Of a DNA stretch of 64,000 nucleotides, positions 1 through 64,000 are shown piece after piece. Both the position numbers and the translations under genes were made by a program. The stretch lies in NCBI RefSeq assembly GCF_000327485.1, contig NC_019943.1, forward strand, positions 1,240,001-1,304,000. Direction: 5' to 3'. The stretch is from Methanoregula formicica SMSP. Its GTDB lineage: Archaea > Halobacteriota > Methanomicrobia > Methanomicrobiales > Methanospirillaceae. How positions within the stretch are numbered: the stretch's first letter is position 1; every line of letters begins with the position of its first letter. The notes beneath the pieces are model-generated. The model searched no databases. It saw only the letters and a program-made list of their open reading frames with translations, and was not told the DNA's origin.

Positions 1-2
1 TT

Positions 3-212
3 GTTGCAGCTGCCGCGTTCCTGCTCGGTGTCATCACGCTCCCGATGCTGGTTGCCTGTTCACTGGCTGCCTTCATCGGAACAAACGTGGACAGCCTGGT
101 CGGGGCAACGCTCGAAAACAAGGGATTTTTAGGCAATGCGGGAACAAACTTTGCTGCTACCATCAGCGGTGGGATCGTTGCTATCGCGCTGTATCTCGTA
201 ATCCCGGTATAA
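3..212 (+). CDS. DUF92 family membrane protein, C-terminal fragment
   Basis: The open frame enters from the left edge and stops at TAA 210-212. It gives about 69 residues: two hydrophobic segments around a loop with a GTNVDSLVGATLE stretch and then a GNAGTNF stretch. These are typical of the C terminus of DUF92/TIGR00297 integral membrane proteins. In plants a relative acts on phytyl phosphate; the archaeal role is not established. The start lies outside the window, so domain order and operon cannot be judged. Confidence 0.75.
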   Translation, partial: VAAAAFLLGVITLPMLVACSLAAFIGTNVDSLVGATLENKGFLGNAGTNFAATISGGIVAIALYLVIPV

Positions 213-284
213 AAAAGAGTATTTTGGATCTTTTAGGATCTGTTTGGGACCTGCTTTTCCGGAACCGAACCGGCAGTGTCCAGG

Positions 285-1124
285 CTAATACTTATACCAG
301 CGTCCCTTGCTGTCGTACTCGCCGGTCACCTGCTGGATCAGGACGGTGCTGCCGGCAAGCTTGCGGAAGGTGCAAGCCTTGTAACTCATGAGCAGCGGGA
401 TGAGGAGGAGCCCGGCAAGGAAGATGACCACGGCCGTTACCCAGGTCCCGTCGCTCCCGATCATGGTGAGGAGCTGGTCGGGTGTGAATGTCTTCAGCTG
501 TTCTTCGGTATAATGGGTGAGGGGTTCGAGCTTATCGAAAAGAAGTGCTTCCCAGACGATCATCAGCGAGAAGAGGATGGCTGCGCCGGCCAGTGCCGAG
601 ATGAGGACAAAGGAGATGACCTTACCGGTGTTCTGGCTCACGATGTCGATACTTCTCTGGATCGATTCAAACACCTTCCGGTCCTCAAAGACCGCGGCAG
701 TGTCGGAAAAGAGCGTCATGAGGATGCTCGGTATTGCAACACCAAACGAGAGGAAGACCAGCAGGGCAGGGTCGGAGGGGATCCCGATGAGGGTGAGCGT
801 GAGCATGACAAGGACGAAGACCAGCAGGATCATGAAGAGCACAACAAGCAGCGGGAGCAGTACGCGGAAGAAGTACTGGCGCCCCCCTCCTGCGAGCGTC
901 CCCATGCTCCCTTCGTTCTGCCGGATCACTGCCAGCATCCCGGCAATGAAGAAGAGCACGATAAGGCCGGCGATCACCACGAACCTGCCGGCAAAGAACG
1001 CCCCGGACAGGATGAAGAGCAGCCAGATGAAGGCAGCGCACAGGCCCCCCACAACCCCCGGTATCCAGAGGACCGGCATCCGGAGAAGAAGCCCGCAGGC
1101 CTCCCTGAACTCCGCCACCGACAT
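285..1124 (-). CDS. Multi-pass membrane protein of unknown function
   Basis: A 279-residue protein with about six hydrophobic segments (roughly residues 18-45, 46-66, 87-115, 119-139, 168-190, 230-250). The loop between the last two, rich in Glu and Thr, is predicted to be exposed. It resembles the poorly characterised archaeal 'DUF4013/DUF7847-like' polytopic proteins that may be transporters or membrane organisers; no catalytic motif is visible. It begins 2 bases after the stop of the pyruvate-kinase-C-like gene on the same strand, so the two are probably co-transcribed. A longer plus-strand frame covers the same bases but looks like a shadow of this gene. Confidence 0.7.
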   Translation of the reverse strand: MSVAEFREACGLLLRMPVLWIPGVVGGLCAAFIWLLFILSGAFFAGRFVVIAGLIVLFFIAGMLAVIRQNEGSMGTLAGGGRQYFFRVLLPLLVVLFMILLVFVLVMLTLTLIGIPSDPALLVFLSFGVAIPSILMTLFSDTAAVFEDRKVFESIQRSIDIVSQNTGKVISFVLISALAGAAILFSLMIVWEALLFDKLEPLTHYTEEQLKTFTPDQLLTMIGSDGTWVTAVVIFLAGLLLIPLLMSYKACTFRKLAGSTVLIQQVTGEYDSKGRWYKY

Positions 1125-1126
1125 GG

Positions 1127-1717
1127 TTACCGGGCCCTCGGCATGGCAACGATCTCCCGTACCTGGAGGTCGAAGAAGTTTGCGGTGTGGGCCGGGCGGA
1201 TGACGCAGACGGTGTCGGCGCCGCTCATGGTCCCGCCAACGGCAATGACCTCATCGGCGATGCCGATTGCACCCTGGTCGGCAGCGATGAGCACGCACTC
1301 AACAGCGACTTTGAGGCCGATGGCGACTGTCCGGCGGAGCGCCTCGGCAATCGCCTCGGTCCGGGAACCCCCGCCGACTTTCGGCGACCGCGAGAGCGCC
1401 CGTTCAAGACCGGAAAGGGCATGGGTGCCGGTCACGATCTTCACTCCCTCTTTCTGCAACTGCGCGGCGATGCCTTTCGAGAACTCCCATTCGCCGGGTT
1501 TCGTGAATCCCACAACATGGGTGACCACCACGAGCTGGATCCCGGATCCTTTCAGTACCGTCGAAAAGACCTGCGCGGTCTTACCTGATGTACTGGCAAC
1601 AACGACCGTCTTTATCCCCGTCTCCTTGGCCCGTTCAAGGGAAAACCGGGCAGCGTCTTCCGTATTGGCCGGTCCCGGCGTATCGAAATAGTAACTTCTC
1701 TTCTGGACAAACGACAT
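1127..1717 (-). CDS. Pyruvate kinase alpha/beta (C-terminal) domain-like protein
   Basis: A 196-residue protein made only of the pyruvate-kinase C-terminal fold. An N-terminal stretch (residues 1-20) leads to ERAKETGIKTVVVASTSGKT, then a VVVTHVVGF segment and a final C-terminal strand with GGTMSGADT. In true pyruvate kinase this domain binds effectors. Stand-alone versions are common in methanogens and have no catalytic barrel, so enzymatic activity is unlikely; small-ligand sensing is a guess. First gene of a two-gene unit with the downstream membrane protein. The ATG start fits, with an AT-rich promoter region between it and the divergent GTPase gene. Confidence 0.75.
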   Translation of the reverse strand: MSFVQKRSYYFDTPGPANTEDAARFSLERAKETGIKTVVVASTSGKTAQVFSTVLKGSGIQLVVVTHVVGFTKPGEWEFSKGIAAQLQKEGVKIVTGTHALSGLERALSRSPKVGGGSRTEAIAEALRRTVAIGLKVAVECVLIAADQGAIGIADEVIAVGGTMSGADTVCVIRPAHTANFFDLQVREIVAMPRAR

Positions 1718-1814
1718 AAGTACCTTTTAATAAGCCACAGGGGAAAAACTTTGTCAGATTCTTTCGGAGTGTTCTCCGGTTTTATCGTTACCTGCCTATG
1801 GAGAGGAAGAAACC

Positions 1815-2984
1815 ATGCTCACGCTTGCGCTTGCCGGAAAACCCAACTGCGGGAAGTCCACGTTCTTTAAGGCTGCCACGATGGCCCATGCCGAGATTGC
1901 GAATTACCCGTTCACCACCATCAACCCGAATTTCGGTGTCGCCTACGTGCGGACGAAGTGCGCCTGCACGGAACTCAAGGTGAAGTGCAGCCACTGCGTT
2001 GACGGGAACCGGTTTGTCGCGGTCAACCTGATCGATGTGGCCGGGCTCGTCCCCGATGCGCACAAGGGCAAGGGGCTTGGCAACCAGTTCCTCGACCACC
2101 TCCGCCAGGCCAACGCGATCCTCCATATTATCGACGCAAGCGGCGGCACCGACAGCGAAGGCAACCCGGTCGGGGTGGGCAACCATGACCCGGCCGATGA
2201 CGTGAAGTTCCTCGGGTTCGAGATGACGATGTGGGTGTACGGGATCCTCGACAAGCACTGGACGAGGCTGAACCGGCAGGCGCAGGTCAAGGGATTCTCC
2301 ATCCACCAGGCAATTGCAGACACGTTCACCGGCCTCGGGATCACGCCCGAGGATGTGCGGGACGCGGAACTTGCGCTGAAACTGGAACTGGTGCACGCGA
2401 AGATGGAAGATCTCGTTCCCTTCTGCGCGGAGATCGTGAAGATCTCAAAACCGATGCTTGTCGTGGGCAACAAGTTCGACGAGGCACCGGAAGCGCTCCG
2501 GGCAAAGCTTGCGGAGCAGAAGGTCGCGTTCGCAAGCGCGGCCTCAGAGCTTGCGCTGCGGAATGCGGCCGCGGCAAACGTGGTCAGGTACCTTCCGGGT
2601 GATGAGATGTTCACGGTCGCAAACGAGGGATCCCTCTCCGCGGCACAGAAGGCCGGCCTTGCGAAGATTGCAGATGTGATGAAGCAGTGCAAGGGCACGG
2701 GCGTCCAGCAGGCGATCAACCGGGCGGTGTTCGAGCTGCTGGACATGATTGTCGTGTACCCGGTGGAAGACGAGAATCACTACTGCAACAAGCAGGGCGA
2801 CGTGCTGCCTGACGCATTTTTAATGCGGAAGGGCTCCACTCCTCACGATCTCGCATTCCAGGTGCACACGGATATCGGCAAGGGATTCCTGTACGCGGTG
2901 GATGCGAAGACCAAGATGCGCATCAAGGAGAACCACGAGCTGAAGAACGGGGATGTCATCAAGATTGTGAGTGCCGCAAAGTAA
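1815..2984 (+). CDS. YchF/OLA1-type redox-regulated NTPase (Obg-related, TGS domain)
   Basis: A 389-residue P-loop NTPase of the archaeal YchF-like branch. The Walker A is GKPNCGKST at residues 8-16, switch region NYPFTTINPN follows near residue 34, and the DVAGLVPDAHKGKGLG switch II motif sits near residue 76. A helical insert of roughly residues 150-230 precedes NKFDE (the NKxD base-recognition motif, about residue 218). The last 80 residues look like a TGS domain (residues FLMRKGSTPHDLAF onward). Family members associate with ribosomes and translation stress. A TTTTATCG-like AT stretch lies upstream; ATG 1815 is preceded by GAGAGGAAG. Confidence 0.9.
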   Translation: MLTLALAGKPNCGKSTFFKAATMAHAEIANYPFTTINPNFGVAYVRTKCACTELKVKCSHCVDGNRFVAVNLIDVAGLVPDAHKGKGLGNQFLDHLRQANAILHIIDASGGTDSEGNPVGVGNHDPADDVKFLGFEMTMWVYGILDKHWTRLNRQAQVKGFSIHQAIADTFTGLGITPEDVRDAELALKLELVHAKMEDLVPFCAEIVKISKPMLVVGNKFDEAPEALRAKLAEQKVAFASAASELALRNAAAANVVRYLPGDEMFTVANEGSLSAAQKAGLAKIADVMKQCKGTGVQQAINRAVFELLDMIVVYPVEDENHYCNKQGDVLPDAFLMRKGSTPHDLAFQVHTDIGKGFLYAVDAKTKMRIKENHELKNGDVIKIVSAAK

Positions 2985-3121
2985 CACGTGTGCACCGGGT
3001 GCGGCGGGTTCCGGGGACAGTATGACGATTGTCATACAATTGTCAGACAATCTGGCCGCACTTTCCAAAAATCCCCGTGTTTTGCTGGTTTTTTTGCGCA
3101 AAAACAGCTTTTTTCCCACAA

Positions 3122-3130
3122 TGTTTAAAT
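3122..3130 (+). promoter_or_regulatory. TATA-like box of the 3173 gene
   Basis: TGTTTAAAT lies about 25-30 bases before the expected transcript start near 3152-3155. This places the transcript start downstream of the upstream ATGs in the same frame and favours the short GTG-initiated protein at 3173. Confidence 0.5.
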
Positions 3131-3172
3131 AGGGAAGATGAGAACAGTCCATTTACCGCGAGAAGGAAGGAG

Positions 3173-3502
3173 GTGGAGAAGATAGGAGGAGAGATATACC
3201 AGGCCCAGGTGATCAGGAATTTCTTTGACTGCATCACCGGCACCGACCGGAACCTGACCCGGATCTACATGTGTGTCATGAGCCTTGCAAAACTCCGGAT
3301 GGAGTCTCCCGAGAAGATGGCCTCCCTGGTCGACCAGCTTAAAAAGAGCAAGATCCAAAAGGAGCTCTCGGTCGATATCCTGGATTACATGTGCGATGCG
3401 GCAAACCAGCTCGAACTCGACAAGGTCCAGACCGCGTTCGGTGTCAAGGACATCAAGGCGGTGGCACAGGACTTCACCGGCATCAGCATGGACAGCCTGT
3501 AA
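3173..3502 (+). CDS. Small hypothetical helical protein
   Basis: About 109 residues, mostly helical by composition (MSLAKLRMESPEKMASLVD and ILDYMCDAANQLELDKVQ regions), soluble, with three scattered Cys and no recognised family motif. The frame stays open back to 3029. The TATA-like box at 3122-3130 predicts a transcript starting after 3150, so GTG 3173, just behind a GGAAGGAGG stretch, is chosen; the spacing is tight, so the exact start is uncertain. It stands alone between the GTPase gene and a repeat-filled gap. Function unknown. Confidence 0.6.
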   Translation: MEKIGGEIYQAQVIRNFFDCITGTDRNLTRIYMCVMSLAKLRMESPEKMASLVDQLKKSKIQKELSVDILDYMCDAANQLELDKVQTAFGVKDIKAVAQDFTGISMDSL

Positions 3503-3670
3503 GCAGGCACCAATACTATTTTTTGGTAATTACTCAGTACAAGCCACCCTTTGAGCTTGACCGCATAGCAGGGGAAGTATGTTCGATGTGGCATACAATA
3601 TCGCTACTATTTTTTAGCTTGCATACGGCCAGGTTCCGCGGTCCGAATGGTCGTCAGACTGTGAGGATGA

Positions 3671-3691
3671 GAAGAATCTGAAGGATTCTTC
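3671..3691 (-). repeat. Hairpin module copy 1 (21 bases)
   Basis: On the minus strand this reads GAAGAATCCTTCAGATTCTTC-like, able to fold into a GAAGAA/TTCTTC stem. It differs at three positions from the copy at 57541-57561 and is one of four copies in the window. Here it directly follows the larger element at 3692-3773, reading on the minus strand. Confidence 0.6.
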
Positions 3692-3773
3692 GCGGGGCGA
3701 GGGTCGGCAGACCCCGGGCGCCCGTGGCCCCACCCCTTTCTAACACTATCCCACACAGGTTTTCTCCAGAGCC
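3692..3773 (-). repeat. Dispersed structured repeat, copy A
   Basis: About 82 bases on the minus strand that align along their length with 56961-57044 (plus strand), with roughly a dozen mismatches and one single-base gap by eye. The core is GGGATAG(T/C)GTTAGA, then GCCACGGGCGC, then CGGGGTCT.CCGACCCTC. GGGTC/GACCC can form a hairpin. No reading frame crosses both copies, and no transposase or terminal duplication is visible. It is an unnamed intergenic element, possibly a structured RNA or a small non-autonomous mobile element. Confidence 0.6.
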
Positions 3774-3807
3774 CCAAAGTTCTCTTTGATTCCGGCTCCT
3801 CCATCAA

Positions 3808-3826
3808 TTTGTACCCACGCGACCCC
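3808..3826 (+). repeat. 19-base motif, copy 1
   Basis: TTTGTACCCACGCGACCCC, differing at one base from the copy at 4012-4030 and, inverted, from that at 3909-3927. The three copies alternate in orientation across about 220 bases of gene-free DNA. Confidence 0.6.
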
Positions 3827-3908
3827 CACACCCCTCAAAGTCTTATTAACAATAACTCGACGAAGTGAAAACAACCGGTTTTCCCAAAAAATCCGGAAGA
3901 GGTAATGG

Positions 3909-3927
3909 GGGGTCGCATGGGTACAAA
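3909..3927 (-). repeat. 19-base motif, copy 2 (inverted)
   Basis: On the minus strand the sequence is TTTGTACCCATGCGACCCC, identical to copy 3. It is inverted relative to both neighbours, with about 80 bases on either side. Confidence 0.65.
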
Positions 3928-4011
3928 TGTTTTTTCCCGCCTCATCGCTTAAAACAAAGCCAGAAAATTATGACGTGAAATCTCATGATCATACGGGATC
4001 CGGCCCGGCAT

Positions 4012-4030
4012 TTTGTACCCATGCGACCCC
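4012..4030 (+). repeat. 19-base motif, copy 3
   Basis: TTTGTACCCATGCGACCCC, an exact inverted match of copy 2. The rest of the gap 3503-4142 holds the dispersed repeat and T- and A-rich stretches but no supported gene. Confidence 0.65.
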
Positions 4031-4142
4031 TTCCCCTTCAAAAAAAGTACAGTGCCAGTGCTTGCGCAGCCATCAATCCAACCGTCAAAAATAGAAGTGG
4101 TTCGCCCGGTACCTCCACTACCCGGGCAGGTAAAAATTGAAT

Positions 4143-4616
4143 TTATTCCATGCCCATGGCTTTCTTGTAATCGGTGAGCATCCGTACAATCATCCTGCGG
4201 TGCTCCTCCAGCATCTCCTCGTCATCGGAGGAGGTGATGAGGGCTACCACGTATATCAGGATAAGGGCGTTGTCCAGTTCAAGGGTTCCCGGGTCTTCGA
4301 TCTTGTCCGCGGGAAGGTTGATTGCCACAAACATGCGCTCTTCCGGGGTGAAGGCAACGGACAGGTCCGGTGTGACCTTGGAGTTGTTCCGGTCCTCTGC
4401 ATTTGCCTGGACGATCGCGAGGGCTTTTTTCAGGGCAGCATTTGTCGGGCTGTCCGGGACCAGGGAGAGGGCATGCGCACATTCCCTGACTGCATTCTCG
4501 TACAGGCCGAACTTGAAGGCAAGGAATGCCGATGCGATCTCATGGGCGGTCCCGGACGGGAACCGGGGGTAGTGCGTCCGCATGCGGGCAATATAGTCGT
4601 CAAGATATTTCTCCAT
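4143..4616 (-). CDS. Hypothetical acidic helical protein
   Basis: A 157-residue protein. Residues 25-75 (AFLAFKFGLYENAVRECAHALSLVP) look like one or two TPR-type helix pairs. A variable middle follows, then a C-terminal acidic helix region (ITSSDDEEMLEEHRRMIVRML). No signal peptide, membrane segment or catalytic motif. It sits alone, divergent from the phosphoesterase gene at 4856, with a 239-base gap containing a CATATATTG box on the way. Function unknown; a small scaffolding role would fit the helices but is only a guess. Confidence 0.6.
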   Translation of the reverse strand: MEKYLDDYIARMRTHYPRFPSGTAHEIASAFLAFKFGLYENAVRECAHALSLVPDSPTNAALKKALAIVQANAEDRNNSKVTPDLSVAFTPEERMFVAINLPADKIEDPGTLELDNALILIYVVALITSSDDEEMLEEHRRMIVRMLTDYKKAMGME

Positions 4617-4855
4617 CAGGTGGGTCCTCCCAAAAACGGGCTCATGCGGGGTCCGGATAACCCGATCCGTCCCTGCCTGCGATCCCGGGTGGATGCAGCC
4701 GCACGGGTGACTGGGCCGGTGCGGCCGGTGGTCTCCGGATAATAGTGTGAACCCGTGTTACATCAACATATCCATCGATCCCAAACGGCATATATTGAAC
4801 CCCGGGTATCAATGGTTTTTATCAGCAAAGAGACTCCAATACTTGTCCTGACCGT

Positions 4856-5617
4856 ATGGGTTCAGTAATCTTTTCCGACGTGCACGCAGATGTTTCTGCG
4901 ATTGGGGCGCTTTCCTCCTGCATCCGGACACCGGCATTCCGAAAGACCTTCGGGCCAATCGATCTCCTCGTCAATCTCGGGGATCTCCTGCACCGGGGGA
5001 GCCGGCCGCAGGAGACACTGGAAAAGATCCACACCCTCTCGCGGGAGTGCCGCCTCGTCTCCGTGCTCGGCAACCACGACCATGCCTACCTCAACGGGAT
5101 CATGGTCAGCGGCAGCGATGTCGCAAGCACGTACCGGCACGAGCAGCTCCGGGACTCCCCGCTCCTCTCCATCTTCGATGCGATGCCCATGGAATATACC
5201 GACCATACGATGCTGTTTGTGCACGGGGGGCCGCTCGAACTGGGAGACCAGACGCTCCGTCTCAAGTGCTGGCAGCGGCTCTCCCACCAGAGCGGGGACT
5301 TCTTCACCGGATATCATTATACAGCACAGATGGCGTTCGATGCCCTGGAAAAACGCGGGCTTTCCCATATGGCCTGCGGCCACCAGCACGAGCACATCTG
5401 CTGCCGGAAAACCCCAGAAGGGATCATCGAACAGGAGCTGGACTTTGTTCCGCTCAAGCTTGAGAACGGGCACCGGCAGATATCCCTGGAAGTTGCACGG
5501 GTTCCGTTAGACTGTCCCACGCTCTTCCGGGTAGGCGGGTGCCATGGCGATGAGCCGGAGTTCGCGTACTCTGATTATTCCACATTCTCCTTTATCCGGC
5601 TGCTGGAAACGATCTGA
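4856..5617 (+). CDS. Calcineurin-like metallophosphoesterase
   Basis: A 253-residue protein carrying all the dimetal phosphoesterase signatures: FSDVHAD (Asp8, His10), NLGDLLHRG (Asp43), LGNHDHA (Asn73, His74, Asp75), FVHGGP near residue 122, and CGHQHEH near residue 187. Such enzymes hydrolyse phosphomono- or diesters using two metal ions; the substrate cannot be read from sequence. No signal peptide, so it is cytoplasmic. Single gene with its own upstream region; the next gene downstream is a separate leaderless gene. Confidence 0.88.
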   Translation: MGSVIFSDVHADVSAIGALSSCIRTPAFRKTFGPIDLLVNLGDLLHRGSRPQETLEKIHTLSRECRLVSVLGNHDHAYLNGIMVSGSDVASTYRHEQLRDSPLLSIFDAMPMEYTDHTMLFVHGGPLELGDQTLRLKCWQRLSHQSGDFFTGYHYTAQMAFDALEKRGLSHMACGHQHEHICCRKTPEGIIEQELDFVPLKLENGHRQISLEVARVPLDCPTLFRVGGCHGDEPEFAYSDYSTFSFIRLLETI

Positions 5618-5735
5618 TCGCGCTGTCCATCCTTATCCGGGATGTCACGGGTGCAGACTGGATCTTCCCAAAATTGCCTGCTTTTTCCTGTTGCATATAA
5701 AGTCAGACGCGTATTTCTCCAAAATGTGCGAAACG

Positions 5736-5744
5736 TTTAAATAA
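5736..5744 (+). promoter_or_regulatory. TATA-like box of the 5766 gene
   Basis: TTTAAATAA ends about 22 bases before ATG 5766, so the transcript should start at or next to the initiation codon (leaderless). Confidence 0.55.
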
Positions 5745-5765
5745 TGTTACCACAGTGCGGTTACT

Positions 5766-5960
5766 ATGCCTCGTGCAGGCGAAGGACGTTCGATACGCAT
5801 CGATCCTGAGGTGTATGTGGCGCTTCTCACGCTCAAGCATGGGAACATGACATTCTCGGATGTCATAGCAGGTCTCCTCCACGATGCCTGTGGGTGGGCA
5901 GACGAGTTCCCCCACAGCCAGAAGGATCTGGAGGATTTCATCGAGATACCGTCCCGGTGA
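5766..5960 (+). CDS. Small ribbon-helix-helix-like (antitoxin/DUF7557-type) protein
   Basis: A 64-residue protein: SIRIDPEVYVALLTLKHGNM looks like a ribbon followed by a helix, and TFSDVIAGLLHDACG like the second helix of a MetJ/Arc (RHH) fold. Many archaeal VapB-type antitoxins and DUF7557 proteins share this pattern (RIDxEVYxxLxxLKxxxxTFSDVI). No toxin (PIN, RelE) gene is adjacent: downstream is the convergent coiled-coil gene. It may be an orphan antitoxin or DNA-binding regulator. The start is supported by the TATA box 22 bases upstream. Confidence 0.7.
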   Translation: MPRAGEGRSIRIDPEVYVALLTLKHGNMTFSDVIAGLLHDACGWADEFPHSQKDLEDFIEIPSR

Positions 5961-6018
5961 AAAGAGACCGGGTAAAGGGTGATACCAAGGCCACTTGGAC
6001 CGCCGCTCTTAAGAACCC

Positions 6019-7317
6019 TCACGGAGCTGGCAGTTCAGGGTCCTGAAGTTGCACGTTATCCCCACTCATCTCCGTAATTTTTTCTCTGAGTTGCTGCAGC
6101 AGTTCCGGGATCTGTTTTTGTGTCTTCTCCCGCCACTGCCCGAGCTCGGAAAGCCCCTGTTCTTCCTTTACCGTCATTGCGGCAAGCTGGGCCTTCTCGC
6201 GTTCAAGGGATTGCATCTTTACAAGCAGCGGGTGGGAAGCGATGGCGCACTCTGCCCGCTGGCACTGCTCTTCAAGCTCCCGGAGAGACCTTCCCGCACG
6301 TACTATCTCCTCCCGGAACCGGGGCGTATCGGAGAAGATCGCCCGTTCTTCCTTGTTCTTGACAACAACGTCGCCGTCAGCAATCATCCGTTCGGCAAGA
6401 GGACAGGCTGCCGCAAGGGCTGCATCCAGCCGTCCGGTATCCGGGATCTCGTGGTCAGAGAGCACTTCCATTGCCGCATTCAGGAGACTGACCTCTGATG
6501 CGTGACGCTGCTTTGTGGCAATTTTCTCGGCCTTCCTGAAGACATGGGACGCGGTCATCGAGAGGGCGGAATAGGTGCGTGCAGCATCGTCACGCCTCCC
6601 GCAAAGGCCGGCATGTACTTTCCGCTGCTCGTCAATGTCCTTCATACGGGCATCCTGTGACAGCGAGAGCAGTTCCTGGTCGATAGAAGCAACCCGCTCC
6701 CGGATCTCGGCGATCCGGGCATGGGACCGTTTCACCTTTTCTTCGGATGCTTCCAGGTCTGCCATCAGGCCAGTAATGGTCTCGTATTTCTCTCTTGAGA
6801 CTGCGAGGCCTGTCATCTCCTTACGGTATGCAGCAAGGACGGGATTCATGCTGTTGATGCCGCGGCCGAGCGTGTCGATGCCGCTTCTCACGGCTTTCAT
6901 GTCGTCCGGGAATATTGCCTGCAGGTATCGTCCCTGTCCCTGAACCGTATGCAGGCAGTTTTTGATGCACTCAGCAGCAATCGGGTAGAACTCCCCGGGA
7001 TCCTCGGGAAGATCCTTGTTCAGGTTGACTTTCATGGCCCTGACAAACTGCGGAAGGGAATTCTTCGCAATCGTCCTGAGTTTGGGATGGAGGGATTCAT
7101 CGTGCTCTGCTGCGGCAATGTTGGTGACAATAAGCTGAAGCGTTGCGATCCCATTCCGGATCTCGCGCATCGGCTCGCGGGTAGCAGTGACAAGGGTCTC
7201 CTTTGCGGTGCTCTCTCGTCCGGTGATCCATGCAGGGACTTCGCTGAACGCAAGGGTTACCTGCGGTGCGGATTTTCCGGTGCCGAAGATTTTCTGGATG
7301 AAGGTATGCAGGGCCAT
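6019..7317 (-). CDS. Large coiled-coil protein of unknown function
   Basis: A 432-residue protein, mostly helical. The N-terminal 60 residues contain a basic motif and a TLVTATREPMREI stretch. Residues about 180-260 (ADLEASEEKVKRSHARIAEIRERVASIDQELLSL) and 330-420 (GRSLRELEEQCQRAECAIAS, SLEREKAQLAAMTVKEEQ) are heptad-rich coiled coils. No transmembrane segment, Walker motif or known domain was recognised. It could be a structural or SMC-like scaffold. It lies upstream of the NMNAT/larB pair on the same strand. Confidence 0.65.
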   Translation of the reverse strand: MALHTFIQKIFGTGKSAPQVTLAFSEVPAWITGRESTAKETLVTATREPMREIRNGIATLQLIVTNIAAAEHDESLHPKLRTIAKNSLPQFVRAMKVNLNKDLPEDPGEFYPIAAECIKNCLHTVQGQGRYLQAIFPDDMKAVRSGIDTLGRGINSMNPVLAAYRKEMTGLAVSREKYETITGLMADLEASEEKVKRSHARIAEIRERVASIDQELLSLSQDARMKDIDEQRKVHAGLCGRRDDAARTYSALSMTASHVFRKAEKIATKQRHASEVSLLNAAMEVLSDHEIPDTGRLDAALAAACPLAERMIADGDVVVKNKEERAIFSDTPRFREEIVRAGRSLRELEEQCQRAECAIASHPLLVKMQSLEREKAQLAAMTVKEEQGLSELGQWREKTQKQIPELLQQLREKITEMSGDNVQLQDPELPAP

Positions 7318-7349
7318 TGTTCCATACTCATTGGTGTAAATATCCGGAT

Positions 7350-8635
<1,286 letters not shown>

Positions 8636-8685
8636 GATTGCAATAATACAGATATGGACCGGCGTATAATAATACGTTCATTGCG

Positions 8686-9006
8686 ATGTCGTATCTCGTT
8701 TACATAGCCATCTTCGGGACTGCAGCCGTGGTTTTCCTCTGGCTGCGCGATGCACGGATATTCTGGCGGACCGGCCTCCCGGGATACCGGAAGGCTGCGT
8801 ACTGGGGCGTCCTCTACGGCGCGCTTGCCCTGCTCGGGCTCCAGATTGCGCGGTATGTGACTGACTTTGAGATCCTCGGTCTCGGCCTGATCCTTGCCGC
8901 CATCTACCTCCAGACAAACCGCGAGAAAGAGAAGATCTGGAAGAACGAGGATACCCTGACCCGGTTTCTGGGCGGCGCACCGCTGGCAAAGACGAACAAG
9001 AAATAA
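8686..9006 (+). CDS. Small membrane protein, hypothetical
   Basis: 106 residues with three hydrophobic segments (about residues 1-20, 43-62, 64-80) and a charged C-terminal tail (NREKEKIWKNEDTLTRF). No known domain. It sits divergent to larB and 36 bases before hisS on the same strand, so it may be part of the hisS transcript. A GTATAATAATA stretch lies ahead of the ATG. Confidence 0.6.
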   Translation: MSYLVYIAIFGTAAVVFLWLRDARIFWRTGLPGYRKAAYWGVLYGALALLGLQIARYVTDFEILGLGLILAAIYLQTNREKEKIWKNEDTLTRFLGGAPLAKTNKK

Positions 9007-9042
9007 TGGAATAAGAACAGATCAGGATAAGGATTTTTCACC

Positions 9043-10278
9043 ATGCTCCAGAAACCACGTGGGACCAGGGATTTTTTACCGGATGAGATGGAGGCGCGGC
9101 GTGCAGTCGAATGGCGCCTTAGGGAAGTTGCGCGGCGCTGGGGCTACCGCGAGGTCTGCACCCCGGAGTTCGAGGACCTCGAGCTCTTCACGATGCGCTC
9201 GGGCGAGGGGATCATCAACGAGATGTACGTCTTCGAGGACAAGGGCGGGAGAAAACTTGCCCTGCGCCCCGAGATTACGGCAGCGGTCATCCGCATGTAC
9301 ATCAATGAGGCAAAGGTCGCGCCAAAGCCCCTGCGGTGGTGCTACTATGCCGACTGCTTCCGGTACGAGCGGCCACAGAAGGGCAGGTACCGCCAGTTCT
9401 GGCAGTTCGGCGTGGAACTGATCGGCGCCGACTCCGCGATAGCGGACGCCGAAGTCATTATGCTCGCGTCGGACATGCTGGACACAACGGGCGTGCGCTA
9501 CGAGCTCAAGGTCGGCCACCTCTCCTTTGTGAAGACTCTCTTAAAGGATGTGGAGCCTGAGACACAGCGGAAGATCCGGCAGCAGCTTGACAAGAAAGAC
9601 TTCGAAGGGCTGAACGTAACGCTCGAGGGGATGAACCGGCCGGAACTTGCAGAGTCACTCAAGACCCTTGTCGCCACGCAGGATCTTGCCGAGGCGTTCG
9701 ATATTGCCGGGGCAATCCCGGAACGCGAGCGGATCGAGCAGACGATCGGGTATCTCGATGCCGCAGGCATACGCTACTCCTTAAACCTCGGTATTGCCCG
9801 CGGGCTTGACTATTACACCGGCATCGTCTTCGAAGGGTTTGCCGATAACCTTGGGGCCGAGAACCAGATCCTGGGCGGAGGAGTGTATCGCCTTGCCCAC
9901 CTGTTCGGCGGGGACGATGTGGCCTCGTGCGGGTTTGCCATCGGGTTCGACCGTGTGATGGTATCCCTTGGGGAAACCGCACGCACGAAGGACACCGTTG
10001 CTGCGATTGTCTGTACACCCGAAACGCGAATGCGTGCGCTCGAAGTGGCGCGTGCGTTCCGCTCCGCGGGCATCCGCACCGAGATGGACCTCATGGACCG
10101 GGGTTTCAGCCAGCAGCTCTCGCATGCCGCAAAGTCGGCCGACTTTGCAGTGATCATCGGCCAGCGCGAGGCGGCCTCGGGTGAAGTGATGCTCAAGGAC
10201 CTGCGCACGGGAGAGCAGAAGACCGTAACGCTGGATGCCGCGGTTGCCGGGGTGGTTGCGTCTGGTTCTCGCGGATGA
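9043..10278 (+). CDS. hisS: Histidyl-tRNA synthetase
   Basis: 411 residues, class II synthetase. The N terminus PRGTRDFLPDEM is motif 1-adjacent; residues 100-130 (CYYADCFRYERPQKGRYRQF) are motif 2 with the conserved Arg; GLDYYTG near 256 and the GGGVYRLAHLFGG block and GFAIGFDR (motif 3) follow. The last 90 residues form the anticodon-binding alpha/beta domain. It charges tRNA-His. It overlaps the downstream topoisomerase VI B gene by its last bases. Confidence 0.96.
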   Translation: MLQKPRGTRDFLPDEMEARRAVEWRLREVARRWGYREVCTPEFEDLELFTMRSGEGIINEMYVFEDKGGRKLALRPEITAAVIRMYINEAKVAPKPLRWCYYADCFRYERPQKGRYRQFWQFGVELIGADSAIADAEVIMLASDMLDTTGVRYELKVGHLSFVKTLLKDVEPETQRKIRQQLDKKDFEGLNVTLEGMNRPELAESLKTLVATQDLAEAFDIAGAIPERERIEQTIGYLDAAGIRYSLNLGIARGLDYYTGIVFEGFADNLGAENQILGGGVYRLAHLFGGDDVASCGFAIGFDRVMVSLGETARTKDTVAAIVCTPETRMRALEVARAFRSAGIRTEMDLMDRGFSQQLSHAAKSADFAVIIGQREAASGEVMLKDLRTGEQKTVTLDAAVAGVVASGSRG

Positions 10279-12064
10279 TCTCGCAAAGCAGCAGCGGAGC
10301 ATCAGCGTTGCCGAGTTCTTCGAGAAGAACAAGCACCTCCTCGGGTTCGACTCGCCCACGCGTGGCGTAATCACAACCATCAAGGAAGCGGTGGACAACT
10401 CCCTGGACGCCTGCGAGGAAGCGCAGGTGCTGCCTGACATCTTCATCAGCATTAAGAAGACCGGAAGCGACCTCTTCCGGATCATTGTTGAAGACAACGG
10501 CCCGGGCATCGTCCCAAAACAGGTCCCGTTCGTCTTCGGGAAACTCCTCTATGGTTCCCGGTTCCACCAGATCCGGCAGACCCGCGGGCAGCAGGGGATC
10601 GGCATCTCGGCGGCCGTCCTCTATGCCCAGCTGACAAGCGGTCTTCCCACCATCGTCATCTCGCGGACGGGGGCAAAGGAGCAGGCCCACCGGTTCGAGA
10701 TCCAGATCAAGATCGAGACGAACGAGCCCGATGTCCTGAAGGAAGAGGCGATTGACTGGGACCGGATCCATGGGACCCGCGTCCAGATCGAATTCAAGAG
10801 CACGATGGCGGCAAAAAAGAAGCTGCTTGAGTACCTGAAGTATACCTCGGTCGTCAATCCCCACGCCCGTTTCCGTGTAGAGCTTGATGATGAGGCGTTT
10901 ACCTTCGAGCGCGTCAGCCAGGAAGTGATCCAGTGCCCGGTGGCAATCCAGCCCCACCCCCATGGGATCGAGCTCGGACAGCTCAAGCGGATGGTTGCAG
11001 CAAGCGATCAGAAATTGATTGATTTCCTTGTCGAAGGTTTCAGCCGCGTGGGAAAGAAGACCGCGCAGGAGATGTGCGACCGGGCGGGGCTCAAGGGCAC
11101 GCTGAAAGTGCAGGGGCTGTCGGTAGACCAGCAGAAAGCCCTGCTTGCCGCCATGCAGGAGGTTTCTGTTCCGGCACCTCCCACGACACAGTGCCTTTCC
11201 CCCATTGGCGAAGAACTGATCCGACGCGGGCTCGACAAGGAGTTCCAGATGGATTTTGTCTCCGCCCGGACGCGGCCGAGTTCTGTCTTCTCCGGTCACC
11301 CGTTCGTGGTCGAGGCCGCGATCGGGTACGGAGGAAAGCTCCCGGCAGAAGGGAACGCGATAATCCTCCGGTTTGCAAACCGCGTCCCGCTCATGTACCA
11401 GCAGGGTGCCTGCGCCATCACGGAATGCATTACAAATGTCAACTGGAAGTCCTACAACCTCTCGCAGCAGGGATTGCCTATGGGCCCCGTCCTGATCCTC
11501 GTCCACGTCGCCTCGACCAATGTCCCCTTCACGAGCGAAAGCAAGGACGCTATCGCGAGTATTCCGGAGATCGAGAAGGAGATCGTGCTCGCCCTCCAGG
11601 ATCTGGGCCGGGAACTCAAGACCTTCCTGTCACGGCGTGACAGGAGCAAACTGGCCGAGGACCGGGCAAGGGCGGTCTGCGCCATCATCCCCGAGATATC
11701 GGCAAAGGTCAGCGAGATCGTGGAGAAACCTCTCGTGGATACCACCCCTATTGAGGGAAAGCTGATGCGGAAGCTGATTGCCAAGAAGTCGACCCGCGAC
11801 GGAAAGGTCGTCATCGAACTTGCGAATTACAGCGGGTTCGAGGGGGAGATCTCCGCATACGATATCTCCGCGGACGATGCAGCTGATGCGGTGCCGAAGG
11901 CGGACTTCGTGAGCGAGATGGACGGGCAGTTCACCAAGGTCTGGAAGATGACGATCCCCTCAAAGTCAACCTGGCAGGTCACCTATTCGGGGAAAGGCGG
12001 GGGGATTATCGAGATCCGGGGTATAGACGACAACAAGAAGATGGTGGTGGACCTCGATGTCTAG
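10235..12064 (+). CDS. top6B: DNA topoisomerase VI subunit B
   Basis: GHKL-ATPase subunit of the type IIB topoisomerase that resolves supercoils and catenanes. N-box EAVDNSLDA is at residues 51-59, G1 DNGPGI at 87-92, G2 [11 protein letters not shown] at 117-127 (numbering from ATG 10235); an H2TH region and a transducer domain follow. The exact start is unclear: ATG 10235 lies inside hisS without a ribosome site, TTG 10256 has none at a good distance, and CTG 10262 follows a GGGGTGG block with the best spacing and gives an N terminus that better resembles relatives (MVLADD-like). Overlaps top6A by eight bases. Confidence 0.94.
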
Positions 12065-13151
12065 AGAGGAACTTGAGAAGAAAGCGATTACCTCACTGCT
12101 CAGTATCGCGAGCGCGTGGTATGACCAGATGAAGGCCGGCGAGATCCCGTCCATCTCCCTGCCGAGCAGGACCAAATACAACATCGAGTACGACGATGCG
12201 AGCGAGGTCTGGAAGTACGGCGACAAGGAGAGCCTCCGCAATGCCGCTTCGGCCAAGAGCGCGACCCACCTCTTAAAGATGGCGTATGTCATCGGGTTCA
12301 TCAAACAGCAGCTCCGTGAGAACCGCTCGTCAACGCTGAGAGAAATGTATTATATCTCGGAAGGCTGGAAGCGCGCAAAGTTCGCCGCACAGGACGAGAG
12401 CAACTACCTGATCGAAGACCTGGAGATCCTCTCCGATGTCCCGCGCGAAGGCTTCCACCTCCATCCCGAGGAGAACGGTGCATCGATCTACGGTCCGATG
12501 CGGATCCGGGAGGAGACCCGGCGCGGGATGAAGACGATCCACTGCCAGGATGATGTGGGGCAGGCGGGATACACCATCCCGAACAGTGTCGAGAACATCG
12601 AGTTCGTGGACCATGACGCAAAGTTCGTTATTGCTATTGAAACGGGTGGTATGTACGACCGTCTTATCGAGAACGGATTCGACGAAGAGCACAACGCAAT
12701 TCTCGTCCACCTCAAGGGTCAGCCGGCCCGGTCGACCCGTCGGATGCTCAACCGGATGAGCATGACCTGGGACCTGCCCATCCTTGTTTTCACGGATGGC
12801 GACCCGTGGTCCTATCGTATTTATGGCTCGGTGGCTTATGGTGCTATCAAGAGCGCACATATGTCGGAGCTGCTTGCCACGCCGAAGGCACAGTTCCTCG
12901 GGCTGAGGCCGAGTGATATCCGGGACTACAACCTTCCCTCGGACAAGCTGACCGACAAGGATGTCGAGGCTTTACGGTCTGAACTTACCGATCCCCGGTT
13001 TGCTACCGATTACTGGAAGAAGGAGATAAATCTGCAGCTGGAGATGAACCTTAAGTCAGAACAGCAGGCGTTTGCAGCGAGGGGGCTGGACTTTGTGACG
13101 AAGACGTATTTGCCGGCGCGGTTAGCTGAGATGGGGATACTGAAGAGATGA
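12057..13151 (+). CDS. top6A: DNA topoisomerase VI subunit A
   Basis: 364 residues: N-terminal CAP-like winged helix with the [10 protein letters not shown] motif at residues 95-104, where Tyr98 or Tyr99 is the nucleophile, and a TOPRIM domain with Glu195 (AIETGGMY) and Asp247/Asp249 (FTDGDPW) binding Mg. It cuts and rejoins both strands with subunit B. It starts with ATG 12057 eight bases before the top6B stop, so the two are translationally coupled. Length and motif order are normal for the family. Confidence 0.96.
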
Positions 13152-13158
13152 TCTGGTT

Positions 13159-13863
13159 ATGAGCACGAGTGACATGTACACGGGCGGGGATTACCGGAAG
13201 AATAACCCGACATGGGATGTTGAGGATGCACCCTGGAAAGCAGATCTCATCTTCTCCCTAATGGAGAAGCACAACCTCCGCCCTGCAACGGTGTGCGATG
13301 TAGGCTGTGGTTGTGGGGAGATCCTTTTCCAACTCAAGAAAAAACTCCCCGCCTCAACCCGGCTCACCGAGTATGAGATCTCGCCCCGGGCAGTTGAGCT
13401 CTGTAAAGAACGGGAGAACGAACGGCTATCTTTCAGTCTGGTAAATTTCTGTGATGAACACGGGACCTCCTGCGACATGATCCTGCTCATCGACCTGATT
13501 GAGCATCTCGAGGACTATTATAAATTTTTACGGCATGTCAAACCGCGGAGCCACTACAAGATCCTGCACATCCCCCTGGAAATGTTTGTGCTTGCAGTCC
13601 TGCATCCTCAATTCCATCGTGGGCAGCGGAAAAAAGTCGGGCATCTTCATTTCTTTTCTCGGGATATGGCCCTGCAGGTACTCCGCGATCTTGGCTATGA
13701 CGTGCTTGACTCTTCGTACACCGCAGGATATGCCCTCCCTCGCGAATATGGGCTCAAGGACAAGCTCCTGAAAATCCCCCGTGCCCTGCTCTGCCCCGTG
13801 GCCCCGGATTTTACTGTCCGGGTCTTCAGTGGATATCCCCTTCCGGTCCTGGTGAAATCGTGA
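13159..13863 (+). CDS. Class I SAM-dependent methyltransferase (O- or C-methylation, surface glycan context)
   Basis: 234 residues. The SAM-binding motif I is DVGCGCGEI near residue 47, followed by an acidic loop (TRLTEYEISPR) and a DLIEHLEDY motif IV region near 114. The C-terminal half holds a HFFSRDMAL segment seen in methyltransferase-11-like enzymes. It starts 7 bases after top6A but is followed by the glycosyltransferase genes, so it may be the first gene of the glycan block. Substrate is unknown; methylation of a sugar is an inference from neighbours. Confidence 0.82.
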   Translation: MSTSDMYTGGDYRKNNPTWDVEDAPWKADLIFSLMEKHNLRPATVCDVGCGCGEILFQLKKKLPASTRLTEYEISPRAVELCKERENERLSFSLVNFCDEHGTSCDMILLIDLIEHLEDYYKFLRHVKPRSHYKILHIPLEMFVLAVLHPQFHRGQRKKVGHLHFFSRDMALQVLRDLGYDVLDSSYTAGYALPREYGLKDKLLKIPRALLCPVAPDFTVRVFSGYPLPVLVKS

Positions 13864-13900
13864 AGAATTTCCCCCGTGTCTGCAAAATGAGGAGAGTCTG

Positions 13901-14941
13901 GTGAGCGTGATGCCTGAATACACTCTTGGCCTCTTTGCCAATATGTACCCGGCATTCGATGGTGACTACAAAGGAATTTTCATCCGGCAGATGGTCACGG
14001 ATTTTGAATCGCTGGGAGTTGTTGTGAAAAAAGCAGTGAAGACCAGCCATTCTACGGCGGGTTACATCCCCTTTTATTTTGACTCTCTCTGCCTTTCCCG
14101 CGATCGTGGCCTTGACCTGATACAGGCAGAATATATTCCCCACAGCAGTCTCATCCCTTACCTGTTCGGCCGTCGGGATATCCCGCTGGTGCTCAAGTTC
14201 CATGGCGACGATGCCCGGATTTATCCCTTCTCCAACCCCCTGAACCGCCATATCACGCGGGCGATGCTCAAAAGGGCCGCTTATGTGATAACCGCCAGCG
14301 AGGAGATGCAGAAACCCCTCCTGGCCCATGGGCTCGATCCTGACCGGTGTGCGACAGTTCATACCGGTGTGGATACCCGTTTCTTCACTACCGGCTCCCG
14401 GGAAGAGGCGCGCAGGCTACTTGGTCTCTCCATGGAGAAAACCACCTTCCTCTTTGTCGGGAGGCTTCATCCATGGAAAGGGATCTATGAGATTCTTGAG
14501 GCTGCACGACGTTGTCCGAATCTTGACTTTGTTTTTGTCGGGCCTGGAGTGGTCCCTGATCATCCGCAAAACTGCCGTTTCACTGGCCAATTACCCCCTT
14601 CCGTTGTCAGAAGATGGTTAACAGCAGCTGATTGTTTCCTCCTTCCGACATATACCGAAGCAGTTCCTGCAGCGGTAATGGAGGCATTTGCTTGCGGAAT
14701 CCCTGCGATCACTTCTGATGCCGGAGGGTGCCCTGAGATCGTTGAAGAGGGGAAGAATGGTCTCATGGTTCCGGCACGGAATGCAGTGGCACTAACGTCT
14801 GCCATACAATGGATGACTGATAATCCATCAGAACGGCCCCGGATGGGTATCGAAGCCCGGAAAACAGTATGTGAGAGATATGACCATACAATTCTTATAA
14901 AAAAACTTATGACAATCCACCAGGATCTCATCACCCGGTAG
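13901..14941 (+). CDS. GT4-family glycosyltransferase
   Basis: 346 residues with a GT-B fold: N-terminal Rossmann-like half, then GRLHPWKGI near residue 188, the PTYTEAVPAAVMEAFACGIP motif (donor-binding E.ExxxxEA equivalent) near 247-266, and TSDAGGCPEIVEEGKNGLMV after it. It transfers a sugar from a nucleotide-sugar donor, probably to a lipid-linked or growing glycan. GTG 13901 has GGAGA five bases upstream; ATG 13910 is an alternative. The protein is soluble, acting at the cytoplasmic face. Confidence 0.88.
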   Translation: MSVMPEYTLGLFANMYPAFDGDYKGIFIRQMVTDFESLGVVVKKAVKTSHSTAGYIPFYFDSLCLSRDRGLDLIQAEYIPHSSLIPYLFGRRDIPLVLKFHGDDARIYPFSNPLNRHITRAMLKRAAYVITASEEMQKPLLAHGLDPDRCATVHTGVDTRFFTTGSREEARRLLGLSMEKTTFLFVGRLHPWKGIYEILEAARRCPNLDFVFVGPGVVPDHPQNCRFTGQLPPSVVRRWLTAADCFLLPTYTEAVPAAVMEAFACGIPAITSDAGGCPEIVEEGKNGLMVPARNAVALTSAIQWMTDNPSERPRMGIEARKTVCERYDHTILIKKLMTIHQDLITR

Positions 14942-15008
14942 TTTCCCTCGTGATATGGGGCTCCTCTCCTGAAAAACGTTGTAGGAAAGCATTTTATCGC
15001 CTCGGCAG

Positions 15009-15018
15009 AAATATATAG
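15009..15018 (+). promoter_or_regulatory. TATA-like box of the 15041 dehydratase gene
   Basis: AAATATATAG ends 23 bases before ATG 15041. The transcript would start next to the ATG, so it may be leaderless, and this looks like the head of a glycan operon running to 16968 or beyond. Confidence 0.55.
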
Positions 15019-15040
15019 AAAATTACTTCGCGGGTTTACG

Positions 15041-16030
15041 ATGAAGAGCTTTTATCAGGGCAAGAACATTTTAATCACAGGCGGTGCCGGGAGTGTAGGT
15101 CAGGCACTCTGCGAGAAACTGCTGGGATACGGACCGAAATCTGTCGCTCTCTTTGATATCAACGAGAATGCCCTTTTCCACCTCCGTCAGAAATACAGTT
15201 CGCAGAAGAGTGATAAAATCAGGTTCCTCCTTGGGGACATCAAAAACCTTGATCGTCTTCAGTATGCATTCAAGGGAGTTGATATTGTAATCCATTGTGC
15301 ATCCTATAAACATGTCCTTGAATGTGAATACAACCCGCTGGATGCTGTTGAAACTAACATTACCGGAACAACCAATGTTATTCAGGCTGCGATCAACCAG
15401 AATGTCAAAAAAGTCATTTTTACCAGCTCTGATAAAGCAGCTAATCCATCAAACACCATGGGAACCACTAAGCTGCTTGCAGAAAAACTGATCATAGCGG
15501 CAAATGATTATGGTGCACGGACAACGGTTTTCTCCTGTTGTCGTTTTGGCAATGTTGTCGGAACCAGTGGATCGGTAATCCCTCTGTTCCGCAAACAGAT
15601 TCTTGATGATGGTCTGGTAACAATAACGGAGCCATCCATGACCCGGTTCATGATCACTCAGGAAACGGCAATCGATCTTGTCCTTATGGCAGGGGTTCTT
15701 TCAGAAGGCGGCGAGATCTTCATTTTCAAAATGCCGGTTGTCAGGATTGGGGATCTTGCAGATGTCATGATCTCAAAATTCGGAAATGCAAAGAAAGTGA
15801 TCATTGGCAAAAAACCCGGTGAAAAAATGTACGAGGAAATAATGACTGAAGAAGAGATGAGCCGGGCGGTTGAAGGAACCGAGATGTACGTTATCCTACC
15901 CCAGATGCGGATAGGTAATTACTCAAAATACACCGATTATCCCCCGGTGAAAACAATGAAAACTTCGGCTCAGATGGATCCCCTCAACGCAGATCAGATC
16001 AGGTTACTGCTAGAAGAGGCCCGGGTATGA
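15041..16030 (+). CDS. CapD/FlaA1-type nucleotide-sugar 4,6-dehydratase
   Basis: 329 residues, extended-SDR fold. GGAGSVGQA is the NAD-binding glycine motif (residues 14-22). The conserved Y/S-K catalytic pattern is replaced by SNTMGTTKLLAE, with Met in the Tyr place and Lys retained, as is normal for PseB/CapD/WbpM-type inverting dehydratases. These convert a UDP-HexNAc to a 4-keto-6-deoxy sugar. It is a paralogue of the LegB-like gene at 23018. The four-base overlap with 16027 (ATGA-type) suggests coupling. Confidence 0.85.
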   Translation: MKSFYQGKNILITGGAGSVGQALCEKLLGYGPKSVALFDINENALFHLRQKYSSQKSDKIRFLLGDIKNLDRLQYAFKGVDIVIHCASYKHVLECEYNPLDAVETNITGTTNVIQAAINQNVKKVIFTSSDKAANPSNTMGTTKLLAEKLIIAANDYGARTTVFSCCRFGNVVGTSGSVIPLFRKQILDDGLVTITEPSMTRFMITQETAIDLVLMAGVLSEGGEIFIFKMPVVRIGDLADVMISKFGNAKKVIIGKKPGEKMYEEIMTEEEMSRAVEGTEMYVILPQMRIGNYSKYTDYPPVKTMKTSAQMDPLNADQIRLLLEEARV

Positions 16031-16968
16031 CCTTCCTTGTTACCGGGGGAGCGGGTTTTATCGGACGCTGGGTTGTCAACCGGCTTCTGGCAGATGGTGA
16101 ACAGGTCGTTGTGCTCGATAACCTTTCCAACGGTAGTCTTGATAATCTCAAAGGCCTGTCCGCAAATCCCCATCTCGAAATTATCACTGGCGATATCAAA
16201 GATCAAAAAACGTTGTCGGGTTTGTTCCGGAAGAAAAATCTTAACACAATTCTCCATCTTGCAGCGGATATCATTGTTCAGGACAGTATCGATAATCCAA
16301 GGAAAGTTTTTGAGAATGATGTCCTTGGTACGTTCAACCTGCTTGAAGAAGCCCGAAAGGCTGAGACCAAGTTTGTTTTCATGAGCACCTGTATGGTATA
16401 TGATACCGCGTCATCAAGCGGAGCGATTTCAGAAACTTATCCCACAAAAGCAGCCTCTCCCTATGCGGGAGCAAAACTGGCCGGGGAGAATATGGTCCAG
16501 TCATACTATCATGCATATGATTTACCAACGGTTATCCTCCGTCCATTCAACACGTACGGTCCATTCCAGAAAAGCACTGGAGAGGGGGGAGTTGTCTCGA
16601 TCTTTATCCAGAAAGAGCTGAACAGGGAATATCTCAGTATCTATGGTGACGGCACTCAGACCCGGGATTTGATGTATGTTGAGGACTGTGCTGATTTTGT
16701 CGTAATGGCAGCGGCAAGCGAGAAATGTAACGGTGAGATCGTTAATGCGGGACTTGGAACGGATATTTCCGTCAACGATCTGGCTGCGATGATCTGTAAG
16801 GATAAATCACGGATTCGGCATGTCGAACATATACACCCGCAAAGTGAAATCTCCCGGCTTGTATGTGACCGGTCCAAGGCAAAACGTCTGCTTGGATGGG
16901 AACCAAAAACGACTCTTGAGAATGGGATTCGCAAAACATTCGAGTTCCAGAAAGCCCGGGTACTCTGA
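16027..16968 (+). CDS. NAD-dependent nucleotide-sugar epimerase/dehydratase
   Basis: 313 residues, extended SDR. N-terminal VTGGAGFIGRW (residues 4-14); STCMVYDTASSSGAIS contains the catalytic Ser/Thr region, and SPYAGAKLAGE supplies the YxxxK pair (Tyr at about 151). The C-terminal half binds the UDP- or dTDP-sugar. It resembles UDP-glucose/galacturonate 4-epimerases and dTDP-glucose 4,6-dehydratases; the exact reaction cannot be told. Directly downstream of and overlapping the 15041 dehydratase, so both likely work on the same nucleotide-sugar pool. Confidence 0.85.
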   Translation: MTFLVTGGAGFIGRWVVNRLLADGEQVVVLDNLSNGSLDNLKGLSANPHLEIITGDIKDQKTLSGLFRKKNLNTILHLAADIIVQDSIDNPRKVFENDVLGTFNLLEEARKAETKFVFMSTCMVYDTASSSGAISETYPTKAASPYAGAKLAGENMVQSYYHAYDLPTVILRPFNTYGPFQKSTGEGGVVSIFIQKELNREYLSIYGDGTQTRDLMYVEDCADFVVMAAASEKCNGEIVNAGLGTDISVNDLAAMICKDKSRIRHVEHIHPQSEISRLVCDRSKAKRLLGWEPKTTLENGIRKTFEFQKARVL

Positions 16969-16985
16969 TTTTCAACCGGATTGCT

Positions 16986-17927
16986 ATGAGTTCTTCAAAC
17001 CAGTTTTCAGAAAAAATTGCGATTATTATTCCGACCCGAAACCGGCCGGAGATCCTGAAAAAATTACTTACTAGTATCAGAATTCAATCGGTTCAACCGG
17101 ACCTCGTTCTTATCGTCGATGGTAGTGATCAAAGTATCGAACCGGAAATTCAGGAGTATCTCAATACTACGACAAGGTATGTATATTGTTATCCCCCATC
17201 GCTGACAAAACAGAAGAATGCGGGTCTTAAGCATCTCACTCCGGAAATTTCTCTTGTTGGATATCTCGATGATGATATCGAACTCGAACCGGATGCGATA
17301 ATGAATTTGTTATCCTATTGGGAAAACCACTCCCGGAATCTGGGGGGAAGCTCGTTTAATATCATCAATGTCCCATCCAAAAAGACCCTTGTTACCCTTA
17401 TTCGGAGGTTTTTTACCATTGATGGAAAGTTACCGGGTAAAGTACTTGGTTCGGGGTTCTGCACTCCACTTTTTCCTTCGGAAGTTGATATTGACTGTGA
17501 ATGGTTGTGTGGAGGCGCAACAGTCTGGCGTCGCAGCCTGTTTGATTCTTACCATTTTGATGAATATTTTGCCGGATGGGCGTATCATGAGGATGCGGAC
17601 TTCAGTTATCCTGTTTCCAAAAAATACAAGCTTGTTCTCATAAGTTCAGCAAAAGTGACACATAATCCCCCCCCGTTCAATCCAAAAAACCTCAAACACC
17701 TGGGTATGATGGCGATTATCAACAGGTATTACTTTGTTTCAAAGAACAAAGATCTCTCGGTTCCATTATTTTACTGGGCATCCCTTGGAGAAATCCTGGT
17801 CAACGTGTTACAGAGTGCTTATTATTTAAATATGGGCGGAATTCAGACTGCCCGGGGAAATCTTATCGGAATTTCCCATATCGTCCGGGGAGACCTTGTC
17901 CAGTTTGATAAAAATTTCAGAAAATAA
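16986..17927 (+). CDS. GT2-family glycosyltransferase
   Basis: 313 residues. N-terminal IIPTRNRPEILKKLLTSI (residues 12-29) is a GT-A entry motif, and GYLDDDIELEPDAI near residue 95 contains the DxD metal-binding motif. A mid-region with a WLCGGATVWRR and GWAYHEDADFSY segment (E/D catalytic base) follows. One hydrophobic C-terminal helix region could contact the membrane. It transfers a sugar to a surface polymer or lipid carrier; the substrate is unknown. Starts 17 bases after the epimerase stop. Confidence 0.85.
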   Translation: MSSSNQFSEKIAIIIPTRNRPEILKKLLTSIRIQSVQPDLVLIVDGSDQSIEPEIQEYLNTTTRYVYCYPPSLTKQKNAGLKHLTPEISLVGYLDDDIELEPDAIMNLLSYWENHSRNLGGSSFNIINVPSKKTLVTLIRRFFTIDGKLPGKVLGSGFCTPLFPSEVDIDCEWLCGGATVWRRSLFDSYHFDEYFAGWAYHEDADFSYPVSKKYKLVLISSAKVTHNPPPFNPKNLKHLGMMAIINRYYFVSKNKDLSVPLFYWASLGEILVNVLQSAYYLNMGGIQTARGNLIGISHIVRGDLVQFDKNFRK

Positions 17928-18051
17928 CCACGCACAGCCTGCAGAACGGGAAGCAGCGGCAAAAGACGTAATGGATACTTCATCTCCTCACTTTGTTACC
18001 CTGGAAGACAAGAGTAATTAACGATAGAATTCTTATAACTCGGTAGAAAAA

Positions 18052-18993
18052 ATGTCGTTGAAAATCCTGATAACCGGGGCAAATGGATTCCTTGGTGCAA
18101 ATCTCACTCGGCAATTTTTCAATAGGCCGGAAACATCAGTCATCCTCACGTCGCGGAATACCCCCTTATGGCTTGTTAAGGACACGATGCCGTTTTTTCC
18201 GGGAAATCTTCTTGACGAACGGTTTGTTGAAAAACTTCTGGTAAAAGAAAACCCCGATATCGTCATCAATACAGTGAGCCTTGTCAATGTTGATCTCTGT
18301 GAAGAAAATCCGGACCTTGCCCGCCAGATTACTGTAGACTCTGCCAGGATACTGGCAAAAGCTGCAAAAAAGACCGGATCCCGGATGGTTCACATTTCCA
18401 CGGATCAGGTATTCGATGGGGAAAAGTCATTCTATACTGAAGAGGATATGCCCAATCCCATCAACCAGTATGGGAAAACAAAACTGGAAGCCGAGCATCA
18501 GATTCTCCGATACCTGCAGGATGCCATGATCATACGGACAAATTTTTTTGGGTGGAGCCCTTGTGGTCACGCACCAACGTTCGGCGAATGGGTGTACCAG
18601 TGTCTTTATGAGCGAAAGGTTATGCAGTTATTTACGAATTTTTACTTCAGTCCCATTGAAGTCACCAGCCTTGCAGGTACTATCGACTCTCTTATTTCAA
18701 CCGATTTTGCCGGAATTCTGCATGTCTGTGGATCGGAACGGTGTTCAAAATTTGATTTTGGAGTACAACTGGCCAAAGAAACCGGATTTGATCCTTCCTC
18801 GATTGTAGCCTATGAGATGGATTCTTCGACTTTACGTGCTAAGCGGCCTAAGGATATGTCGTTGTCTGTAAAACGGTGCGAATCACTTCTTCATACCCGG
18901 CTTCCGACACTTCAGGAAAGTATTGAGAAATTCGTGAGGGGTAAAACCTCGTTTTATGAGGATTTTTTTTCCGGATGTAATCTCCAGTCGTAA
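18052..18993 (+). CDS. RmlD-like dTDP-4-dehydrorhamnose reductase family protein
   Basis: 313 residues, SDR. Motif LITGANGFLGANL (residues 5-17), then STDQVFDGE near residue 117, and NQYGKTKLEAE with the catalytic Tyr-Lys. Family members reduce a 4-keto-6-deoxy nucleotide sugar at C4 (as in dTDP-L-rhamnose). No rmlA, rmlB or rmlC are visible here, so a different keto-sugar from the nearby dehydratases is a plausible substrate. A 124-base gap separates it from the GT2 gene. Confidence 0.8.
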   Translation: MSLKILITGANGFLGANLTRQFFNRPETSVILTSRNTPLWLVKDTMPFFPGNLLDERFVEKLLVKENPDIVINTVSLVNVDLCEENPDLARQITVDSARILAKAAKKTGSRMVHISTDQVFDGEKSFYTEEDMPNPINQYGKTKLEAEHQILRYLQDAMIIRTNFFGWSPCGHAPTFGEWVYQCLYERKVMQLFTNFYFSPIEVTSLAGTIDSLISTDFAGILHVCGSERCSKFDFGVQLAKETGFDPSSIVAYEMDSSTLRAKRPKDMSLSVKRCESLLHTRLPTLQESIEKFVRGKTSFYEDFFSGCNLQS

Positions 18994-19091
18994 TGCCGGG
19001 CAGGAGATATCCAGATTATTCCTTTACAGGTGTTTCAGGGTAGTGCACAGGCTTTAAATCACCTCAGAATAAAAATAATCCACACAAACTG

Positions 19092-21074
19092 GTGAATCTA
19101 TTGACGGGTTTTTCTCATCGTTCCACGGATGATTTTATTGTATTCGAAGAGATCGATTTGATATCCTTTCCTTTTGTATTATGGTACCTTTGCAGGGGTT
19201 TTTCAATTCATTTTTTTTCGATCAGTCCCTTTTTTGAAAATAACCGGCTATTCAGGATATGGATAACAAAGGAAAAACTTGTTAAGCTTGAGTATAATGA
19301 CTCTGATCTTTTCGGGCAGTATTACCTGAACAATATCATCCTTCCGGAAATTGAGGATTTTTTCACGCATGAATTCTCAAAAAACCGTTCTCTTACAGCG
19401 ATCAACGCGATGATCGGCTCGGAAGACGGTTATTTTTCGTTCAAGAAGAATCTTTCTTTGCATCTCTTTGAATATTATCGGATGTACCTGTTTTTTGAGA
19501 AGGGTTACCGGCAGGCTGATGGAAAAAGAGACTTTCTCTTTGTCCCGGGTTCAACATACCAGAGAATAAAAAGGCTTGAACACGTTCAGCGAAAACAATC
19601 ATCGTCGAAAAATGTAAGAATCCCCTTTGCCGGAAAGCTGTACGGTATTATCCTCAGCCTTTTGACGCGGATTCACTCCATATTCATCATGCTGGCATTT
19701 CCTTTCTGGCTTTTCCTGCAAATCGGAATTCCGTCATCCGGTAAGGAAGTTCGTGAAAATTACCAGGTTGGTATAAGGATTTGTTTCAATGATTGGCCAC
19801 TGAGCAATAAATACCGCAGGTTTGATTTTCTTGTTGATAATGAACTTATCACACGGCAGAATACCCTGCTTTGTCTTGAAGAACGTGTCACGGATACATA
19901 CAAACAGTATATTCTTGAAAAAAACTATCACTACGTTGAAGTCCGAAAAATTTTGCGCAATGCCAAATTATCTTTTCTCCGCACGATTGGTGTCAAAAAA
20001 TTTTTACCCTGTTATTTGACCTGCCTGCGTAATTCGTTCTCTGATCATCTGTTTCTCATCCAGTTGTGCCCGGAAGTCATGTTCAAATTTCTTGAATGGG
20101 CCTGCTTCCTGCAAAAATATTCGATCCAGCACTACGTATCCTATTGTGAACACCTGCCGACCGATTCGGTCCGGAATATCGTCCTTGAACAACAGGGTGT
20201 TAGCACCTGGAATTATGCACACTCCAATGCAACGAATGATTTCTTCACTCCTGCAGGGACACCAGATTTTATTGAAAAATGGTATGCCTATTTTTATTAT
20301 TCCAATTTTGTTGTGTGGGGCAGAAAGATGATGCGGTATTATCAGAAACACCCAATCCGCATTCGTAATTACCCTGTTCTGGGATGTCTCTGGTCAGAAC
20401 TTGCATGCCAGATTCAGGAAAAAAACCTTGTCAATGATACTCTGGTGCATGCGCGTGAAAAATTTTTGAAAACGTCCCCTGCTCCTCCAAAATACCTCCT
20501 TGGGGTTTTTGATGTAAATACTGGTCTTGACTCGCCTCTCGGGGAAAAAGATCTCTCGGAATTTTTAACAGGAATATTCAATCTTCTTGAGGATAATCCA
20601 GATATCGGCATAATCCTTAAAAAGAAAGAATCCTTCAAAGTTCTCTCCCTGAGAATACCTCGTGTCATGAAATATTATTACCAGTTACGGGACCATCCCC
20701 GGTGCTATCTGCCCGATGAAAGGGATTCCGATCCGGCAGAAACCGTTGCAGCCGTTGATCTTGTAATCTCTGCACCGTTCACATCCCCAACCATTGAATC
20801 GCTTGGAGCAAGGAAAAAAGCGGTTTATTTTGACGCTACGGGAAAATGCAGGAATTGTTATTTTGATAAGTTCCCCCGTTTTGTTTCCCATGATTACGAT
20901 GAATTGAATTCCTCCGTAAAGCACTGGCTGAATCTTCCCGAAGTGGAGTTTAAAATCTACCTGGATAGGTATGTATTAGGAGAATTGGATGAATATCTTG
21001 ATGGAAAAGCCATTACCCGGTTCAGGGAGTTGTTGTCCCAGCCAAGTCAGGTACAGTCGGACCACCCAATCTGA
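19092..21074 (+). CDS. Polysaccharide-biosynthesis PFTS-motif protein 1
   Basis: 660 residues starting at GTG 19092 (no ATG in the region). Middle and C terminus contain the family signature SAPFTSPTIESLGARK near residue 560-576 and a preceding GIILKKKESFKVL block. A hydrophobic segment near residue 195-210 (ILSLLTRIHSIFIMLAFPFWLF) may anchor it in the membrane. PFTS proteins occur in surface-polysaccharide clusters and look like GT-B-type transferases that could add acidic sugars; activity is unproven. The tandem neighbour at 21288 is a clear paralogue (both share DWxxxNKxRxFDFL, HYVxxxxxLPxD and VVWGRKM). Confidence 0.8.
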   Translation: MNLLTGFSHRSTDDFIVFEEIDLISFPFVLWYLCRGFSIHFFSISPFFENNRLFRIWITKEKLVKLEYNDSDLFGQYYLNNIILPEIEDFFTHEFSKNRSLTAINAMIGSEDGYFSFKKNLSLHLFEYYRMYLFFEKGYRQADGKRDFLFVPGSTYQRIKRLEHVQRKQSSSKNVRIPFAGKLYGIILSLLTRIHSIFIMLAFPFWLFLQIGIPSSGKEVRENYQVGIRICFNDWPLSNKYRRFDFLVDNELITRQNTLLCLEERVTDTYKQYILEKNYHYVEVRKILRNAKLSFLRTIGVKKFLPCYLTCLRNSFSDHLFLIQLCPEVMFKFLEWACFLQKYSIQHYVSYCEHLPTDSVRNIVLEQQGVSTWNYAHSNATNDFFTPAGTPDFIEKWYAYFYYSNFVVWGRKMMRYYQKHPIRIRNYPVLGCLWSELACQIQEKNLVNDTLVHAREKFLKTSPAPPKYLLGVFDVNTGLDSPLGEKDLSEFLTGIFNLLEDNPDIGIILKKKESFKVLSLRIPRVMKYYYQLRDHPRCYLPDERDSDPAETVAAVDLVISAPFTSPTIESLGARKKAVYFDATGKCRNCYFDKFPRFVSHDYDELNSSVKHWLNLPEVEFKIYLDRYVLGELDEYLDGKAITRFRELLSQPSQVQSDHPI

Positions 21075-21246
21075 ATGATTCGTTACAGAAAATCAGGGAT
21101 TTTTTTTACAAATTCAGGATTTTCTGGAAAGACATCTGTAATCTAATGACATGCAGAAACCGGCATCAGTCCGTTTTGTCATTTATTGGATGTTCTGTGA
21201 AATGGTGAGGGTTCTAGGATCAGGAGTCCAGAGTCTTTCCAGCCAA

Positions 21247-21257
21247 TATATAATTTA
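21247..21257 (+). promoter_or_regulatory. TATA-like box ahead of PFTS protein 2
   Basis: TATATAATTTA, about 30 bases before GTG 21288 and 73 bases before ATG 21330, indicates an own promoter for the second PFTS gene. Confidence 0.5.
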
Positions 21258-21287
21258 TCCCGTGCTATGTGGTACCATGAATAACCA

Positions 21288-23009
21288 GTGACATGCTGGC
21301 CCTTTCCAGAAATTCCGGAACATCAGGATATGACCAATAACCCGTGCACAAAATTTCAGGATGATGACATCTATGAGGTCTTTGAATGTCCTGAGTTCTC
21401 CACTTTTAAATATAATTTCATCGAGCAATACGCCCAGCATAACTGTGTTCTGGCCGATATTGATATGGTTTTTAGGGAAAAATTCGAGGGGGACGCTTTT
21501 CTCTCCACTGTGGAGTCACTCACCGGTTCCAGCCTTATCCGGGGGGCGTATAAAAAGGCGATGTGCCACATAATGTTCATTAATTACCGGAACAGGCACT
21601 TCAATGTCCCGGTTCACCGGGAATCAAAATTAAAATCTGCATGGAAATATGTCCGGGCGGTTGCGCAATTTGCGGTGTATCCACTCTGGATTGTATATAA
21701 AATTGGAATACCGTCCCTCCATAAGAAGCCAAAACAAACCTATCAATGTGGTTTCAGGGTCAGTTGTTGTGACTGGTCATTCAGGAATAAGTGCCGGTCT
21801 TTTGATTTTCTTATCGATAAGAATCTCCTGTCCAAAGAAAACGTGATCTTCTGTATCGAAGAGCCGATCTCGTCGGAATACCGTGCTGCAATCGATGAGA
21901 GAGGATATGATTCAGTCCAGATACGTGAAATCCTGAAGAATGCCGATATCTCCTTTCTCTATCGGGAATTTTTAAAAAAACAGTTCCCCGCGTGGCTGAA
22001 GTTATTAATCCGCTCACCTCTGAAGCCCCCGTACATGCTTAGCCTGACTCTTGAGATTCTGTATAAATCCCTGCTCTGGTCGAAATTTTTTGAGGATTAT
22101 CATGTTGGTCATTATGTGGTTTTCAATGATGATCTCCCGGCGGACATTATCCGGTATATCCATGCGGACAGGTCACATACACGAACATGGTTTTATATCC
22201 ATTCGTGTAGTACCAATGATTTTCTGACGCCTCCCGGTATGGATGATGTGCTTGACACACTCTATGCTTTTTATGCCACCCATCATCTGGTTGTCTGGGG
22301 TCGTAAGATGGAAAATTATTACCGGAAACACCCCCACTTCATCCAGTGTTTTGACCGGTTCGGATGTCTCTTTTCAGAACAGGTCCGTGAAGCCCGTGAA
22401 CGGCCGGATACAAATACCCCGCGTCAGAAGCTACTGATGAAATGTCACCCGAAAAAAATCATTGGTGTCTTTGATACGTCATTTACAGAAACATGTCCGC
22501 TCGGTTTTGAGGATATGATCCGGTTTGTCAGTGGATTGCTGCAATTGCTCGAGGATTTTCCGGATATCGGTATTATTTTCAAGAATAAAAATTCCCTGAA
22601 ACTTCTCTCCGAATACGTTCCCCAGATCCTTCCTCACTATCAGAAGCTGCAGGATCATCCCCGCGTTTATTTTACCGATGCTGATAATACAGATCCTACC
22701 GAATGTCTGGCAGCAGCAGATTTGGTAATTTCTGCTCCTTTTACATCATCGAGTATCGAAGCGATCGGAGCAAAAATTCCGGCTCTCTATTATGATGCCT
22801 CAAATCGGTTCCCCGGCTGTTATTATGATCGCATCCCTCGTTTCGTTGCACATAATTATGCGGAATTGAAAGATTTTGTCAATTACTGGCTCATATTCTG
22901 TCCGCCAGCAGAGTTTGAAGTGTACCTGAATTCATACTTCAAGGGCGAACTTCATGAGGATTTTGATGCAAAAGCTATCTCCCGGTTACGCGAGCAGTTA
23001 GCTTCATGA
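21288..23009 (+). CDS. Polysaccharide-biosynthesis PFTS-motif protein 2
   Basis: 573 residues from GTG 21288 (ATG 21330 is an alternative giving MTNNPCTKF). It carries ISAPFTSSSIEAIGAK near residue 484-499, DWSFRNKCRSFDFLIDKN near 162, and VVWGRKMENYY near 335, all shared with the neighbour at 19092. A VAQFAVYPLWIVYKIGIP hydrophobic segment near residue 125 again suggests membrane association. The pair probably arose by tandem duplication and may add two different residues. It ends 8 bases before the convergent LegB-like gene. Confidence 0.8.
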   Translation: MTCWPFPEIPEHQDMTNNPCTKFQDDDIYEVFECPEFSTFKYNFIEQYAQHNCVLADIDMVFREKFEGDAFLSTVESLTGSSLIRGAYKKAMCHIMFINYRNRHFNVPVHRESKLKSAWKYVRAVAQFAVYPLWIVYKIGIPSLHKKPKQTYQCGFRVSCCDWSFRNKCRSFDFLIDKNLLSKENVIFCIEEPISSEYRAAIDERGYDSVQIREILKNADISFLYREFLKKQFPAWLKLLIRSPLKPPYMLSLTLEILYKSLLWSKFFEDYHVGHYVVFNDDLPADIIRYIHADRSHTRTWFYIHSCSTNDFLTPPGMDDVLDTLYAFYATHHLVVWGRKMENYYRKHPHFIQCFDRFGCLFSEQVREARERPDTNTPRQKLLMKCHPKKIIGVFDTSFTETCPLGFEDMIRFVSGLLQLLEDFPDIGIIFKNKNSLKLLSEYVPQILPHYQKLQDHPRVYFTDADNTDPTECLAAADLVISAPFTSSSIEAIGAKIPALYYDASNRFPGCYYDRIPRFVAHNYAELKDFVNYWLIFCPPAEFEVYLNSYFKGELHEDFDAKAISRLREQLAS

Positions 23010-23017
23010 AAAAAAAG

Positions 23018-24043
23018 TTATCCGATTTTCCGGATTAGTGTGCGAATTTCTTCAGTGCTTAATAATTCTGCATTGCGGGATGAGAATTCCTCAATAACCG
23101 ATTTTTTGAATGTCCGCGGCTTTTTTGGTTCAAAGGGAATCTCATGGGTAATCCTTTGAGGAAGGATAATGAACATGTCGTTGTTCTCGTAAGCATATTC
23201 TGCTTCTTCTTTTGTCATCAGTTCTTCGAAGAGCTTCTCGCCCCCCCGTTTTCCAATGATTTTGATCCGGATATCTCCCGGCTGATATCCGTGCTGGGGA
23301 GCATATTCCTCGACCATAACCCTGGCAAGATCTGAAATTTTCATTGCAGACATTTTTAAAATGAAGATTTCCCTGCCCTGACTGAGTCTTCCTGCATTGA
23401 TGATCAGCTCCACTGCAGAGGGGATATCCATAAAAAAGCGGGTCATGTTATTATCTGTAACAGTAACGGGACCGCCATTCCGAATCTGTGATTTAAAAAG
23501 CGGGATTACCGAACCCCGTGAATTCATGACATTTCCAAAGCGAACACTGGAAAAAACGGTTCTTTTCAGGCCGCGATAATAATTTGCAGAAATTGTCAGG
23601 CGTTCGGCAAGAAGTTTGGTGGCTCCCATCACATTAGTAGGGCTTACTGCTTTGTCTGTACTGATGTTGATAACTTTTTCAACTTCTCGCGAAAGTGCGG
23701 CATCAAGGACATTCTGGGTGCCGATAACATTGGTTTTTACTGCGTCAAAAGGATTGGATTCACAGAGGGGGACGTGTTTCAGGGCGGAAGCGTGAAATAC
23801 GATATCAACGCCATCGAACGCCATCAGCAGGCGTTCCTTGTCACGGATATCCCCGACAAGGGGCCGAATTTTATTCGAGTTCAGTTCGTTCTCGAGGTCA
23901 AACAATCCTGTTTCATTGTTATCAAAAACCCTGATGATGAAGGGATCATAATTCAGGAGCTTCTTGACAAGTTCACGACCAATGGACCCGACGCCCCCGG
24001 TAACGAGGATACGCTTATCTTTGTAAAACGATTTGTTATCCAT
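23018..24043 (-). CDS. legB: LegB-like UDP-HexNAc 4,6-dehydratase
   Basis: 341 residues, extended SDR with GGVGSIGRE (residues 16-24), the HASALKHVPLCESNP motif and NISTDKAVSPTNVMGATKLLAE, where Met replaces the catalytic Tyr and Lys remains, as in PseB/CapD/LegB. It would convert a UDP- (or GDP-) GlcNAc to a 4-keto-6-deoxy intermediate. Its place at the end of the minus-strand run of five legionaminate-type genes defines it as the LegB candidate. Symbol is by analogy with the bacterial pathway. The sugar-nucleotide base is not determinable here. Confidence 0.82.
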   Translation of the reverse strand: MDNKSFYKDKRILVTGGVGSIGRELVKKLLNYDPFIIRVFDNNETGLFDLENELNSNKIRPLVGDIRDKERLLMAFDGVDIVFHASALKHVPLCESNPFDAVKTNVIGTQNVLDAALSREVEKVINISTDKAVSPTNVMGATKLLAERLTISANYYRGLKRTVFSSVRFGNVMNSRGSVIPLFKSQIRNGGPVTVTDNNMTRFFMDIPSAVELIINAGRLSQGREIFILKMSAMKISDLARVMVEEYAPQHGYQPGDIRIKIIGKRGGEKLFEELMTKEEAEYAYENNDMFIILPQRITHEIPFEPKKPRTFKKSVIEEFSSRNAELLSTEEIRTLIRKIG

Positions 24044-25168
24044 TTATCTCATCCGTGAAAAGTTTTCGATGGCATTAATTACCGTATCAAGATCCGATCG
24101 CAGAATACCAGTATAGAATGGCAGACTAAGAATTTCTTCAGAGATTGCTTCTGTCACTGGCAGAGAATCGGTATATCCCAGAACTTTCTGATAATAGTGT
24201 GTTTTATGGGCTGGAGAGAAATACACTTTGGTCATGATCCCCTCCTTTTCAAGAGCCTTGATCATCTTGTCCCGTTTTTTTGTCTGGATGGAGAATAACT
24301 GGTACACTGCATAAGTACCCCGTGTTTCCTTGGGAACTGATATGCCTGATATTCCGGTCAGTCTTGATTGATAATATTCAGCATCGGCTCGTCTCTGGGA
24401 GAGAATGTGGTCTATCTTTTGTAATTGAGCGATCCCAAGTGCAGCCGTCATGGATGAGATACGCATGTTGAAGCCGAGGGTAATATAATCAAGAATTTGT
24501 GTTGTCGAAAAATAATCTACCGTATCTGGCCTGCCATGGGAACGCAGGAGTTTCAGTTTCTCATAAAGATCCCTGTTGCCGGTCACGATAGCTCCCCCTT
24601 CCCCGGTAGTGATGATCTTGTTCTGGCAGAAACTTAAAATCGCAGAATCGCCGAATGTGCCGACTTTTCTCTTGCCAATACTGGCACCAAAGGCTTCAGC
24701 TGCATCTTCGATAAGGGGGATACCATGATCATCGGCAATCTTTTTGAGTTCTTTGATTTTACACGGGAATCCCCCGTAATGCACCGGAATGATCGCTTTG
24801 GTTCTTTTTGTTATCTTTGTTTCAACATCGGCAGGATCGAGACCAAATGAAGATGTCTCAATATCCGCAAAAACCGGCGTTGCGCCGACAAATTTCGGAG
24901 CATTGGCTGTTGCAATGAAGGTGAAGGATGGAACGATTACCTCATCCCCGGGGCCGATGCCATATGCAAGAAGAACAGCATGGAGTGCAGATGTGCCGGA
25001 GTTGAAGGTGAGACAGTACTTACTTCCGATATAATCAGCAATTATCCTCTCAAATTCTGCAATCTGCGGGCCTGATGCCCAGCTCATGCCGGACTTTATA
25101 ACCTTACTGACTCCTGAAACATCGTCATCATCCCAGTACATTTTAAAGAGCGGAATTTTCCATGTCAT
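24044..25168 (-). CDS. legC: LegC-like DegT/DnrJ/EryC1 sugar aminotransferase
   Basis: 374 residues, PLP-dependent aminotransferase. Conserved segments include GTSALHAVLLAYGIGPGDEVIVPSF near residue 58 (split here across the PLP-phosphate loop), EDAAEAFGA near 155, and SFCQNKIITTGEGGA near 182, which has the Schiff-base Lys. It aminates C4 of the keto-sugar using glutamate. Lies one base after LegB on the minus strand and its start overlaps LegH by 26 bases. ATG 25168 precedes MTWKIPLFKMYW; ATG 25141 is a later alternative. Confidence 0.86.
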   Translation of the reverse strand: MTWKIPLFKMYWDDDDVSGVSKVIKSGMSWASGPQIAEFERIIADYIGSKYCLTFNSGTSALHAVLLAYGIGPGDEVIVPSFTFIATANAPKFVGATPVFADIETSSFGLDPADVETKITKRTKAIIPVHYGGFPCKIKELKKIADDHGIPLIEDAAEAFGASIGKRKVGTFGDSAILSFCQNKIITTGEGGAIVTGNRDLYEKLKLLRSHGRPDTVDYFSTTQILDYITLGFNMRISSMTAALGIAQLQKIDHILSQRRADAEYYQSRLTGISGISVPKETRGTYAVYQLFSIQTKKRDKMIKALEKEGIMTKVYFSPAHKTHYYQKVLGYTDSLPVTEAISEEILSLPFYTGILRSDLDTVINAIENFSRMR

Positions 25169-25598
25169 CGTTTAAACCTCTGTCTTTGTCTTCGTCCTTC
25201 TCCTTGTCTACCAGGGGCCGGATAACCCGGGCGGGTATACCAAAGGCCACAACATCTGCAGGAATATCTCCGGTCACGAAACTGAATGCACCAATTCTTG
25301 AGTTTTCGCCGATTGTAACACCCGGCATGATCACAGAATGAGTCCCGATCCTGCAGTTTCTCTTTAGTAGTATGGGTCCTGTTTTGTTATCAATAGTTGA
25401 CACTGAATATAACGAGCAGTGGGATCCTATCTGGACCAAATCCTCAATGGTAACCCCATTGATTGCATTAATGTACGTGAATGCCCCGATATCGGTTTTA
25501 AAACCGAGTTTAAAATTTTCTTTATGCTGCACAACCCAGTTGTATCTGGTTGGAATCCCGTCTTCAATCACAGGATACGTCCAATTGGAAAATCTCAT
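25143..25598 (-). CDS. legH: LegH-like hexapeptide N-acetyltransferase
   Basis: 151 residues of left-handed beta-helix repeats: IGAFTYINAINGVTIEDLVQIG, then IGTHSVIMPGVTIGENSRIG, and a final VTGDIPADVVAFGIPARVI cap motif typical of the LpxA/VatD superfamily. It would acetylate the 4-amino sugar with acetyl-CoA. The short length and missing extra N-terminal domain fit LegH/PglD-like enzymes. It overlaps LegG by one base and LegC by 26 bases, so the three are translationally linked. The tail after residue 130 is highly charged. Confidence 0.8.
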   Translation of the reverse strand: MRFSNWTYPVIEDGIPTRYNWVVQHKENFKLGFKTDIGAFTYINAINGVTIEDLVQIGSHCSLYSVSTIDNKTGPILLKRNCRIGTHSVIMPGVTIGENSRIGAFSFVTGDIPADVVAFGIPARVIRPLVDKEKDEDKDRGLNDDMENSAL

Positions 25599-26743
25599 CA
25601 GTACATCATCCTCTTCTGAACTAAATCCGGTGTGTTCACAACGCTTTCAAGAATCTTGACAATTTTCCCGCTGCTCCTGCCATCCCCATACGGATTTTTT
25701 GCAGCCTTAACTTTCTGTCGGAAAACGACGTCATGGAGTCCATATTCTATGGCTTGGGCAATTTGATCTGAGTCATATCCGGTATCAACAACATTCTCTC
25801 CCTTCTGGCGTCCGTTCTGCCTGCTTCCAATGTTGATTGCCGGAACACCAAATGTCGGAGCTTCGATAATACCGCTGCTGGAATTCCCGACAATCACTGA
25901 AGAGATTTTCAGGAGGTGTAGATAGTCAGCATGGTTCACATTCTGGAATGTGCGGATATTTGGCAGGGATTCATACTGTTTTATTGTTTCGATCATTGCC
26001 CTGCCTCCTGCATCAGCATTTGGATATATTACAAATACCTGCCCCCGGATCTTTGAAACTGCTTGTAACGTTTTTTCCATCTGGGCAGCCGGATCTCCCG
26101 GTTCCAGGGGGACGGGATGCTGGATTACAAGAATGAGCGGAATCTGCGGATCGATCCCATACCGGGTGATTACATCCATGTCCGGCTCTGTGATAACCGG
26201 ATATATCTGATCCAGTCCCGGTGCGCCTACAACAAAAATATGCTCTGGATTTTCCCCCATTTTCCTTATCCGCTCTGCGCTCTCCGCTGTTGCAGCCAGG
26301 TGAATGTGGGATAGTTTTGTGATGGCATGACGTGCGAATTCGTCAACCGTTGAGGTTACCTCGCCCCCGTGCACATGGAAAACCGGGATACCCATATACG
26401 CTCCGACAATTGCCCCTCCCAACATTTCTCCCCGGTCTCCGAGGATAAGGATTTTATCGGGTTGGATCTCCCGTACTCTGGTAACAAGATTCTGAATGAA
26501 ATGACCGATAAATTCAGCCATGGATCCCTTGGAATCCTCTTCCTGAATCGTGTCAACGATATGATAACGAAAGCCATCCTGTTTAATTTCAGTGATGGTT
26601 GATCCAAATTCGGGCATAAGATGCATGCCCGTTACAATGATATGGAGTTCCATTTCCGGATGATGTTTTATCTGGAAAAGAACCGAACGCATCAGGCCAT
26701 AATCTGCGCGGGTACCGGAGATATAGAGAATTTTTTGTTTCAT
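25598..26743 (-). CDS. legG: LegG/NeuC-like hydrolysing UDP-sugar 2-epimerase
   Basis: About 381 residues from ATG 26741-26743, preceded by an extended open frame to 26758. SGTRADYGLMR (residues 8-18), DRGEMLGGAI and HVHGGEVTSTVDE, and later GNSSSGIIEAPTFG and RQxGRQKGENV are hallmarks of NeuC/WecB-type epimerases. It releases UDP and inverts C2 to give a 2,4-diacetamido-2,4,6-trideoxymannose. The start overlaps the LegI stop as ATGA (26740-26743), so it is coupled. Inferred pathway role, by analogy to Campylobacter LegG. Confidence 0.86.
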   Translation of the reverse strand: MKQKILYISGTRADYGLMRSVLFQIKHHPEMELHIIVTGMHLMPEFGSTITEIKQDGFRYHIVDTIQEEDSKGSMAEFIGHFIQNLVTRVREIQPDKILILGDRGEMLGGAIVGAYMGIPVFHVHGGEVTSTVDEFARHAITKLSHIHLAATAESAERIRKMGENPEHIFVVGAPGLDQIYPVITEPDMDVITRYGIDPQIPLILVIQHPVPLEPGDPAAQMEKTLQAVSKIRGQVFVIYPNADAGGRAMIETIKQYESLPNIRTFQNVNHADYLHLLKISSVIVGNSSSGIIEAPTFGVPAINIGSRQNGRQKGENVVDTGYDSDQIAQAIEYGLHDVVFRQKVKAAKNPYGDGRSSGKIVKILESVVNTPDLVQKRMMY

Positions 26744-27783
26744 TCCACCATATCCCACGTGATAACGGAGTCTTTCCTGATATCACATTTTGCTGATTTT
26801 CCGATAAGTTGGGTGATGTATCGAGGTTCTATTCCGGTACCCGGTCTTTTTAGGGTGAACATCTCCTCGGAAAAGACGGAACCTTTCCGGATAATTTTTT
26901 TCGCAACGATACTTTTACGGACAAGGTTCCGGTTACTTTGTTCACATTCCTGAACGGCTTTATTCTCGCTCCCAAGGGCCATCTCAACGTTTCTGATTGA
27001 TTCAACCATCCGTCTGAATTCGTGAGGTTCGATTGATGCCTTATGGTCTGGCCCGGGAAGGGATCGATCCACGGTCATGTGTTTTTCAACAACACAGGCG
27101 CCGAGGGCGACTGCAGCAACAGGTATTTTAGTTCCCTTGGTATGATCCGAATACCCTACAGGAACATTAAACTCCTTGCGGAGTGATCCTATCACGCGCA
27201 GGTTCACTGAATTGAACGGTGCAGGATAACTGCTCGTGCAATGCAGGAGAATTATATCCCTGCAGCCATTTTTTTTAAGGAAATCAACAGCATCCCGGAT
27301 TTCTTCCAGGGTCGCCATACCCGTTGAAAGGATAACGGGTTTATGGGTTTGTGCAATTTTTTTGAGCAGTGGAAGATTGGTGATCTCACCCGATGGAATT
27401 TTGAATGCCGGGATTTTTAAATGGATCAGGATCTCGATACTCTCGTCATCAAATCCGGTTGATAAAAAAATAATTCCCTTCTTTTTTGCATACTCTGAAA
27501 GTATTTTAAAGTCATTTTTTGTTAATTCAAGTTTTTTCAGCATTGCATACTGCGTTTCAGTGGAGGATCCGGATTCTTTCTGGTACTCTGCTTTTTGCGC
27601 ATCTGCTGTTACAAGGCTATCCGTGTTGAATGTTTGAAATTTTACTGCATCCGCTTTTGCACTAAATGCTGCATCGATCAAGGATTTGGCTAATGCAATA
27701 TCCCCGTTATGATTAATGCCCGCTTCAGCAATTATGAAACAGGGTTCGCCATCTCCGATTTTCTTGTTTCCAAGGGTAATCAT
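26740..27783 (-). CDS. legI: LegI/NeuB-like sialic-acid-type synthase
   Basis: 347 residues: NeuB TIM-barrel with AEAGINHNGD (residues 20-29), STGMATLEEI, HCTSSYPAP and GYSDHTKG, KHMTVDRSLPGPDHKASIEPHEF, then a C-terminal SAF (antifreeze-like) domain from about residue 285 with KKIIRKGSVFSEEMFTLKRPG. It condenses PEP with the released mannosamine derivative to a nine-carbon acid. In the window the matching CMP-transferase is at 32695. Pathway assignment to legionaminate rather than neuraminate rests on the LegB/C/H neighbours. 12-base gap to the next upstream gene. Confidence 0.88.
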   Translation of the reverse strand: MITLGNKKIGDGEPCFIIAEAGINHNGDIALAKSLIDAAFSAKADAVKFQTFNTDSLVTADAQKAEYQKESGSSTETQYAMLKKLELTKNDFKILSEYAKKKGIIFLSTGFDDESIEILIHLKIPAFKIPSGEITNLPLLKKIAQTHKPVILSTGMATLEEIRDAVDFLKKNGCRDIILLHCTSSYPAPFNSVNLRVIGSLRKEFNVPVGYSDHTKGTKIPVAAVALGACVVEKHMTVDRSLPGPDHKASIEPHEFRRMVESIRNVEMALGSENKAVQECEQSNRNLVRKSIVAKKIIRKGSVFSEEMFTLKRPGTGIEPRYITQLIGKSAKCDIRKDSVITWDMVE

Positions 27784-27795
27784 GATCAGTTTTGA

Positions 27796-28911
27796 TCAAA
27801 GGTTCTTCCATACCGGGTCCTTTAGTTTCCAGATCCCGTCAATTTTTTCGAAAATATCTCGATTATAGAATTTATCGACAATCTCCCAGAATTCTTTGTC
27901 AGTATATCCGGTAAATGCAAGGAAGTCATCGAGTGCCCGCTGGTCGAGTTTATGATCCTGTTCCTTTATCAGCTGGGCACCCTCTTTCTTGGTGATTTTC
28001 CCGCTGCGAATCCAGTAACCAACTACATCGGTGGCACGTGCAAATCCAAATTTTGGATATTTCAACCATGGGTGGACCAGGTATGCAACTGAATCAACCT
28101 GATCATAATCTTCAACGAACCCTTCTCTTCTCCATTCATGGGAGAGATCCCGAAAACCATATCTTTTTGCAATCTGATAATTACGGAACCCGTCCCATGG
28201 AATGAAATAACTCAGATATATGGGCTCAAGTCCAGCAGATTCGATCTCTTCATCTGATGGATTTTGGAGCATTTCAATATCTTTCTTTGATATTCCTTTC
28301 TCGAACCAAAAGTTCCAGTCAATGGCTTTGACAACATCGTTTTTCAGCTGATCGCGGGCACTGTATGTTTCCTTCTGGAGGACTCCTCCATACTCCCAGC
28401 TTACATTCTCACCATATACGATGAGCGGAATTTTCCAGCGGGTTGCCATTTTTATCGGGAATGTATAGATTGCCCGATCAATAGGCCAAGTGGGACTTCC
28501 CATCTCTTCAAATGCAATCCTCACCATCTTCCTGACCAGCGATGGGTTCTGGTGAAGGGCAATGACATCACAGTTAAATGCATCAGCGATATTCTGGAAA
28601 TTATATTCCCCGGCTTTGGTTTTAGAGAACGGATCTACAACAGAAACAAGCAGAGGGTTCATACCAAGCAGTTCTTTCATTACGTACACTTGGTAATGGC
28701 TATCTTTGCCTCCACTAATCGCAATAATGCAATCGTGGGTACCATCATTCTTTCGGTACTTGTCCGCAAGTTTTTTCAGTTCTTCAAAACGAGACTGATA
28801 ATTCACGGTTTTCCGCATTTCATAATGACAACATGCTTGACAGATTCCCTGATCATTCAGAACAAGTCCCGGTTTTGTGTCCGGCATCATGCAGTTTTTA
28901 CAATGTTTCAT
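27796..28911 (-). CDS. N-acetyl-sugar amidotransferase 1 (PseA/WbpG-like)
   Basis: 371 residues from ATG 28911 (SD GGAGAA 6-11 bases upstream; the frame extends further back, to 28980). The start MKHCKNCMMPDTKPG and CQACC near residue 35 are the Cys pairs of a zinc-like site, and SGGKDSHYQ (about residue 75) is the PP-loop ATP-binding motif. Relatives convert a C5 or C7 acetamido to an acetamidino group on pseudaminic or legionaminic acid, or act on LPS sugars, using ammonia from HisH/HisF-like partners. First of two paralogues; it is the first gene of the minus-strand leg operon. Confidence 0.83.
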   Translation of the reverse strand: MKHCKNCMMPDTKPGLVLNDQGICQACCHYEMRKTVNYQSRFEELKKLADKYRKNDGTHDCIIAISGGKDSHYQVYVMKELLGMNPLLVSVVDPFSKTKAGEYNFQNIADAFNCDVIALHQNPSLVRKMVRIAFEEMGSPTWPIDRAIYTFPIKMATRWKIPLIVYGENVSWEYGGVLQKETYSARDQLKNDVVKAIDWNFWFEKGISKKDIEMLQNPSDEEIESAGLEPIYLSYFIPWDGFRNYQIAKRYGFRDLSHEWRREGFVEDYDQVDSVAYLVHPWLKYPKFGFARATDVVGYWIRSGKITKKEGAQLIKEQDHKLDQRALDDFLAFTGYTDKEFWEIVDKFYNRDIFEKIDGIWKLKDPVWKNL

Positions 28912-29050
28912 ATCATTTTCTCCGTAGTGTAACAGATTTTGGATATGTTTTTTCTCGGATTCTTCTGAATAATATTTCAATTGATTTTTTAAAAGGATAA
29001 TGTTCGCGTATCCTCAGAATACTGAAATGCGAAGATGATAATGAGAAATG

Positions 29051-29058
29051 TTTATATG
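29051..29058 (+). promoter_or_regulatory. TATA-like box of the HisF/HisH/amidotransferase unit
   Basis: TTTATATG at 29051-29058, 57 bases before ATG 29115, predicts a transcript start near 29080 and separates the plus-strand unit from the divergent leg operon that begins at 28911. Confidence 0.5.
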
Positions 29059-29114
29059 ATTGTGGTGGAAGGAAAATTCTTATTACTACAACTCAAGAAC
29101 TGTTTACGAATAAT

Positions 29115-29870
29115 ATGCCGTTGCGAATTATTGCCCGCCTTGATGTTAAACCTCCAGATGTGGTAAAACCGGTTCATTTTGAAGGTTTGAGAAGAATGGG
29201 TTCCCCCAAGGACCTTGCCTCGAAATATTACAATCAGGGTGCGGATGAGATCCTTTTCGAGGATATTGTTGCCAGCCTGTATCGCAGGCCGATCATGCTT
29301 GACCTGATCCATCAGACATCACGCGATCTTTATATTCCCTTTGCTGCCGGTGGGGGTGTTCAGGCAACTGAGCATTTTGAACAATTACTTCACAACGGTG
29401 TAGACAAAGTCCTGATCAATACCTATGCCCTCCAGGAAGATCCTTCAATTATCCGAAGGGCTGCTGAAATCTTCGGCTCCCAGGCTGTCGTTGTGCATAT
29501 TGTTGCAAAACACTGGACTGACTGGTGGGAGTGTTACAGTGACTGCGGTAGAATCCGGAGCGGAAAGAATGCTGTATCATGGGCAAAAGAAGTGGAATCT
29601 CTTGGAGCCGGTGAACTTCTTGTCAGCTCGGTTGATCGCGATGGAAGGAACCGCGGATTTGATAAAGATCTGATTGCTGCTATTGTCTCAAAAGTCAAAA
29701 TTCCGGTTATTGCAGGAAGCGGGGCAGGATCGCTTGAAGAAATCCGGGACATGATAACACATGCAAAACCGGATGCGGTTGCTATCGGAAGCCTCCTACA
29801 CTATAATAAAACAACGATCGGGGAGATTAAGACATTCCTTGCGGACAGCGGAATCGAGGTTGCGCTATGA
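29115..29870 (+). CDS. HisF-like ammonia-channelling barrel protein (sugar amidation partner)
   Basis: 251 residues of the HisF TIM barrel: RIIARLDVK (Asp10, equivalent to catalytic Asp11), GGGVQ near 80, and SSVDRDGRNRGFD near 174. In HisF the second catalytic Asp130 is normally in a DAK motif; here the equivalent stretch reads HIVAK with Val130. So histidine cyclase activity is unlikely. The gene overlaps hisH by four bases and is followed by an amidotransferase, supporting a role as the barrel that channels ammonia to sugar amidation. First gene of a three-gene plus-strand unit. Confidence 0.8.
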   Translation: MPLRIIARLDVKPPDVVKPVHFEGLRRMGSPKDLASKYYNQGADEILFEDIVASLYRRPIMLDLIHQTSRDLYIPFAAGGGVQATEHFEQLLHNGVDKVLINTYALQEDPSIIRRAAEIFGSQAVVVHIVAKHWTDWWECYSDCGRIRSGKNAVSWAKEVESLGAGELLVSSVDRDGRNRGFDKDLIAAIVSKVKIPVIAGSGAGSLEEIRDMITHAKPDAVAIGSLLHYNKTTIGEIKTFLADSGIEVAL

Positions 29871-30469
29871 GTACGGTAATTGGTCTTTTGAATTATGGTG
29901 TATCGGGAAATATTTTCAGTGTTCAGAAAGCTCTTGAACGCGCTGGTGCGACCGTAAAAACCGTGAAAACTAAAAAAGACTTCAAATCTTTTGACAAAAT
30001 CGTTCTTCCCGGTGTGGGCAGTTTCAGGGACGCAATGGACAATCTCGGGGATTTAAAATCCGAACTTGTCGACCAGATCCACGAACGCCCAACCTTGGGG
30101 ATTTGCCTTGGGATGCAGATTCTCTCGAAAGTCGGGTATGAATTTGGTGAAACATGGGGATTGGATCTTATCGATGCGGAAGTGAAAAAAATTGAGGTAA
30201 AATGCAAAGTCCCCCATCTGGGCTGGGGAAAATTATCCCTCGTAAAGGAGTCCCCACTCCTTACCGGGATCACAAATGAAGATAATTTTTACTTCATGCA
30301 TTCTTACGAGGTTGTTAATTATACTGATGTTATTGCGCTGACAAATTATTGCGACCATAACTTCGTTTCTGTTATCCAGAAAAATGATCTCTACGGTGTC
30401 CAGTTCCATCCTGAAAAAAGTCGGGAAGCCGGTATTGTAATCCTAAACAACTTCATCAGTCTCCCGTGA
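29867..30469 (+). CDS. HisH-like glutaminase (sugar amidation partner)
   Basis: 200 residues, class I glutamine amidotransferase. GICLGMQ (Cys80) is the nucleophile elbow, and VQFHPEKSR (His181, Glu183) completes the triad. It would release ammonia from glutamine for the HisF-like protein. Overlaps the HisF-like gene by four bases and lies nine bases before amidotransferase 2, so the three proteins probably act as a complex. Length is normal for HisH. A paralogous true histidine operon is not visible in this window. Confidence 0.84.
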   Translation: MSTVIGLLNYGVSGNIFSVQKALERAGATVKTVKTKKDFKSFDKIVLPGVGSFRDAMDNLGDLKSELVDQIHERPTLGICLGMQILSKVGYEFGETWGLDLIDAEVKKIEVKCKVPHLGWGKLSLVKESPLLTGITNEDNFYFMHSYEVVNYTDVIALTNYCDHNFVSVIQKNDLYGVQFHPEKSREAGIVILNNFISLP

Positions 30470-30478
30470 GTTACTCCC

Positions 30479-31696
30479 ATGACAGAAGAATTCGGCATGT
30501 ACGGTATGCCCACGAAGGTCAGGTTCTGCAAGAAATGCACCATGAATAACCAGCGGCCATCATCGACCGTGGAATTCAAGAACAAGCCCGGTGATAAAAA
30601 GCGGGCAATTGCGTTTGATAAAGATGGTGTCTGTGAGGCCTGCAGATTTGCCGACAAAAAACGAACTATTGACTGGGAGAAACGGCGCGGGGAGCTTTCC
30701 GATCTCTGTGACAGGTTCCGTCGGATGGACGGAAGATATGATGTTATTGTTCCCGGCAGTGGCGGAAAAGACAGCGTGATGGCGGCTCATATTCTGAAGC
30801 ATGAATATAATATGCATCCGCTCCTGATTACCTGGCCTCCTCAAATCTACACACGTGTCGGAAGACGGAATTTTGAATCATGGCTGAATTCAGGTTTTGC
30901 AAATTATACGTACTGGCCGAACCAGAAAGTCCACCGTCTCCTTACCCGTCTTGCATTTCTCAACCTCGTTCACCCCTTCCAGCCGTTCATTATCGGACAG
31001 AAGAATCTTGCCCCGAAATTTTCAATTCAGTTAAATATTCCCCTTGTGGTATTTGGAGAGAACGAGGCAGAATATGGCAATCCTGTTGCAGACAACCAGA
31101 GCGCAAAACGTGATTCTTCCTATTATTCCATGGACCATGAGCTGGATCAGATTTACCTTGGTGGGGCAAATGCAAAGGATCTCATGAAGGAATATCACCT
31201 ATCCTTATCAGATCTCGAGGCATACCTTCCATCTGAACCAGCCCGGCTGGATACGGTAGGAACGGAAGTTCATTACTTGGGATACTATATTCCTTGGCAC
31301 CCTCAGGAAACCTATTATTATGCAGTTGAACATTCTGATTTCCTGCCAAATGATTTCAGAACGGAAGGAAGTTACAGCAAATACAGTTCCATTGACGACA
31401 AAATTGACTGGCTCCATTATTATACCACGTATGTAAAATTTGGTGTGGGCCGCGCTACCTATGATTCCGCCCAGGAAATAAGAAATGGGGATATCACCCG
31501 CGATGAGGGTATCCGGCTCATCAGAAGATTTGATGGAGAATTTCCCCACATGTACCTCAAGGAGTGTCTTGATTATATGGGAATTACTGAACACCAGTTC
31601 CATGAAACAATCGACAACGCGAGACCTCCGCATTTATGGAAAAAGACCAACGGGAAATGGGAGTTACGTCAAAAAATATGGGAAACTGAATTATAG
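30479..31696 (+). CDS. N-acetyl-sugar amidotransferase 2 (PseA/WbpG-like)
   Basis: 405 residues. RFCKKCTMNNQRP (residues 15-27) and CEACRF near residue 52 are the paired Cys, then PGSGGKDSVMAAH (about residue 97) is the PP-loop. It is longer than the paralogue at 27796 (extra N-terminal residues) and its sequence is clearly divergent from it. Predicted to convert an acetamido to an acetamidino group on legionaminate or a related sugar, fed by HisH/HisF. It ends at 31696 and is followed by a T-rich terminator. Confidence 0.83.
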   Translation: MTEEFGMYGMPTKVRFCKKCTMNNQRPSSTVEFKNKPGDKKRAIAFDKDGVCEACRFADKKRTIDWEKRRGELSDLCDRFRRMDGRYDVIVPGSGGKDSVMAAHILKHEYNMHPLLITWPPQIYTRVGRRNFESWLNSGFANYTYWPNQKVHRLLTRLAFLNLVHPFQPFIIGQKNLAPKFSIQLNIPLVVFGENEAEYGNPVADNQSAKRDSSYYSMDHELDQIYLGGANAKDLMKEYHLSLSDLEAYLPSEPARLDTVGTEVHYLGYYIPWHPQETYYYAVEHSDFLPNDFRTEGSYSKYSSIDDKIDWLHYYTTYVKFGVGRATYDSAQEIRNGDITRDEGIRLIRRFDGEFPHMYLKECLDYMGITEHQFHETIDNARPPHLWKKTNGKWELRQKIWETEL

Positions 31697-31707
31697 CGAA
31701 AGATCCA

Positions 31708-31742
31708 TTCATTTTTTTAATGGGTTTTTTCATTTTCTTTTA
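31708..31742 (+). terminator. Terminator after amidotransferase 2
   Basis: CCATT and AATGG arms flank a T-rich loop, with several T runs following on the plus strand. Archaeal termination depends mainly on such T tracts. Confidence 0.5.
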
Positions 31743-32307
31743 AAAAACCAAATACGGAAAAGTTTTTTTTTTATCGTGGAAAAGTCTCCCAAAAAATTTA
31801 AATTTTTTTCTCCAGATCTCACGTGGAAACCGGTGTCATCCGGAAAAAATTCAGAATACACCCACCATTCTCTATACGATCCCCCTTTCCGAAACACTCT
31901 GTTCCCGAATGCCTGCAGGGTCTCCCCCACACCATCTTTCCGTTTCTCCATCGAGTATAGAGATGAATTCCCGTGAGGCCTGTTTTTAGTTATTGCTGTC
32001 CTACGGACCAAATCCGGGCCGTTTACATAAAAATGAACAGGCCACTCCCGTTTCAGGCCCCGGAATGTTGCCATATTACTTCCAGTCTCCGGAGGAAAAA
32101 CCGGTTTTTCTGCCCAATATTACCTCACTTTTACGGATTATTGCCTCCATGTCCGGGAAAAGAGGGTAATCGGAGCCAATTTTGAGCCCGGATAAGGGAA
32201 TCTTAGGAATACAGGGTATCCCGGTGTAATGAGAAGGATGCCCTGGGGGGATGTGGGCAGTTCACGCGATCAGGATCGCGAAGATGAGAAAACCCGGAAT
32301 TATTCAT
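31743..32307. other. Gene-free, AT-rich spacer with inverted repeats
   Basis: No supported gene. Two long-range inverted repeats are visible: a 9-base pair TCTCTATAC/GTATAGAGA at 31869-31877 and 31955-31963, and an 8-base pair GGCCTGTT/AACAGGCC at 31977-31984 and 32036-32043. CGCGATC/GATCGCG at 32265-32280 forms a tight hairpin. A 114-residue minus-strand frame (31730-32074) lacks any recognised motif and could be a decayed gene. Confidence 0.4.
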
Positions 32308-32341
32308 AAAAAAACCGGAAAAAATGGAAAAATTTCCGGAG
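32308..32341 (-). terminator. Terminator candidate for legF/exporter transcript
   Basis: Reading minus, CCGGAAA and TTTCCGG arms (32317-32341) form a 7-base stem and are followed by a run of Ts. It lies 350 bases past the legF stop, so it may end a long 3' tail or be incidental. Confidence 0.4.
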
Positions 32342-32694
32342 TCTAAAAAAAGTAACAAAAAAAATCCCTCGTTCACAGCCCCGCAAATTGATGGGGAATC
32401 CAAGGCAGGCCGGAGAAATACGGGACCTTACAACGATTATATCCGGGACAATCCGGAATTTGGTTATCGTGCATAAAAAAAGACGGATGATTTTTCCAAA
32501 AACAAGTGGAGAAAAAAGTGTTGTACTGTTTTCAGGTTGGATAGACCTCCGGCGTTTGCGCTGGTCTCGTTCTTCCATGAGAAATGTCGGCTTTCCATGT
32601 CATGGTTTTCGACCTGCCTGCTCCAGAAAAATTACCAGGAATGGAATGAAAATATGTTTCTTAATTCCAAAACGCCCTTACCCTATGCGCAGGT
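32342..32694. other. Gene-free stretch downstream of legF
   Basis: No supported gene or clear structure. Short overlapping plus-strand frames have no recognisable family motifs and are treated as chance frames. The stretch appears to be the 3' region of the legF transcript. Confidence 0.4.
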
Positions 32695-33423
32695 TTATTG
32701 TAGATTATTAGGTTCAGCCATTAAGAATTCAGCCAGGGCCAAATCCAGGGGAGTATCAATATCGATACTTCGGGTTTTAGGCATAATATACGCAAGGGTA
32801 TTGTCTGAGACAAACCCGGCATTCTTTATGATAAAATCCAGTGTTCCAACATAAATGGCCCCATTGGGTTGATACGTTTTGGGAAGATCCTGTCTTCTTT
32901 TACGTGAGATCTCTTTGGAAAATAAAGGAATAACCTTCTGCTGATTCAGGGTAAAGCACCAGTAGGGTGAATGATCCGTTTCACAAACGCTGATAACCGA
33001 ATCACATCTGTGTTCCAGAAATAACCGGATTGCGTTGTCGATATCACCAGCGTTTCTCATAGGCGATGTTGGCTGTAATAAGACAATTACACCGGGCAAA
33101 AAATTATCCCGCTCTTTCAACACCGAGGTTGCATGGATGATTGCATCAACAACGGATGATGCATCCCGGGCTATCTCCTCAGGACGGATTATTACGTCAA
33201 CAGTATTTTCTCTCGAAATAGCAGCGATTTCATCGTTATCCGTTGAGACAACGATCCGTGTGAGAAATTTCGATCCTTTTGCCGCATCTATGGAATATTC
33301 AATAAGGGTTTTATCATGCAGGGGTCGGATATTTTTTTTAGGAATGCCTTTACTCCCCCCTCGGGCAGGAATTATTGCAAGGATTTCAGGCGGATCCTGG
33401 CGGGAAGCACGTGCGTGATGCAT
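32695..33423 (-). CDS. legF: LegF-like CMP-acylneuraminate cytidylyltransferase
   Basis: 242 residues from ATG 33421-33423, which has AGGGGATA upstream; an in-frame TTG lies further up. IPARGGSKGIPKKNI (about residues 16-30) is the CTP-binding motif, RIVVSTDNDEIA and LLQPTSPMR follow, as in NeuA. It activates the nine-carbon acid with CMP for transfer. With LegB/C/H/G/I it completes a CMP-legionaminic-acid route, but it lies 4-9 kb away from them in a separate unit, next to the exporter. Confidence 0.86.
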   Translation of the reverse strand: MHHARASRQDPPEILAIIPARGGSKGIPKKNIRPLHDKTLIEYSIDAAKGSKFLTRIVVSTDNDEIAAISRENTVDVIIRPEEIARDASSVVDAIIHATSVLKERDNFLPGVIVLLQPTSPMRNAGDIDNAIRLFLEHRCDSVISVCETDHSPYWCFTLNQQKVIPLFSKEISRKRRQDLPKTYQPNGAIYVGTLDFIIKNAGFVSDNTLAYIMPKTRSIDIDTPLDLALAEFLMAEPNNLQ

Positions 33424-33471
33424 GATGATAGTATATCCCCTGAAGAAAATTTGAAGATTTCCCAAATTTTT

Positions 33472-35277
33472 TTATGAATCCGGGTTCATCTGGACATTAT
33501 ACATTTTCCAGTATTCCCCTTTCCTTTCAATCAGCGTCTGATGCGTTCCGCTTTCGATGATTCTTCCTTTGTTAATGACATAAATCATATCTGCATTGAT
33601 GATAGTTGAAAGCCGGTGTGCAACAATAACAGTAGTACATGTCTGTGCAACATTCGAGATCGCGTCCTGAACGATTTTTTCTGATACCGTATCAAGAGAG
33701 CTCGTCGCTTCATCGAGAATGAGGATCTCCGGGTTACGGATTATTGCGCGGGCGATAGCTATCCTCTGGCGTTCTCCTCCGGACAGTCTCATGCCCCTGT
33801 CACCGACGACCGTATCGTATTTCTGAGGCATCCTATCCACGAAGTTGTGTACATTTGCAAGAGACGCGGCTCTCATGATCTCTTCGTCAGAATATTCCTG
33901 CCCGAACGTGATATTCTCCCTGATACTTGCATTGAAAATGAATGTATCCTGACTGACAAATCCGATTTTGTTCCTGAGCGTAGCGAGATCATAGTCCCTG
34001 ATATCGATGTTGTTGATGAGAATCCGGCCTTCCCCCACATCATATAATCGCAAGAGCAGATCAATCATAGTCGACTTGCCTGAACCGGATTCACCGACGA
34101 TTGCTGTTGTCTTTCCCGCCTCTATTGTGAGGTGTACATCCCTGAGGAGAGGTGTATTTTCGTGATAATAGAATTTCACCTGGTCAAAAGAAATCTCCGG
34201 TTTTTTACCGGAAAAAATTTTTGAACCATTTTTTATGGTGGAATACTTCGTATCCTCGAACACCTGCCTGACAAGTGATAAATTGGGAAGTGCACCCATA
34301 ATTGCCATCTGATAATTTCCAAAATTGGCGAGTTTTGGCAATAAGGTCAGAACGGAAAGAGAAAATGTTCCCAGAACTGGTAAGTATGCAATGAAACTTG
34401 CCGGGTAGAATATTTTTATCGCAATGATGACGGATCCGATCGTTATGAAAATGAGCAGGTAGAGGACAAGCGGCGGGATCTGCAGCCAGAATGCATCTTT
34501 TTCCCACAATACCCAGTAGTCCCAGACTGATTTTGTGAAGTGTTTTTTCCAGAACGGGGAAGATTCAGATGCTTTGATCTGTTTTACCCCGTTGATGTAT
34601 TCGTTGAGGGTAACAATCTCATTTTCATTGGCCTGATAGCGACCGGTGCCGGTCAGATACGAGATTTTGCAGCTCAAGTATCTCGTAAAGATATAGTAAG
34701 CTGTTCCTGCTGCAAGGAAAAGAATGGTTCCATAAACCGTTATGGAAAAAAGTAACAGGACTGTGGATACTGAGATCAGGATATCAACTGACAGTTTTGT
34801 CAGATTACTTAAAACTTCGGCAATATATTGCGGTGCACGGGTAAGCCGGTAAATAATATCGCCCTGTTTGCTGTCAATAAACCGCTGGTAATCCGATGAT
34901 TCATATTTATCGAATAATTTTTCTTTGTTATAGATGGTGATTTCTGTTGTAATCTTCAAGGAAACCCAGACAAAAACAGCATTTAAAAAAAAAGAGAAAC
35001 AGGCAGCGAGCATGAACAAGAGGCTGGATGCAATTAACGGATCCTGGATTGCAAATAAGCCTGCGAAAAGGTTTTCAATCAATGAAATGAGTGAAAACAG
35101 GAGATTATTCGGCTGATACGTCTGGTTTGTGCTGATTGATAAAATCGGATAGAGAAGAGCCAGATTGATCATGTTGACAACGGCCATAAGGACGCCAAGA
35201 GCTGATAGGAATAAAAAAGAAAATTGGTAATCCTTTAAGAAAAACCAGATAACTCCGATAGATTTTTCATCAGCCAT
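33472..35277 (-). CDS. ABC exporter with fused permease and ATPase (flippase-like)
   Basis: 601 residues from ATG 35275-35277 (SD GGGGG about 8 bases before; a TATA box at 35319-35327 lies about 27 bases before the expected transcript start near 35300, which excludes the upstream ATG 35316). About six membrane helices occupy residues 10-310. The ATPase has GESGSGKST (about 388-396), LSGGERQR near 496 and ILILDEATSSLD near 516, then VAHRL. It resembles PglK/MsbA-type lipid-linked oligosaccharide flippases, suiting export of the sugar made next door. legF follows after 48 bases. Confidence 0.86.
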   Translation of the reverse strand: MADEKSIGVIWFFLKDYQFSFLFLSALGVLMAVVNMINLALLYPILSISTNQTYQPNNLLFSLISLIENLFAGLFAIQDPLIASSLLFMLAACFSFFLNAVFVWVSLKITTEITIYNKEKLFDKYESSDYQRFIDSKQGDIIYRLTRAPQYIAEVLSNLTKLSVDILISVSTVLLLFSITVYGTILFLAAGTAYYIFTRYLSCKISYLTGTGRYQANENEIVTLNEYINGVKQIKASESSPFWKKHFTKSVWDYWVLWEKDAFWLQIPPLVLYLLIFITIGSVIIAIKIFYPASFIAYLPVLGTFSLSVLTLLPKLANFGNYQMAIMGALPNLSLVRQVFEDTKYSTIKNGSKIFSGKKPEISFDQVKFYYHENTPLLRDVHLTIEAGKTTAIVGESGSGKSTMIDLLLRLYDVGEGRILINNIDIRDYDLATLRNKIGFVSQDTFIFNASIRENITFGQEYSDEEIMRAASLANVHNFVDRMPQKYDTVVGDRGMRLSGGERQRIAIARAIIRNPEILILDEATSSLDTVSEKIVQDAISNVAQTCTTVIVAHRLSTIINADMIYVINKGRIIESGTHQTLIERKGEYWKMYNVQMNPDS

Positions 35278-35318
35278 ATAATTCCCCCGAATCTCGTTAT
35301 TAGGATTCGTATCCATTT

Positions 35319-35327
35319 TGATATAAG
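35319..35327 (-). promoter_or_regulatory. TATA-like box of the exporter/legF unit
   Basis: On the minus strand it reads ACTTATATC. It supports the internal start of the exporter at 35277. Confidence 0.5.
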
Positions 35328-35404
35328 TGATTCTGCATAGATCCGGTGGAGTTTTTCACTGTTAAACACATCTCTCCACTTTAAAAAAAACCGGACAATA
35401 AAAA

Positions 35405-35477
35405 AGCCTCAGCCGTGATTTGAACACGGGACCTGCTGATTACAAGTCAGCCGCTCTGCCAACTAAGCCACTGAGGC
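35405..35477 (-). tRNA. tRNA-Thr (TGT)
   Basis: 73 bases on the minus strand. Acceptor stem GCCTCAG/CTGAGGC, anticodon stem GCTGA/TCAGC around the loop CTTGTAA (anticodon TGT), and a standard T arm CCGTG TTCAAAT CACGG. No CCA is encoded and no intron is seen. It marks the right edge of the AT-rich glycan block; its 3' end points left, into the block. Confidence 0.95.
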
Positions 35478-35641
35478 GCCATAGTAGTTTGACATTCGAT
35501 GATAAAAAAGATGGTGCCGGGGGGCAGTCAGCGCAATAATGCTAATTCCTGATCCCGGTGCACAGTTTCGTGATCCACGAGAAGGGCGCATGGTAAAAAA
35601 ACCAATCCCTTATACGCCCCGGCAATAACCTATCTGTAGAA

Positions 35642-36868
35642 ATGGCACAGCTGACCGTGGATATTGGCGGGAGCCCCGGCATAAACTGCCGTGGGTACTG
35701 CGAATACTGTTATTTCAAGAAAGTGAAGGGCACAACCCCTCTCGGGTGCCGGTATTGCTTGCCGTTCATGAAAGGCTGTGACTATTGCACACGAGGAGTA
35801 AAGGAGGAGTACAGCGGATTCAAGGACCTGCGCACTGTTGCAGATGAAACTCTTGCGAACCTCCAGGCAAAGCAGGGAGAGATTGACCGGATCACCATCA
35901 GCGGTGGCGGGGATCCAAGCTGTTACCCGCAATTCACGGACCTCATCGGGCTGCTGGGGAGTACCGAAGCCCCGCTTCATATCGGGTACACAAGCGGTAA
36001 AGGCTGGGACGATCCCTCTATTGCCGATCTGCTGATCGATAATGGCCTGTCAGAAATTTCATTCACGGTCTTCTCCGTTGATCCAAAACTTCGGAAACAG
36101 TACATGCACGACCCGACACCGGAGGTTTCCCTTGCGATTCTCGAACGGCTCTGCAAGGCTGTCGATGTCTATGCAGCAACGGTTGTCCTTCCGGGTGTGA
36201 ATGATGGGACTGTGCTCGAAGATACCTGCCGCTGGCTTCAGGACCGGGGGGCAAAGGGGCACATACTGATGCGGTTTGCCAATGAAACCGGCCAGGGTCT
36301 CATTCTCGGTAACGGGCCGGTGCTGAAACATCAGAAAACCCAGAGCGTAGAGTCGTTCAGGGATATGATAACGGACCTCCGAAAAAAATTCACCATGAAA
36401 ATCTCCGGTACGCCTCTCTGGGACCCGGAGATTGGATCGCCATTTGCGATCCGGTACGAACCAGCGCTGTTGGCAAAACTCCCTCGGGTTATGAAACAGG
36501 CGAGCGTTGTCAGCGGAAGCATTGCCACTCCGTTCATCGATACCATCCTTTCCGCATGCGGCTCAACCGTTCCGGTTGTCCCGGTGGCAAAAGAGATCGC
36601 CTGCCTCATCACAGCGGATGATCTGAAGCAGATCGATCTCCGGACTCTCGAACCGGTTGTTATCATCCCCGGGCGGGCATTTGTCCATGATGCGGAGGCA
36701 GAAGAGATCCTCTCGCGGGACGGGATCGTGCGTACCGTGCTCCGCGGCCCCGAAATGCTGACGGCCGATGCCGAGACCAGTATGGGCATGACCCGTGAGC
36801 AGGTGCTGGAGATGGAGATGAACGGATTTACGGAGTTGATCTGGTTGATCAACCAATATGGCATCTGA
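35642..36868 (+). CDS. mmp10: Radical-SAM MCR arginine methyltransferase (Mmp10)
   Basis: 408 residues. The radical-SAM Fe-S cluster Cys are Cys16, Cys20 and Cys23 (NCRGYCEYC), and further Cys at 36, 39, 46 and 49 may form a second metal site. GGGDPS near residue 95 and a C-terminal domain of about 100 residues match methanogenesis marker protein 10. It methylates an arginine in the alpha subunit of methyl-coenzyme M reductase with a cobalamin requirement (known in the family). Methanogen-specific, so a firm identity marker for the organism. Promoter lies in the gap after tRNA-Thr. Confidence 0.92.
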   Translation: MAQLTVDIGGSPGINCRGYCEYCYFKKVKGTTPLGCRYCLPFMKGCDYCTRGVKEEYSGFKDLRTVADETLANLQAKQGEIDRITISGGGDPSCYPQFTDLIGLLGSTEAPLHIGYTSGKGWDDPSIADLLIDNGLSEISFTVFSVDPKLRKQYMHDPTPEVSLAILERLCKAVDVYAATVVLPGVNDGTVLEDTCRWLQDRGAKGHILMRFANETGQGLILGNGPVLKHQKTQSVESFRDMITDLRKKFTMKISGTPLWDPEIGSPFAIRYEPALLAKLPRVMKQASVVSGSIATPFIDTILSACGSTVPVVPVAKEIACLITADDLKQIDLRTLEPVVIIPGRAFVHDAEAEEILSRDGIVRTVLRGPEMLTADAETSMGMTREQVLEMEMNGFTELIWLINQYGI

Positions 36869-36957
36869 ACAAGATGTTCTTATGGGGAGAAATGTCTCCT
36901 GAAAAACAATCCGGATCTGTCGATCCCTGATATTTTAAAGCAAAGAATACAGAAAAA

Positions 36958-37070
36958 TGCTGCGAGAGGGTTACGATCCCCCGATCTCCAGATCTCTCAA
37001 AGCCTGAACAGTGTGAAGAGTTCAATAAACCCTATGAGTCTGGCGCCCTAACCAGCTAGGCCACCGCAGC
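36958..37070 (-). tRNA. tRNA(CAT), probably elongator Met, with a 39-base intron
   Basis: 113 bases on the minus strand; intron 36994-37032. Acceptor GCTGCGG/TCGCAGC (last pair G-T), anticodon stem CCAGA/TCTGG, anticodon CAT. The intron sits at position 37/38. A bulge-helix-bulge site can be drawn: CTCA pairs TGAG, with 3-base bulges TAG and AGA cut after their second base, which predicts exactly this intron. The T loop reads ATCGTAA rather than TTCGAAT, so A54 and T58 swap the usual pair. Isoleucine-CAT is a less likely alternative. Confidence 0.85.
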
Positions 37071-37136
37071 ACAAAAGTGCATAATAAAAACGCCGTAAAA
37101 ATAGTTAAAGGTTCTCATAACATGACGGTTTTTCCG

Positions 37137-38612
37137 TCACGATTTTTTCTGCTGGATGTACGTGTTGACCGCTGCAGTGATTGCGGCCACTTTTTTGCCC
37201 TGATCAAAGGATCCCGCCAGTGTCTGCATGCGCGTCTCTTCATCCCGCTTGTACCGTTCAAGGGTTTTTAAAATGTGCTCTTCCTGCAGGAAGTGCGTGT
37301 GCGTGTTTCCATCGATGAACTGCTGGTTGTTCATGATCGCGTAATGGAGCGGGAGGGTTGTCTTGATCCCAAGCACGATATACTCTGAAATCGCCCGGCG
37401 CATCCTCTGGATTGCATCGTGACGGGTACTGTCCCATGCACAGAGTTTTGCGATCATGGAGTCGTAGTTTGGCGGGATGGTGTATCCCATGTGGATGCCG
37501 GAATCAACCCGGATGCCTGGGCCGCCCGGGGAGCGGTACCGCAGGATCTTTCCCGGATCAGCCGCAAAATTATTGAGCGGATCTTCGGCATTGATCCGGC
37601 ATTCTATCGCATGTCCGCGGATAGAGAGGTCCTTCTGCTCAAATTGAAGGGATTCACCCGCGGCAATGGCGATCTGCTGCTTAACGAGATCGATGCCCGT
37701 GATGAACTCCGTGATGGTGTGTTCGACCTGGAGCCGGGTGTTCATCTCCATGAAATAATAGTTACCCTGGCTGTAGAGGAACTCCACAGAGCCGGCATTG
37801 GTGTAATCGGAGGCTTCGGCTACCTTGAGGGCTGAGGCGGACATCCGCTCCCTGAGTTCGTCCGTCATGATGGGAGACGGTGCTTCTTCGATGAGCTTCT
37901 GGTGTCTACGCTGGATTGAACATTCACGGTCATAGAGATGGACAGCGTTTTTATGCTCATCTACGAGCACCTGGAACTCGATATGCCGGGGCTTGATAAG
38001 GTACTTCTCGACGAAGACCGTTGCATCTCCAAAAGCCGACTTTGCGATCCGCTGGCTGCCGGAGATTGCTTCTTCCAGTGACTTCTCGTCATGGACGATC
38101 TGCATGCCAATACCGCCGCCTCCGGCGCTGGCCTTGACGATGACGGGATACCCGATATCAGCGGCAATCTTCTTTGCCTCCTCAATATCGGTGATACCCC
38201 CATCCGTCCCGGGAAGGACGGGAACACCGGCATCTTTCATCATCTGCTTGCTGCCGATTTTTGAGCCCATCGCTTTGATGCTCTTCCACCGCGGGCCGAC
38301 AAATGTGACCCCCTCATCCTGACAGAGTTTGGCAAACCGGTAGTTTTCGGCAAGAAAACCGTACCCCGGGTGGACGGCCTCGGCACCGCACTTCTTCGCG
38401 ATGTCGATGATCCGTTCCATGTTGAGATAACTCTTGGAGGGGTGGGCTTCGCCGACATAGAACGCTTCGTCAGCATATCTTACGTGGAGCGCGTTCTTAT
38501 CGGCATCCGAGTAGATCGCCACCGTGTCAATGTCCAGCTCGCGGCATGCACGCATCACGCGGATGGCGATCTCGCCACGGTTGGCGATCAGGAGTTTCTC
38601 GAAAAATTTCAT
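37137..38612 (-). CDS. pycA: Pyruvate carboxylase subunit A (biotin carboxylase)
   Basis: 491 residues. The ATP-grasp fold has GEIAIRVMRACRELD (about residues 14-28), GYGFLAENYRFA near 82, a glycine-rich loop VKASAGGGGIGM near 160 and EMNTRLQVEHTITE near 290 (metal/ATP and catalytic Arg). It carboxylates biotin using bicarbonate and ATP. Partner of the PycB gene directly upstream (four-base overlap, 38609-38612). Together they make oxaloacetate for the reductive TCA branch typical of methanogens. Confidence 0.93.
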   Translation of the reverse strand: MKFFEKLLIANRGEIAIRVMRACRELDIDTVAIYSDADKNALHVRYADEAFYVGEAHPSKSYLNMERIIDIAKKCGAEAVHPGYGFLAENYRFAKLCQDEGVTFVGPRWKSIKAMGSKIGSKQMMKDAGVPVLPGTDGGITDIEEAKKIAADIGYPVIVKASAGGGGIGMQIVHDEKSLEEAISGSQRIAKSAFGDATVFVEKYLIKPRHIEFQVLVDEHKNAVHLYDRECSIQRRHQKLIEEAPSPIMTDELRERMSASALKVAEASDYTNAGSVEFLYSQGNYYFMEMNTRLQVEHTITEFITGIDLVKQQIAIAAGESLQFEQKDLSIRGHAIECRINAEDPLNNFAADPGKILRYRSPGGPGIRVDSGIHMGYTIPPNYDSMIAKLCAWDSTRHDAIQRMRRAISEYIVLGIKTTLPLHYAIMNNQQFIDGNTHTHFLQEEHILKTLERYKRDEETRMQTLAGSFDQGKKVAAITAAVNTYIQQKKS

Positions 38613-40351
38613 TGGACCACCAGCAGGACATCGCCGTTCTGGACGACATCGCCGGCATCAACAAAGATCTCGGTGACCTTGCCGTCAACCGGGCTGTGGA
38701 TCGGGTTCTCCATCTTCATTGCTTCGAGAATTACCAGGGTGTCACCTTTCTTTACAGCCGAGCCCCTGCTGACGGGGACCTTGAGGACCATGCCCTGCAT
38801 GTTGCTCTTAATTCCTCCGGCAATGTCGCCACGGGGGATTTTCTGGGGGACGGCGCTCGCGACTTCAACCTTGTTCCCTCCGATAGAAACGATCCTGACA
38901 GTAAAGACTTCGCCGTCAACCTCGACCTCCATCTGGCTAGGGATATCGTCGGAGGGGGATGTGGGAGCAGATTGTTTCCGGGGAATCTCCTCGATGGTCC
39001 TTTCTCCCTTGAGAAACGACGGTGCTATGGCGGGATACAGGATATAGGTCAGGACATCCTCTTCCTTTTTGATAAGTCCTGCCCTGGTTGCCTCTGCTTT
39101 CATGCTGTCGTAGGATGGCTCAAGCAGGTCGGCCGGCCTCTGGGTGATAACCTTCTCGTCGCCGATGATCAACGTACGGATCTCGTCGCTGATTGATCCG
39201 GGAGATTTGCCGTACAGGCCGCGGACATAATCCTTGACTTCTTTTGTGACATTCCGGTAACGCTGGCCGTTGACCAGGACATTGAGGACTGCCTGCGTTC
39301 CGACAATCTGGCTCGTTGGGGTAACAAGCGGCGGGTAGCCCAGGTCTTCGCGTACGCGGGGTACTTCTGCCAGCACATCATCCCACCGGTCAAGAGCGTC
39401 CTGCTCCTTCAACTGGGAGACAATGTTCGAGATCATTCCTCCCGGTAACTGGTAGATGAGGACATCGCTGTCTACCCTCTCGGAAATCGGGTCAAGGAGT
39501 CCCTGGTATTTATCCCGGATCCTGAGGACCTGGTTCCTGACTGCCCTGAGTTTGATTAAGTCGATACCGGTGTCCCGCGATGTTCCCGTCAGCGATGCGA
39601 CAACACTTTCCGTGGGGGGCTGTGAAGTCCCCATGGCGATGGGGGACATCGCGGTGTCGAGAATGTCAACTCCTGCCGAAATTGCTGCCTGGTAACTCAT
39701 GGGAGCAATGCCGCTGGTGCAGTGGCTGTGGAGGCAGACCTTGACATCCACTGCTTTCTTGATCCCCGTGATGAGCTCCCGTGCCTGTTCCGGCATAATG
39801 AGGCCTGCCATGTCCTTGATGCAGATGGAGTCGCATTCAAGGGCATAGAGCTCTTTTGCCATATCGATGAATGACCGGGTACTATGGACCGGGCTTGTCG
39901 TGTAGGATATGGTGCTCTGCAGGTGGGCCCCATTATCCTTGACGCGTTTCATGGAGCGCGTCATGTTCCGGATATCGTTGAGCGCATCGAATATCCGGAA
40001 GATATCAACGCCGTTCTTGTGCGCCGCATCAACAAACTTATCGACGACATCGTCAGGATAGTGGCGGTACCCGACCAGGTTCTGGCCACGGAGGAGCATC
40101 TGAATCGGAGTGTGCTTGAGTTCAGATTTCAGTGCCCTCAACCGGTCCCAGGGATCGTCGTTAAGAAACCGGATACAGGTATCGAACGTGGCACCGCCCC
40201 AGGCTTCAACGGAGAAGAATCCGCAACTGTCGATTTCCCGGGCAAGCGGGAGCATATCTTCGGTCCTGAGCCGCGTGGCAATGAGCGACTGGTGTGCATC
40301 ACGGAGAGTCGTATCAGTGATCAGGACTTTTTTGGGAGAGGCAGGGTGCAT
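38609..40351 (-). CDS. pycB: Pyruvate carboxylase subunit B (carboxyltransferase plus biotin carrier)
   Basis: 580 residues. The N-terminal HMGL-like barrel starts DTTLRDAHQSL (residues 13-23), a PYC_OADA conserved domain follows, and the C-terminal biotinyl domain has EAMKMENP with the biotinylated Lys546. It moves carboxyl from biotin to pyruvate. It lies 49 bases after EcfT on the same strand; a TTTTATAC-like box in that gap may give it its own promoter, so it may be both read through from the biotin genes and independently expressed. Confidence 0.94.
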   Translation of the reverse strand: MHPASPKKVLITDTTLRDAHQSLIATRLRTEDMLPLAREIDSCGFFSVEAWGGATFDTCIRFLNDDPWDRLRALKSELKHTPIQMLLRGQNLVGYRHYPDDVVDKFVDAAHKNGVDIFRIFDALNDIRNMTRSMKRVKDNGAHLQSTISYTTSPVHSTRSFIDMAKELYALECDSICIKDMAGLIMPEQARELITGIKKAVDVKVCLHSHCTSGIAPMSYQAAISAGVDILDTAMSPIAMGTSQPPTESVVASLTGTSRDTGIDLIKLRAVRNQVLRIRDKYQGLLDPISERVDSDVLIYQLPGGMISNIVSQLKEQDALDRWDDVLAEVPRVREDLGYPPLVTPTSQIVGTQAVLNVLVNGQRYRNVTKEVKDYVRGLYGKSPGSISDEIRTLIIGDEKVITQRPADLLEPSYDSMKAEATRAGLIKKEEDVLTYILYPAIAPSFLKGERTIEEIPRKQSAPTSPSDDIPSQMEVEVDGEVFTVRIVSIGGNKVEVASAVPQKIPRGDIAGGIKSNMQGMVLKVPVSRGSAVKKGDTLVILEAMKMENPIHSPVDGKVTEIFVDAGDVVQNGDVLLVVQ

Positions 40352-40400
40352 GGAAGAGTCCTCAGTCGGGCATCAGGATGATATTCAGCCTCTCAAAAAT

Positions 40401-41054
40401 TCATCGGTATAGTATAAAAAATTCACTAACGGGAATTACCGTTATGATGAGTATGCATAGTGCAGTCATGCATCGGAAAATATCTCCCCTCGTGGTGAGA
40501 AACCGCGGACAGAGTGAACCACCGCACCGGTATCCCCGCACCGCCATAAGCTCTGCAGTATGTTCGGCTCGTGAAAGGGCACCGGTGACAAGGACAAGCC
40601 CGGCCGGTACAAGCATTTTCCCGGCAGTGCCGGTTCCTTTCAGTGCCTGGGCAACGCGGATCGTTTCGAAGTCCCGGACCATGAGGTGCAGGGTTTGCAT
40701 TGCCATGTCGGCCAGCATTCCCAGTTCGAACCCGATCCGGTTCCCGAGCAGCCAGACTCCGAGATGAAGGAACTCTCCGCTTTTCTGTTCAGCATAGACC
40801 CATGAACCGACAAGGACAATGACCATCATCCTCAAAAAATACGAAACGCCATCACCTCCGGTCAGGGAGAGAACGGCGCTGAAGAACGCCAGCATCCCCG
40901 CGACAGGAAGGATCATACGCATCCGCATGATTTCAGAAACCTTGCCGGACCATGCGATCCACCAGAGAAATGCCAGGGCAGCTCCCGCCAAGCTGAAGAA
41001 CGCGGAAAGGGTGAGTACCAGCGCCGCGGCAATCCGGAGCCTTATGTCCTGCAT
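40401..41054 (-). CDS. ECF transporter transmembrane protein (EcfT/BioN-like)
   Basis: 217 residues from ATG 41052-41054 (a longer upstream frame overlaps the ATPase gene). Several membrane helices and the EcfT cytoplasmic signature AQALKGTG near residue 132 and AELMAVRGYRC near 169 couple to the ATPases. It forms the energising module with two ATPases for the BioY biotin permease. It overlaps the preceding ATPase by 13 bases. Confidence 0.84.
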   Translation of the reverse strand: MQDIRLRIAAALVLTLSAFFSLAGAALAFLWWIAWSGKVSEIMRMRMILPVAGMLAFFSAVLSLTGGDGVSYFLRMMVIVLVGSWVYAEQKSGEFLHLGVWLLGNRIGFELGMLADMAMQTLHLMVRDFETIRVAQALKGTGTAGKMLVPAGLVLVTGALSRAEHTAELMAVRGYRCGGSLCPRFLTTRGDIFRCMTALCILIITVIPVSEFFILYR

Positions 41055-41734
41055 GCTGCCTCCCGGATATCCTGTCTTGTGAGGTTTGCCGGTTCTTTCC
41101 CTCTTCTGATGAGTGCCCTGACGATCTCCGGAGCGTGCTCCCATGTGCGAAGAGCATCAGGAAGATTTCCCCTGCAGTGGAGCGAACCGTCAACAATCTC
41201 CCAGAGCATATCCACCCGCGGGAATTGCGACTGTTCGTGCGTGAAGATGATCGTGATCCCCCGTGCGCGGCCGGAGATTGTGGTGCAGGCCCGCGCCTTC
41301 TCCTTACAGTCCAGGGAGCTGAAGGGTTCATCCAGGACAAGAAGGTCGTACTCCTGTGACAGGACACAGGCCAGGTGCAGGCGTTTCAGTTCCCCCCGGC
41401 TGAGTCGCAGAGGAGAGAGGCCGGCCTTTTCCTGAAGTGAGGCCTGTTTGAGTATGACTGTGGGATCGAGCCCCCAGGAGGAACATTCCTCGCTGACGGT
41501 TGAGCCGGTGACATGGTGCTCCGGGAACTGGAACGAGATCATCGGGTGGGTGATGTCCTCCCTTCTGATCGCTCCCGAGGTGGGCGGAGAGAGTCCTGCA
41601 ATTACCCGCGCAAGTGTGGTTTTACCACTGCCAACATCACCACTGATCAGGTGGATACCCTCGGTGAATGTCCCGGTTGCAGAGACAGACCACGAATCCC
41701 GTACAACTCGTACCGCATCGAGATCGATCCTCAT
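41042..41734 (-). CDS. ECF transporter ATPase (EcfA, switch-His intact)
   Basis: About 230 residues from ATG 41734 (GTG 41743 is an alternative; ATG overlaps the upstream stop as ATGA). Walker A GDVGSGKT near residue 33-40, FQFPE Q-loop, LSRGE signature variant near 118, Walker B LLVLDEP near 138, and FTHEQ with the switch His. It hydrolyses ATP to drive biotin uptake. Its partner at 41731 lacks the switch His and the Q-loop Gln (see findings). Confidence 0.83.
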   Translation of the reverse strand: MRIDLDAVRVVRDSWSVSATGTFTEGIHLISGDVGSGKTTLARVIAGLSPPTSGAIRREDITHPMISFQFPEHHVTGSTVSEECSSWGLDPTVILKQASLQEKAGLSPLRLSRGELKRLHLACVLSQEYDLLVLDEPFSSLDCKEKARACTTISGRARGITIIFTHEQSQFPRVDMLWEIVDGSLHCRGNLPDALRTWEHAPEIVRALIRRGKEPANLTRQDIREAACRT

Positions 41735-42402
41735 ATCCCGCACTCCATGGTCAGGGGATAAAATGGTGTGCCATGGAGCCGGGCGAATACTTCCCCCGGT
41801 ACCCCCTCATAGGCGACCCGGCCATTCTCCAGATAGATAACATGATCGCTGCGGATTGCGGATTCAACCTGCTGGGTACACCGGATAACGTACGGGATCG
41901 CGCGTTCCTGGACAATGCGCTCGACCTGGCGGGCCCTATAGTTGTCAAGGTGCGAGTCACATTCGTCGAGCACAAGGACCCGGGGTGTGTGTACAAGTGC
42001 TGCAGCAAGTGCGACAAGGACCTTTTCCCCTCCAGATAGATCGCATACCGGCCGGCCTCTAAGGGGGGATATCCCCATAGAGTCCAGAAGCTTCTCAACC
42101 GTAATTTTCACGTCCCTGTCTGGCAGGTGGCGGAAACGCAGCGATGATGCGACTTCATCAATGACGGTGCCAAAAAGGATGTTGCGATCCGGGAACTCAT
42201 TGACCCAGCCGGTTTCAGTCTTTCGGGGAGGCACTCCATCGATACGCACAGTCCCGGAGTGTGGCAGGAAGATCCCGGCCAAGAGTTTGAGCAGCATCGT
42301 TTTCCCGCTGCCATTGGGTCCGATCACTGATGTGGTACCGAAAGGGATCCGGAGGGCGCTGATGTCAAGTATGGTATGGCGGATACCGGAAAGTTCAATC
42401 AT
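41731..42402 (-). CDS. ECF transporter ATPase (EcfA', degenerate switch loop)
   Basis: 223 residues. Walker A GPNGSGKT (residues 29-36), ABC signature DLSGGEKV near 125, Walker B VLVLDECDSHLD near 145. Two usual residues are different: the Q-loop Gln is replaced by Glu in VNEFPD, and the switch His is replaced in VIRCTQQVE (Gln). This suggests an asymmetric ATPase pair in which one site is degenerate. It overlaps BioY by four bases (42399-42402) and lies upstream of the other ATPase. Confidence 0.82.
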   Translation of the reverse strand: MIELSGIRHTILDISALRIPFGTTSVIGPNGSGKTMLLKLLAGIFLPHSGTVRIDGVPPRKTETGWVNEFPDRNILFGTVIDEVASSLRFRHLPDRDVKITVEKLLDSMGISPLRGRPVCDLSGGEKVLVALAAALVHTPRVLVLDECDSHLDNYRARQVERIVQERAIPYVIRCTQQVESAIRSDHVIYLENGRVAYEGVPGEVFARLHGTPFYPLTMECGI

Positions 42403-42908
42403 GGCAACCGCTCAGCGATGATGTAGACAGCACCTGCTTTCAGGATGCCGCCCGGAATAAAGGGGAGAACCCCTGCGATGAACGCGGGAATGAATTCCAT
42501 TCCGGCAGAGATCATCAGCCATGCCATGCCAAAGAGGAGTGTGACTGCGGTTCCCATTGCAAGGCCGGCAATGCGTACAGGGCGCGACGAGCTCTCGTAC
42601 GCAAGTCCGACGATGAGCGCAGAAACGAGGAACCCGACGAGATAGCCCCCGGTAGGTCCGAGGAGTACCCCCGGGCCGGACATCCCGTTGTGGAATACCG
42701 GAAGGCCGAGTGTGCCGAGAACAATGTACGCTGCTACCGGAAGTATGGCCCTCCGTTTCATGACGGCCCCGGCAAGCAGGACAAAGAGTGTCTGGAGCGT
42801 AAATGGGACCGGGATGCAGGGGATCGATATCCAGCTCCCCAGTGCAATGAGCCCGATAAAAACCGCGGAATGTGCTAATACCCGTGAACGTTCGAGATCG
42901 CCAAACAT
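42399..42908 (-). CDS. bioY: Biotin ECF transporter substrate-binding component BioY
   Basis: 169 residues from ATG 42908, chosen because AAGAGGT lies 6 bases before it; the open frame also has TTG at 42914. About six hydrophobic segments and the LGTLGLPVFHNGMSGPGVLLG motif near residue 67-87, followed by GPTGGYLVGF, are typical of BioY. It binds and brings in biotin with the three downstream ECF genes. The BirA-box-like inverted repeat at 42907-42941 overlaps the start codon. Confidence 0.92.
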   Translation of the reverse strand: MFGDLERSRVLAHSAVFIGLIALGSWISIPCIPVPFTLQTLFVLLAGAVMKRRAILPVAAYIVLGTLGLPVFHNGMSGPGVLLGPTGGYLVGFLVSALIVGLAYESSSRPVRIAGLAMGTAVTLLFGMAWLMISAGMEFIPAFIAGVLPFIPGGILKAGAVYIIAERLP

Positions 42909-42941
42909 CGTCAACCTCTTATGAAAATGATGGTTGACGAT
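42907..42941. promoter_or_regulatory. BirA-type biotin operator
   Basis: Perfect 10-base inverted repeat ATCGTCAACC (42907-42916) and GGTTGACGAT (42932-42941) with a 15-base spacer. The known BirA box (TTGTAAACC-N14/15-GGTTTACAA) has nearly the same arms and spacing. It covers the bioY start, so biotinylated-AMP-bound BirA should repress the downstream transport genes, possibly pycBA too. The HTH-bearing birA gene is directly upstream. Confidence 0.78.
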
Positions 42942-42956
42942 AAAAAAGTATTGGGA

Positions 42957-43940
42957 TTACTGGTGATAACAGTCGCCGGCTATGACCCGTTCGAGTTTGC
43001 CGTTGTCCTTCTTGATAATCAGGGCACCGAACTCATCGATATCCACGGCTTCGCCTTCGAAACTGTTCTTGAGGGTACGGATCTGGACACGGTTTTCGAG
43101 AGTGCATGAGATACTCTTCCATTCCTGGATGATTGTATCGTACTCCCCGCTTTCTATCAGGAGGAGGTGGCTCTCAAACTCTTTTAACAGCCGGGCGAGA
43201 AACGCCGCGCGGTCAACTTTATGCCCGACTTCCGCGCAGATAGAAGTGATCTGGTCGCGCAGGTCCGGAGCGAAATTGGTGACCGGGACATTCACATCAA
43301 TGCCGATAGAGAGAAGGCAGTGGTGCACAACATCGGACTCTGCCGAGAGTTCCAGGAGCAGCCCGGCAACTTTCTTGTTCCCGATGAAGATATCGTTAGG
43401 CCATTTGATGAGCGCCCCGAGGTTGAACTCTTTTCGGATTGCCCGGGCAACGGCAATGGATCCTGCCATGGTGACCATAAAGATATGATCGATGGGTATG
43501 CAGGGTTTTAGGACAATGGTGATCCAGATGCCGCCGCTGGGCGAGACCCATGCCCGGCCCATCCTGCCAACACCGCCCGTCTGTTCTTCTGCGATAATGA
43601 CGAGACCGTTCATCTTATCAACATCGCCTTCCGAGCAGAGTTGTTTTCCTACCCAGATGGTGGAAGGTGTGTTCTCAAAGTACCGCATCTTCTTCCCGAT
43701 GAACTGCGTACGGAGTTTCTTGTGGATCTCGTACGGGAGCAGTTTTGCGCTGGGCTGGGATAACCGGTACCCCTCCTTTTGTGACGAAGAAATATCGTAT
43801 CCCATCATCCGGAGCTCGTTGATGTGTTTCCAGACTGCTGAACGGGTAATTCCCAGTTCGTTGCTGATCGTCTCCCCGGAGAGGGCCCCTTCTGCCCGTT
43901 CAAGGATTTCCAGTACTTTGAATGCGGATTCCGGCAACAT
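42957..43940 (-). CDS. birA: Bifunctional biotin ligase/repressor BirA
   Basis: 327 residues from ATG 43938-43940 with a GAAGGTGAT ribosome site; the ORF extends further up. The N-terminal winged helix (SGETISNELGITRSAVWKHINEL) matches DNA-binding repressor BirA. The catalytic domain has GGVGRMGRAW (biotinyl-AMP motif), IKWPNDI and KKVAGLLLE, then a C-terminal SH3-like domain. It attaches biotin to PycB Lys546 and should bind the operator at 42907. One base separates it from the DUF2111 gene upstream. Confidence 0.93.
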   Translation of the reverse strand: MLPESAFKVLEILERAEGALSGETISNELGITRSAVWKHINELRMMGYDISSSQKEGYRLSQPSAKLLPYEIHKKLRTQFIGKKMRYFENTPSTIWVGKQLCSEGDVDKMNGLVIIAEEQTGGVGRMGRAWVSPSGGIWITIVLKPCIPIDHIFMVTMAGSIAVARAIRKEFNLGALIKWPNDIFIGNKKVAGLLLELSAESDVVHHCLLSIGIDVNVPVTNFAPDLRDQITSICAEVGHKVDRAAFLARLLKEFESHLLLIESGEYDTIIQEWKSISCTLENRVQIRTLKNSFEGEAVDIDEFGALIIKKDNGKLERVIAGDCYHQ

Positions 43941-43941
43941 A

Positions 43942-44364
43942 TCACCTTCGTGAACTGATCTTTTCCGAGTCAAGCGGGCAGGGATCCTTTCCGCAGACCT
44001 GCTTGAGAATTGCGGACTGGTGCTCCATGAGCGTGGCGAGATCGAAAATACCCGTAATATCGACTATGCCTATAGCCCCGATCGCATTTCCCTCTCTGTC
44101 CCGGATGGGTGTCACCGTTACCGGGACTCCCTTGTATGCACCGCTTGCGGGGGTTGTCTTGATTGTCTGGTTCCGGGCAATGGCGTCGAGAAGAACCGGG
44201 CCGTTGTATGCCCGGTCGATGACCCTGCCATCTTCGACCCGGATGCCATCGCGATCTGCGGATTTTGCCGTAACAGGAAGCCGGTGGATAAGTTCATGAA
44301 CAGCAAGGACAACGGGTTCCAAATCTTCCGATGCCGCATTGCAGGACAACACGTAGCGGTGCAT
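43942..44364 (-). CDS. DUF2111 domain protein (methanogen-specific)
   Basis: 140 residues with the PVTVTPIRDREGNAIGAIGIVDIT stretch (split around residue 85-105) of methanogen DUF2111 proteins. This looks like a GAF/PAS-type sensory fold with no catalytic motif. It is one base upstream of birA on the same strand, suggesting co-transcription with the biotin unit. Role unknown. Confidence 0.72.
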   Translation of the reverse strand: MHRYVLSCNAASEDLEPVVLAVHELIHRLPVTAKSADRDGIRVEDGRVIDRAYNGPVLLDAIARNQTIKTTPASGAYKGVPVTVTPIRDREGNAIGAIGIVDITGIFDLATLMEHQSAILKQVCGKDPCPLDSEKISSRR

Positions 44365-44473
44365 AACGAATGCCTCACTACTCTGGTCAATCGTTCAGGT
44401 TGATGAAGGTTGTGGAATGTATGAGTGTGGGCTAAGAAGCCGGTAACCGGGAATTCCTGTCACGGTGCCACCG

Positions 44474-45049
44474 CTACAGCGGACTCGTGATACCTTCGCA
44501 GCAGAATTTCTTGAGAAATTCCCGTGACGGAAACTCGTGAACGCTGGTTACAATAATTCTCCCTTTTCCATACCAGTGTTCGATGATGACATCGGAAGAT
44601 CCTGCAGATCCAACACAGGTTCCCTCATGTTCCGGAAATGATCCATCGCATTCGATGTTCTGCGGATCGTATTCTTCAGCAAGAGTTGCCGCCAGTGAAT
44701 TTCCGGAACACGAGATCGTCCGCGGGTGGAACTCATGGGAATATTTCAGCCGGAACGGGAGCCAGTCATAGGCATCTGCCTTGTTGTCCGCAGCACCGAA
44801 GACCAACAGGTTTCCGCCATTTTCAACAAACCTGTGGATGCGGGAAGATGATGCCCGCAATGCCGGCAGGAGGTTTGAATATTTTGCATTGCCAAAACCT
44901 GTCGGGACGATCAGGCAGTTGAACGAGCCCCGGAAAAATGGGGCTGCGAGCATATGGGGGGTCACGATCTCGCAGGAAATACCACAGTCCTCGATAAGCC
45001 GGCTGAAATGCTGCGGGGAGTCCCAGAGAAAGCCGGCCCGGCAATTCAT
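44474..45049 (-). CDS. BPL_N/GATase-like hypothetical protein
   Basis: 191 residues with a class I glutamine amidotransferase-like fold: IVPTGFGNAKY, then a VENGGNLLVFGAADN segment and an IIVTSVHEFPSREF C terminus. The usual catalytic Cys and His are not obvious, so activity is doubtful. It overlaps RtcB by four bases. The fold is shared by the N-terminal domain of some eukaryotic biotin ligases, but the gene lies after DUF2111/birA and before rtcB, so the link with either is uncertain. Confidence 0.6.
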   Translation of the reverse strand: MNCRAGFLWDSPQHFSRLIEDCGISCEIVTPHMLAAPFFRGSFNCLIVPTGFGNAKYSNLLPALRASSSRIHRFVENGGNLLVFGAADNKADAYDWLPFRLKYSHEFHPRTISCSGNSLAATLAEEYDPQNIECDGSFPEHEGTCVGSAGSSDVIIEHWYGKGRIIVTSVHEFPSREFLKKFCCEGITSPL

Positions 45050-46482
45050 CCCTTGATCACCCCGACCGGGACGAGGCGGGCGACAAGGCGGGAGATGCCG
45101 GCATCGTGCACGACCCTTACTACTTCGTCGCTGGGCTTGTACACATCCGGGGCTTCATCGGCAATGGCGTTCTCGTGGGGAGCCCTGACGATAATCCCCT
45201 CTTTTGCAAGGTTCGCGGCCACTTCTTTGCCGCTCAGCCGTTTCTTTGCCTGTGAACGGCTCATGACCCGCCCCGCACCATGGCAGGTACTACCGAAAGT
45301 CTTGTCCATGGCCGTTGCCGTCCCGCAGAGTACGTAGGAGGACGTACCCATGCTGCCGGGAATAATGACCGGTTGGCCGATTGTTGAGAGGTCTGACGGA
45401 AGATCCGGCGACCTGGGACCGAATGCCCGCGTAGCTCCCTTCCGGTGGACACAGACCTGCATCCGTTTGTCATCAACGCGATGCTCCTCGATCTTTGCTA
45501 CATTATGGGCAACATCGTAGACAAGGGGCATTTCATCGTATTCGATACCGAACATCTTTGCCAGGACTTCCCGGACTGCATGCGTGATTAACTGGCGGTT
45601 GGCCCAGGCATAATTCGCTGAAGAAGCCATGGCGCTGAAGTAGTCCCTCCCTTCCGGCGAACTGATGGGAGCGCAGGCGAGCTGGCGGTCAGGGAGTTTA
45701 ATCTGGTACTTTTTTGTCGCAGTTTCAAGGAGTTTTAAGTGATCCGTACAGACCTGGTGTCCCAGCCCGCGTGAGCCGCAGTGGATCATGCAGCAGACCT
45801 GCCCGTCACGGATACCGAATGCTTTGGCGGCGACCGGATCGAAGATCTCGCGGACAACCTGGAGCTCCAGAAAATGGTTGCCGGATCCCAGGGTTCCGCC
45901 CTGCGGAATTCCCCGCTGGCGTGCCTTTGCAGATACTGTTTTTATCGAGGCACCCATCATGCCCCCGGCTTCTTCGCAGCGGACAAGATCGCGTTCATTA
46001 CCATAACCATTCTCCACCGCCCAGCGTGCACCTTTTATCATCATCTCGTCGAGAGCATGCGAGGGGATTTTTTGGGAACTTTTCGCCCCGACACCCGTGG
46101 GGACGACATGGAAGAGTTGATCGATCAGGTCCTTCTTGCGGTTGTTGATATCCTGCAGCGAGACCGGTGTGGTAAGGAGCCGCACGCCACAATTGATATC
46201 GAACCCCACTCCTCCGGGAGAGATGATCCCATCATCCAGGGAGAATGCGGCAACTCCGCCAATGGGAAAGCCATATCCCCAATGGATATCGGGCATGGCA
46301 AGAGCGTGTTTTACGATTCCGGGCAGGGTCGCGACATTGGCAAGCTGAGCAAGCGCCCCCGGCTCAAGGATGCGCCCGAGCGATTCAGAGAGGAAAAACC
46401 TGCCGGGTACCCGCATGCCGGGAATGTATCCGCAAGGAACTTCCCATTCATTTTCCGTGATCCGCACAACACCGTCGATCAT
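45046..46482 (-). CDS. rtcB: RNA-splicing ligase RtcB
   Basis: 478 residues, normal for RtcB and with no intein. GGVGFDINCGVRLL (about residues 90-103) and CMIHCGSRGLGHQV near 226 bind manganese; SCHGAGRVMSRSQAKKRL near 397 carries the guanylated-His region. It joins tRNA exons after endonuclease cuts the intron, using GTP. The archease partner lies just upstream on the same strand, and an intron-containing tRNA is present in this window. Confidence 0.95.
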   Translation of the reverse strand: MIDGVVRITENEWEVPCGYIPGMRVPGRFFLSESLGRILEPGALAQLANVATLPGIVKHALAMPDIHWGYGFPIGGVAAFSLDDGIISPGGVGFDINCGVRLLTTPVSLQDINNRKKDLIDQLFHVVPTGVGAKSSQKIPSHALDEMMIKGARWAVENGYGNERDLVRCEEAGGMMGASIKTVSAKARQRGIPQGGTLGSGNHFLELQVVREIFDPVAAKAFGIRDGQVCCMIHCGSRGLGHQVCTDHLKLLETATKKYQIKLPDRQLACAPISSPEGRDYFSAMASSANYAWANRQLITHAVREVLAKMFGIEYDEMPLVYDVAHNVAKIEEHRVDDKRMQVCVHRKGATRAFGPRSPDLPSDLSTIGQPVIIPGSMGTSSYVLCGTATAMDKTFGSTCHGAGRVMSRSQAKKRLSGKEVAANLAKEGIIVRAPHENAIADEAPDVYKPSDEVVRVVHDAGISRLVARLVPVGVIKG

Positions 46483-46503
46483 CTCATCCCCCTCCAGGTC
46501 CCG

Positions 46504-46911
46504 TTATACATCAAGTAGGATGTCCAGCATATATCCGTTCGTATCGTGCGAAATCGAGAGGCCTGAATAGGAGATGCCCTTGACCTCGGTGCCCCCCGCA
46601 TGTCGTGACGGGTCGAATGGTTCGCCATCAAGCACAGCATGCAGCTCTTCCCTGCAGATGGTGATATCGGCACGGGAAAAAACCAGGCCGTCAACCTCGG
46701 AGATGAACAGGACCTCCGACAGGAAATCCACAAGGAGGGATTCATTGTTGTCGGCATGCAGGGTGAATTCGCGCCGGGTCCCCCCTCTCCGGTCTTTCCC
46801 GTACATCACCTGCATCAGTGCCTCGAATGCATCAGAGAAAAGGGCATTGAGAGTGGGTGCCGATACCTGTATTTTCACATCAGCTGTGTGTGACAGTTCC
46901 GTAAAACCCAT
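46504..46911 (-). CDS. Archease, RtcB-activating protein
   Basis: 135 residues: ELSHTADVKIQVSAPTLNAL (about residues 5-24) is the archease N-terminal signature with the metal-site Asp, then FTLHADNNESLLVDFLSEVLF. Archease speeds RtcB guanylation and turnover. The last base overlaps the next upstream gene by one; only 21 bases separate it from rtcB, so they form one unit. Confidence 0.92.
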   Translation of the reverse strand: MGFTELSHTADVKIQVSAPTLNALFSDAFEALMQVMYGKDRRGGTRREFTLHADNNESLLVDFLSEVLFISEVDGLVFSRADITICREELHAVLDGEPFDPSRHAGGTEVKGISYSGLSISHDTNGYMLDILLDV

Positions 46912-47189
46912 CAGCGGTCGTACCCGTAAGAATCATCGTCAAAGAACGGAATCATCTCCATCTGGATCGAATTGAGGAATCGCGCCTGGTGGATGGAGAC
47001 ATAAATGGTGTGGCCTCCGGCTTTTACGAGAAGATCCGTTTTCTTTGGGGGCTTGATCCGTACTGGTAACAACACGGGGCCACCGCAGGAAGTGCAGATC
47101 CGGAAGTCAGAGTCGCGTTTATCCATGAATTCGATGACTTCTGGATCGATGGTGATATCATGCAAATCAGCCCGGCCATGAGAATACAT
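46911..47189 (-). CDS. Small zinc-ribbon-like protein
   Basis: 92 residues with one clear CxxC (ICTSCGGP) and a short C-terminal acidic tail. Its start codon lies inside a nested inverted repeat (47171-47216). The protein overlaps archease by one base, so it belongs to the rtcB-archease unit. A single CxxC could still bind metal as a dimer. No family recognised. Confidence 0.7.
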   Translation of the reverse strand: MYSHGRADLHDITIDPEVIEFMDKRDSDFRICTSCGGPVLLPVRIKPPKKTDLLVKAGGHTIYVSIHQARFLNSIQMEMIPFFDDDSYGYDR

Positions 47190-47216
47190 TATGCTCTTAG
47201 CATAGGAATGGCCGGG
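47171..47216. repeat. Nested inverted repeats around a start codon
   Basis: Outer arms CCCGGCCAT (47171-47179) and ATGGCCGGG (47208-47216); inner arms TATGCT and AGCATA (47190-47204). The ATG of the 92-residue gene (47187-47189) lies between the two levels. In the minus-strand mRNA this could hide the start or form an operator. Confidence 0.55.
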
Positions 47217-47248
47217 TAAAAACGGTTATGGATCGGAAAAGGCCTGTT

Positions 47249-47560
47249 TCAGGCAGTGCTGACAATCCTTGTTACGATGTCGACATACTTTTCCTTGAGC
47301 TCGTAGCTGTTCACTCCATCGGAATTCCGCGTTGCACGCAGGATCCCGATGCGGGAAGCGATGATCCCAACCATCGATGCAATCGCATGAAAGGTGACGG
47401 TGAACTGTTTCTGGAGAATGGCCACCAGTTCAGCGATGGTGATCGCTTTTGACTTTACAAAGAGCCGGAGGACTTCGCGCCGGATCCCGGTCCTGTCGCG
47501 GGACAGGTATGACCGGAGCCGGCCCTCAACGACTCTCTTGATCTCGGAAGGAGATCTCAT
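47249..47560 (-). CDS. DUF2551 domain protein
   Basis: 103 residues of the methanogen-restricted DUF2551. The basic SYLSRDRTGIRREVLRLF N terminus and SKAITIAELVAIL, FTVTFHAIASMVG segments fit a winged-helix-like DNA-binding fold (inferred). A TATATATA box at 47583-47593 ends 23 bases before the ATG, so the message is nearly leaderless. Divergent from secF. Confidence 0.75.
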   Translation of the reverse strand: MRSPSEIKRVVEGRLRSYLSRDRTGIRREVLRLFVKSKAITIAELVAILQKQFTVTFHAIASMVGIIASRIGILRATRNSDGVNSYELKEKYVDIVTRIVSTA

Positions 47561-47582
47561 ACATCTAGTGTCAATGGTCGTT

Positions 47583-47593
47583 CTATATATAAT
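47583..47593 (-). promoter_or_regulatory. TATA-like box of the DUF2551 gene
   Basis: On the minus strand ATTATATATAG lies about 23-33 bases before the start at 47560. Confidence 0.55.
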
Positions 47594-47742
47594 TTTTGAT
47601 TTTGCGCGATTTTAAAACCCCTTTAGCAAATTCCGCCAATTAAAAAAGAAACAAAAATTTTCTGCGCAATCATGAAATTGCCCCTACGCGCGAACCCGGT
47701 TACGTCGGTGGAATAGATCGCTTTCACCGGAACGACCTGATA

Positions 47743-47751
47743 ACTATTTAA
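47743..47751 (+). promoter_or_regulatory. TATA-like box of secF-secD
   Basis: ACTATTTAA about 26-34 bases before ATG 47777; predicts a very short leader for the secF-secD mRNA. Confidence 0.5.
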
Positions 47752-47776
47752 TCGTGCATCAACAGATGAGTAAGAC

Positions 47777-48628
47777 ATGGGATTGATCAACTATAACATC
47801 GAGAAATATTCTCCCAAACAGTTGGTAGTTATCCCGCTTGTACTCCTGGTCCTTTCCCTTCTCTTCATCGGCTTCAACATGATGTCGACGGGAATGCCGG
47901 TCACACCCGGTCTTGATTTTTCAGGAGGCACTGCGGTTACTATCAGGACTACTGATACGCAGGATGATCTGCGTGCTGTCTTTGCAGGGTATCCCCTCAC
48001 CGAGATCAGCGACATGAACGATGCGAAGTTCCTCAAGTTTGGAACCATGGATGATGCCCAGTCCAAATCGCTTGTCACCCTGGTCGGTCAGAAATACCCG
48101 GATGCCAGCATCAGCCAGATCAGCGAAACATTCGGTAAATCACTGCAATACCAGGCGTTCATTGCCCTGATCTTTTCCTTTATCGGCATGGCAATCGTGG
48201 TCTTTCTCTCGTTCCGGACCTTTGTTCCCAGTGTTGCCGTTGTGTTATCCGCCTTTGCCGATATCGTCATGACCGCAGCAGCGATGAACCTTGTCGGGAT
48301 TACTCTGACACTGGGTACAACCGCAGCCCTGCTTATGCTGATTGGTTACTCTGTGGACAGCGATATCCTCCTGACGAACCGTGTACTGAAACGCCAGGGA
48401 AAACTGCAGGAGAAACTGGCGGGGGCTTTCCACACAGGAATCGTCATGACCTCAACCACCTTTGCCGCTATCACCGCCCTCTTTATTGTATCCTGGATTG
48501 GCTCAATCCAGATTCTCATGGAGATCTCTGCAGTGCTTCTCATCGGGCTTCTCTTTGATGTCATCAATACCTGGCTGACCAATGCGGCCATCCTGAAATG
48601 GTACGTCCAGAAGGGAGGTGTACGATGA
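47777..48628 (+). CDS. secF: Protein-export membrane protein SecF
   Basis: 283 residues with six membrane helices. The first (KQLVVIPLVLLVLSLLFIGF) precedes a periplasmic-type domain with TPGLDFSGGT; the later helices include AFADIVMTAAAMNLVGIT and IGYSVDSDILLTNRVLK. With SecD it uses the proton gradient to pull exported proteins. It is the first gene of a pair, overlapping secD by four bases. Confidence 0.94.
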   Translation: MGLINYNIEKYSPKQLVVIPLVLLVLSLLFIGFNMMSTGMPVTPGLDFSGGTAVTIRTTDTQDDLRAVFAGYPLTEISDMNDAKFLKFGTMDDAQSKSLVTLVGQKYPDASISQISETFGKSLQYQAFIALIFSFIGMAIVVFLSFRTFVPSVAVVLSAFADIVMTAAAMNLVGITLTLGTTAALLMLIGYSVDSDILLTNRVLKRQGKLQEKLAGAFHTGIVMTSTTFAAITALFIVSWIGSIQILMEISAVLLIGLLFDVINTWLTNAAILKWYVQKGGVR

Positions 48629-50082
48629 ATTCCGCTGAAATCAAAGCGATCCTGACGGACTGGCGCGTTGCAACGCTGATTATCCTTGTCATTCTCTCGC
48701 TCGTTGCAATCGGACCGCACATTGACGAGAAGGGCAACCTTGCAACAAACCTCCAGTACGGCCTTGACCTCCAGCAGGGAGCATGGATCCAGCTTGAGCT
48801 TCGTGCGGAGGTAGTCGGGTTTACAACCGATGAACCGGTTCAGGAATTCGTCACCAAACTCTCAAACAGCCTTGATGCGGATGTCGAACTGATCGACGCA
48901 AACCATATCGAGATACGGAAATATTACACCCAGGCAGAACTGGAGCAGAAGTTTGCCGAAGCAGGTGGGAAGCTTACCAGCTACCAGCAGGGGGTTTCCA
49001 AGGATACCGGCAGCCATGTAAAGACGATTCTTGAAACCAAGATCAATAGTCTGGGAACCAAAGACGCAAAGGTCAACACCCTGGCTGGTTTAAATAATGT
49101 CGTCCGGTATATCCGCGTTGAACTTGCCGGTGTCGACATGGCGGAAGCACAGGAGATTGTCGGCAAGCAGGGGAAGTTCGAGATCCGGATCCAGACCACC
49201 GGTAACCAGACGGAACATGTGCTCTTCGGTGATGTGATCACGAGCGTCCAGAGACCCCAGAAAGATCTCCAGACAAATTCCTGGGGTGTTGAATTCACCT
49301 TAAGTGAAGCAGGTGCCCAGGCGTTCCAGGACGCTGCAATCAGGTACGGTGCAACCGAGGATCCGGATAACCACTACCTTGCAATGATCCTTGATAACAA
49401 GACCGTGTACTCGGCGCCACTGAGTTCGGATCTTGCATTATCGCTGAAGACAACTTCGACACGGCGGATGGTTGCATCTACCGGTACCGGCAATGCCGGA
49501 TCCGACCAGGCAACGAGCCTGGAGATCCACCTGCGTGCCGGGGCCCTCCCGGTTGATGTTGCCGTTGCAGGTTCGGGAAGCACATCCGCGCCCCTTGGCG
49601 AACGCTATAAAATGATGTGTATCCTTGCCGGTCTCTGTGCACTTATTGCTGTAGGTTGTGCAGTGTATTACCGGTACCGCGAGCCCAGCATAGTCCTCCC
49701 GATGGTGCTCATCAATGCCTCAGAAGTCGTCATCCTGCTTGGTTTCATTGCAGCCATCAAGTTCCAGATGGACCTTCCCACAATAGCTGGTCTGATCGCG
49801 GTCCTGGGAACGGGTATTGACCAGCTGGTTATCATCACGGATGAGATCCTTCATGAGGGGAAGGTGCCTTCACCGAACCTTTATCTCAAACGGCTTGCCC
49901 GGGCACTTGGTATCATTGTTGCCGCAGCGGCGACTGTGGTTATCGCAATGATCCCGCTGGCCCTGATGGATCTCTCAACCCTGAAAGGTTTTGCCATCAT
50001 CACCATCCTTGGTGTGCTGGTCGGTGTCATCATCACCCGGCCTGCTTATGGCAGGATCATCATGCAGATCCTCTCCAAGTAA
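48625..50082 (+). CDS. secD: Protein-export membrane protein SecD
   Basis: 485 residues from ATG 48625, which overlaps the secF stop as ATGA and has GGGAGGTG before it; the frame is open up to 48598. An N-terminal helix leads to LQYGLDLQQGAW and a large outside domain, then five helices from about residue 325 with TIAGLIAVLGTGIDQLVIITDEI. A T-rich stretch after the stop may end the transcript. Length is normal for the archaeal form. Confidence 0.94.
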   Translation: MNSAEIKAILTDWRVATLIILVILSLVAIGPHIDEKGNLATNLQYGLDLQQGAWIQLELRAEVVGFTTDEPVQEFVTKLSNSLDADVELIDANHIEIRKYYTQAELEQKFAEAGGKLTSYQQGVSKDTGSHVKTILETKINSLGTKDAKVNTLAGLNNVVRYIRVELAGVDMAEAQEIVGKQGKFEIRIQTTGNQTEHVLFGDVITSVQRPQKDLQTNSWGVEFTLSEAGAQAFQDAAIRYGATEDPDNHYLAMILDNKTVYSAPLSSDLALSLKTTSTRRMVASTGTGNAGSDQATSLEIHLRAGALPVDVAVAGSGSTSAPLGERYKMMCILAGLCALIAVGCAVYYRYREPSIVLPMVLINASEVVILLGFIAAIKFQMDLPTIAGLIAVLGTGIDQLVIITDEILHEGKVPSPNLYLKRLARALGIIVAAAATVVIAMIPLALMDLSTLKGFAIITILGVLVGVIITRPAYGRIIMQILSK

Positions 50083-50136
50083 CAATACCATAGGTTTATC
50101 TTTTTTTTCATCGACAACTCTACCGGGTATATCTGA

Positions 50137-50409
50137 ATGAGCAAACCGGTGTTGTTTGATTTCTTTGCCACGTGGTGCGGGCCCTGCAAGATGCAGACAC
50201 CCATCATCGAGGATCTGGCAAAAAAGATGGGAGATGCAGTCGAGATCCGGAAGATTGATGTGGATCAGCACATGGACCTTGCGGAAAAATACGGGATCCG
50301 GGTCGTTCCCACCCTTATCATCGAAAAAGACGGCAAGGTCGTCCAGTCGATGGAGGGAGTAACGGATCTTCCCACCCTGGAAAACCTCTTGAAACCACTG
50401 GTGGGATAA
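50137..50409 (+). CDS. Thioredoxin
   Basis: 90 residues with the WCGPC active site (Cys14, Cys17) in FFATWCGPCKMQ, then a cis-Pro (VVPTL) near residue 61. A small single-domain disulfide reductase, cytoplasmic because no signal is present. It is one base before the F420:NADP reductase gene, which suggests one transcript, though the reductase partner of thioredoxin is not apparent here. Confidence 0.93.
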   Translation: MSKPVLFDFFATWCGPCKMQTPIIEDLAKKMGDAVEIRKIDVDQHMDLAEKYGIRVVPTLIIEKDGKVVQSMEGVTDLPTLENLLKPLVG

Positions 50410-50410
50410 C

Positions 50411-51061
50411 ATGAAGATCGGAATTGTTGGCGGAACCGGGGATATTGGCGAAGGTATGGCCATGCGCCTCTCCCCTTACTATGATGTGATTGTCGGATCC
50501 CGGGAGCAGGATAAGGCGGAAGCGACCTGCACCATGGGCAGGGAACAGATGACAAAGCGGGGAAAACCCTGCTCAATGAAAGGTGTGACAAACCAGGAGG
50601 CAGTGGATGCTGCGGATGTGATAATTCTCGCAATCCCGTTCAAGCATGCCGCATCGACACTTGCAACCCTCCATGGATTCGAGAACAAGATCGTCGTCAG
50701 TCCGGTCAATCCGATGGAAAAGACCGATCATTTCATTTTTGTCCCTCCCGCGGAAGGATCAGCAGCACTCATGATCCGCAGGATCCTGCCAAAAGATGCC
50801 CGGTTATGCACAGCATTCAACACGATTGCAGCAAACAAGTGGAAGGCGCTGGACGAGGAACTCGAATACTCCGTACCGGTTTGTGGAGATGATGCAGAAG
50901 CAAAGAAAATTGTCATGGATATCGTGAACAAGGTATCACGATTGAAGGCATTTGACGCCGGCCCTCTTGCAGTCTCATCTATGGTTGAGTCCCTGACCCC
51001 CCTGCTGCTTAACATTGCCCGGTATAACAAGATGCGGGATGTCGGGATTCAGTTCCGATAA
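50411..51061 (+). CDS. npdG: F420-dependent NADP reductase
   Basis: 216 residues: N-terminal Rossmann fold GIVGGTGDIGEGMA (about residues 3-16), an NADP-binding VGSREQDKAE near 29, then AFNTIAANKW and a C-terminal DAGPLAVSSMVESLTPLLLN domain for F420. It moves hydride between F420H2 and NADP. It follows thioredoxin directly and is next to the fucA-like aldolase, which in related methanogens feeds F420 synthesis. Confidence 0.92.
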   Translation: MKIGIVGGTGDIGEGMAMRLSPYYDVIVGSREQDKAEATCTMGREQMTKRGKPCSMKGVTNQEAVDAADVIILAIPFKHAASTLATLHGFENKIVVSPVNPMEKTDHFIFVPPAEGSAALMIRRILPKDARLCTAFNTIAANKWKALDEELEYSVPVCGDDAEAKKIVMDIVNKVSRLKAFDAGPLAVSSMVESLTPLLLNIARYNKMRDVGIQFR

Positions 51062-51091
51062 TCTCTCCATTTCTCATTGCGCTTACCCTTG

Positions 51092-51658
51092 ATGATAGTA
51101 CGAGATGAGGAGCGGTACCCTGTGCCTGTACGCGAATTCGAGCGGATCGGAAAACGACTCTTTGCCGAGCACCTCGTTGGCGGCAACTTCGGTAACATCA
51201 GTGTCCGTAAAGGAGATGAGGGCTTTTATATCAAGCGGACCGGTGATTATCTGGATGAAGTCCATGAACTGGTCTTCGTCCCGTTTGTCGGGGTTGTCCC
51301 AAAAAATGCATCCAGCGAGTACCGTGTCCACAGTGATGTATACCGGAACTCTTCCCACCAGGCCATCGTTCATGCTCATCCCCAGGCAGCAATAGCCGCA
51401 TCACTGGTGAGGGATGCGGTCCTGGCGGAAGACAGTGAAGGAAAGATGTTCTGCCCGAAAATTCCCGTTGTTGAGGGAGCACCGGGCACGCAGGAACTTG
51501 CCAATAACGTAGTCTCAGCTCTCAAAACAACAAAACTGGTCATTGTTCGGGGGCATGGGACATTTGCGGCGGGAAAGAATCTTGATGAAGCGTTTCAGTT
51601 GACATCGCTTGCCGACCACTCGTGCCGGGTAATCGCGTTAAAACACTTTTTTCAGTAA
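51092..51658 (+). CDS. Class II aldolase (fuculose-phosphate aldolase-like)
   Basis: 188 residues from ATG 51092 (in-frame TTGs extend to 51077). NFGNISVRKGDEGFYI, HSDVYRNSSHQAIVHAHPQA (two metal-binding His), and RGHGTFAAGKNLDEAF match the class II aldolase/adducin fold. In Methanocaldococcus the MJ1418 aldolase makes lactaldehyde for the lactate part of F420. Because the neighbour is the F420:NADP reductase, a role in F420 synthesis is a good inference; other aldol reactions are possible. Confidence 0.85.
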   Translation: MIVRDEERYPVPVREFERIGKRLFAEHLVGGNFGNISVRKGDEGFYIKRTGDYLDEVHELVFVPFVGVVPKNASSEYRVHSDVYRNSSHQAIVHAHPQAAIAASLVRDAVLAEDSEGKMFCPKIPVVEGAPGTQELANNVVSALKTTKLVIVRGHGTFAAGKNLDEAFQLTSLADHSCRVIALKHFFQ

Positions 51659-51739
51659 GAGATAGCGCCCCGATCCCGTTCTTTTTTCGTAGTAAATCTC
51701 TGTTGATAGGAGAAAATGCAGAATTAGGAAATGAAAAAA

Positions 51740-52669
51740 TCACTTTGGTGGTTTTGGGGGCTGGAGGAGCTGGATCTCCCGGATAATTTCCCGGTGGAAG
51801 ACCAGCAGCATGTCGCTGATGACACCAAACATGAAGATCTCAATCCCTACAACGATAAGGAGCACCGTAAGGATTGTGAGCGGGATATGCTCGATATGGC
51901 CGGGTTGTAACCATTCCAGCAGAACGTAGAGTCCCGTAAGCAACCCGAGCAGGGTTGTAAACAGCCCCATCATTCCGAAGTAGAACATCGGGTTGTTGAC
52001 CCGTGCAAGCCGGTATATGGTGCTGACGATCTTCATGCCATCATGGAACGGGGAGAGTTTGGTTGCAGTGCCGGGGCGACGGGAATATTTTACCGGGACA
52101 ACCATGATCCGGTGGCCGTTTCTCACGGCTTCCACCGAGATCTCGGTCTCGATCTCAAAGCCCTTCTCCTTTAAGTGCATCTGGTGGATGGCAAGTTTCG
52201 TGAACGCCCGGTATCCCGATAAGATATCGTGCAGGTCGCGGCTGTGGGCGATCTTGAAGAGCATATTGAGCATATGGTTGCCAAAGAGGTTCATCCGGGA
52301 AAAAGCACCTTCTTCGGCATTGATGAGGCGGTCGCCGATAACCTGGTCGAACCCGAGGAACAGGGGTGTAAGCATCTTTTCCGCATCTCTGGCAGAGTAG
52401 GTGCCGTCGCCATCAAGCATGAGAATATAGGGCTGTTCGATGACCTCAAATGCCTCGATGATTGCATTTCCTTTTCCTTTCCCGGATTGCGTCCGGACAT
52501 TTGCACCAGCCTCACGGGCAACCTTCACCGTGTTGTCCGTGCTCCTGCCATCCATGACAAGGATGTGGTTATAGCCAAGTGCCTTGAATTCCCTGACCAC
52601 CCCGCCAATGGTCGGCCCCTCATTCAGGGTAGGAATTAAAATGCAGACCTCCTCTTTGTTGAATTTCAT
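51740..52669 (-). CDS. AglJ-like dolichyl-phosphate glycosyltransferase
   Basis: 309 residues. IPTLNEGPTIGGVVRE (GT2 entry) is followed by MLDGDGTYSA near residue 78-87 (DxD), a DILSGYRAFTK acceptor region near 148-158, and two C-terminal membrane helices (about 230-255 and 265-290). This matches archaeal N-glycosylation enzymes that charge the first sugar onto dolichol phosphate, such as AglJ. It stands alone, 17 kb away from the glycan block, and is convergent with the aldolase gene. Confidence 0.86.
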   Translation of the reverse strand: MKFNKEEVCILIPTLNEGPTIGGVVREFKALGYNHILVMDGRSTDNTVKVAREAGANVRTQSGKGKGNAIIEAFEVIEQPYILMLDGDGTYSARDAEKMLTPLFLGFDQVIGDRLINAEEGAFSRMNLFGNHMLNMLFKIAHSRDLHDILSGYRAFTKLAIHQMHLKEKGFEIETEISVEAVRNGHRIMVVPVKYSRRPGTATKLSPFHDGMKIVSTIYRLARVNNPMFYFGMMGLFTTLLGLLTGLYVLLEWLQPGHIEHIPLTILTVLLIVVGIEIFMFGVISDMLLVFHREIIREIQLLQPPKPPK

Positions 52670-52707
52670 TGGTATAGTATTTTTAATCCGGTGTCATAAG
52701 TGCTTCT

Positions 52708-53268
52708 ATGCATCTGCCCAAGAAAGGGCTGAGAGCGCTGGGAATTGCAGAAAGTTATACCGGAAGGACCTGTTCGACACTTGCCGGGGTTGTGATGAGA
52801 AAGGACCTCCGCATTGACGGGTTCTGTTTTGGGAATGCAACGGTCGGGGGGATGGATGCAACCGAAACGATCATTGGGATGGTCAATGATCTCCGGAGAA
52901 AAGACCTGAATGTCATTCTCCTGTCCGGCTGTGTCATTGCCTGGTTCAATGTCATCGATCCCGGTCGGATTGCAGAAGTTTCCGGTGTCCCGGTTATTTG
53001 CGTTACCTATGAAGAATCAGAGGGACTTGCAGAAGATATACGACACCATTTTCCTCATGATGAAATACGGCTTTTGGCATATCAAAATCTGGGGGCCCGT
53101 ATTCCTGTTCGATTGCACACGGGCCAGACTATCTATCTCCGTAGCTGGGGGATCACACCGGATAATGCAGGACGTCTCTGTAATGATTATACGCACGAGG
53201 GGGGGATCCCGGAACCCCTGCGGGTGGCCCGCCTCTGCGCCCGTTCGTGCTCGTTTTGCGTCCCGTAA
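52708..53268 (+). CDS. DUF99 family protein
   Basis: 186 residues with the VMRKDLRIDGFCFGNATVGGMD motif region (about residues 29-50) and a GCVIAWFNVIDP segment in the middle, both typical of archaeal DUF99 proteins. Some members have been reported to cut DNA at deoxyuridine (endoV-like); this member's activity is unverified. Divergent from the AglJ-like gene with a short gap. No signal or membrane segment. Confidence 0.82.
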   Translation: MHLPKKGLRALGIAESYTGRTCSTLAGVVMRKDLRIDGFCFGNATVGGMDATETIIGMVNDLRRKDLNVILLSGCVIAWFNVIDPGRIAEVSGVPVICVTYEESEGLAEDIRHHFPHDEIRLLAYQNLGARIPVRLHTGQTIYLRSWGITPDNAGRLCNDYTHEGGIPEPLRVARLCARSCSFCVP

Positions 53269-53335
53269 AAACCATGACGCGAGGAAAAATTTGCCCCGAG
53301 AGGTGACTTCAAATAAACGAAAGAAAAATGATTGG

Positions 53336-53345
53336 TATAAATATA
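53336..53345 (+). promoter_or_regulatory. TATA-like box of the rubredoxin gene
   Basis: TATAAATATA predicts transcription from about 53366, just before ATG 53371. ATG 53356 would then not be in the mRNA. Confidence 0.5.
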
Positions 53346-53370
53346 CGATTCTCGAATGGAGTTGTTCCCC

Positions 53371-53562
53371 ATGGTTGTGGAAGAAAAGCTTGCACGCTGG
53401 GTCTGTCTTGAGTGTCACTATATCTATGATCCGGTAAAAGGCGACCCGAAGAATGGAATCCCGGCAGGAACTCCCTGGGAAAAGGTCCCTGATACATGGC
53501 GATGTCCTGAATGCAAAATACTGAAAGCAAAGAAGGGTGTCTTCAGGCGCCTAGACGACTGA
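53371..53562 (+). CDS. Rubredoxin
   Basis: 63 residues with both iron-binding pairs: CLECHYIYDP and CPECKILKAKKG. Gly-rich centre DPKNGIPAGTPWEKVPDTWRC is the family signature. A one-iron electron carrier in the cytoplasm. Start ATG 53371 is favoured over ATG 53356 by the TATA box. Its last 20 bases overlap the convergent pilin-like gene. Confidence 0.93.
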   Translation: MVVEEKLARWVCLECHYIYDPVKGDPKNGIPAGTPWEKVPDTWRCPECKILKAKKGVFRRLDD

Positions 53563-54103
53563 GATACTTTTCCATCATTTTTTCCTCTCGTGTTTTTTCT
53601 TTGTCCGGGTATGTATCGCTTGAAATAATCTTGTTGGTCTCTTTGTCATAGACCTCGAACCGAATCGTGTCCCCGGGACGGAATGTCCCCTGGGAGTAAT
53701 CGATAAAAATCGTTGCTTCCGGGACCCAGGAAGAATCATCGGTCCCCATCCCCCCGATTCTCTGGATTCCCAACGGTTTGTTATCGATGTAATACTGGAA
53801 ATTGATATAGGGTATTTTACAGGGAAGACGCTCGCCGTTCCGGTAGGTAATGGCAGAGAGTTTCCGGTTGTCATATGCTATGGTTCCGGAGTTTTTCACA
53901 ATCAGTTTGTTCTCATATTTCCAGCTCCCGGTGTTAGTATATTTCATCGTCACGATCTCAAAAATTACCGGTATCTCCTCGGCAGAATACGCCGGAAGTT
54001 TCGGTATCATGAGCAAAACAAGTGCGGCAAGGATAACCGTTAGTGCAATGAGGAAAATGCACCCGTGGATTGCAGATGATGCATGTTCTCGCTCGGGCAT
54101 CAC
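53543..54103 (-). CDS. Archaeal type IV pilin-like secreted protein
   Basis: 186 residues. A short charged start is followed by a hydrophobic helix (HGCIFLIALTVILAALVLLMI, residues 13-33) resembling the class III pilin N-terminal domain of archaeal flagellin/pilin-like proteins, then a beta-rich external part (KLIVKNSGTIAY and others). It would be cut and assembled or anchored at the surface. It overlaps rubredoxin's stop by 20 bases, convergently. Function unknown. Confidence 0.68.
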   Translation of the reverse strand: MMPEREHASSAIHGCIFLIALTVILAALVLLMIPKLPAYSAEEIPVIFEIVTMKYTNTGSWKYENKLIVKNSGTIAYDNRKLSAITYRNGERLPCKIPYINFQYYIDNKPLGIQRIGGMGTDDSSWVPEATIFIDYSQGTFRPGDTIRFEVYDKETNKIISSDTYPDKEKTREEKMMEKYLSRLGA

Positions 54104-54439
54104 ATTGTATTATTAAAATAATTATTAATATTTTTTATGAATTAATTCCAATAAAATTTTTACAATAGACTCTCACACTCTCTTCACCATTCTGGGGATC
54201 GGTGCAGCAACAGGTTCTCTTCCTACCTTAGAGATATCCGTGCTCCACAAGTCAATTATCATGAGTCCTGGTATTTTACGAAATCAACCACAAACCTGAG
54301 TGAATACGTACACGATTACCCGGTATCAGAATCGATCTCCGGAAAAAAATCAACCACCCCCTTCCCGCCTGCTCACCATTTTTCAGGCAGGATCCGGTTG
54401 ATCGCTACACCGCTTCACGCCGGTAAATGAACAATTTTG
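54104..54439. other. AT-rich gene-free stretch upstream of the pilin-like gene
   Basis: Bases 54110-54175 are very AT-rich (TTATTAAAATAATTATTAA) and include the likely promoter of the minus-strand gene ending at 53543. I see no other reading frame of merit before the palindrome at 54440. Confidence 0.4.
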
Positions 54440-54455
54440 TCGGATAATTATCCGA
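54440..54455. promoter_or_regulatory. 16-base palindrome, operator candidate
   Basis: TCGGATAATTATCCGA is a perfect palindrome. It lies 133 bases before a TATA box (54573-54583) and about 200 bases before the TPR gene start, in otherwise unmarked DNA. Confidence 0.4.
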
Positions 54456-54572
54456 TAATCGCTTCATCAACTGACACCTCACGATCGCGATGGAAAAAAT
54501 ATCAGCAGGGTCTCCCCCAAAAAAATTCGGGAAAAGACTTTGGTGATCGGGATCCCGGCCCATGACCTGCTG

Positions 54573-54583
54573 ATAATAAATAT
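54573..54583 (+). promoter_or_regulatory. TATA-like box of the TPR gene
   Basis: ATAATAAATAT, predicted transcript start near 54604; this puts GTG 54587 outside the mRNA and favours ATG 54644. Confidence 0.45.
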
Positions 54584-54643
54584 CCCGTGAACCAATTTCT
54601 GGTAAAAGCCCCCGTGTTGTTTCCCGGAATTCCCGTGCCGCTC

Positions 54644-55600
54644 ATGTCACCCCAAAATCCTCATTCCAATTCGAAAGAAGACTGCCGGAAGTATTACTCC
54701 AAAGGCCTTGCGCTTGGGCGCAGCGGGCAGCATAAAGAGGCGCTGGAGGCGTTCACTCGTGCTCTTGAAGCCGATCCATCGTTTGCTCCCGCATGGGTGG
54801 GTCGTGGTTTTGCCCTGGGCAAACAGGGACGCTACGAAGAAGAGATCGAATGCTGCGAGAAGGCGATCGCGCTGGATCCCCATAATGTCGATGCATGGAA
54901 CAACCGTGGATTCGCCTGCGGGATGCTGGCACGGTTTGAGGAGAAAATACACTGCTGCGAACAAACGCTTGCACTCGATCCGGAAAATGCAACGGCATGG
55001 AACAACAAGGGTGTTGCATTGGGCATGCTTGGCCGGCATGAGGGAGAGGTTAGTTGTTGTGATCGCGCACTTGCCGTGCGGCCCCGGTACCTGTCCGCAT
55101 GGGTGAACAAGGGATTTGCGCTCGGAAAGCTGAAGCGCTACGAAGAGGAGATTGCATGTTATGATCGCGCCCTGAAGATCTATCCGTTCTTTCTCTCAGC
55201 TCTCGTCAACAAGGGGGTGGCGCACATCCACCTGAAAGAATACCGGGATGCGATTGAGACCCTTGACCGTGCTCTTTCGATTGATCCGGCACACGCAAAA
55301 GCACTGTACCGGAAAGGGCTCACACTCTCGCTCATGGGTCGGCATTCTGAAGCGATACCGGTTCTGGAAAAAGCGCTCGAGATCGATCCTGCCATTGCCG
55401 ATGCCTGGGTTGTCTTGAGCAACTCCTGTTTTCTCACCGGCCGGCTCGAAGAATCGGCCCGCGCCTTTGATATGGCGTATTACATTGATGTAAAGGATGT
55501 CCGTACGGGTCTGGTTAAAGGAATGTCGCTCCTGAAAAACGGGAAGGTCGACGATGCTCTTCACGCTTTCTCTGAAGTTCTGGGCATTCTCCTGCGATAG
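54644..55600 (+). CDS. Tetratricopeptide-repeat protein
   Basis: 318 residues from ATG 54644. Eight or more 34-residue TPR units fill residues 14-310; typical lines are AWNNKGVALGMLGRHEGEV and ALYRKGLTLSLMGRHSEAI. A repeating CCE/CYD pattern is seen at the turn of the first units (ECCEKAI, HCCEQTL, SCCDRAL). No signal or catalytic domain. It most likely holds other proteins together. Own promoter; the next gene starts 41 bases later. Confidence 0.88.
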   Translation: MSPQNPHSNSKEDCRKYYSKGLALGRSGQHKEALEAFTRALEADPSFAPAWVGRGFALGKQGRYEEEIECCEKAIALDPHNVDAWNNRGFACGMLARFEEKIHCCEQTLALDPENATAWNNKGVALGMLGRHEGEVSCCDRALAVRPRYLSAWVNKGFALGKLKRYEEEIACYDRALKIYPFFLSALVNKGVAHIHLKEYRDAIETLDRALSIDPAHAKALYRKGLTLSLMGRHSEAIPVLEKALEIDPAIADAWVVLSNSCFLTGRLEESARAFDMAYYIDVKDVRTGLVKGMSLLKNGKVDDALHAFSEVLGILLR

Positions 55601-55641
55601 GATACTCCGCATTTTTATGCCCGCTCCACGAACCGGAATAC

Positions 55642-56970
55642 ATGGATGTTGAGGAGTATGCCCGCAGGGGTCTTGCCGAAGGCAGGAACGAGAGCGCCCT
55701 CAAAGAAAGCCTTGCCGATCATATTGTCCGGATAAAAGGGTGCAGCCCCTCGTATGCATCTGCCTTTGCGCATGCAGTCATAGAGGAAGCAAAAAATTCC
55801 GGGGGGCTCAAGGGCGATTTCTTCGAGTTCGAACCGGCAGGTGTCTGCATGGGTGAGTTTGGCGTGGGTTCCCGGGGCAAAGGGGACTTTTTTGCGCACC
55901 GCCAGATCGCCCGCATCATCGGCAAGACATCAGCCTCGGTAGGAGTTGACGAGATGGATGATGCCGGTGTTGTGAAGGCCGGCGGCCAGTACATTGTCTG
56001 TACCGTTGATGGAATGCACTCACGGCTCTCCGATTTCCCCTTCCTTGCAGGATTTCATGTTACCCGGGCAACGCTCCGGGATGCCTATGTGATGGGTGCA
56101 AAGCCCGTCATGCTCTTTTCCGATATCCATGTTGCCGATGATGGCGACGTGGCCAAGATCTTTGACTATACGGCAGGGATTACAACGGTCGGGGAAGCGA
56201 TGGATGTTCCGCTTGTTTCCGGATCCACCCTGCGGATCGGTGGCGATATGGTGCTCGGCACCCGGCTCACCGGCTGTGTCGGCGCGGTGGGAGTTGCAGA
56301 GCACCTCACAGCGAGGAAGTCCACCCGGCCAGGGGATGTTCTCCTTATGACAGAGGGCGCTGGCGGTGGCACAATCGCGACTGCTGCGATCTACTCCGGG
56401 TTCCCCGAGGTTGTCGAGCAGACCATAAACCTGAATTTCCTCTTTGCGTGCGAGACGCTGATGAAGAATCCTGTCTTCTCCCGCATTCACGCGATGACCG
56501 ATGTTACCAATGGAGGACTTCGCGGGGATGCATTCGAGATGGCCGAGACTGCCGGCTGCCGGATTATCATTGACGAGACCGGGATTGGAAGCCTTGTCCA
56601 GCCCCAGGTAAAAGAGATGCTCGAAGCACTCCAGATAGATTATCTCGGCGTTTCGCTGGACTCCCTGCTGGTGGTTGCCCCGGAGGATGCGGCAGCGGAA
56701 ATTATCCGGGCAGTCGGATCCGCGGGAGTAACCATGAAACAGATAGGTCATGTCGAGGCCGGGAAATCTGAAGCTGTGCTCCGCAGAGATGGCAGGGACC
56801 ATGATTTCTCGCCACGGTTCCGCGAGTCCGCATACACACCGGTAAAAAAGGTCGCGGACACGGAAGTTCGTGATTTCGAAGAGATGAAAAATGAGGTTGT
56901 CCGGGCATCGGAAGCGGCGATCCGGAAGAAGGAACGCGTGCTTGCAAAACTGAAAGGAACGGCTCTGTAG
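55642..56970 (+). CDS. AIR synthase-related protein (PurM/HypE-like)
   Basis: 442 residues. Residues about 50-160 hold the ATP-binding half with DEMDDAGVVK and CTVDGMHSR, and residues 230-310 the second half with MTDVTNGGLRGDAFEMAE. The fold matches PurM, HypE and the methanogenesis marker 2-like group. The extra C-terminal helix (residues 395-442, EVVRASEAAIRKKERVLAKL) is unusual for PurM. The substrate is not known. The last ten bases also belong to the dispersed repeat copy B. Confidence 0.8.
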   Translation: MDVEEYARRGLAEGRNESALKESLADHIVRIKGCSPSYASAFAHAVIEEAKNSGGLKGDFFEFEPAGVCMGEFGVGSRGKGDFFAHRQIARIIGKTSASVGVDEMDDAGVVKAGGQYIVCTVDGMHSRLSDFPFLAGFHVTRATLRDAYVMGAKPVMLFSDIHVADDGDVAKIFDYTAGITTVGEAMDVPLVSGSTLRIGGDMVLGTRLTGCVGAVGVAEHLTARKSTRPGDVLLMTEGAGGGTIATAAIYSGFPEVVEQTINLNFLFACETLMKNPVFSRIHAMTDVTNGGLRGDAFEMAETAGCRIIIDETGIGSLVQPQVKEMLEALQIDYLGVSLDSLLVVAPEDAAAEIIRAVGSAGVTMKQIGHVEAGKSEAVLRRDGRDHDFSPRFRESAYTPVKKVADTEVRDFEEMKNEVVRASEAAIRKKERVLAKLKGTAL

Positions 56971-57044
56971 AAAATTTGTATGGGATAGCGTTAGATAGGG
57001 ATGGAGCCACGGGCGCTCGGGGTCTTCCGACCCTCCGCCCCGTG
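56961..57044 (+). repeat. Dispersed structured repeat, copy B
   Basis: Aligns with 3692-3773 of the other strand across its whole length. It begins at GGCTCTG inside the last codons of the AIR-synthase-related gene and runs past it. The GGGTC/GACCC core can pair. A 21-base hairpin module follows 74 bases later instead of directly, so this copy has extra sequence between. Confidence 0.6.
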
Positions 57045-57090
57045 GAACAAAGCAGTACACGGCTTTCAATAAAATTGAAGCCTGGGGGTC

Positions 57091-57108
57091 AAGGGGGCTT
57101 GCCCCCTT
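57091..57108 (+). repeat. GC-rich hairpin
   Basis: AAGGGGGC TT GCCCCCTT is a perfect 8-base stem with a two-base loop. It is the first of four hairpins in about 100 bases (the next at 57119, 57149, 57172). Confidence 0.6.
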
Positions 57109-57118
57109 GGGCTGCCTC

Positions 57119-57139
57119 GAAGAACCTTTTGGGTTCTTC
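57119..57139 (+). repeat. Hairpin module copy 2
   Basis: GAAGAACC and GGTTCTTC form an 8-base stem with a 5-base loop. It is a member of the four-copy 21-base module. Confidence 0.55.
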
Positions 57140-57148
57140 TCCTTCCTC

Positions 57149-57188
57149 ATGGTCCTGATGGACCATTCGGACTCCCCCTCTGGGGGAG
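57149..57188 (+). repeat. Two further hairpins
   Basis: ATGGTCC/GGACCAT (57149-57166) and CTCCCCC/GGGGGAG (57172-57188), each a 7-base stem. With those at 57091 and 57119, four stems lie in a row. Confidence 0.5.
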
Positions 57189-57487
57189 AGAGGGGGTCAC
57201 ACTCGTAATTCCACTGAGTGCGTTGTGAGAAGGAGATCTCCAGAGCCAAAGGAACAAGATAAATCCAAACAGCGAAACTGCGACAGGAATTTTCTCTGAA
57301 ACGATTCTCACTCATCTATCGTTCAGTAGAAAAGATCCTTCCAGATAATTGCCATCCTTGCGCCTCTGACTGGTTTAAAAACCAGGAGGATGAGATGAAC
57401 GCGGATGCGTTTTTCGAACGTCGGCTTCTGTCTCTTTTCTCATGGTCGAGGTTCTGATGAACTTCTCCAAGTTCGAATCCCTGAGTC

Positions 57488-57508
57488 GAAGAACGTTTCA
57501 GGGTCTTC
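57488..57508 (+). repeat. Hairpin module copy 3
   Basis: GAAGAACGTTTCAGGGTCTTC, close to copy 4 with two base differences. Confidence 0.55.
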
Positions 57509-57540
57509 ACGCATCTCAACCCTTCGGGATTCGATGACTT

Positions 57541-57561
57541 GAAGAACGTTTCAGATTCTTC
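57541..57561 (+). repeat. Hairpin module copy 4
   Basis: GAAGAACGTTTCAGATTCTTC. Compared with the copy at 3671-3691 (minus), it differs at three bases. Confidence 0.6.
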
Positions 57562-57984
57562 TCGTGTCTTGGTCTGAAGATCCTCAACAGAACGTAATTT
57601 TCAAAACATTCCATCAGAAAAAACCAGAGACGCCCGAGACAGATTCCCGGGTTCCAGGTATTAGTGGCAGAAATCCCCCGGCCCCCGGATCCGGCGATCC
57701 GGCCACCAGAACCCCCTTCTAGAGCCCGATCGCAGGTGACTTTCGCGATCTGTTAGGGTTCTATTAGCGCAATTTGGGCCTGCTATCGTAAAACCACCAA
57801 AATCGGAGGCGAAAATGAGCGTTTCCGCAAGTTTATGTCAGGTTATCCGGTCGAATAAGTCAACTTCGCGACACCCATAAAAAAACGGTCAAAACAAAGG
57901 GGTTCAAAATGGCCCCTGATCACAAAAATAAGCCTAATTTAAAAAAGGACTTTCAATGGTTGTGGGACGGATTTCTCCAGAGCC
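57562..57984. other. Gene-poor remainder of the 57 kb gap
   Basis: No full gene is supported. GATCGC/GCGATC is a small inverted repeat at 57728-57750. A tiny 21-residue frame at 57815-57880 has GGAGGCGAAA before ATG but no homology. A TTTAAAAAA stretch (57940s) would be a T-run on the minus strand, ending the methyltransferase transcript. Confidence 0.4.
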
Positions 57985-58716
57985 TCATCTGCGTTTTTTT
58001 GCAGAGACGAATATGTTGAAGGCCAGCTGGGGTACGCGTTTCTCGACGAATGGTTCGAGTTTCGAAGCCAGGGAGAAGAGCGGATCGATCATGTCGATAT
58101 GGGCAAAGGAGCACCATTTCACGGAAATGTCATCGAAACCCGCTTCGGAAAAAAGACGTGTCATCTCTTCTTCGTTGTAGTATCGTTCGCCAAAATTTTT
58201 CATCACCACGTGCTGGAATTTTACTTTCTCGCTGAAATGATAGAGCGCCGGTATCCCCCTGGTGATGAGTTTTTTACCCAGCGTGCAGACTGCGATACTT
58301 CCCCCGGGCCGGAGTACACGATAGGCCTCAGCAAGCATGGTCTCGGGTGATTTCACATAACTGAAGACGAGAAGGCTTGAGATGGCATCAAATGACTGGT
58401 CCTGGAACGGGAGGGCCTCGCCGTTTCCGGCAACGAATGTACAACCGGGACACCGCTCGCGCGCTTTACTGAGCATCTTCCCGCTGATGTCGAGACCTGT
58501 CGCTGTTCCCCCGTTCCGCAGGTATTTTTCCACAAAGAGTGCAGTGCCGCAGCCGATATCGAGCAGGTCTCCATTTTGTGGCAGGGCTTTGATAAGGTGA
58601 TCGCTTAAGTGGTTATGATACGGCCGGCCCCGGGTAAGGTGATCGTAATGGTCGTCATACGTGCCTGCAACGGAATCATAGTGCTCCTGGATCTTCTGCT
58701 GCTTTACCCGGGTCAT
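57985..58716 (-). CDS. Class I SAM-dependent methyltransferase
   Basis: 243 residues, methyltransferase-11 type. DLLDIGCGTALFVEKYL (about residues 48-64) is motif I, TGLDISGKML is the SAM ribose region, and FDAISSLLVFSYV and AYRVLRPGGSI follow. Similar to UbiE/COQ5-like enzymes, but the substrate is unclear. Overlaps the RFC-like gene by four bases, so it is the last gene of the CoA/RFC run. Confidence 0.86.
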   Translation of the reverse strand: MTRVKQQKIQEHYDSVAGTYDDHYDHLTRGRPYHNHLSDHLIKALPQNGDLLDIGCGTALFVEKYLRNGGTATGLDISGKMLSKARERCPGCTFVAGNGEALPFQDQSFDAISSLLVFSYVKSPETMLAEAYRVLRPGGSIAVCTLGKKLITRGIPALYHFSEKVKFQHVVMKNFGERYYNEEEMTRLFSEAGFDDISVKWCSFAHIDMIDPLFSLASKLEPFVEKRVPQLAFNIFVSAKKRR

Positions 58717-59708
58717 AGGAGGATCTCCCGCATCCGGGTGGTGAGCGCACCGACCTGGATGAATTCATTGTTGGAGTTCCGCATCCGGAACTCAGCATCG
58801 GCAAGGGTGACAGCTAATCGCGGGTCATTGTACTCGCGTTTTATGACCGTACGGATCTCGGAAAGGACTTCGCTTCCCGAGAGGCCGTAATCAATCAACA
58901 GGGATTCGAGCCGTCTCATTGCACCCCTGGTATCACCTTCTTTGAGTGTCGTTACCGCAGAACCCGCTATTGTCGCAGTCTCCGATTGCGCAACTTCAAG
59001 GATCTTCTGGCATTTCCCGGTTGCCAGTGCGACCTGGAGCAGCAGGACAGCCTTGCGCAAATCGCCTCCGGAAGCCTGGACGATGAGGTCCAGATCATCC
59101 TCAGAGCAGGGTGAGATCTGCGAAGACTCCGTTCCCATAATCCGTTTCAGGTACGGGAGCATGCTATCCTGATCGATCGGGGAAAAAAAGAGCGGAAGGC
59201 AGCGGGAGGCAATAGCAGGGATGATTGCGCTCGCATTGGTTGTGGTAAAGATAAACCGGCAGGTACTGCTGGTCTGCTCCATGATCCGGCGGAGCGCCTG
59301 CTGGGCATCGCGGGTCAGGGTATGGGCATCCTCAAAGACAAGGATCTTAAACTCTGCATCGAGAGGCCTGAGAGATGCATACCACTTGATGATGTACTTG
59401 AAATTGGCAATCAGCGAGAGGTTCTTCTGGTAAATATGGGCATACCGCTCATCCTGTTCGAGCAGTGCTTTTCCCTGGTGGAAGATATCGGAAGTCTGGA
59501 AGATGGTGGTATTCTGCTCCCAGTTCTCGCCATACAGTGCCCTGGCAAAACATTCGACCGCAGCACTCTTCCCGGTGCCGTGCGGCCCGGTGAGAATTAA
59601 GTGTGGGGAGGTCTTCGTGGTGGCAAACGAGACAAGGTGGTGGATAACGGCATCCTGTCCCACGATCTCCGCAAATGCTGACGGCCGGTATTTCTCAATC
59701 CAGAGCAT
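58713..59708 (-). CDS. Replication factor C small-subunit-like AAA ATPase
   Basis: 331 residues. IEKYRPSAFAEIVGQ (residues 4-18), Walker A GPHGTGKS (41-48), a Walker B-type VFEDAH (Glu126, Asp127; the usual order is Asp-Glu), the SRC motif ASRCLPL near 167 and a C-terminal collar domain (about 230-331). It is a clamp-loader relative; the Walker B change and short length compared with normal RfcS suggest a second, specialised subunit. Start overlaps the pantothenate gene by 14 bases. Confidence 0.84.
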   Translation of the reverse strand: MLWIEKYRPSAFAEIVGQDAVIHHLVSFATTKTSPHLILTGPHGTGKSAAVECFARALYGENWEQNTTIFQTSDIFHQGKALLEQDERYAHIYQKNLSLIANFKYIIKWYASLRPLDAEFKILVFEDAHTLTRDAQQALRRIMEQTSSTCRFIFTTTNASAIIPAIASRCLPLFFSPIDQDSMLPYLKRIMGTESSQISPCSEDDLDLIVQASGGDLRKAVLLLQVALATGKCQKILEVAQSETATIAGSAVTTLKEGDTRGAMRRLESLLIDYGLSGSEVLSEIRTVIKREYNDPRLAVTLADAEFRMRNSNNEFIQVGALTTRMREILL

Positions 59709-60426
59709 GGGATAACCTCGCAGTTATCTCACGTATTGCTTCCGACAAAAGATAATGGTTGTCAAGCGTTGAAAGAAGACGGCTTTTCTCTTCAGCGGAA
59801 AGATCCCGGCAGGCCCGGGCGATGGCAGGAAGGGCCCGGGTCACCTCATCAACAACCGTCAGCGTTGCCTTCCGTGCTGTCCGGGAGAGCGGGTTGAGGT
59901 CGATTGCGATCACCTTCTTTCCCATACCCACCAGTGCTTCGCAGCGGTCCCCGTCCTCGAGCGGGATAAGGACGACATCTGCTGTATACATGCCCTCCCT
60001 CCGGCACCACGCACGGTCATGGGAGAGGGGGAGGAGTTGTTCGGCAGGTCCAAAGAAGACCTCTGCACCTGCATCGCGGAGGATCTTCTCGATCTGTGCC
60101 ACCCGCGCCTCGGTACGGTGGAAGAGGTTGACCTCGACAATTGCACCGCAGGCCTTCTGCAGTTCTGCGATTTCCTGTGCTGCCAGAGCCGCTGTGTTCC
60201 CGTTCACCGAGATGACCGGGCGCGTGGCTGCAAGCAGCATTGCCGCTGCGGTTTGTTCTGCAAGCAGGGCGCTCTCGGTTGTCCGCTCGCCAATCAGGTA
60301 GTCAAAGGCCTCCCCGCGTCCATGGGCAGTGAGTCCTTCCATGGCAACAACGCCCTCCTTTGCACACCGGGCAAGGCGCTCCCGGGTAACAAGCGACCGG
60401 TAGCGGGGGTGGTCGGGTGGGATCAT
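59695..60426 (-). CDS. 4-phosphopantoate--beta-alanine ligase (phosphopantothenate synthetase)
   Basis: 243 residues from ATG 60424-60426 (IPPDHPRYRSL start; the open frame goes up to 60471). ISVNGNTAAL, VEVNLFHRTEARV and IPLEDGDRCEAL are features of the archaeal DUF137 family, which joins 4-phosphopantoate and beta-alanine with ATP. It overlaps pantoate kinase by four bases. Replaces the bacterial PanC/PanK route to CoA. Confidence 0.88.
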   Translation of the reverse strand: MIPPDHPRYRSLVTRERLARCAKEGVVAMEGLTAHGRGEAFDYLIGERTTESALLAEQTAAAMLLAATRPVISVNGNTAALAAQEIAELQKACGAIVEVNLFHRTEARVAQIEKILRDAGAEVFFGPAEQLLPLSHDRAWCRREGMYTADVVLIPLEDGDRCEALVGMGKKVIAIDLNPLSRTARKATLTVVDEVTRALPAIARACRDLSAEEKSRLLSTLDNHYLLSEAIREITARLSHALD

Positions 60427-61289
60427 GCTGATTCTCCGATAATGCGTGCCCCTGAATGGGCAACGCGGCATTCGAAGACTTCTCCGAACTGTTCGAGAAT
60501 GCAGCGTGCACCCGGGCCGTACGCAAACACACCATTCCCGAGCATGGTCATGCTTGCCGGGATGTTCCGGGTACTGCAGAGATGGATCACCTGCCGGACT
60601 TCCGGTGTTGCAAGGCCGCTTTGTACGGCAAACTGCTGCGAGAGAGAAAAAAGGTCTCTGCCAAACCGGGGCGTTCTCTTCGGGAATGCAGCGGCCACAC
60701 GCTCCATCTGCCGGGGTGAACCAAGGACCGATGGCGTATGGATCGGTCCGAAGCTGATCGCAAAAAGCGGGCCGGTAAGATCGTACCTCCGGTGGATTCG
60801 CGCATCGATCCCCGGGCCGTCACGGACAACCCAGCCCCCGCCCTGGCATGCAGCAACATCGCCAAGCCCGGTGCGGAACCGGACCTCTGCCTCATGGGCG
60901 TTCAGGGCAATATCGTGTTCCGAAAGGTTAAGACAAAAGAGCCGGTTCAGCGCTGTCAGGGTTGAGAGCAGGGCTGCGGCCGAGAGGCCGAAACCGGCCC
61001 CGATAGGGAGGCTGCATTCCGTGACAACCGATGCAGTGACACCCAGCCGGTCCATGATAAACTGGAGTATGGGCGAGCCTGCGATCTGCTCACGGGTCTT
61101 TCCCTGTGCATCCCGGCGGATGATGCGGATCTCCGTACGTGGGGATCGTGTCACCCTTGCCGTGACTCCGCTGTCGATAACGATCCCCGCCCCGGTGCTG
61201 CCCGTGGCAGCAGGAGTCGCGCCATTGATACGCCTGAAATAGCCGGAGATATGACCCGGGCAGAATGCAGTAACCGCGGATGGATTCAT
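60423..61289 (-). CDS. Pantoate kinase (GHMP family)
   Basis: 288 residues from ATG 61287-61289 (the frame extends to 61376). CPGHISGYF, TGAGIVIDSG and ECSLPIGAGFGLSAAALLSTL (GHMP phosphate-binding loop) show the family. It phosphorylates pantoate for the ligase next to it. The C-terminal part (MTMLGNGVFAYGPG) is normal for archaeal pantoate kinase. A 206-base gap separates it from coaBC. Confidence 0.88.
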   Translation of the reverse strand: MNPSAVTAFCPGHISGYFRRINGATPAATGSTGAGIVIDSGVTARVTRSPRTEIRIIRRDAQGKTREQIAGSPILQFIMDRLGVTASVVTECSLPIGAGFGLSAAALLSTLTALNRLFCLNLSEHDIALNAHEAEVRFRTGLGDVAACQGGGWVVRDGPGIDARIHRRYDLTGPLFAISFGPIHTPSVLGSPRQMERVAAAFPKRTPRFGRDLFSLSQQFAVQSGLATPEVRQVIHLCSTRNIPASMTMLGNGVFAYGPGARCILEQFGEVFECRVAHSGARIIGESA

Positions 61290-61495
61290 GGCTGGGCCTT
61301 TTGTACTACGTGTTTGCGTTGCGGGGCTAAAAGGGATTGCGGGGATGCGGGAGACGTTGCCGGGAATGATACGCATGCAACGTGCGGGAACGGACCTGTT
61401 CCTGGAAAATTATGAATACGACCAAAGCCGGTGCAATGGCAGTTGTGAGAAATCTGTCAGAGAATGACCGGGAAGATGGACGAATCACGGGGTAG

Positions 61496-62650
61496 TTACC
61501 GGATTTCCGAAAGGATCTGCTCCCATACTTCCGCGGCTATTTCATCTTTCGTTCCGGAAATCCTGCGCGATCCTTTATGCGAAAGCAGCTGGTAATCCCC
61601 GGTTGCGCTCCCCATTGTTTCCGGCTGGTTCATCAGGACAAGTGAGACGCCTTTTTTCAGTAATGCTTTCGCCGGGGCGAGAGGATTCCTTTCGATCTTG
61701 AAGGCTACCGTGAACGGTGCGTAACCCTCAAGGACCGTGTCCAGGAGCTTCGGCAGGGGGTTAAGAGCAATTTTCGCAGGTTTCCCGCTCCGGATTTTTC
61801 CCTCTGCCGGCACCGGGGCAAAGTCGGAGATTGCCGCAGCACTGATGTAAATATCGGTGCCTCCCCATGCAGTCAGTTCGCTCATGACCGCATCCCGCAT
61901 CTCATCCGCTGTGGAGGCATGGATGTTCGTTATGCAGGGCACGGTATCCCCATGGACAATGGTGACCTCCGCCCCCAGCCGGAATGCCTGGAGGGCAAGG
62001 GATTTCCCCATCATCCCGCTCGACCGGGTGGTCAGGATTCTCACGTCATCGACCGGTTCGCGGCAGGGGCCGCTGGTAATGAGAACGCGCTTTCCGGCAA
62101 GCGGTTTTTCCGATACCGCCCGCTCAGATGCGAGGACAATCTCATCAATATCCGCAATCTTCGCTTTCCCCTCCTCGATGCGGGGAGGAAGAACGCAGAT
62201 CCCCCAGTTTTCCAGCCGTTCGATATTGTCCGTGAGGCCCGGGTGGCGGAACATGCTGTGGTGCATGGCCGGGACAACCAGCACCGGCATGCCGCTGCCG
62301 ATAGCGGTTGTGGCAAATGTCGTGACGGGGGTGTCATCGATTCCGCAGGCGATCTTGCTGATGGTATTGGCGGTACACGGCGCGATGAGCAGGAGCGCGG
62401 CACTCCCCCCGTCACCACAGTACGTTACGTGCTCGACAAGGCCGGTGATCCGGGTGATGACCGGCCTTCCGCTTGCGTAGGCAAGGGCATCAGGCGTTAC
62501 GATGCCGGCAGCGGCATTGCTCATCACGACCTGGACTTCTGCCCCTTTTCTCCGCAGTGCATGTACAAGCCTGACGCACTCGACGGCAGCGATGCTGCCG
62601 GTCACACCAAGGACAACCTGTTTTCCGGAAAGGATCTGAACGGGTGTCAT
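61496..62650 (-). CDS. coaBC: Bifunctional phosphopantothenoylcysteine decarboxylase/phosphopantothenate-cysteine ligase
   Basis: 384 residues. The N-terminal flavoprotein CoaC half has GVTGSIAAVE (about residues 14-23) and VVPAMHHSMF near 125-134, and the CoaB half begins VLITSGPCREPVDDVR near 190. It joins cysteine to phosphopantothenate then decarboxylates it. With pantoate kinase and the ligase, this gives the middle steps of archaeal CoA synthesis in one strand run. Overlaps Taw2 by four bases. Confidence 0.93.
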   Translation of the reverse strand: MTPVQILSGKQVVLGVTGSIAAVECVRLVHALRRKGAEVQVVMSNAAAGIVTPDALAYASGRPVITRITGLVEHVTYCGDGGSAALLLIAPCTANTISKIACGIDDTPVTTFATTAIGSGMPVLVVPAMHHSMFRHPGLTDNIERLENWGICVLPPRIEEGKAKIADIDEIVLASERAVSEKPLAGKRVLITSGPCREPVDDVRILTTRSSGMMGKSLALQAFRLGAEVTIVHGDTVPCITNIHASTADEMRDAVMSELTAWGGTDIYISAAAISDFAPVPAEGKIRSGKPAKIALNPLPKLLDTVLEGYAPFTVAFKIERNPLAPAKALLKKGVSLVLMNQPETMGSATGDYQLLSHKGSRRISGTKDEIAAEVWEQILSEIR

Positions 62651-63525
62651 GAGAGGGTCACATCCTGCACCACATGCCAGGCATGCGGGCGGTACTTCTT
62701 CACTTTATGTACCCGGATGGTAGATGAAAAACCTGCGCCTTCAGCGGCCGACCGGATCTGTCCTTCAACCTGCCCGATGCTGTGGATGTGCAGGACCGAT
62801 CCTGCCTCAGCATGGGCGAGAGCCTCCGGCAGCATGGTCACGGCATCAAAATGCCCCATGACGATCCGGTTATAGGTGCCGGAAAGAAGGGTACGGGAGT
62901 CGCCGAGCCCGGTGGTAACCCGGTCTGCAAGCCGGTTAACGGCAACATTCCGTTCAAGATACCTGAATGCCACAGGGTTGATCTCCATTGCATGCACCTC
63001 TGCCCCGGCACCGGCCATGGGGATGGTGAAATACCCGATCCCGGCAAACATGTCCGCGACTCTCTCATGTCCGCTGCCACTGCGGATCAGCCGGGCAATG
63101 CGCATCTTCTCGTTCCGGTTGCCCATGGAGAACATGACCTCCTGCGGGTCCATGATGAACAGGTAGCCGTTCTCTTTATGGCGGACTTCTCCCGCAGTTC
63201 CCCAGAGAAGTTCAGTCTTCGGGGTGCGGGTAACATCTTCAAGCGCTTCGATCCAGACAATGCCCCGCGGGCGACGGAACGCGATGATCTCTTCAACCTC
63301 AACAGCCGAAGGGCGGTCTCCGTGAACTACAGCCACATCTCCAGCCATGTAATATCCCCGGCCGGCATAACGCGAACGTTCCGGGATATCTGCATCAAAT
63401 TCCTCTCCCTGCCGCACGGGTACCCAGGCATTATCGCCATCCACGAACGGGCTGCGTGACGGATCGGCCCATCCTGCATCCCTGACGAGGGGAAGATCCT
63501 CCCGTTTGATTCTCCGGGCCTGCAT
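62647..63525 (-). CDS. taw2: tRNA wybutosine-synthesis enzyme Taw2-like
   Basis: 292 residues: an N-terminal domain of about 110 residues, then ELLWGTAGEVRHKENGYLF (split across about residues 102-122), FSMGNRNEKMRIARLI near 128, and a Trm5-like Rossmann core with DMFAGIGYFTIPMAG near 157 and EINPVAFRYLERN near 179. The FSxGN..EK signature favours the Taw2/TYW2 aminocarboxypropyltransferase, which modifies position 37 of tRNA-Phe, over the Trm5 methylase. Three bases separate it from NMD3. Confidence 0.86.
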   Translation of the reverse strand: MQARRIKREDLPLVRDAGWADPSRSPFVDGDNAWVPVRQGEEFDADIPERSRYAGRGYYMAGDVAVVHGDRPSAVEVEEIIAFRRPRGIVWIEALEDVTRTPKTELLWGTAGEVRHKENGYLFIMDPQEVMFSMGNRNEKMRIARLIRSGSGHERVADMFAGIGYFTIPMAGAGAEVHAMEINPVAFRYLERNVAVNRLADRVTTGLGDSRTLLSGTYNRIVMGHFDAVTMLPEALAHAEAGSVLHIHSIGQVEGQIRSAAEGAGFSSTIRVHKVKKYRPHAWHVVQDVTLS

Positions 63526-63528
63526 CGT

Positions 63529-64000
63529 CTACCTGACTATGATGAGACTGTCGCCATCGCGGATAATACTGACGTGGTCGCCGGCCCGGACTTCGGCCTG
63601 CTTCGGCCGGGCAACTTCGACGGACCGGCTGGAGACCGGATCGATGATGCCGACCATGGATCTGTCGACAAATGCGACGAGCGCCTCCATGGTGTTCCGC
63701 GAGTTCCCGACAATCCGCTCAATGTCCTCATCGCGGATCGACTTCGCTGTGCCATCGGAAAGGTCTCTTGCCCGCACATGATGCGCTTCGACACGCTCGA
63801 CTTCATAATACCGTTTCCCGGTAAAGACGATGTCGTGCTTCTGGAACCGGGGAAGGCGGACGGAGTAGGTGATCCGGTACAGCTGCCTGCCATTCTTCTC
63901 ACCCACGAGTTTCGGGTGCGTTGTATAGCGCCCGCCAAGCTGGGCAACGATAGCCTGGGCGATCAGGAGACCGATATGCTGGGAGCCGATGATGATATCG
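63529..64000 (-). CDS. NMD3-family ribosome-related protein, C-terminal part
   Basis: The gene runs off the right edge; about 157 residues are present. Upstream of the GTG at 63906 the frame continues as GSQHIGLLIAQAIVAQLGG and HPKLVGEKNGRQLYRITY, then PRFQKHDIVFTGKRYYEV and SMVGIIDPVSSRSVEV, the SH3/eIF5A-like C-terminal part of archaeal NMD3. In eukaryotes NMD3 exports 60S ribosomes; archaeal forms may help ribosome assembly or quality. The N-terminal zinc part lies outside. First gene of the minus-strand unit. Confidence 0.82.
   Translation of the reverse strand, partial: DIIIGSQHIGLLIAQAIVAQLGGRYTTHPKLVGEKNGRQLYRITYSVRLPRFQKHDIVFTGKRYYEVERVEAHHVRARDLSDGTAKSIRDEDIERIVGNSRNTMEALVAFVDRSMVGIIDPVSSRSVEVARPKQAEVRAGDHVSIIRDGDSLIIVR

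Follow-up and report, generated by a model that had tools for sequence, protein, structure and literature searches.

In the window, that is, the whole analysed stretch of 64,000 nucleotides of the Methanoregula formicica SMSP genome, an inverted repeat is located between birA and bioY, and all the genes around it lie on the minus strand in the order birA, bioY, two ABC ATPases, a membrane protein, pycB and pycA. The corresponding features, with their functions as predicted, are:

42957–43940, minus strand: birA, winged-HTH and biotin protein ligase (AGGTGAT stands before the ATG at 43940; the mechanical open reading frame reaches 43973)
42907–42941, no strand: predicted BirA operator (box), arms 42907–42916 and 42932–42941, spacer of 15 (exact match, conserved in relatives)
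42399–42908, minus strand: bioY, biotin-binding (S) component of an ECF transporter (Pfam BioY, E=5.5e-39; ATG within an operator arm)
41731–42402, minus strand: ECF-type ABC ATPase, bioM-like (Pfam ABC_tran; best NCBIfam match ECF_ATPase_1, below cut-off)
41042–41743, minus strand: second ABC ATPase of this cluster, the more divergent one (Pfam ABC_tran; weak ECF_ATPase_2)
40401–41144, minus strand: probable EcfT/bioN-like membrane component (by position in the bioY cluster; start unsure)
38609–40351, minus strand: pycB, pyruvate carboxylase subunit B with a biotin carrier domain (Pfam PYC_OADA, E=1.1e-56, and Biotin_lipoyl)
37137–38612, minus strand: pycA, biotin carboxylase subunit (Pfam Biotin_carb_N/C and CPSase_L_D2)

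The birA product combines a ligase domain with an N-terminal winged HTH, the architecture of group II biotin protein ligases (Pfam HTH_11, E=2.3e-15, BPL_LplA_LipB and BPL_C; TIGR00121 above cut-off), and matches the BirA proteins of S. aureus (6apw, E=2.1e-38) and E. coli (1bia, E=5.6e-24) over nearly the full length. The membrane protein at 40401–41144 gave no match in Pfam or NCBIfam; it contains AELMAVRGY, which we take to resemble the EcfT coupling motif, and this motif together with the gene position suggests a divergent EcfT (BioN) component. The pycB gene encodes a biotin-dependent enzyme for oxaloacetate and was found by similarity search in 228 of the 232 genomes of the order, some of these matches being only weak or partial. 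A T/A-rich stretch lies upstream of pycB, in part inside the preceding gene. In one relative (L029, G042:C10) bioY is part of a 322-aa open frame that is longer than the frames of the other relatives, a possible fusion or upstream extension.

The repeat, ATCGTCAACC-N15-GGTTGACGAT, is the operator candidate. An earlier note, made on the same DNA, had described it as a perfect 10-base inverted repeat with a 15-base spacer that covers the start of bioY downstream of a BirA with an HTH domain, and all of these points were confirmed: the repeat occupies exactly 42907–42941, it is the only one in the window, it was matched in none of 100 dinucleotide shuffles, and birA, with its HTH_11 and ligase domains, ends at 42957. 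The right, bioY-side arm overlaps both GAGGT, the Shine-Dalgarno sequence, and the beginning of the bioY ATG. Read on the coding strand, the box runs ...TTTTTTATCGTCAACC-ATCATTTTCATAAGA-GGTTGACGATG..., and its final ATG is the likely start of bioY; we place the start at this ATG (42908) and not at the TTG (42914) that opens the reading frame because the alignments of relatives begin at the ATG. A T-rich, TATA-like stretch directly adjoins the left arm on the coding strand, so that a repressor bound to the box would be expected to occupy the space from the TATA box to the start codon.

The published BirA consensus is TTGTAAACC-N14/15-GGTTTACAA, and the bacterial sites listed include arms of the TTGTcAACC type (PMC545781). 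Both the arms and the spacing of ATCGTCAACC-N15-GGTTGACGAT agree with this rule, as had been proposed earlier. Of the 232 genomes of the order, 128 contain an exact box and only 2 the reversed (backwards) control pattern. At bioY, the position of the box immediately before the gene, its arms and its 14/15-nt spacing are kept in almost every Methanoregula and also in a number of other families, the flanks having diverged and the spacer varying in sequence, with a length of 14 or 15. The operator thus precedes a biotin uptake gene and recurs in relatives, and a lack of conservation, which had been named as grounds for giving up the proposal, was looked for and not found at bioY. In most of the box loci that were read, birA is the neighbouring gene. 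The boxes among them that have intact GTCAACC/GGTTGAC arms with N14/15 lie at bioY or PEP carboxylase (PEPC), except in L280, where an N14 box lies beyond birA and bioY was not found within that stretch. The consensus match and the conservation support the prediction of a BirA operator, and the bioY site may be regarded as a well-supported putative addition to the BirA operators already known.

Several arrangements deviate from the common one. In some Methanoculleus relatives (L056:1501-1569, L142, L152 and L157) two BirA-type boxes stand 39–40 bp apart upstream of bioY, and this distance of about four helical turns suggests possible cooperative binding. Most genomes of one genus (G071–G094; family f6, genus g13) contain two BirA/BPL matches and no exact box; in the one genome of this genus that was read (G055), bioY is accompanied by a diverged palindrome, GTTCACC-N14-AGTTTAC (L090). 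Near or exact boxes elsewhere were considered as signs of further regulon members and judged to be due to chance, their spacers being mostly 12, 13, 16 or 17 bases long or their arms non-consensus, and their positions inside reading frames.

A search of the genome for more copies, recommended in the earlier note, led outside the window. The pattern GTCAACC-N13..17-GGTTGAC has only one other exact site in the 2.82 Mb genome, at C1:990483-990510 (L001:1501-1528), and its reversed control has none; a looser scan of the same genome with 3 mismatches gave 924 matches against 408 in the control, a noise too high for use. This second box, 292 kb from the first, is situated 58 bp before the start of a gene for archaeal-type PEPC (TIGR02751 at 609 bits, the cut-off being 146). 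PEPC needs no biotin. The spacer of the PEPC box, TCAAAAATAAATAT on the coding strand, is AT-rich and TATA-like, probably representing an archaeal core promoter, and is almost identical in six other Methanoregula species.

PEPC was found in 57 of the 232 genomes; most of the order lacks it, and the predicted switch is therefore an option of certain lineages. When 14 positions were scored with up to 2 mismatches, the box was found upstream of 34 of 56 PEPC genes, compared with 7 of 5600 shuffled upstream regions. It precedes PEPC in 7/7 cases in Methanoregula, in 13/13 in the family f2, which includes Methanogenium, and in 14/15 in f5, mainly Methanoculleus. Its beginning mostly lies at −43 to −92 relative to the gene start, two boxes being further out, and it is retained in strongly diverged PEPC promoters. 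Outside the order, no box with one mismatch or fewer was found at the PEPC genes read from bacteria and other archaea, with the exception of Archaeoglobaceae, which have a box type of their own.

The two boxes are kept or lost together. In 51 cases with both sites readable, 32 have both boxes, 19 have neither (Methanofollis, Methanospirillum and two others) and none is mixed. Of the PEPC genes without the box, 11 belong to Methanofollis and 9 to Methanospirillum; the others come from one further genus and from a single Methanoculleus (G125). In those genomes of the first two genera that were read, only 1–10 bases are left between birA and bioY, and the bioY box is gone. Lineages without boxes mostly also have an altered recognition helix of BirA: in the presence of boxes this helix reads [IV]TRSAVWK (ISQSAVWK in G039 and ISRSAVWK in G044), and in their absence IPRSTVSHH, LSKSAVWK or ISGSTVWK, or the HTH is missing altogether. 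Operators thus occur only alongside an intact BirA DNA-binding domain, within a small number of independent losses and with a near-normal helix (VTRSVVWK) in G125. This genome has PEPC without a box and, just past the birA stop, a box with one mismatch about 300 bases before bioY, which falls outside the 150-base span within which boxes were counted for the table of concordance. On the PEPC tree, only about 2–3 joint losses can be distinguished, and the 32/19 table therefore overstates the independent evidence; a test of independent pairs found 1–2 pairs only and is without statistical power. The correlated loss is strong in kind and small in number. The idea that genomes with a box-less PEPC are those devoid of pyruvate carboxylase was rejected, since pycB is nearly universal and the element missing there is the bioY box. 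In one further genome (L137, G165:C8:23824-25254) the PEPC matches occur in pieces in different frames, so that the gene looks broken, and the box is absent at both PEPC and bioY.

A similar arrangement was found in the Archaeoglobaceae, where boxes at the start of bioY are mostly of the type GTTAACC-N12/13-GGTTAAC. Three genomes of one genus have the exact GTTAACC-N12-GGTTAAC before PEPC, and a fourth genome, from another genus, has a PEPC box with one mismatch and a 12-base spacer. In three of the four, bioY boxes were read as well and likewise have a spacer of 12, compared with 13 in most other members of the family. The type and spacing of the PEPC box thus appear to track those of the bioY box, as a single DNA-binding protein would need. 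Most of the Archaeoglobaceae examined lack the PEPC box, and most have the bioY box. The Methanomicrobiales and the Archaeoglobaceae with boxed genes are placed apart on the PEPC tree, in which long branches advise caution, and the arrangement therefore probably arose more than once.

BirA ligase makes biotinyl-AMP and, when there is no unbiotinylated carrier protein to serve, forms a dimer on its operator and represses transcription. In these archaea the main biotin carrier is presumably PycB. With ample biotin and with PycB already biotinylated, the dimer of BirA with biotinyl-AMP would sit on the bioY box and keep bioY and the transporter genes that follow from being transcribed, and it would also occupy the second box over the PEPC promoter, so that PEPC would be switched off too. 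Scarcity of biotin, or recruitment of BirA as a ligase by unbiotinylated PycB, would open both promoters, and the cell would import biotin and make oxaloacetate by PEPC, replacing pyruvate carboxylase or working alongside it. The two boxes, the conservation of both and the correlation in their occurrence and loss are observed; from them we infer the binding of BirA, the sign of its effect and its metabolic purpose. In our opinion, it is quite likely that biotin-bound BirA represses bioY, the transporter genes and PEPC, that shortage of biotin relieves the repression, and that PEPC backs up pyruvate carboxylase. It is also likely, with slightly more reserve, that a biotin-sensing transcription factor directly controls PEPC in archaea and switches between the routes to oxaloacetate, and that this control arose at least twice, in the Methanomicrobiales and the Archaeoglobaceae.

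Among the other explanations, the one that survives best accepts BirA at bioY as usual and supposes that the PEPC box acts differently, BirA either activating PEPC or having little effect on it. The direction of control is unreadable from sequence, and the position of the PEPC box varies in the range given above; against this, the box in Methanoregula extends across what is probably the core promoter of PEPC, where repressors usually act, and the box is kept where the PEPC promoter has otherwise changed strongly. We consider such a different action doubtful.

It is also unlikely that another regulator binds the box and controls bioY and PEPC by some other signal, such as the carbon or nitrogen state, BirA being a mere neighbour. 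Control of PEPC by carbon or nitrogen would be plausible, and the binding of BirA is itself a deduction. However, the arms and their spacing are those of the published BirA consensus (PMC545781), birA adjoins most of the box loci read, loss of the boxes is accompanied by changes in BirA's own recognition helix, and the Archaeoglobaceae boxes at PEPC are of the type that occurs at bioY.

The least probable explanation, a very remote one, is that the repeat acts as an RNA hairpin masking the ribosome-binding site and start codon of bioY: the bioY leader does fold well (−18.6 kcal/mol, z −3.8), with the Shine-Dalgarno sequence and the beginning of the ATG inside an arm, but this reading was rejected, as it leaves the PEPC box unexplained, many one-sided changes in the arms break the pairing without compensation (e.g., GTAAACC versus GTCAACC), and the spacer is fixed at 14–15 bases (12–13 in Archaeoglobaceae), as for a protein dimer on DNA. 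Most PEPC boxes lie well before the gene start and in Methanoregula have a TATA-like spacer, so their left arm is probably untranscribed. A hairpin in read-through mRNA could add to the control.

The predicted BirA regulon resembles the biotin regulons of bacteria and archaea described by Rodionov, Mironov and Gelfand in 2002, as cited in PMC545781 and PMC3199775, in its bifunctional HTH-ligase BirA, its palindrome (GTNAACC-N14/15-GGTTNAC) and its target bioY. The known targets of BirA are genes of biotin synthesis and uptake, whereas the second target here is a biotin-independent enzyme of central metabolism. Some biotin-dependent carboxylases are reportedly among the BirA targets in the account of Rodionov, Mironov and Gelfand. 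The bioYMN genes of Corynebacterium glutamicum are regulated by the TetR-type BioQ and not by BirA. They are comparable with the genes considered here as ECF-type biotin transporter genes under biotin-dependent control (PMC3398298).

A closer parallel may be seen in the isozyme switches, in which a B12 riboswitch stands before the B12-independent NrdDG, NikR before [Fe] hydrogenase and Fur before flavodoxin (PMC545781). In these systems, as is predicted here, a cofactor sensor represses a cofactor-independent enzyme; the M. formicica genome also has the cofactor-dependent counterpart, pycB in the window, and putative BirA sites precede PEPC, the cofactor-independent one. The present case differs in its cofactor, biotin, and its sensor, BirA, and also in that the alternative enzyme catalyses a different reaction, the same product being formed from PEP and bicarbonate instead of pyruvate, bicarbonate and ATP.

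The novelty probably lies in the PEPC box, by which a biotin sensor would be connected with the choice between carboxylases of central metabolism; a literature search, which reached few subscription papers, found no earlier account of a link between BirA and PEPC. Autotrophic methanogens enter much of their biosynthesis through the synthesis of oxaloacetate, and the shared BirA box offers a testable answer to the question why some of them have both pyruvate carboxylase and PEPC, the latter being a possible biotin-free reserve. The BirA regulon would thereby reach beyond the supply of biotin into central carbon flow, and the few isozyme switches that respond to a cofactor would be joined by one for biotin. 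It may be predicted that the level of biotin in a digester or culture should determine which carboxylase is used by Methanoculleus. One Methanoculleus genome (G109; L212 and L123) contains two PEPC genes, each with one box.
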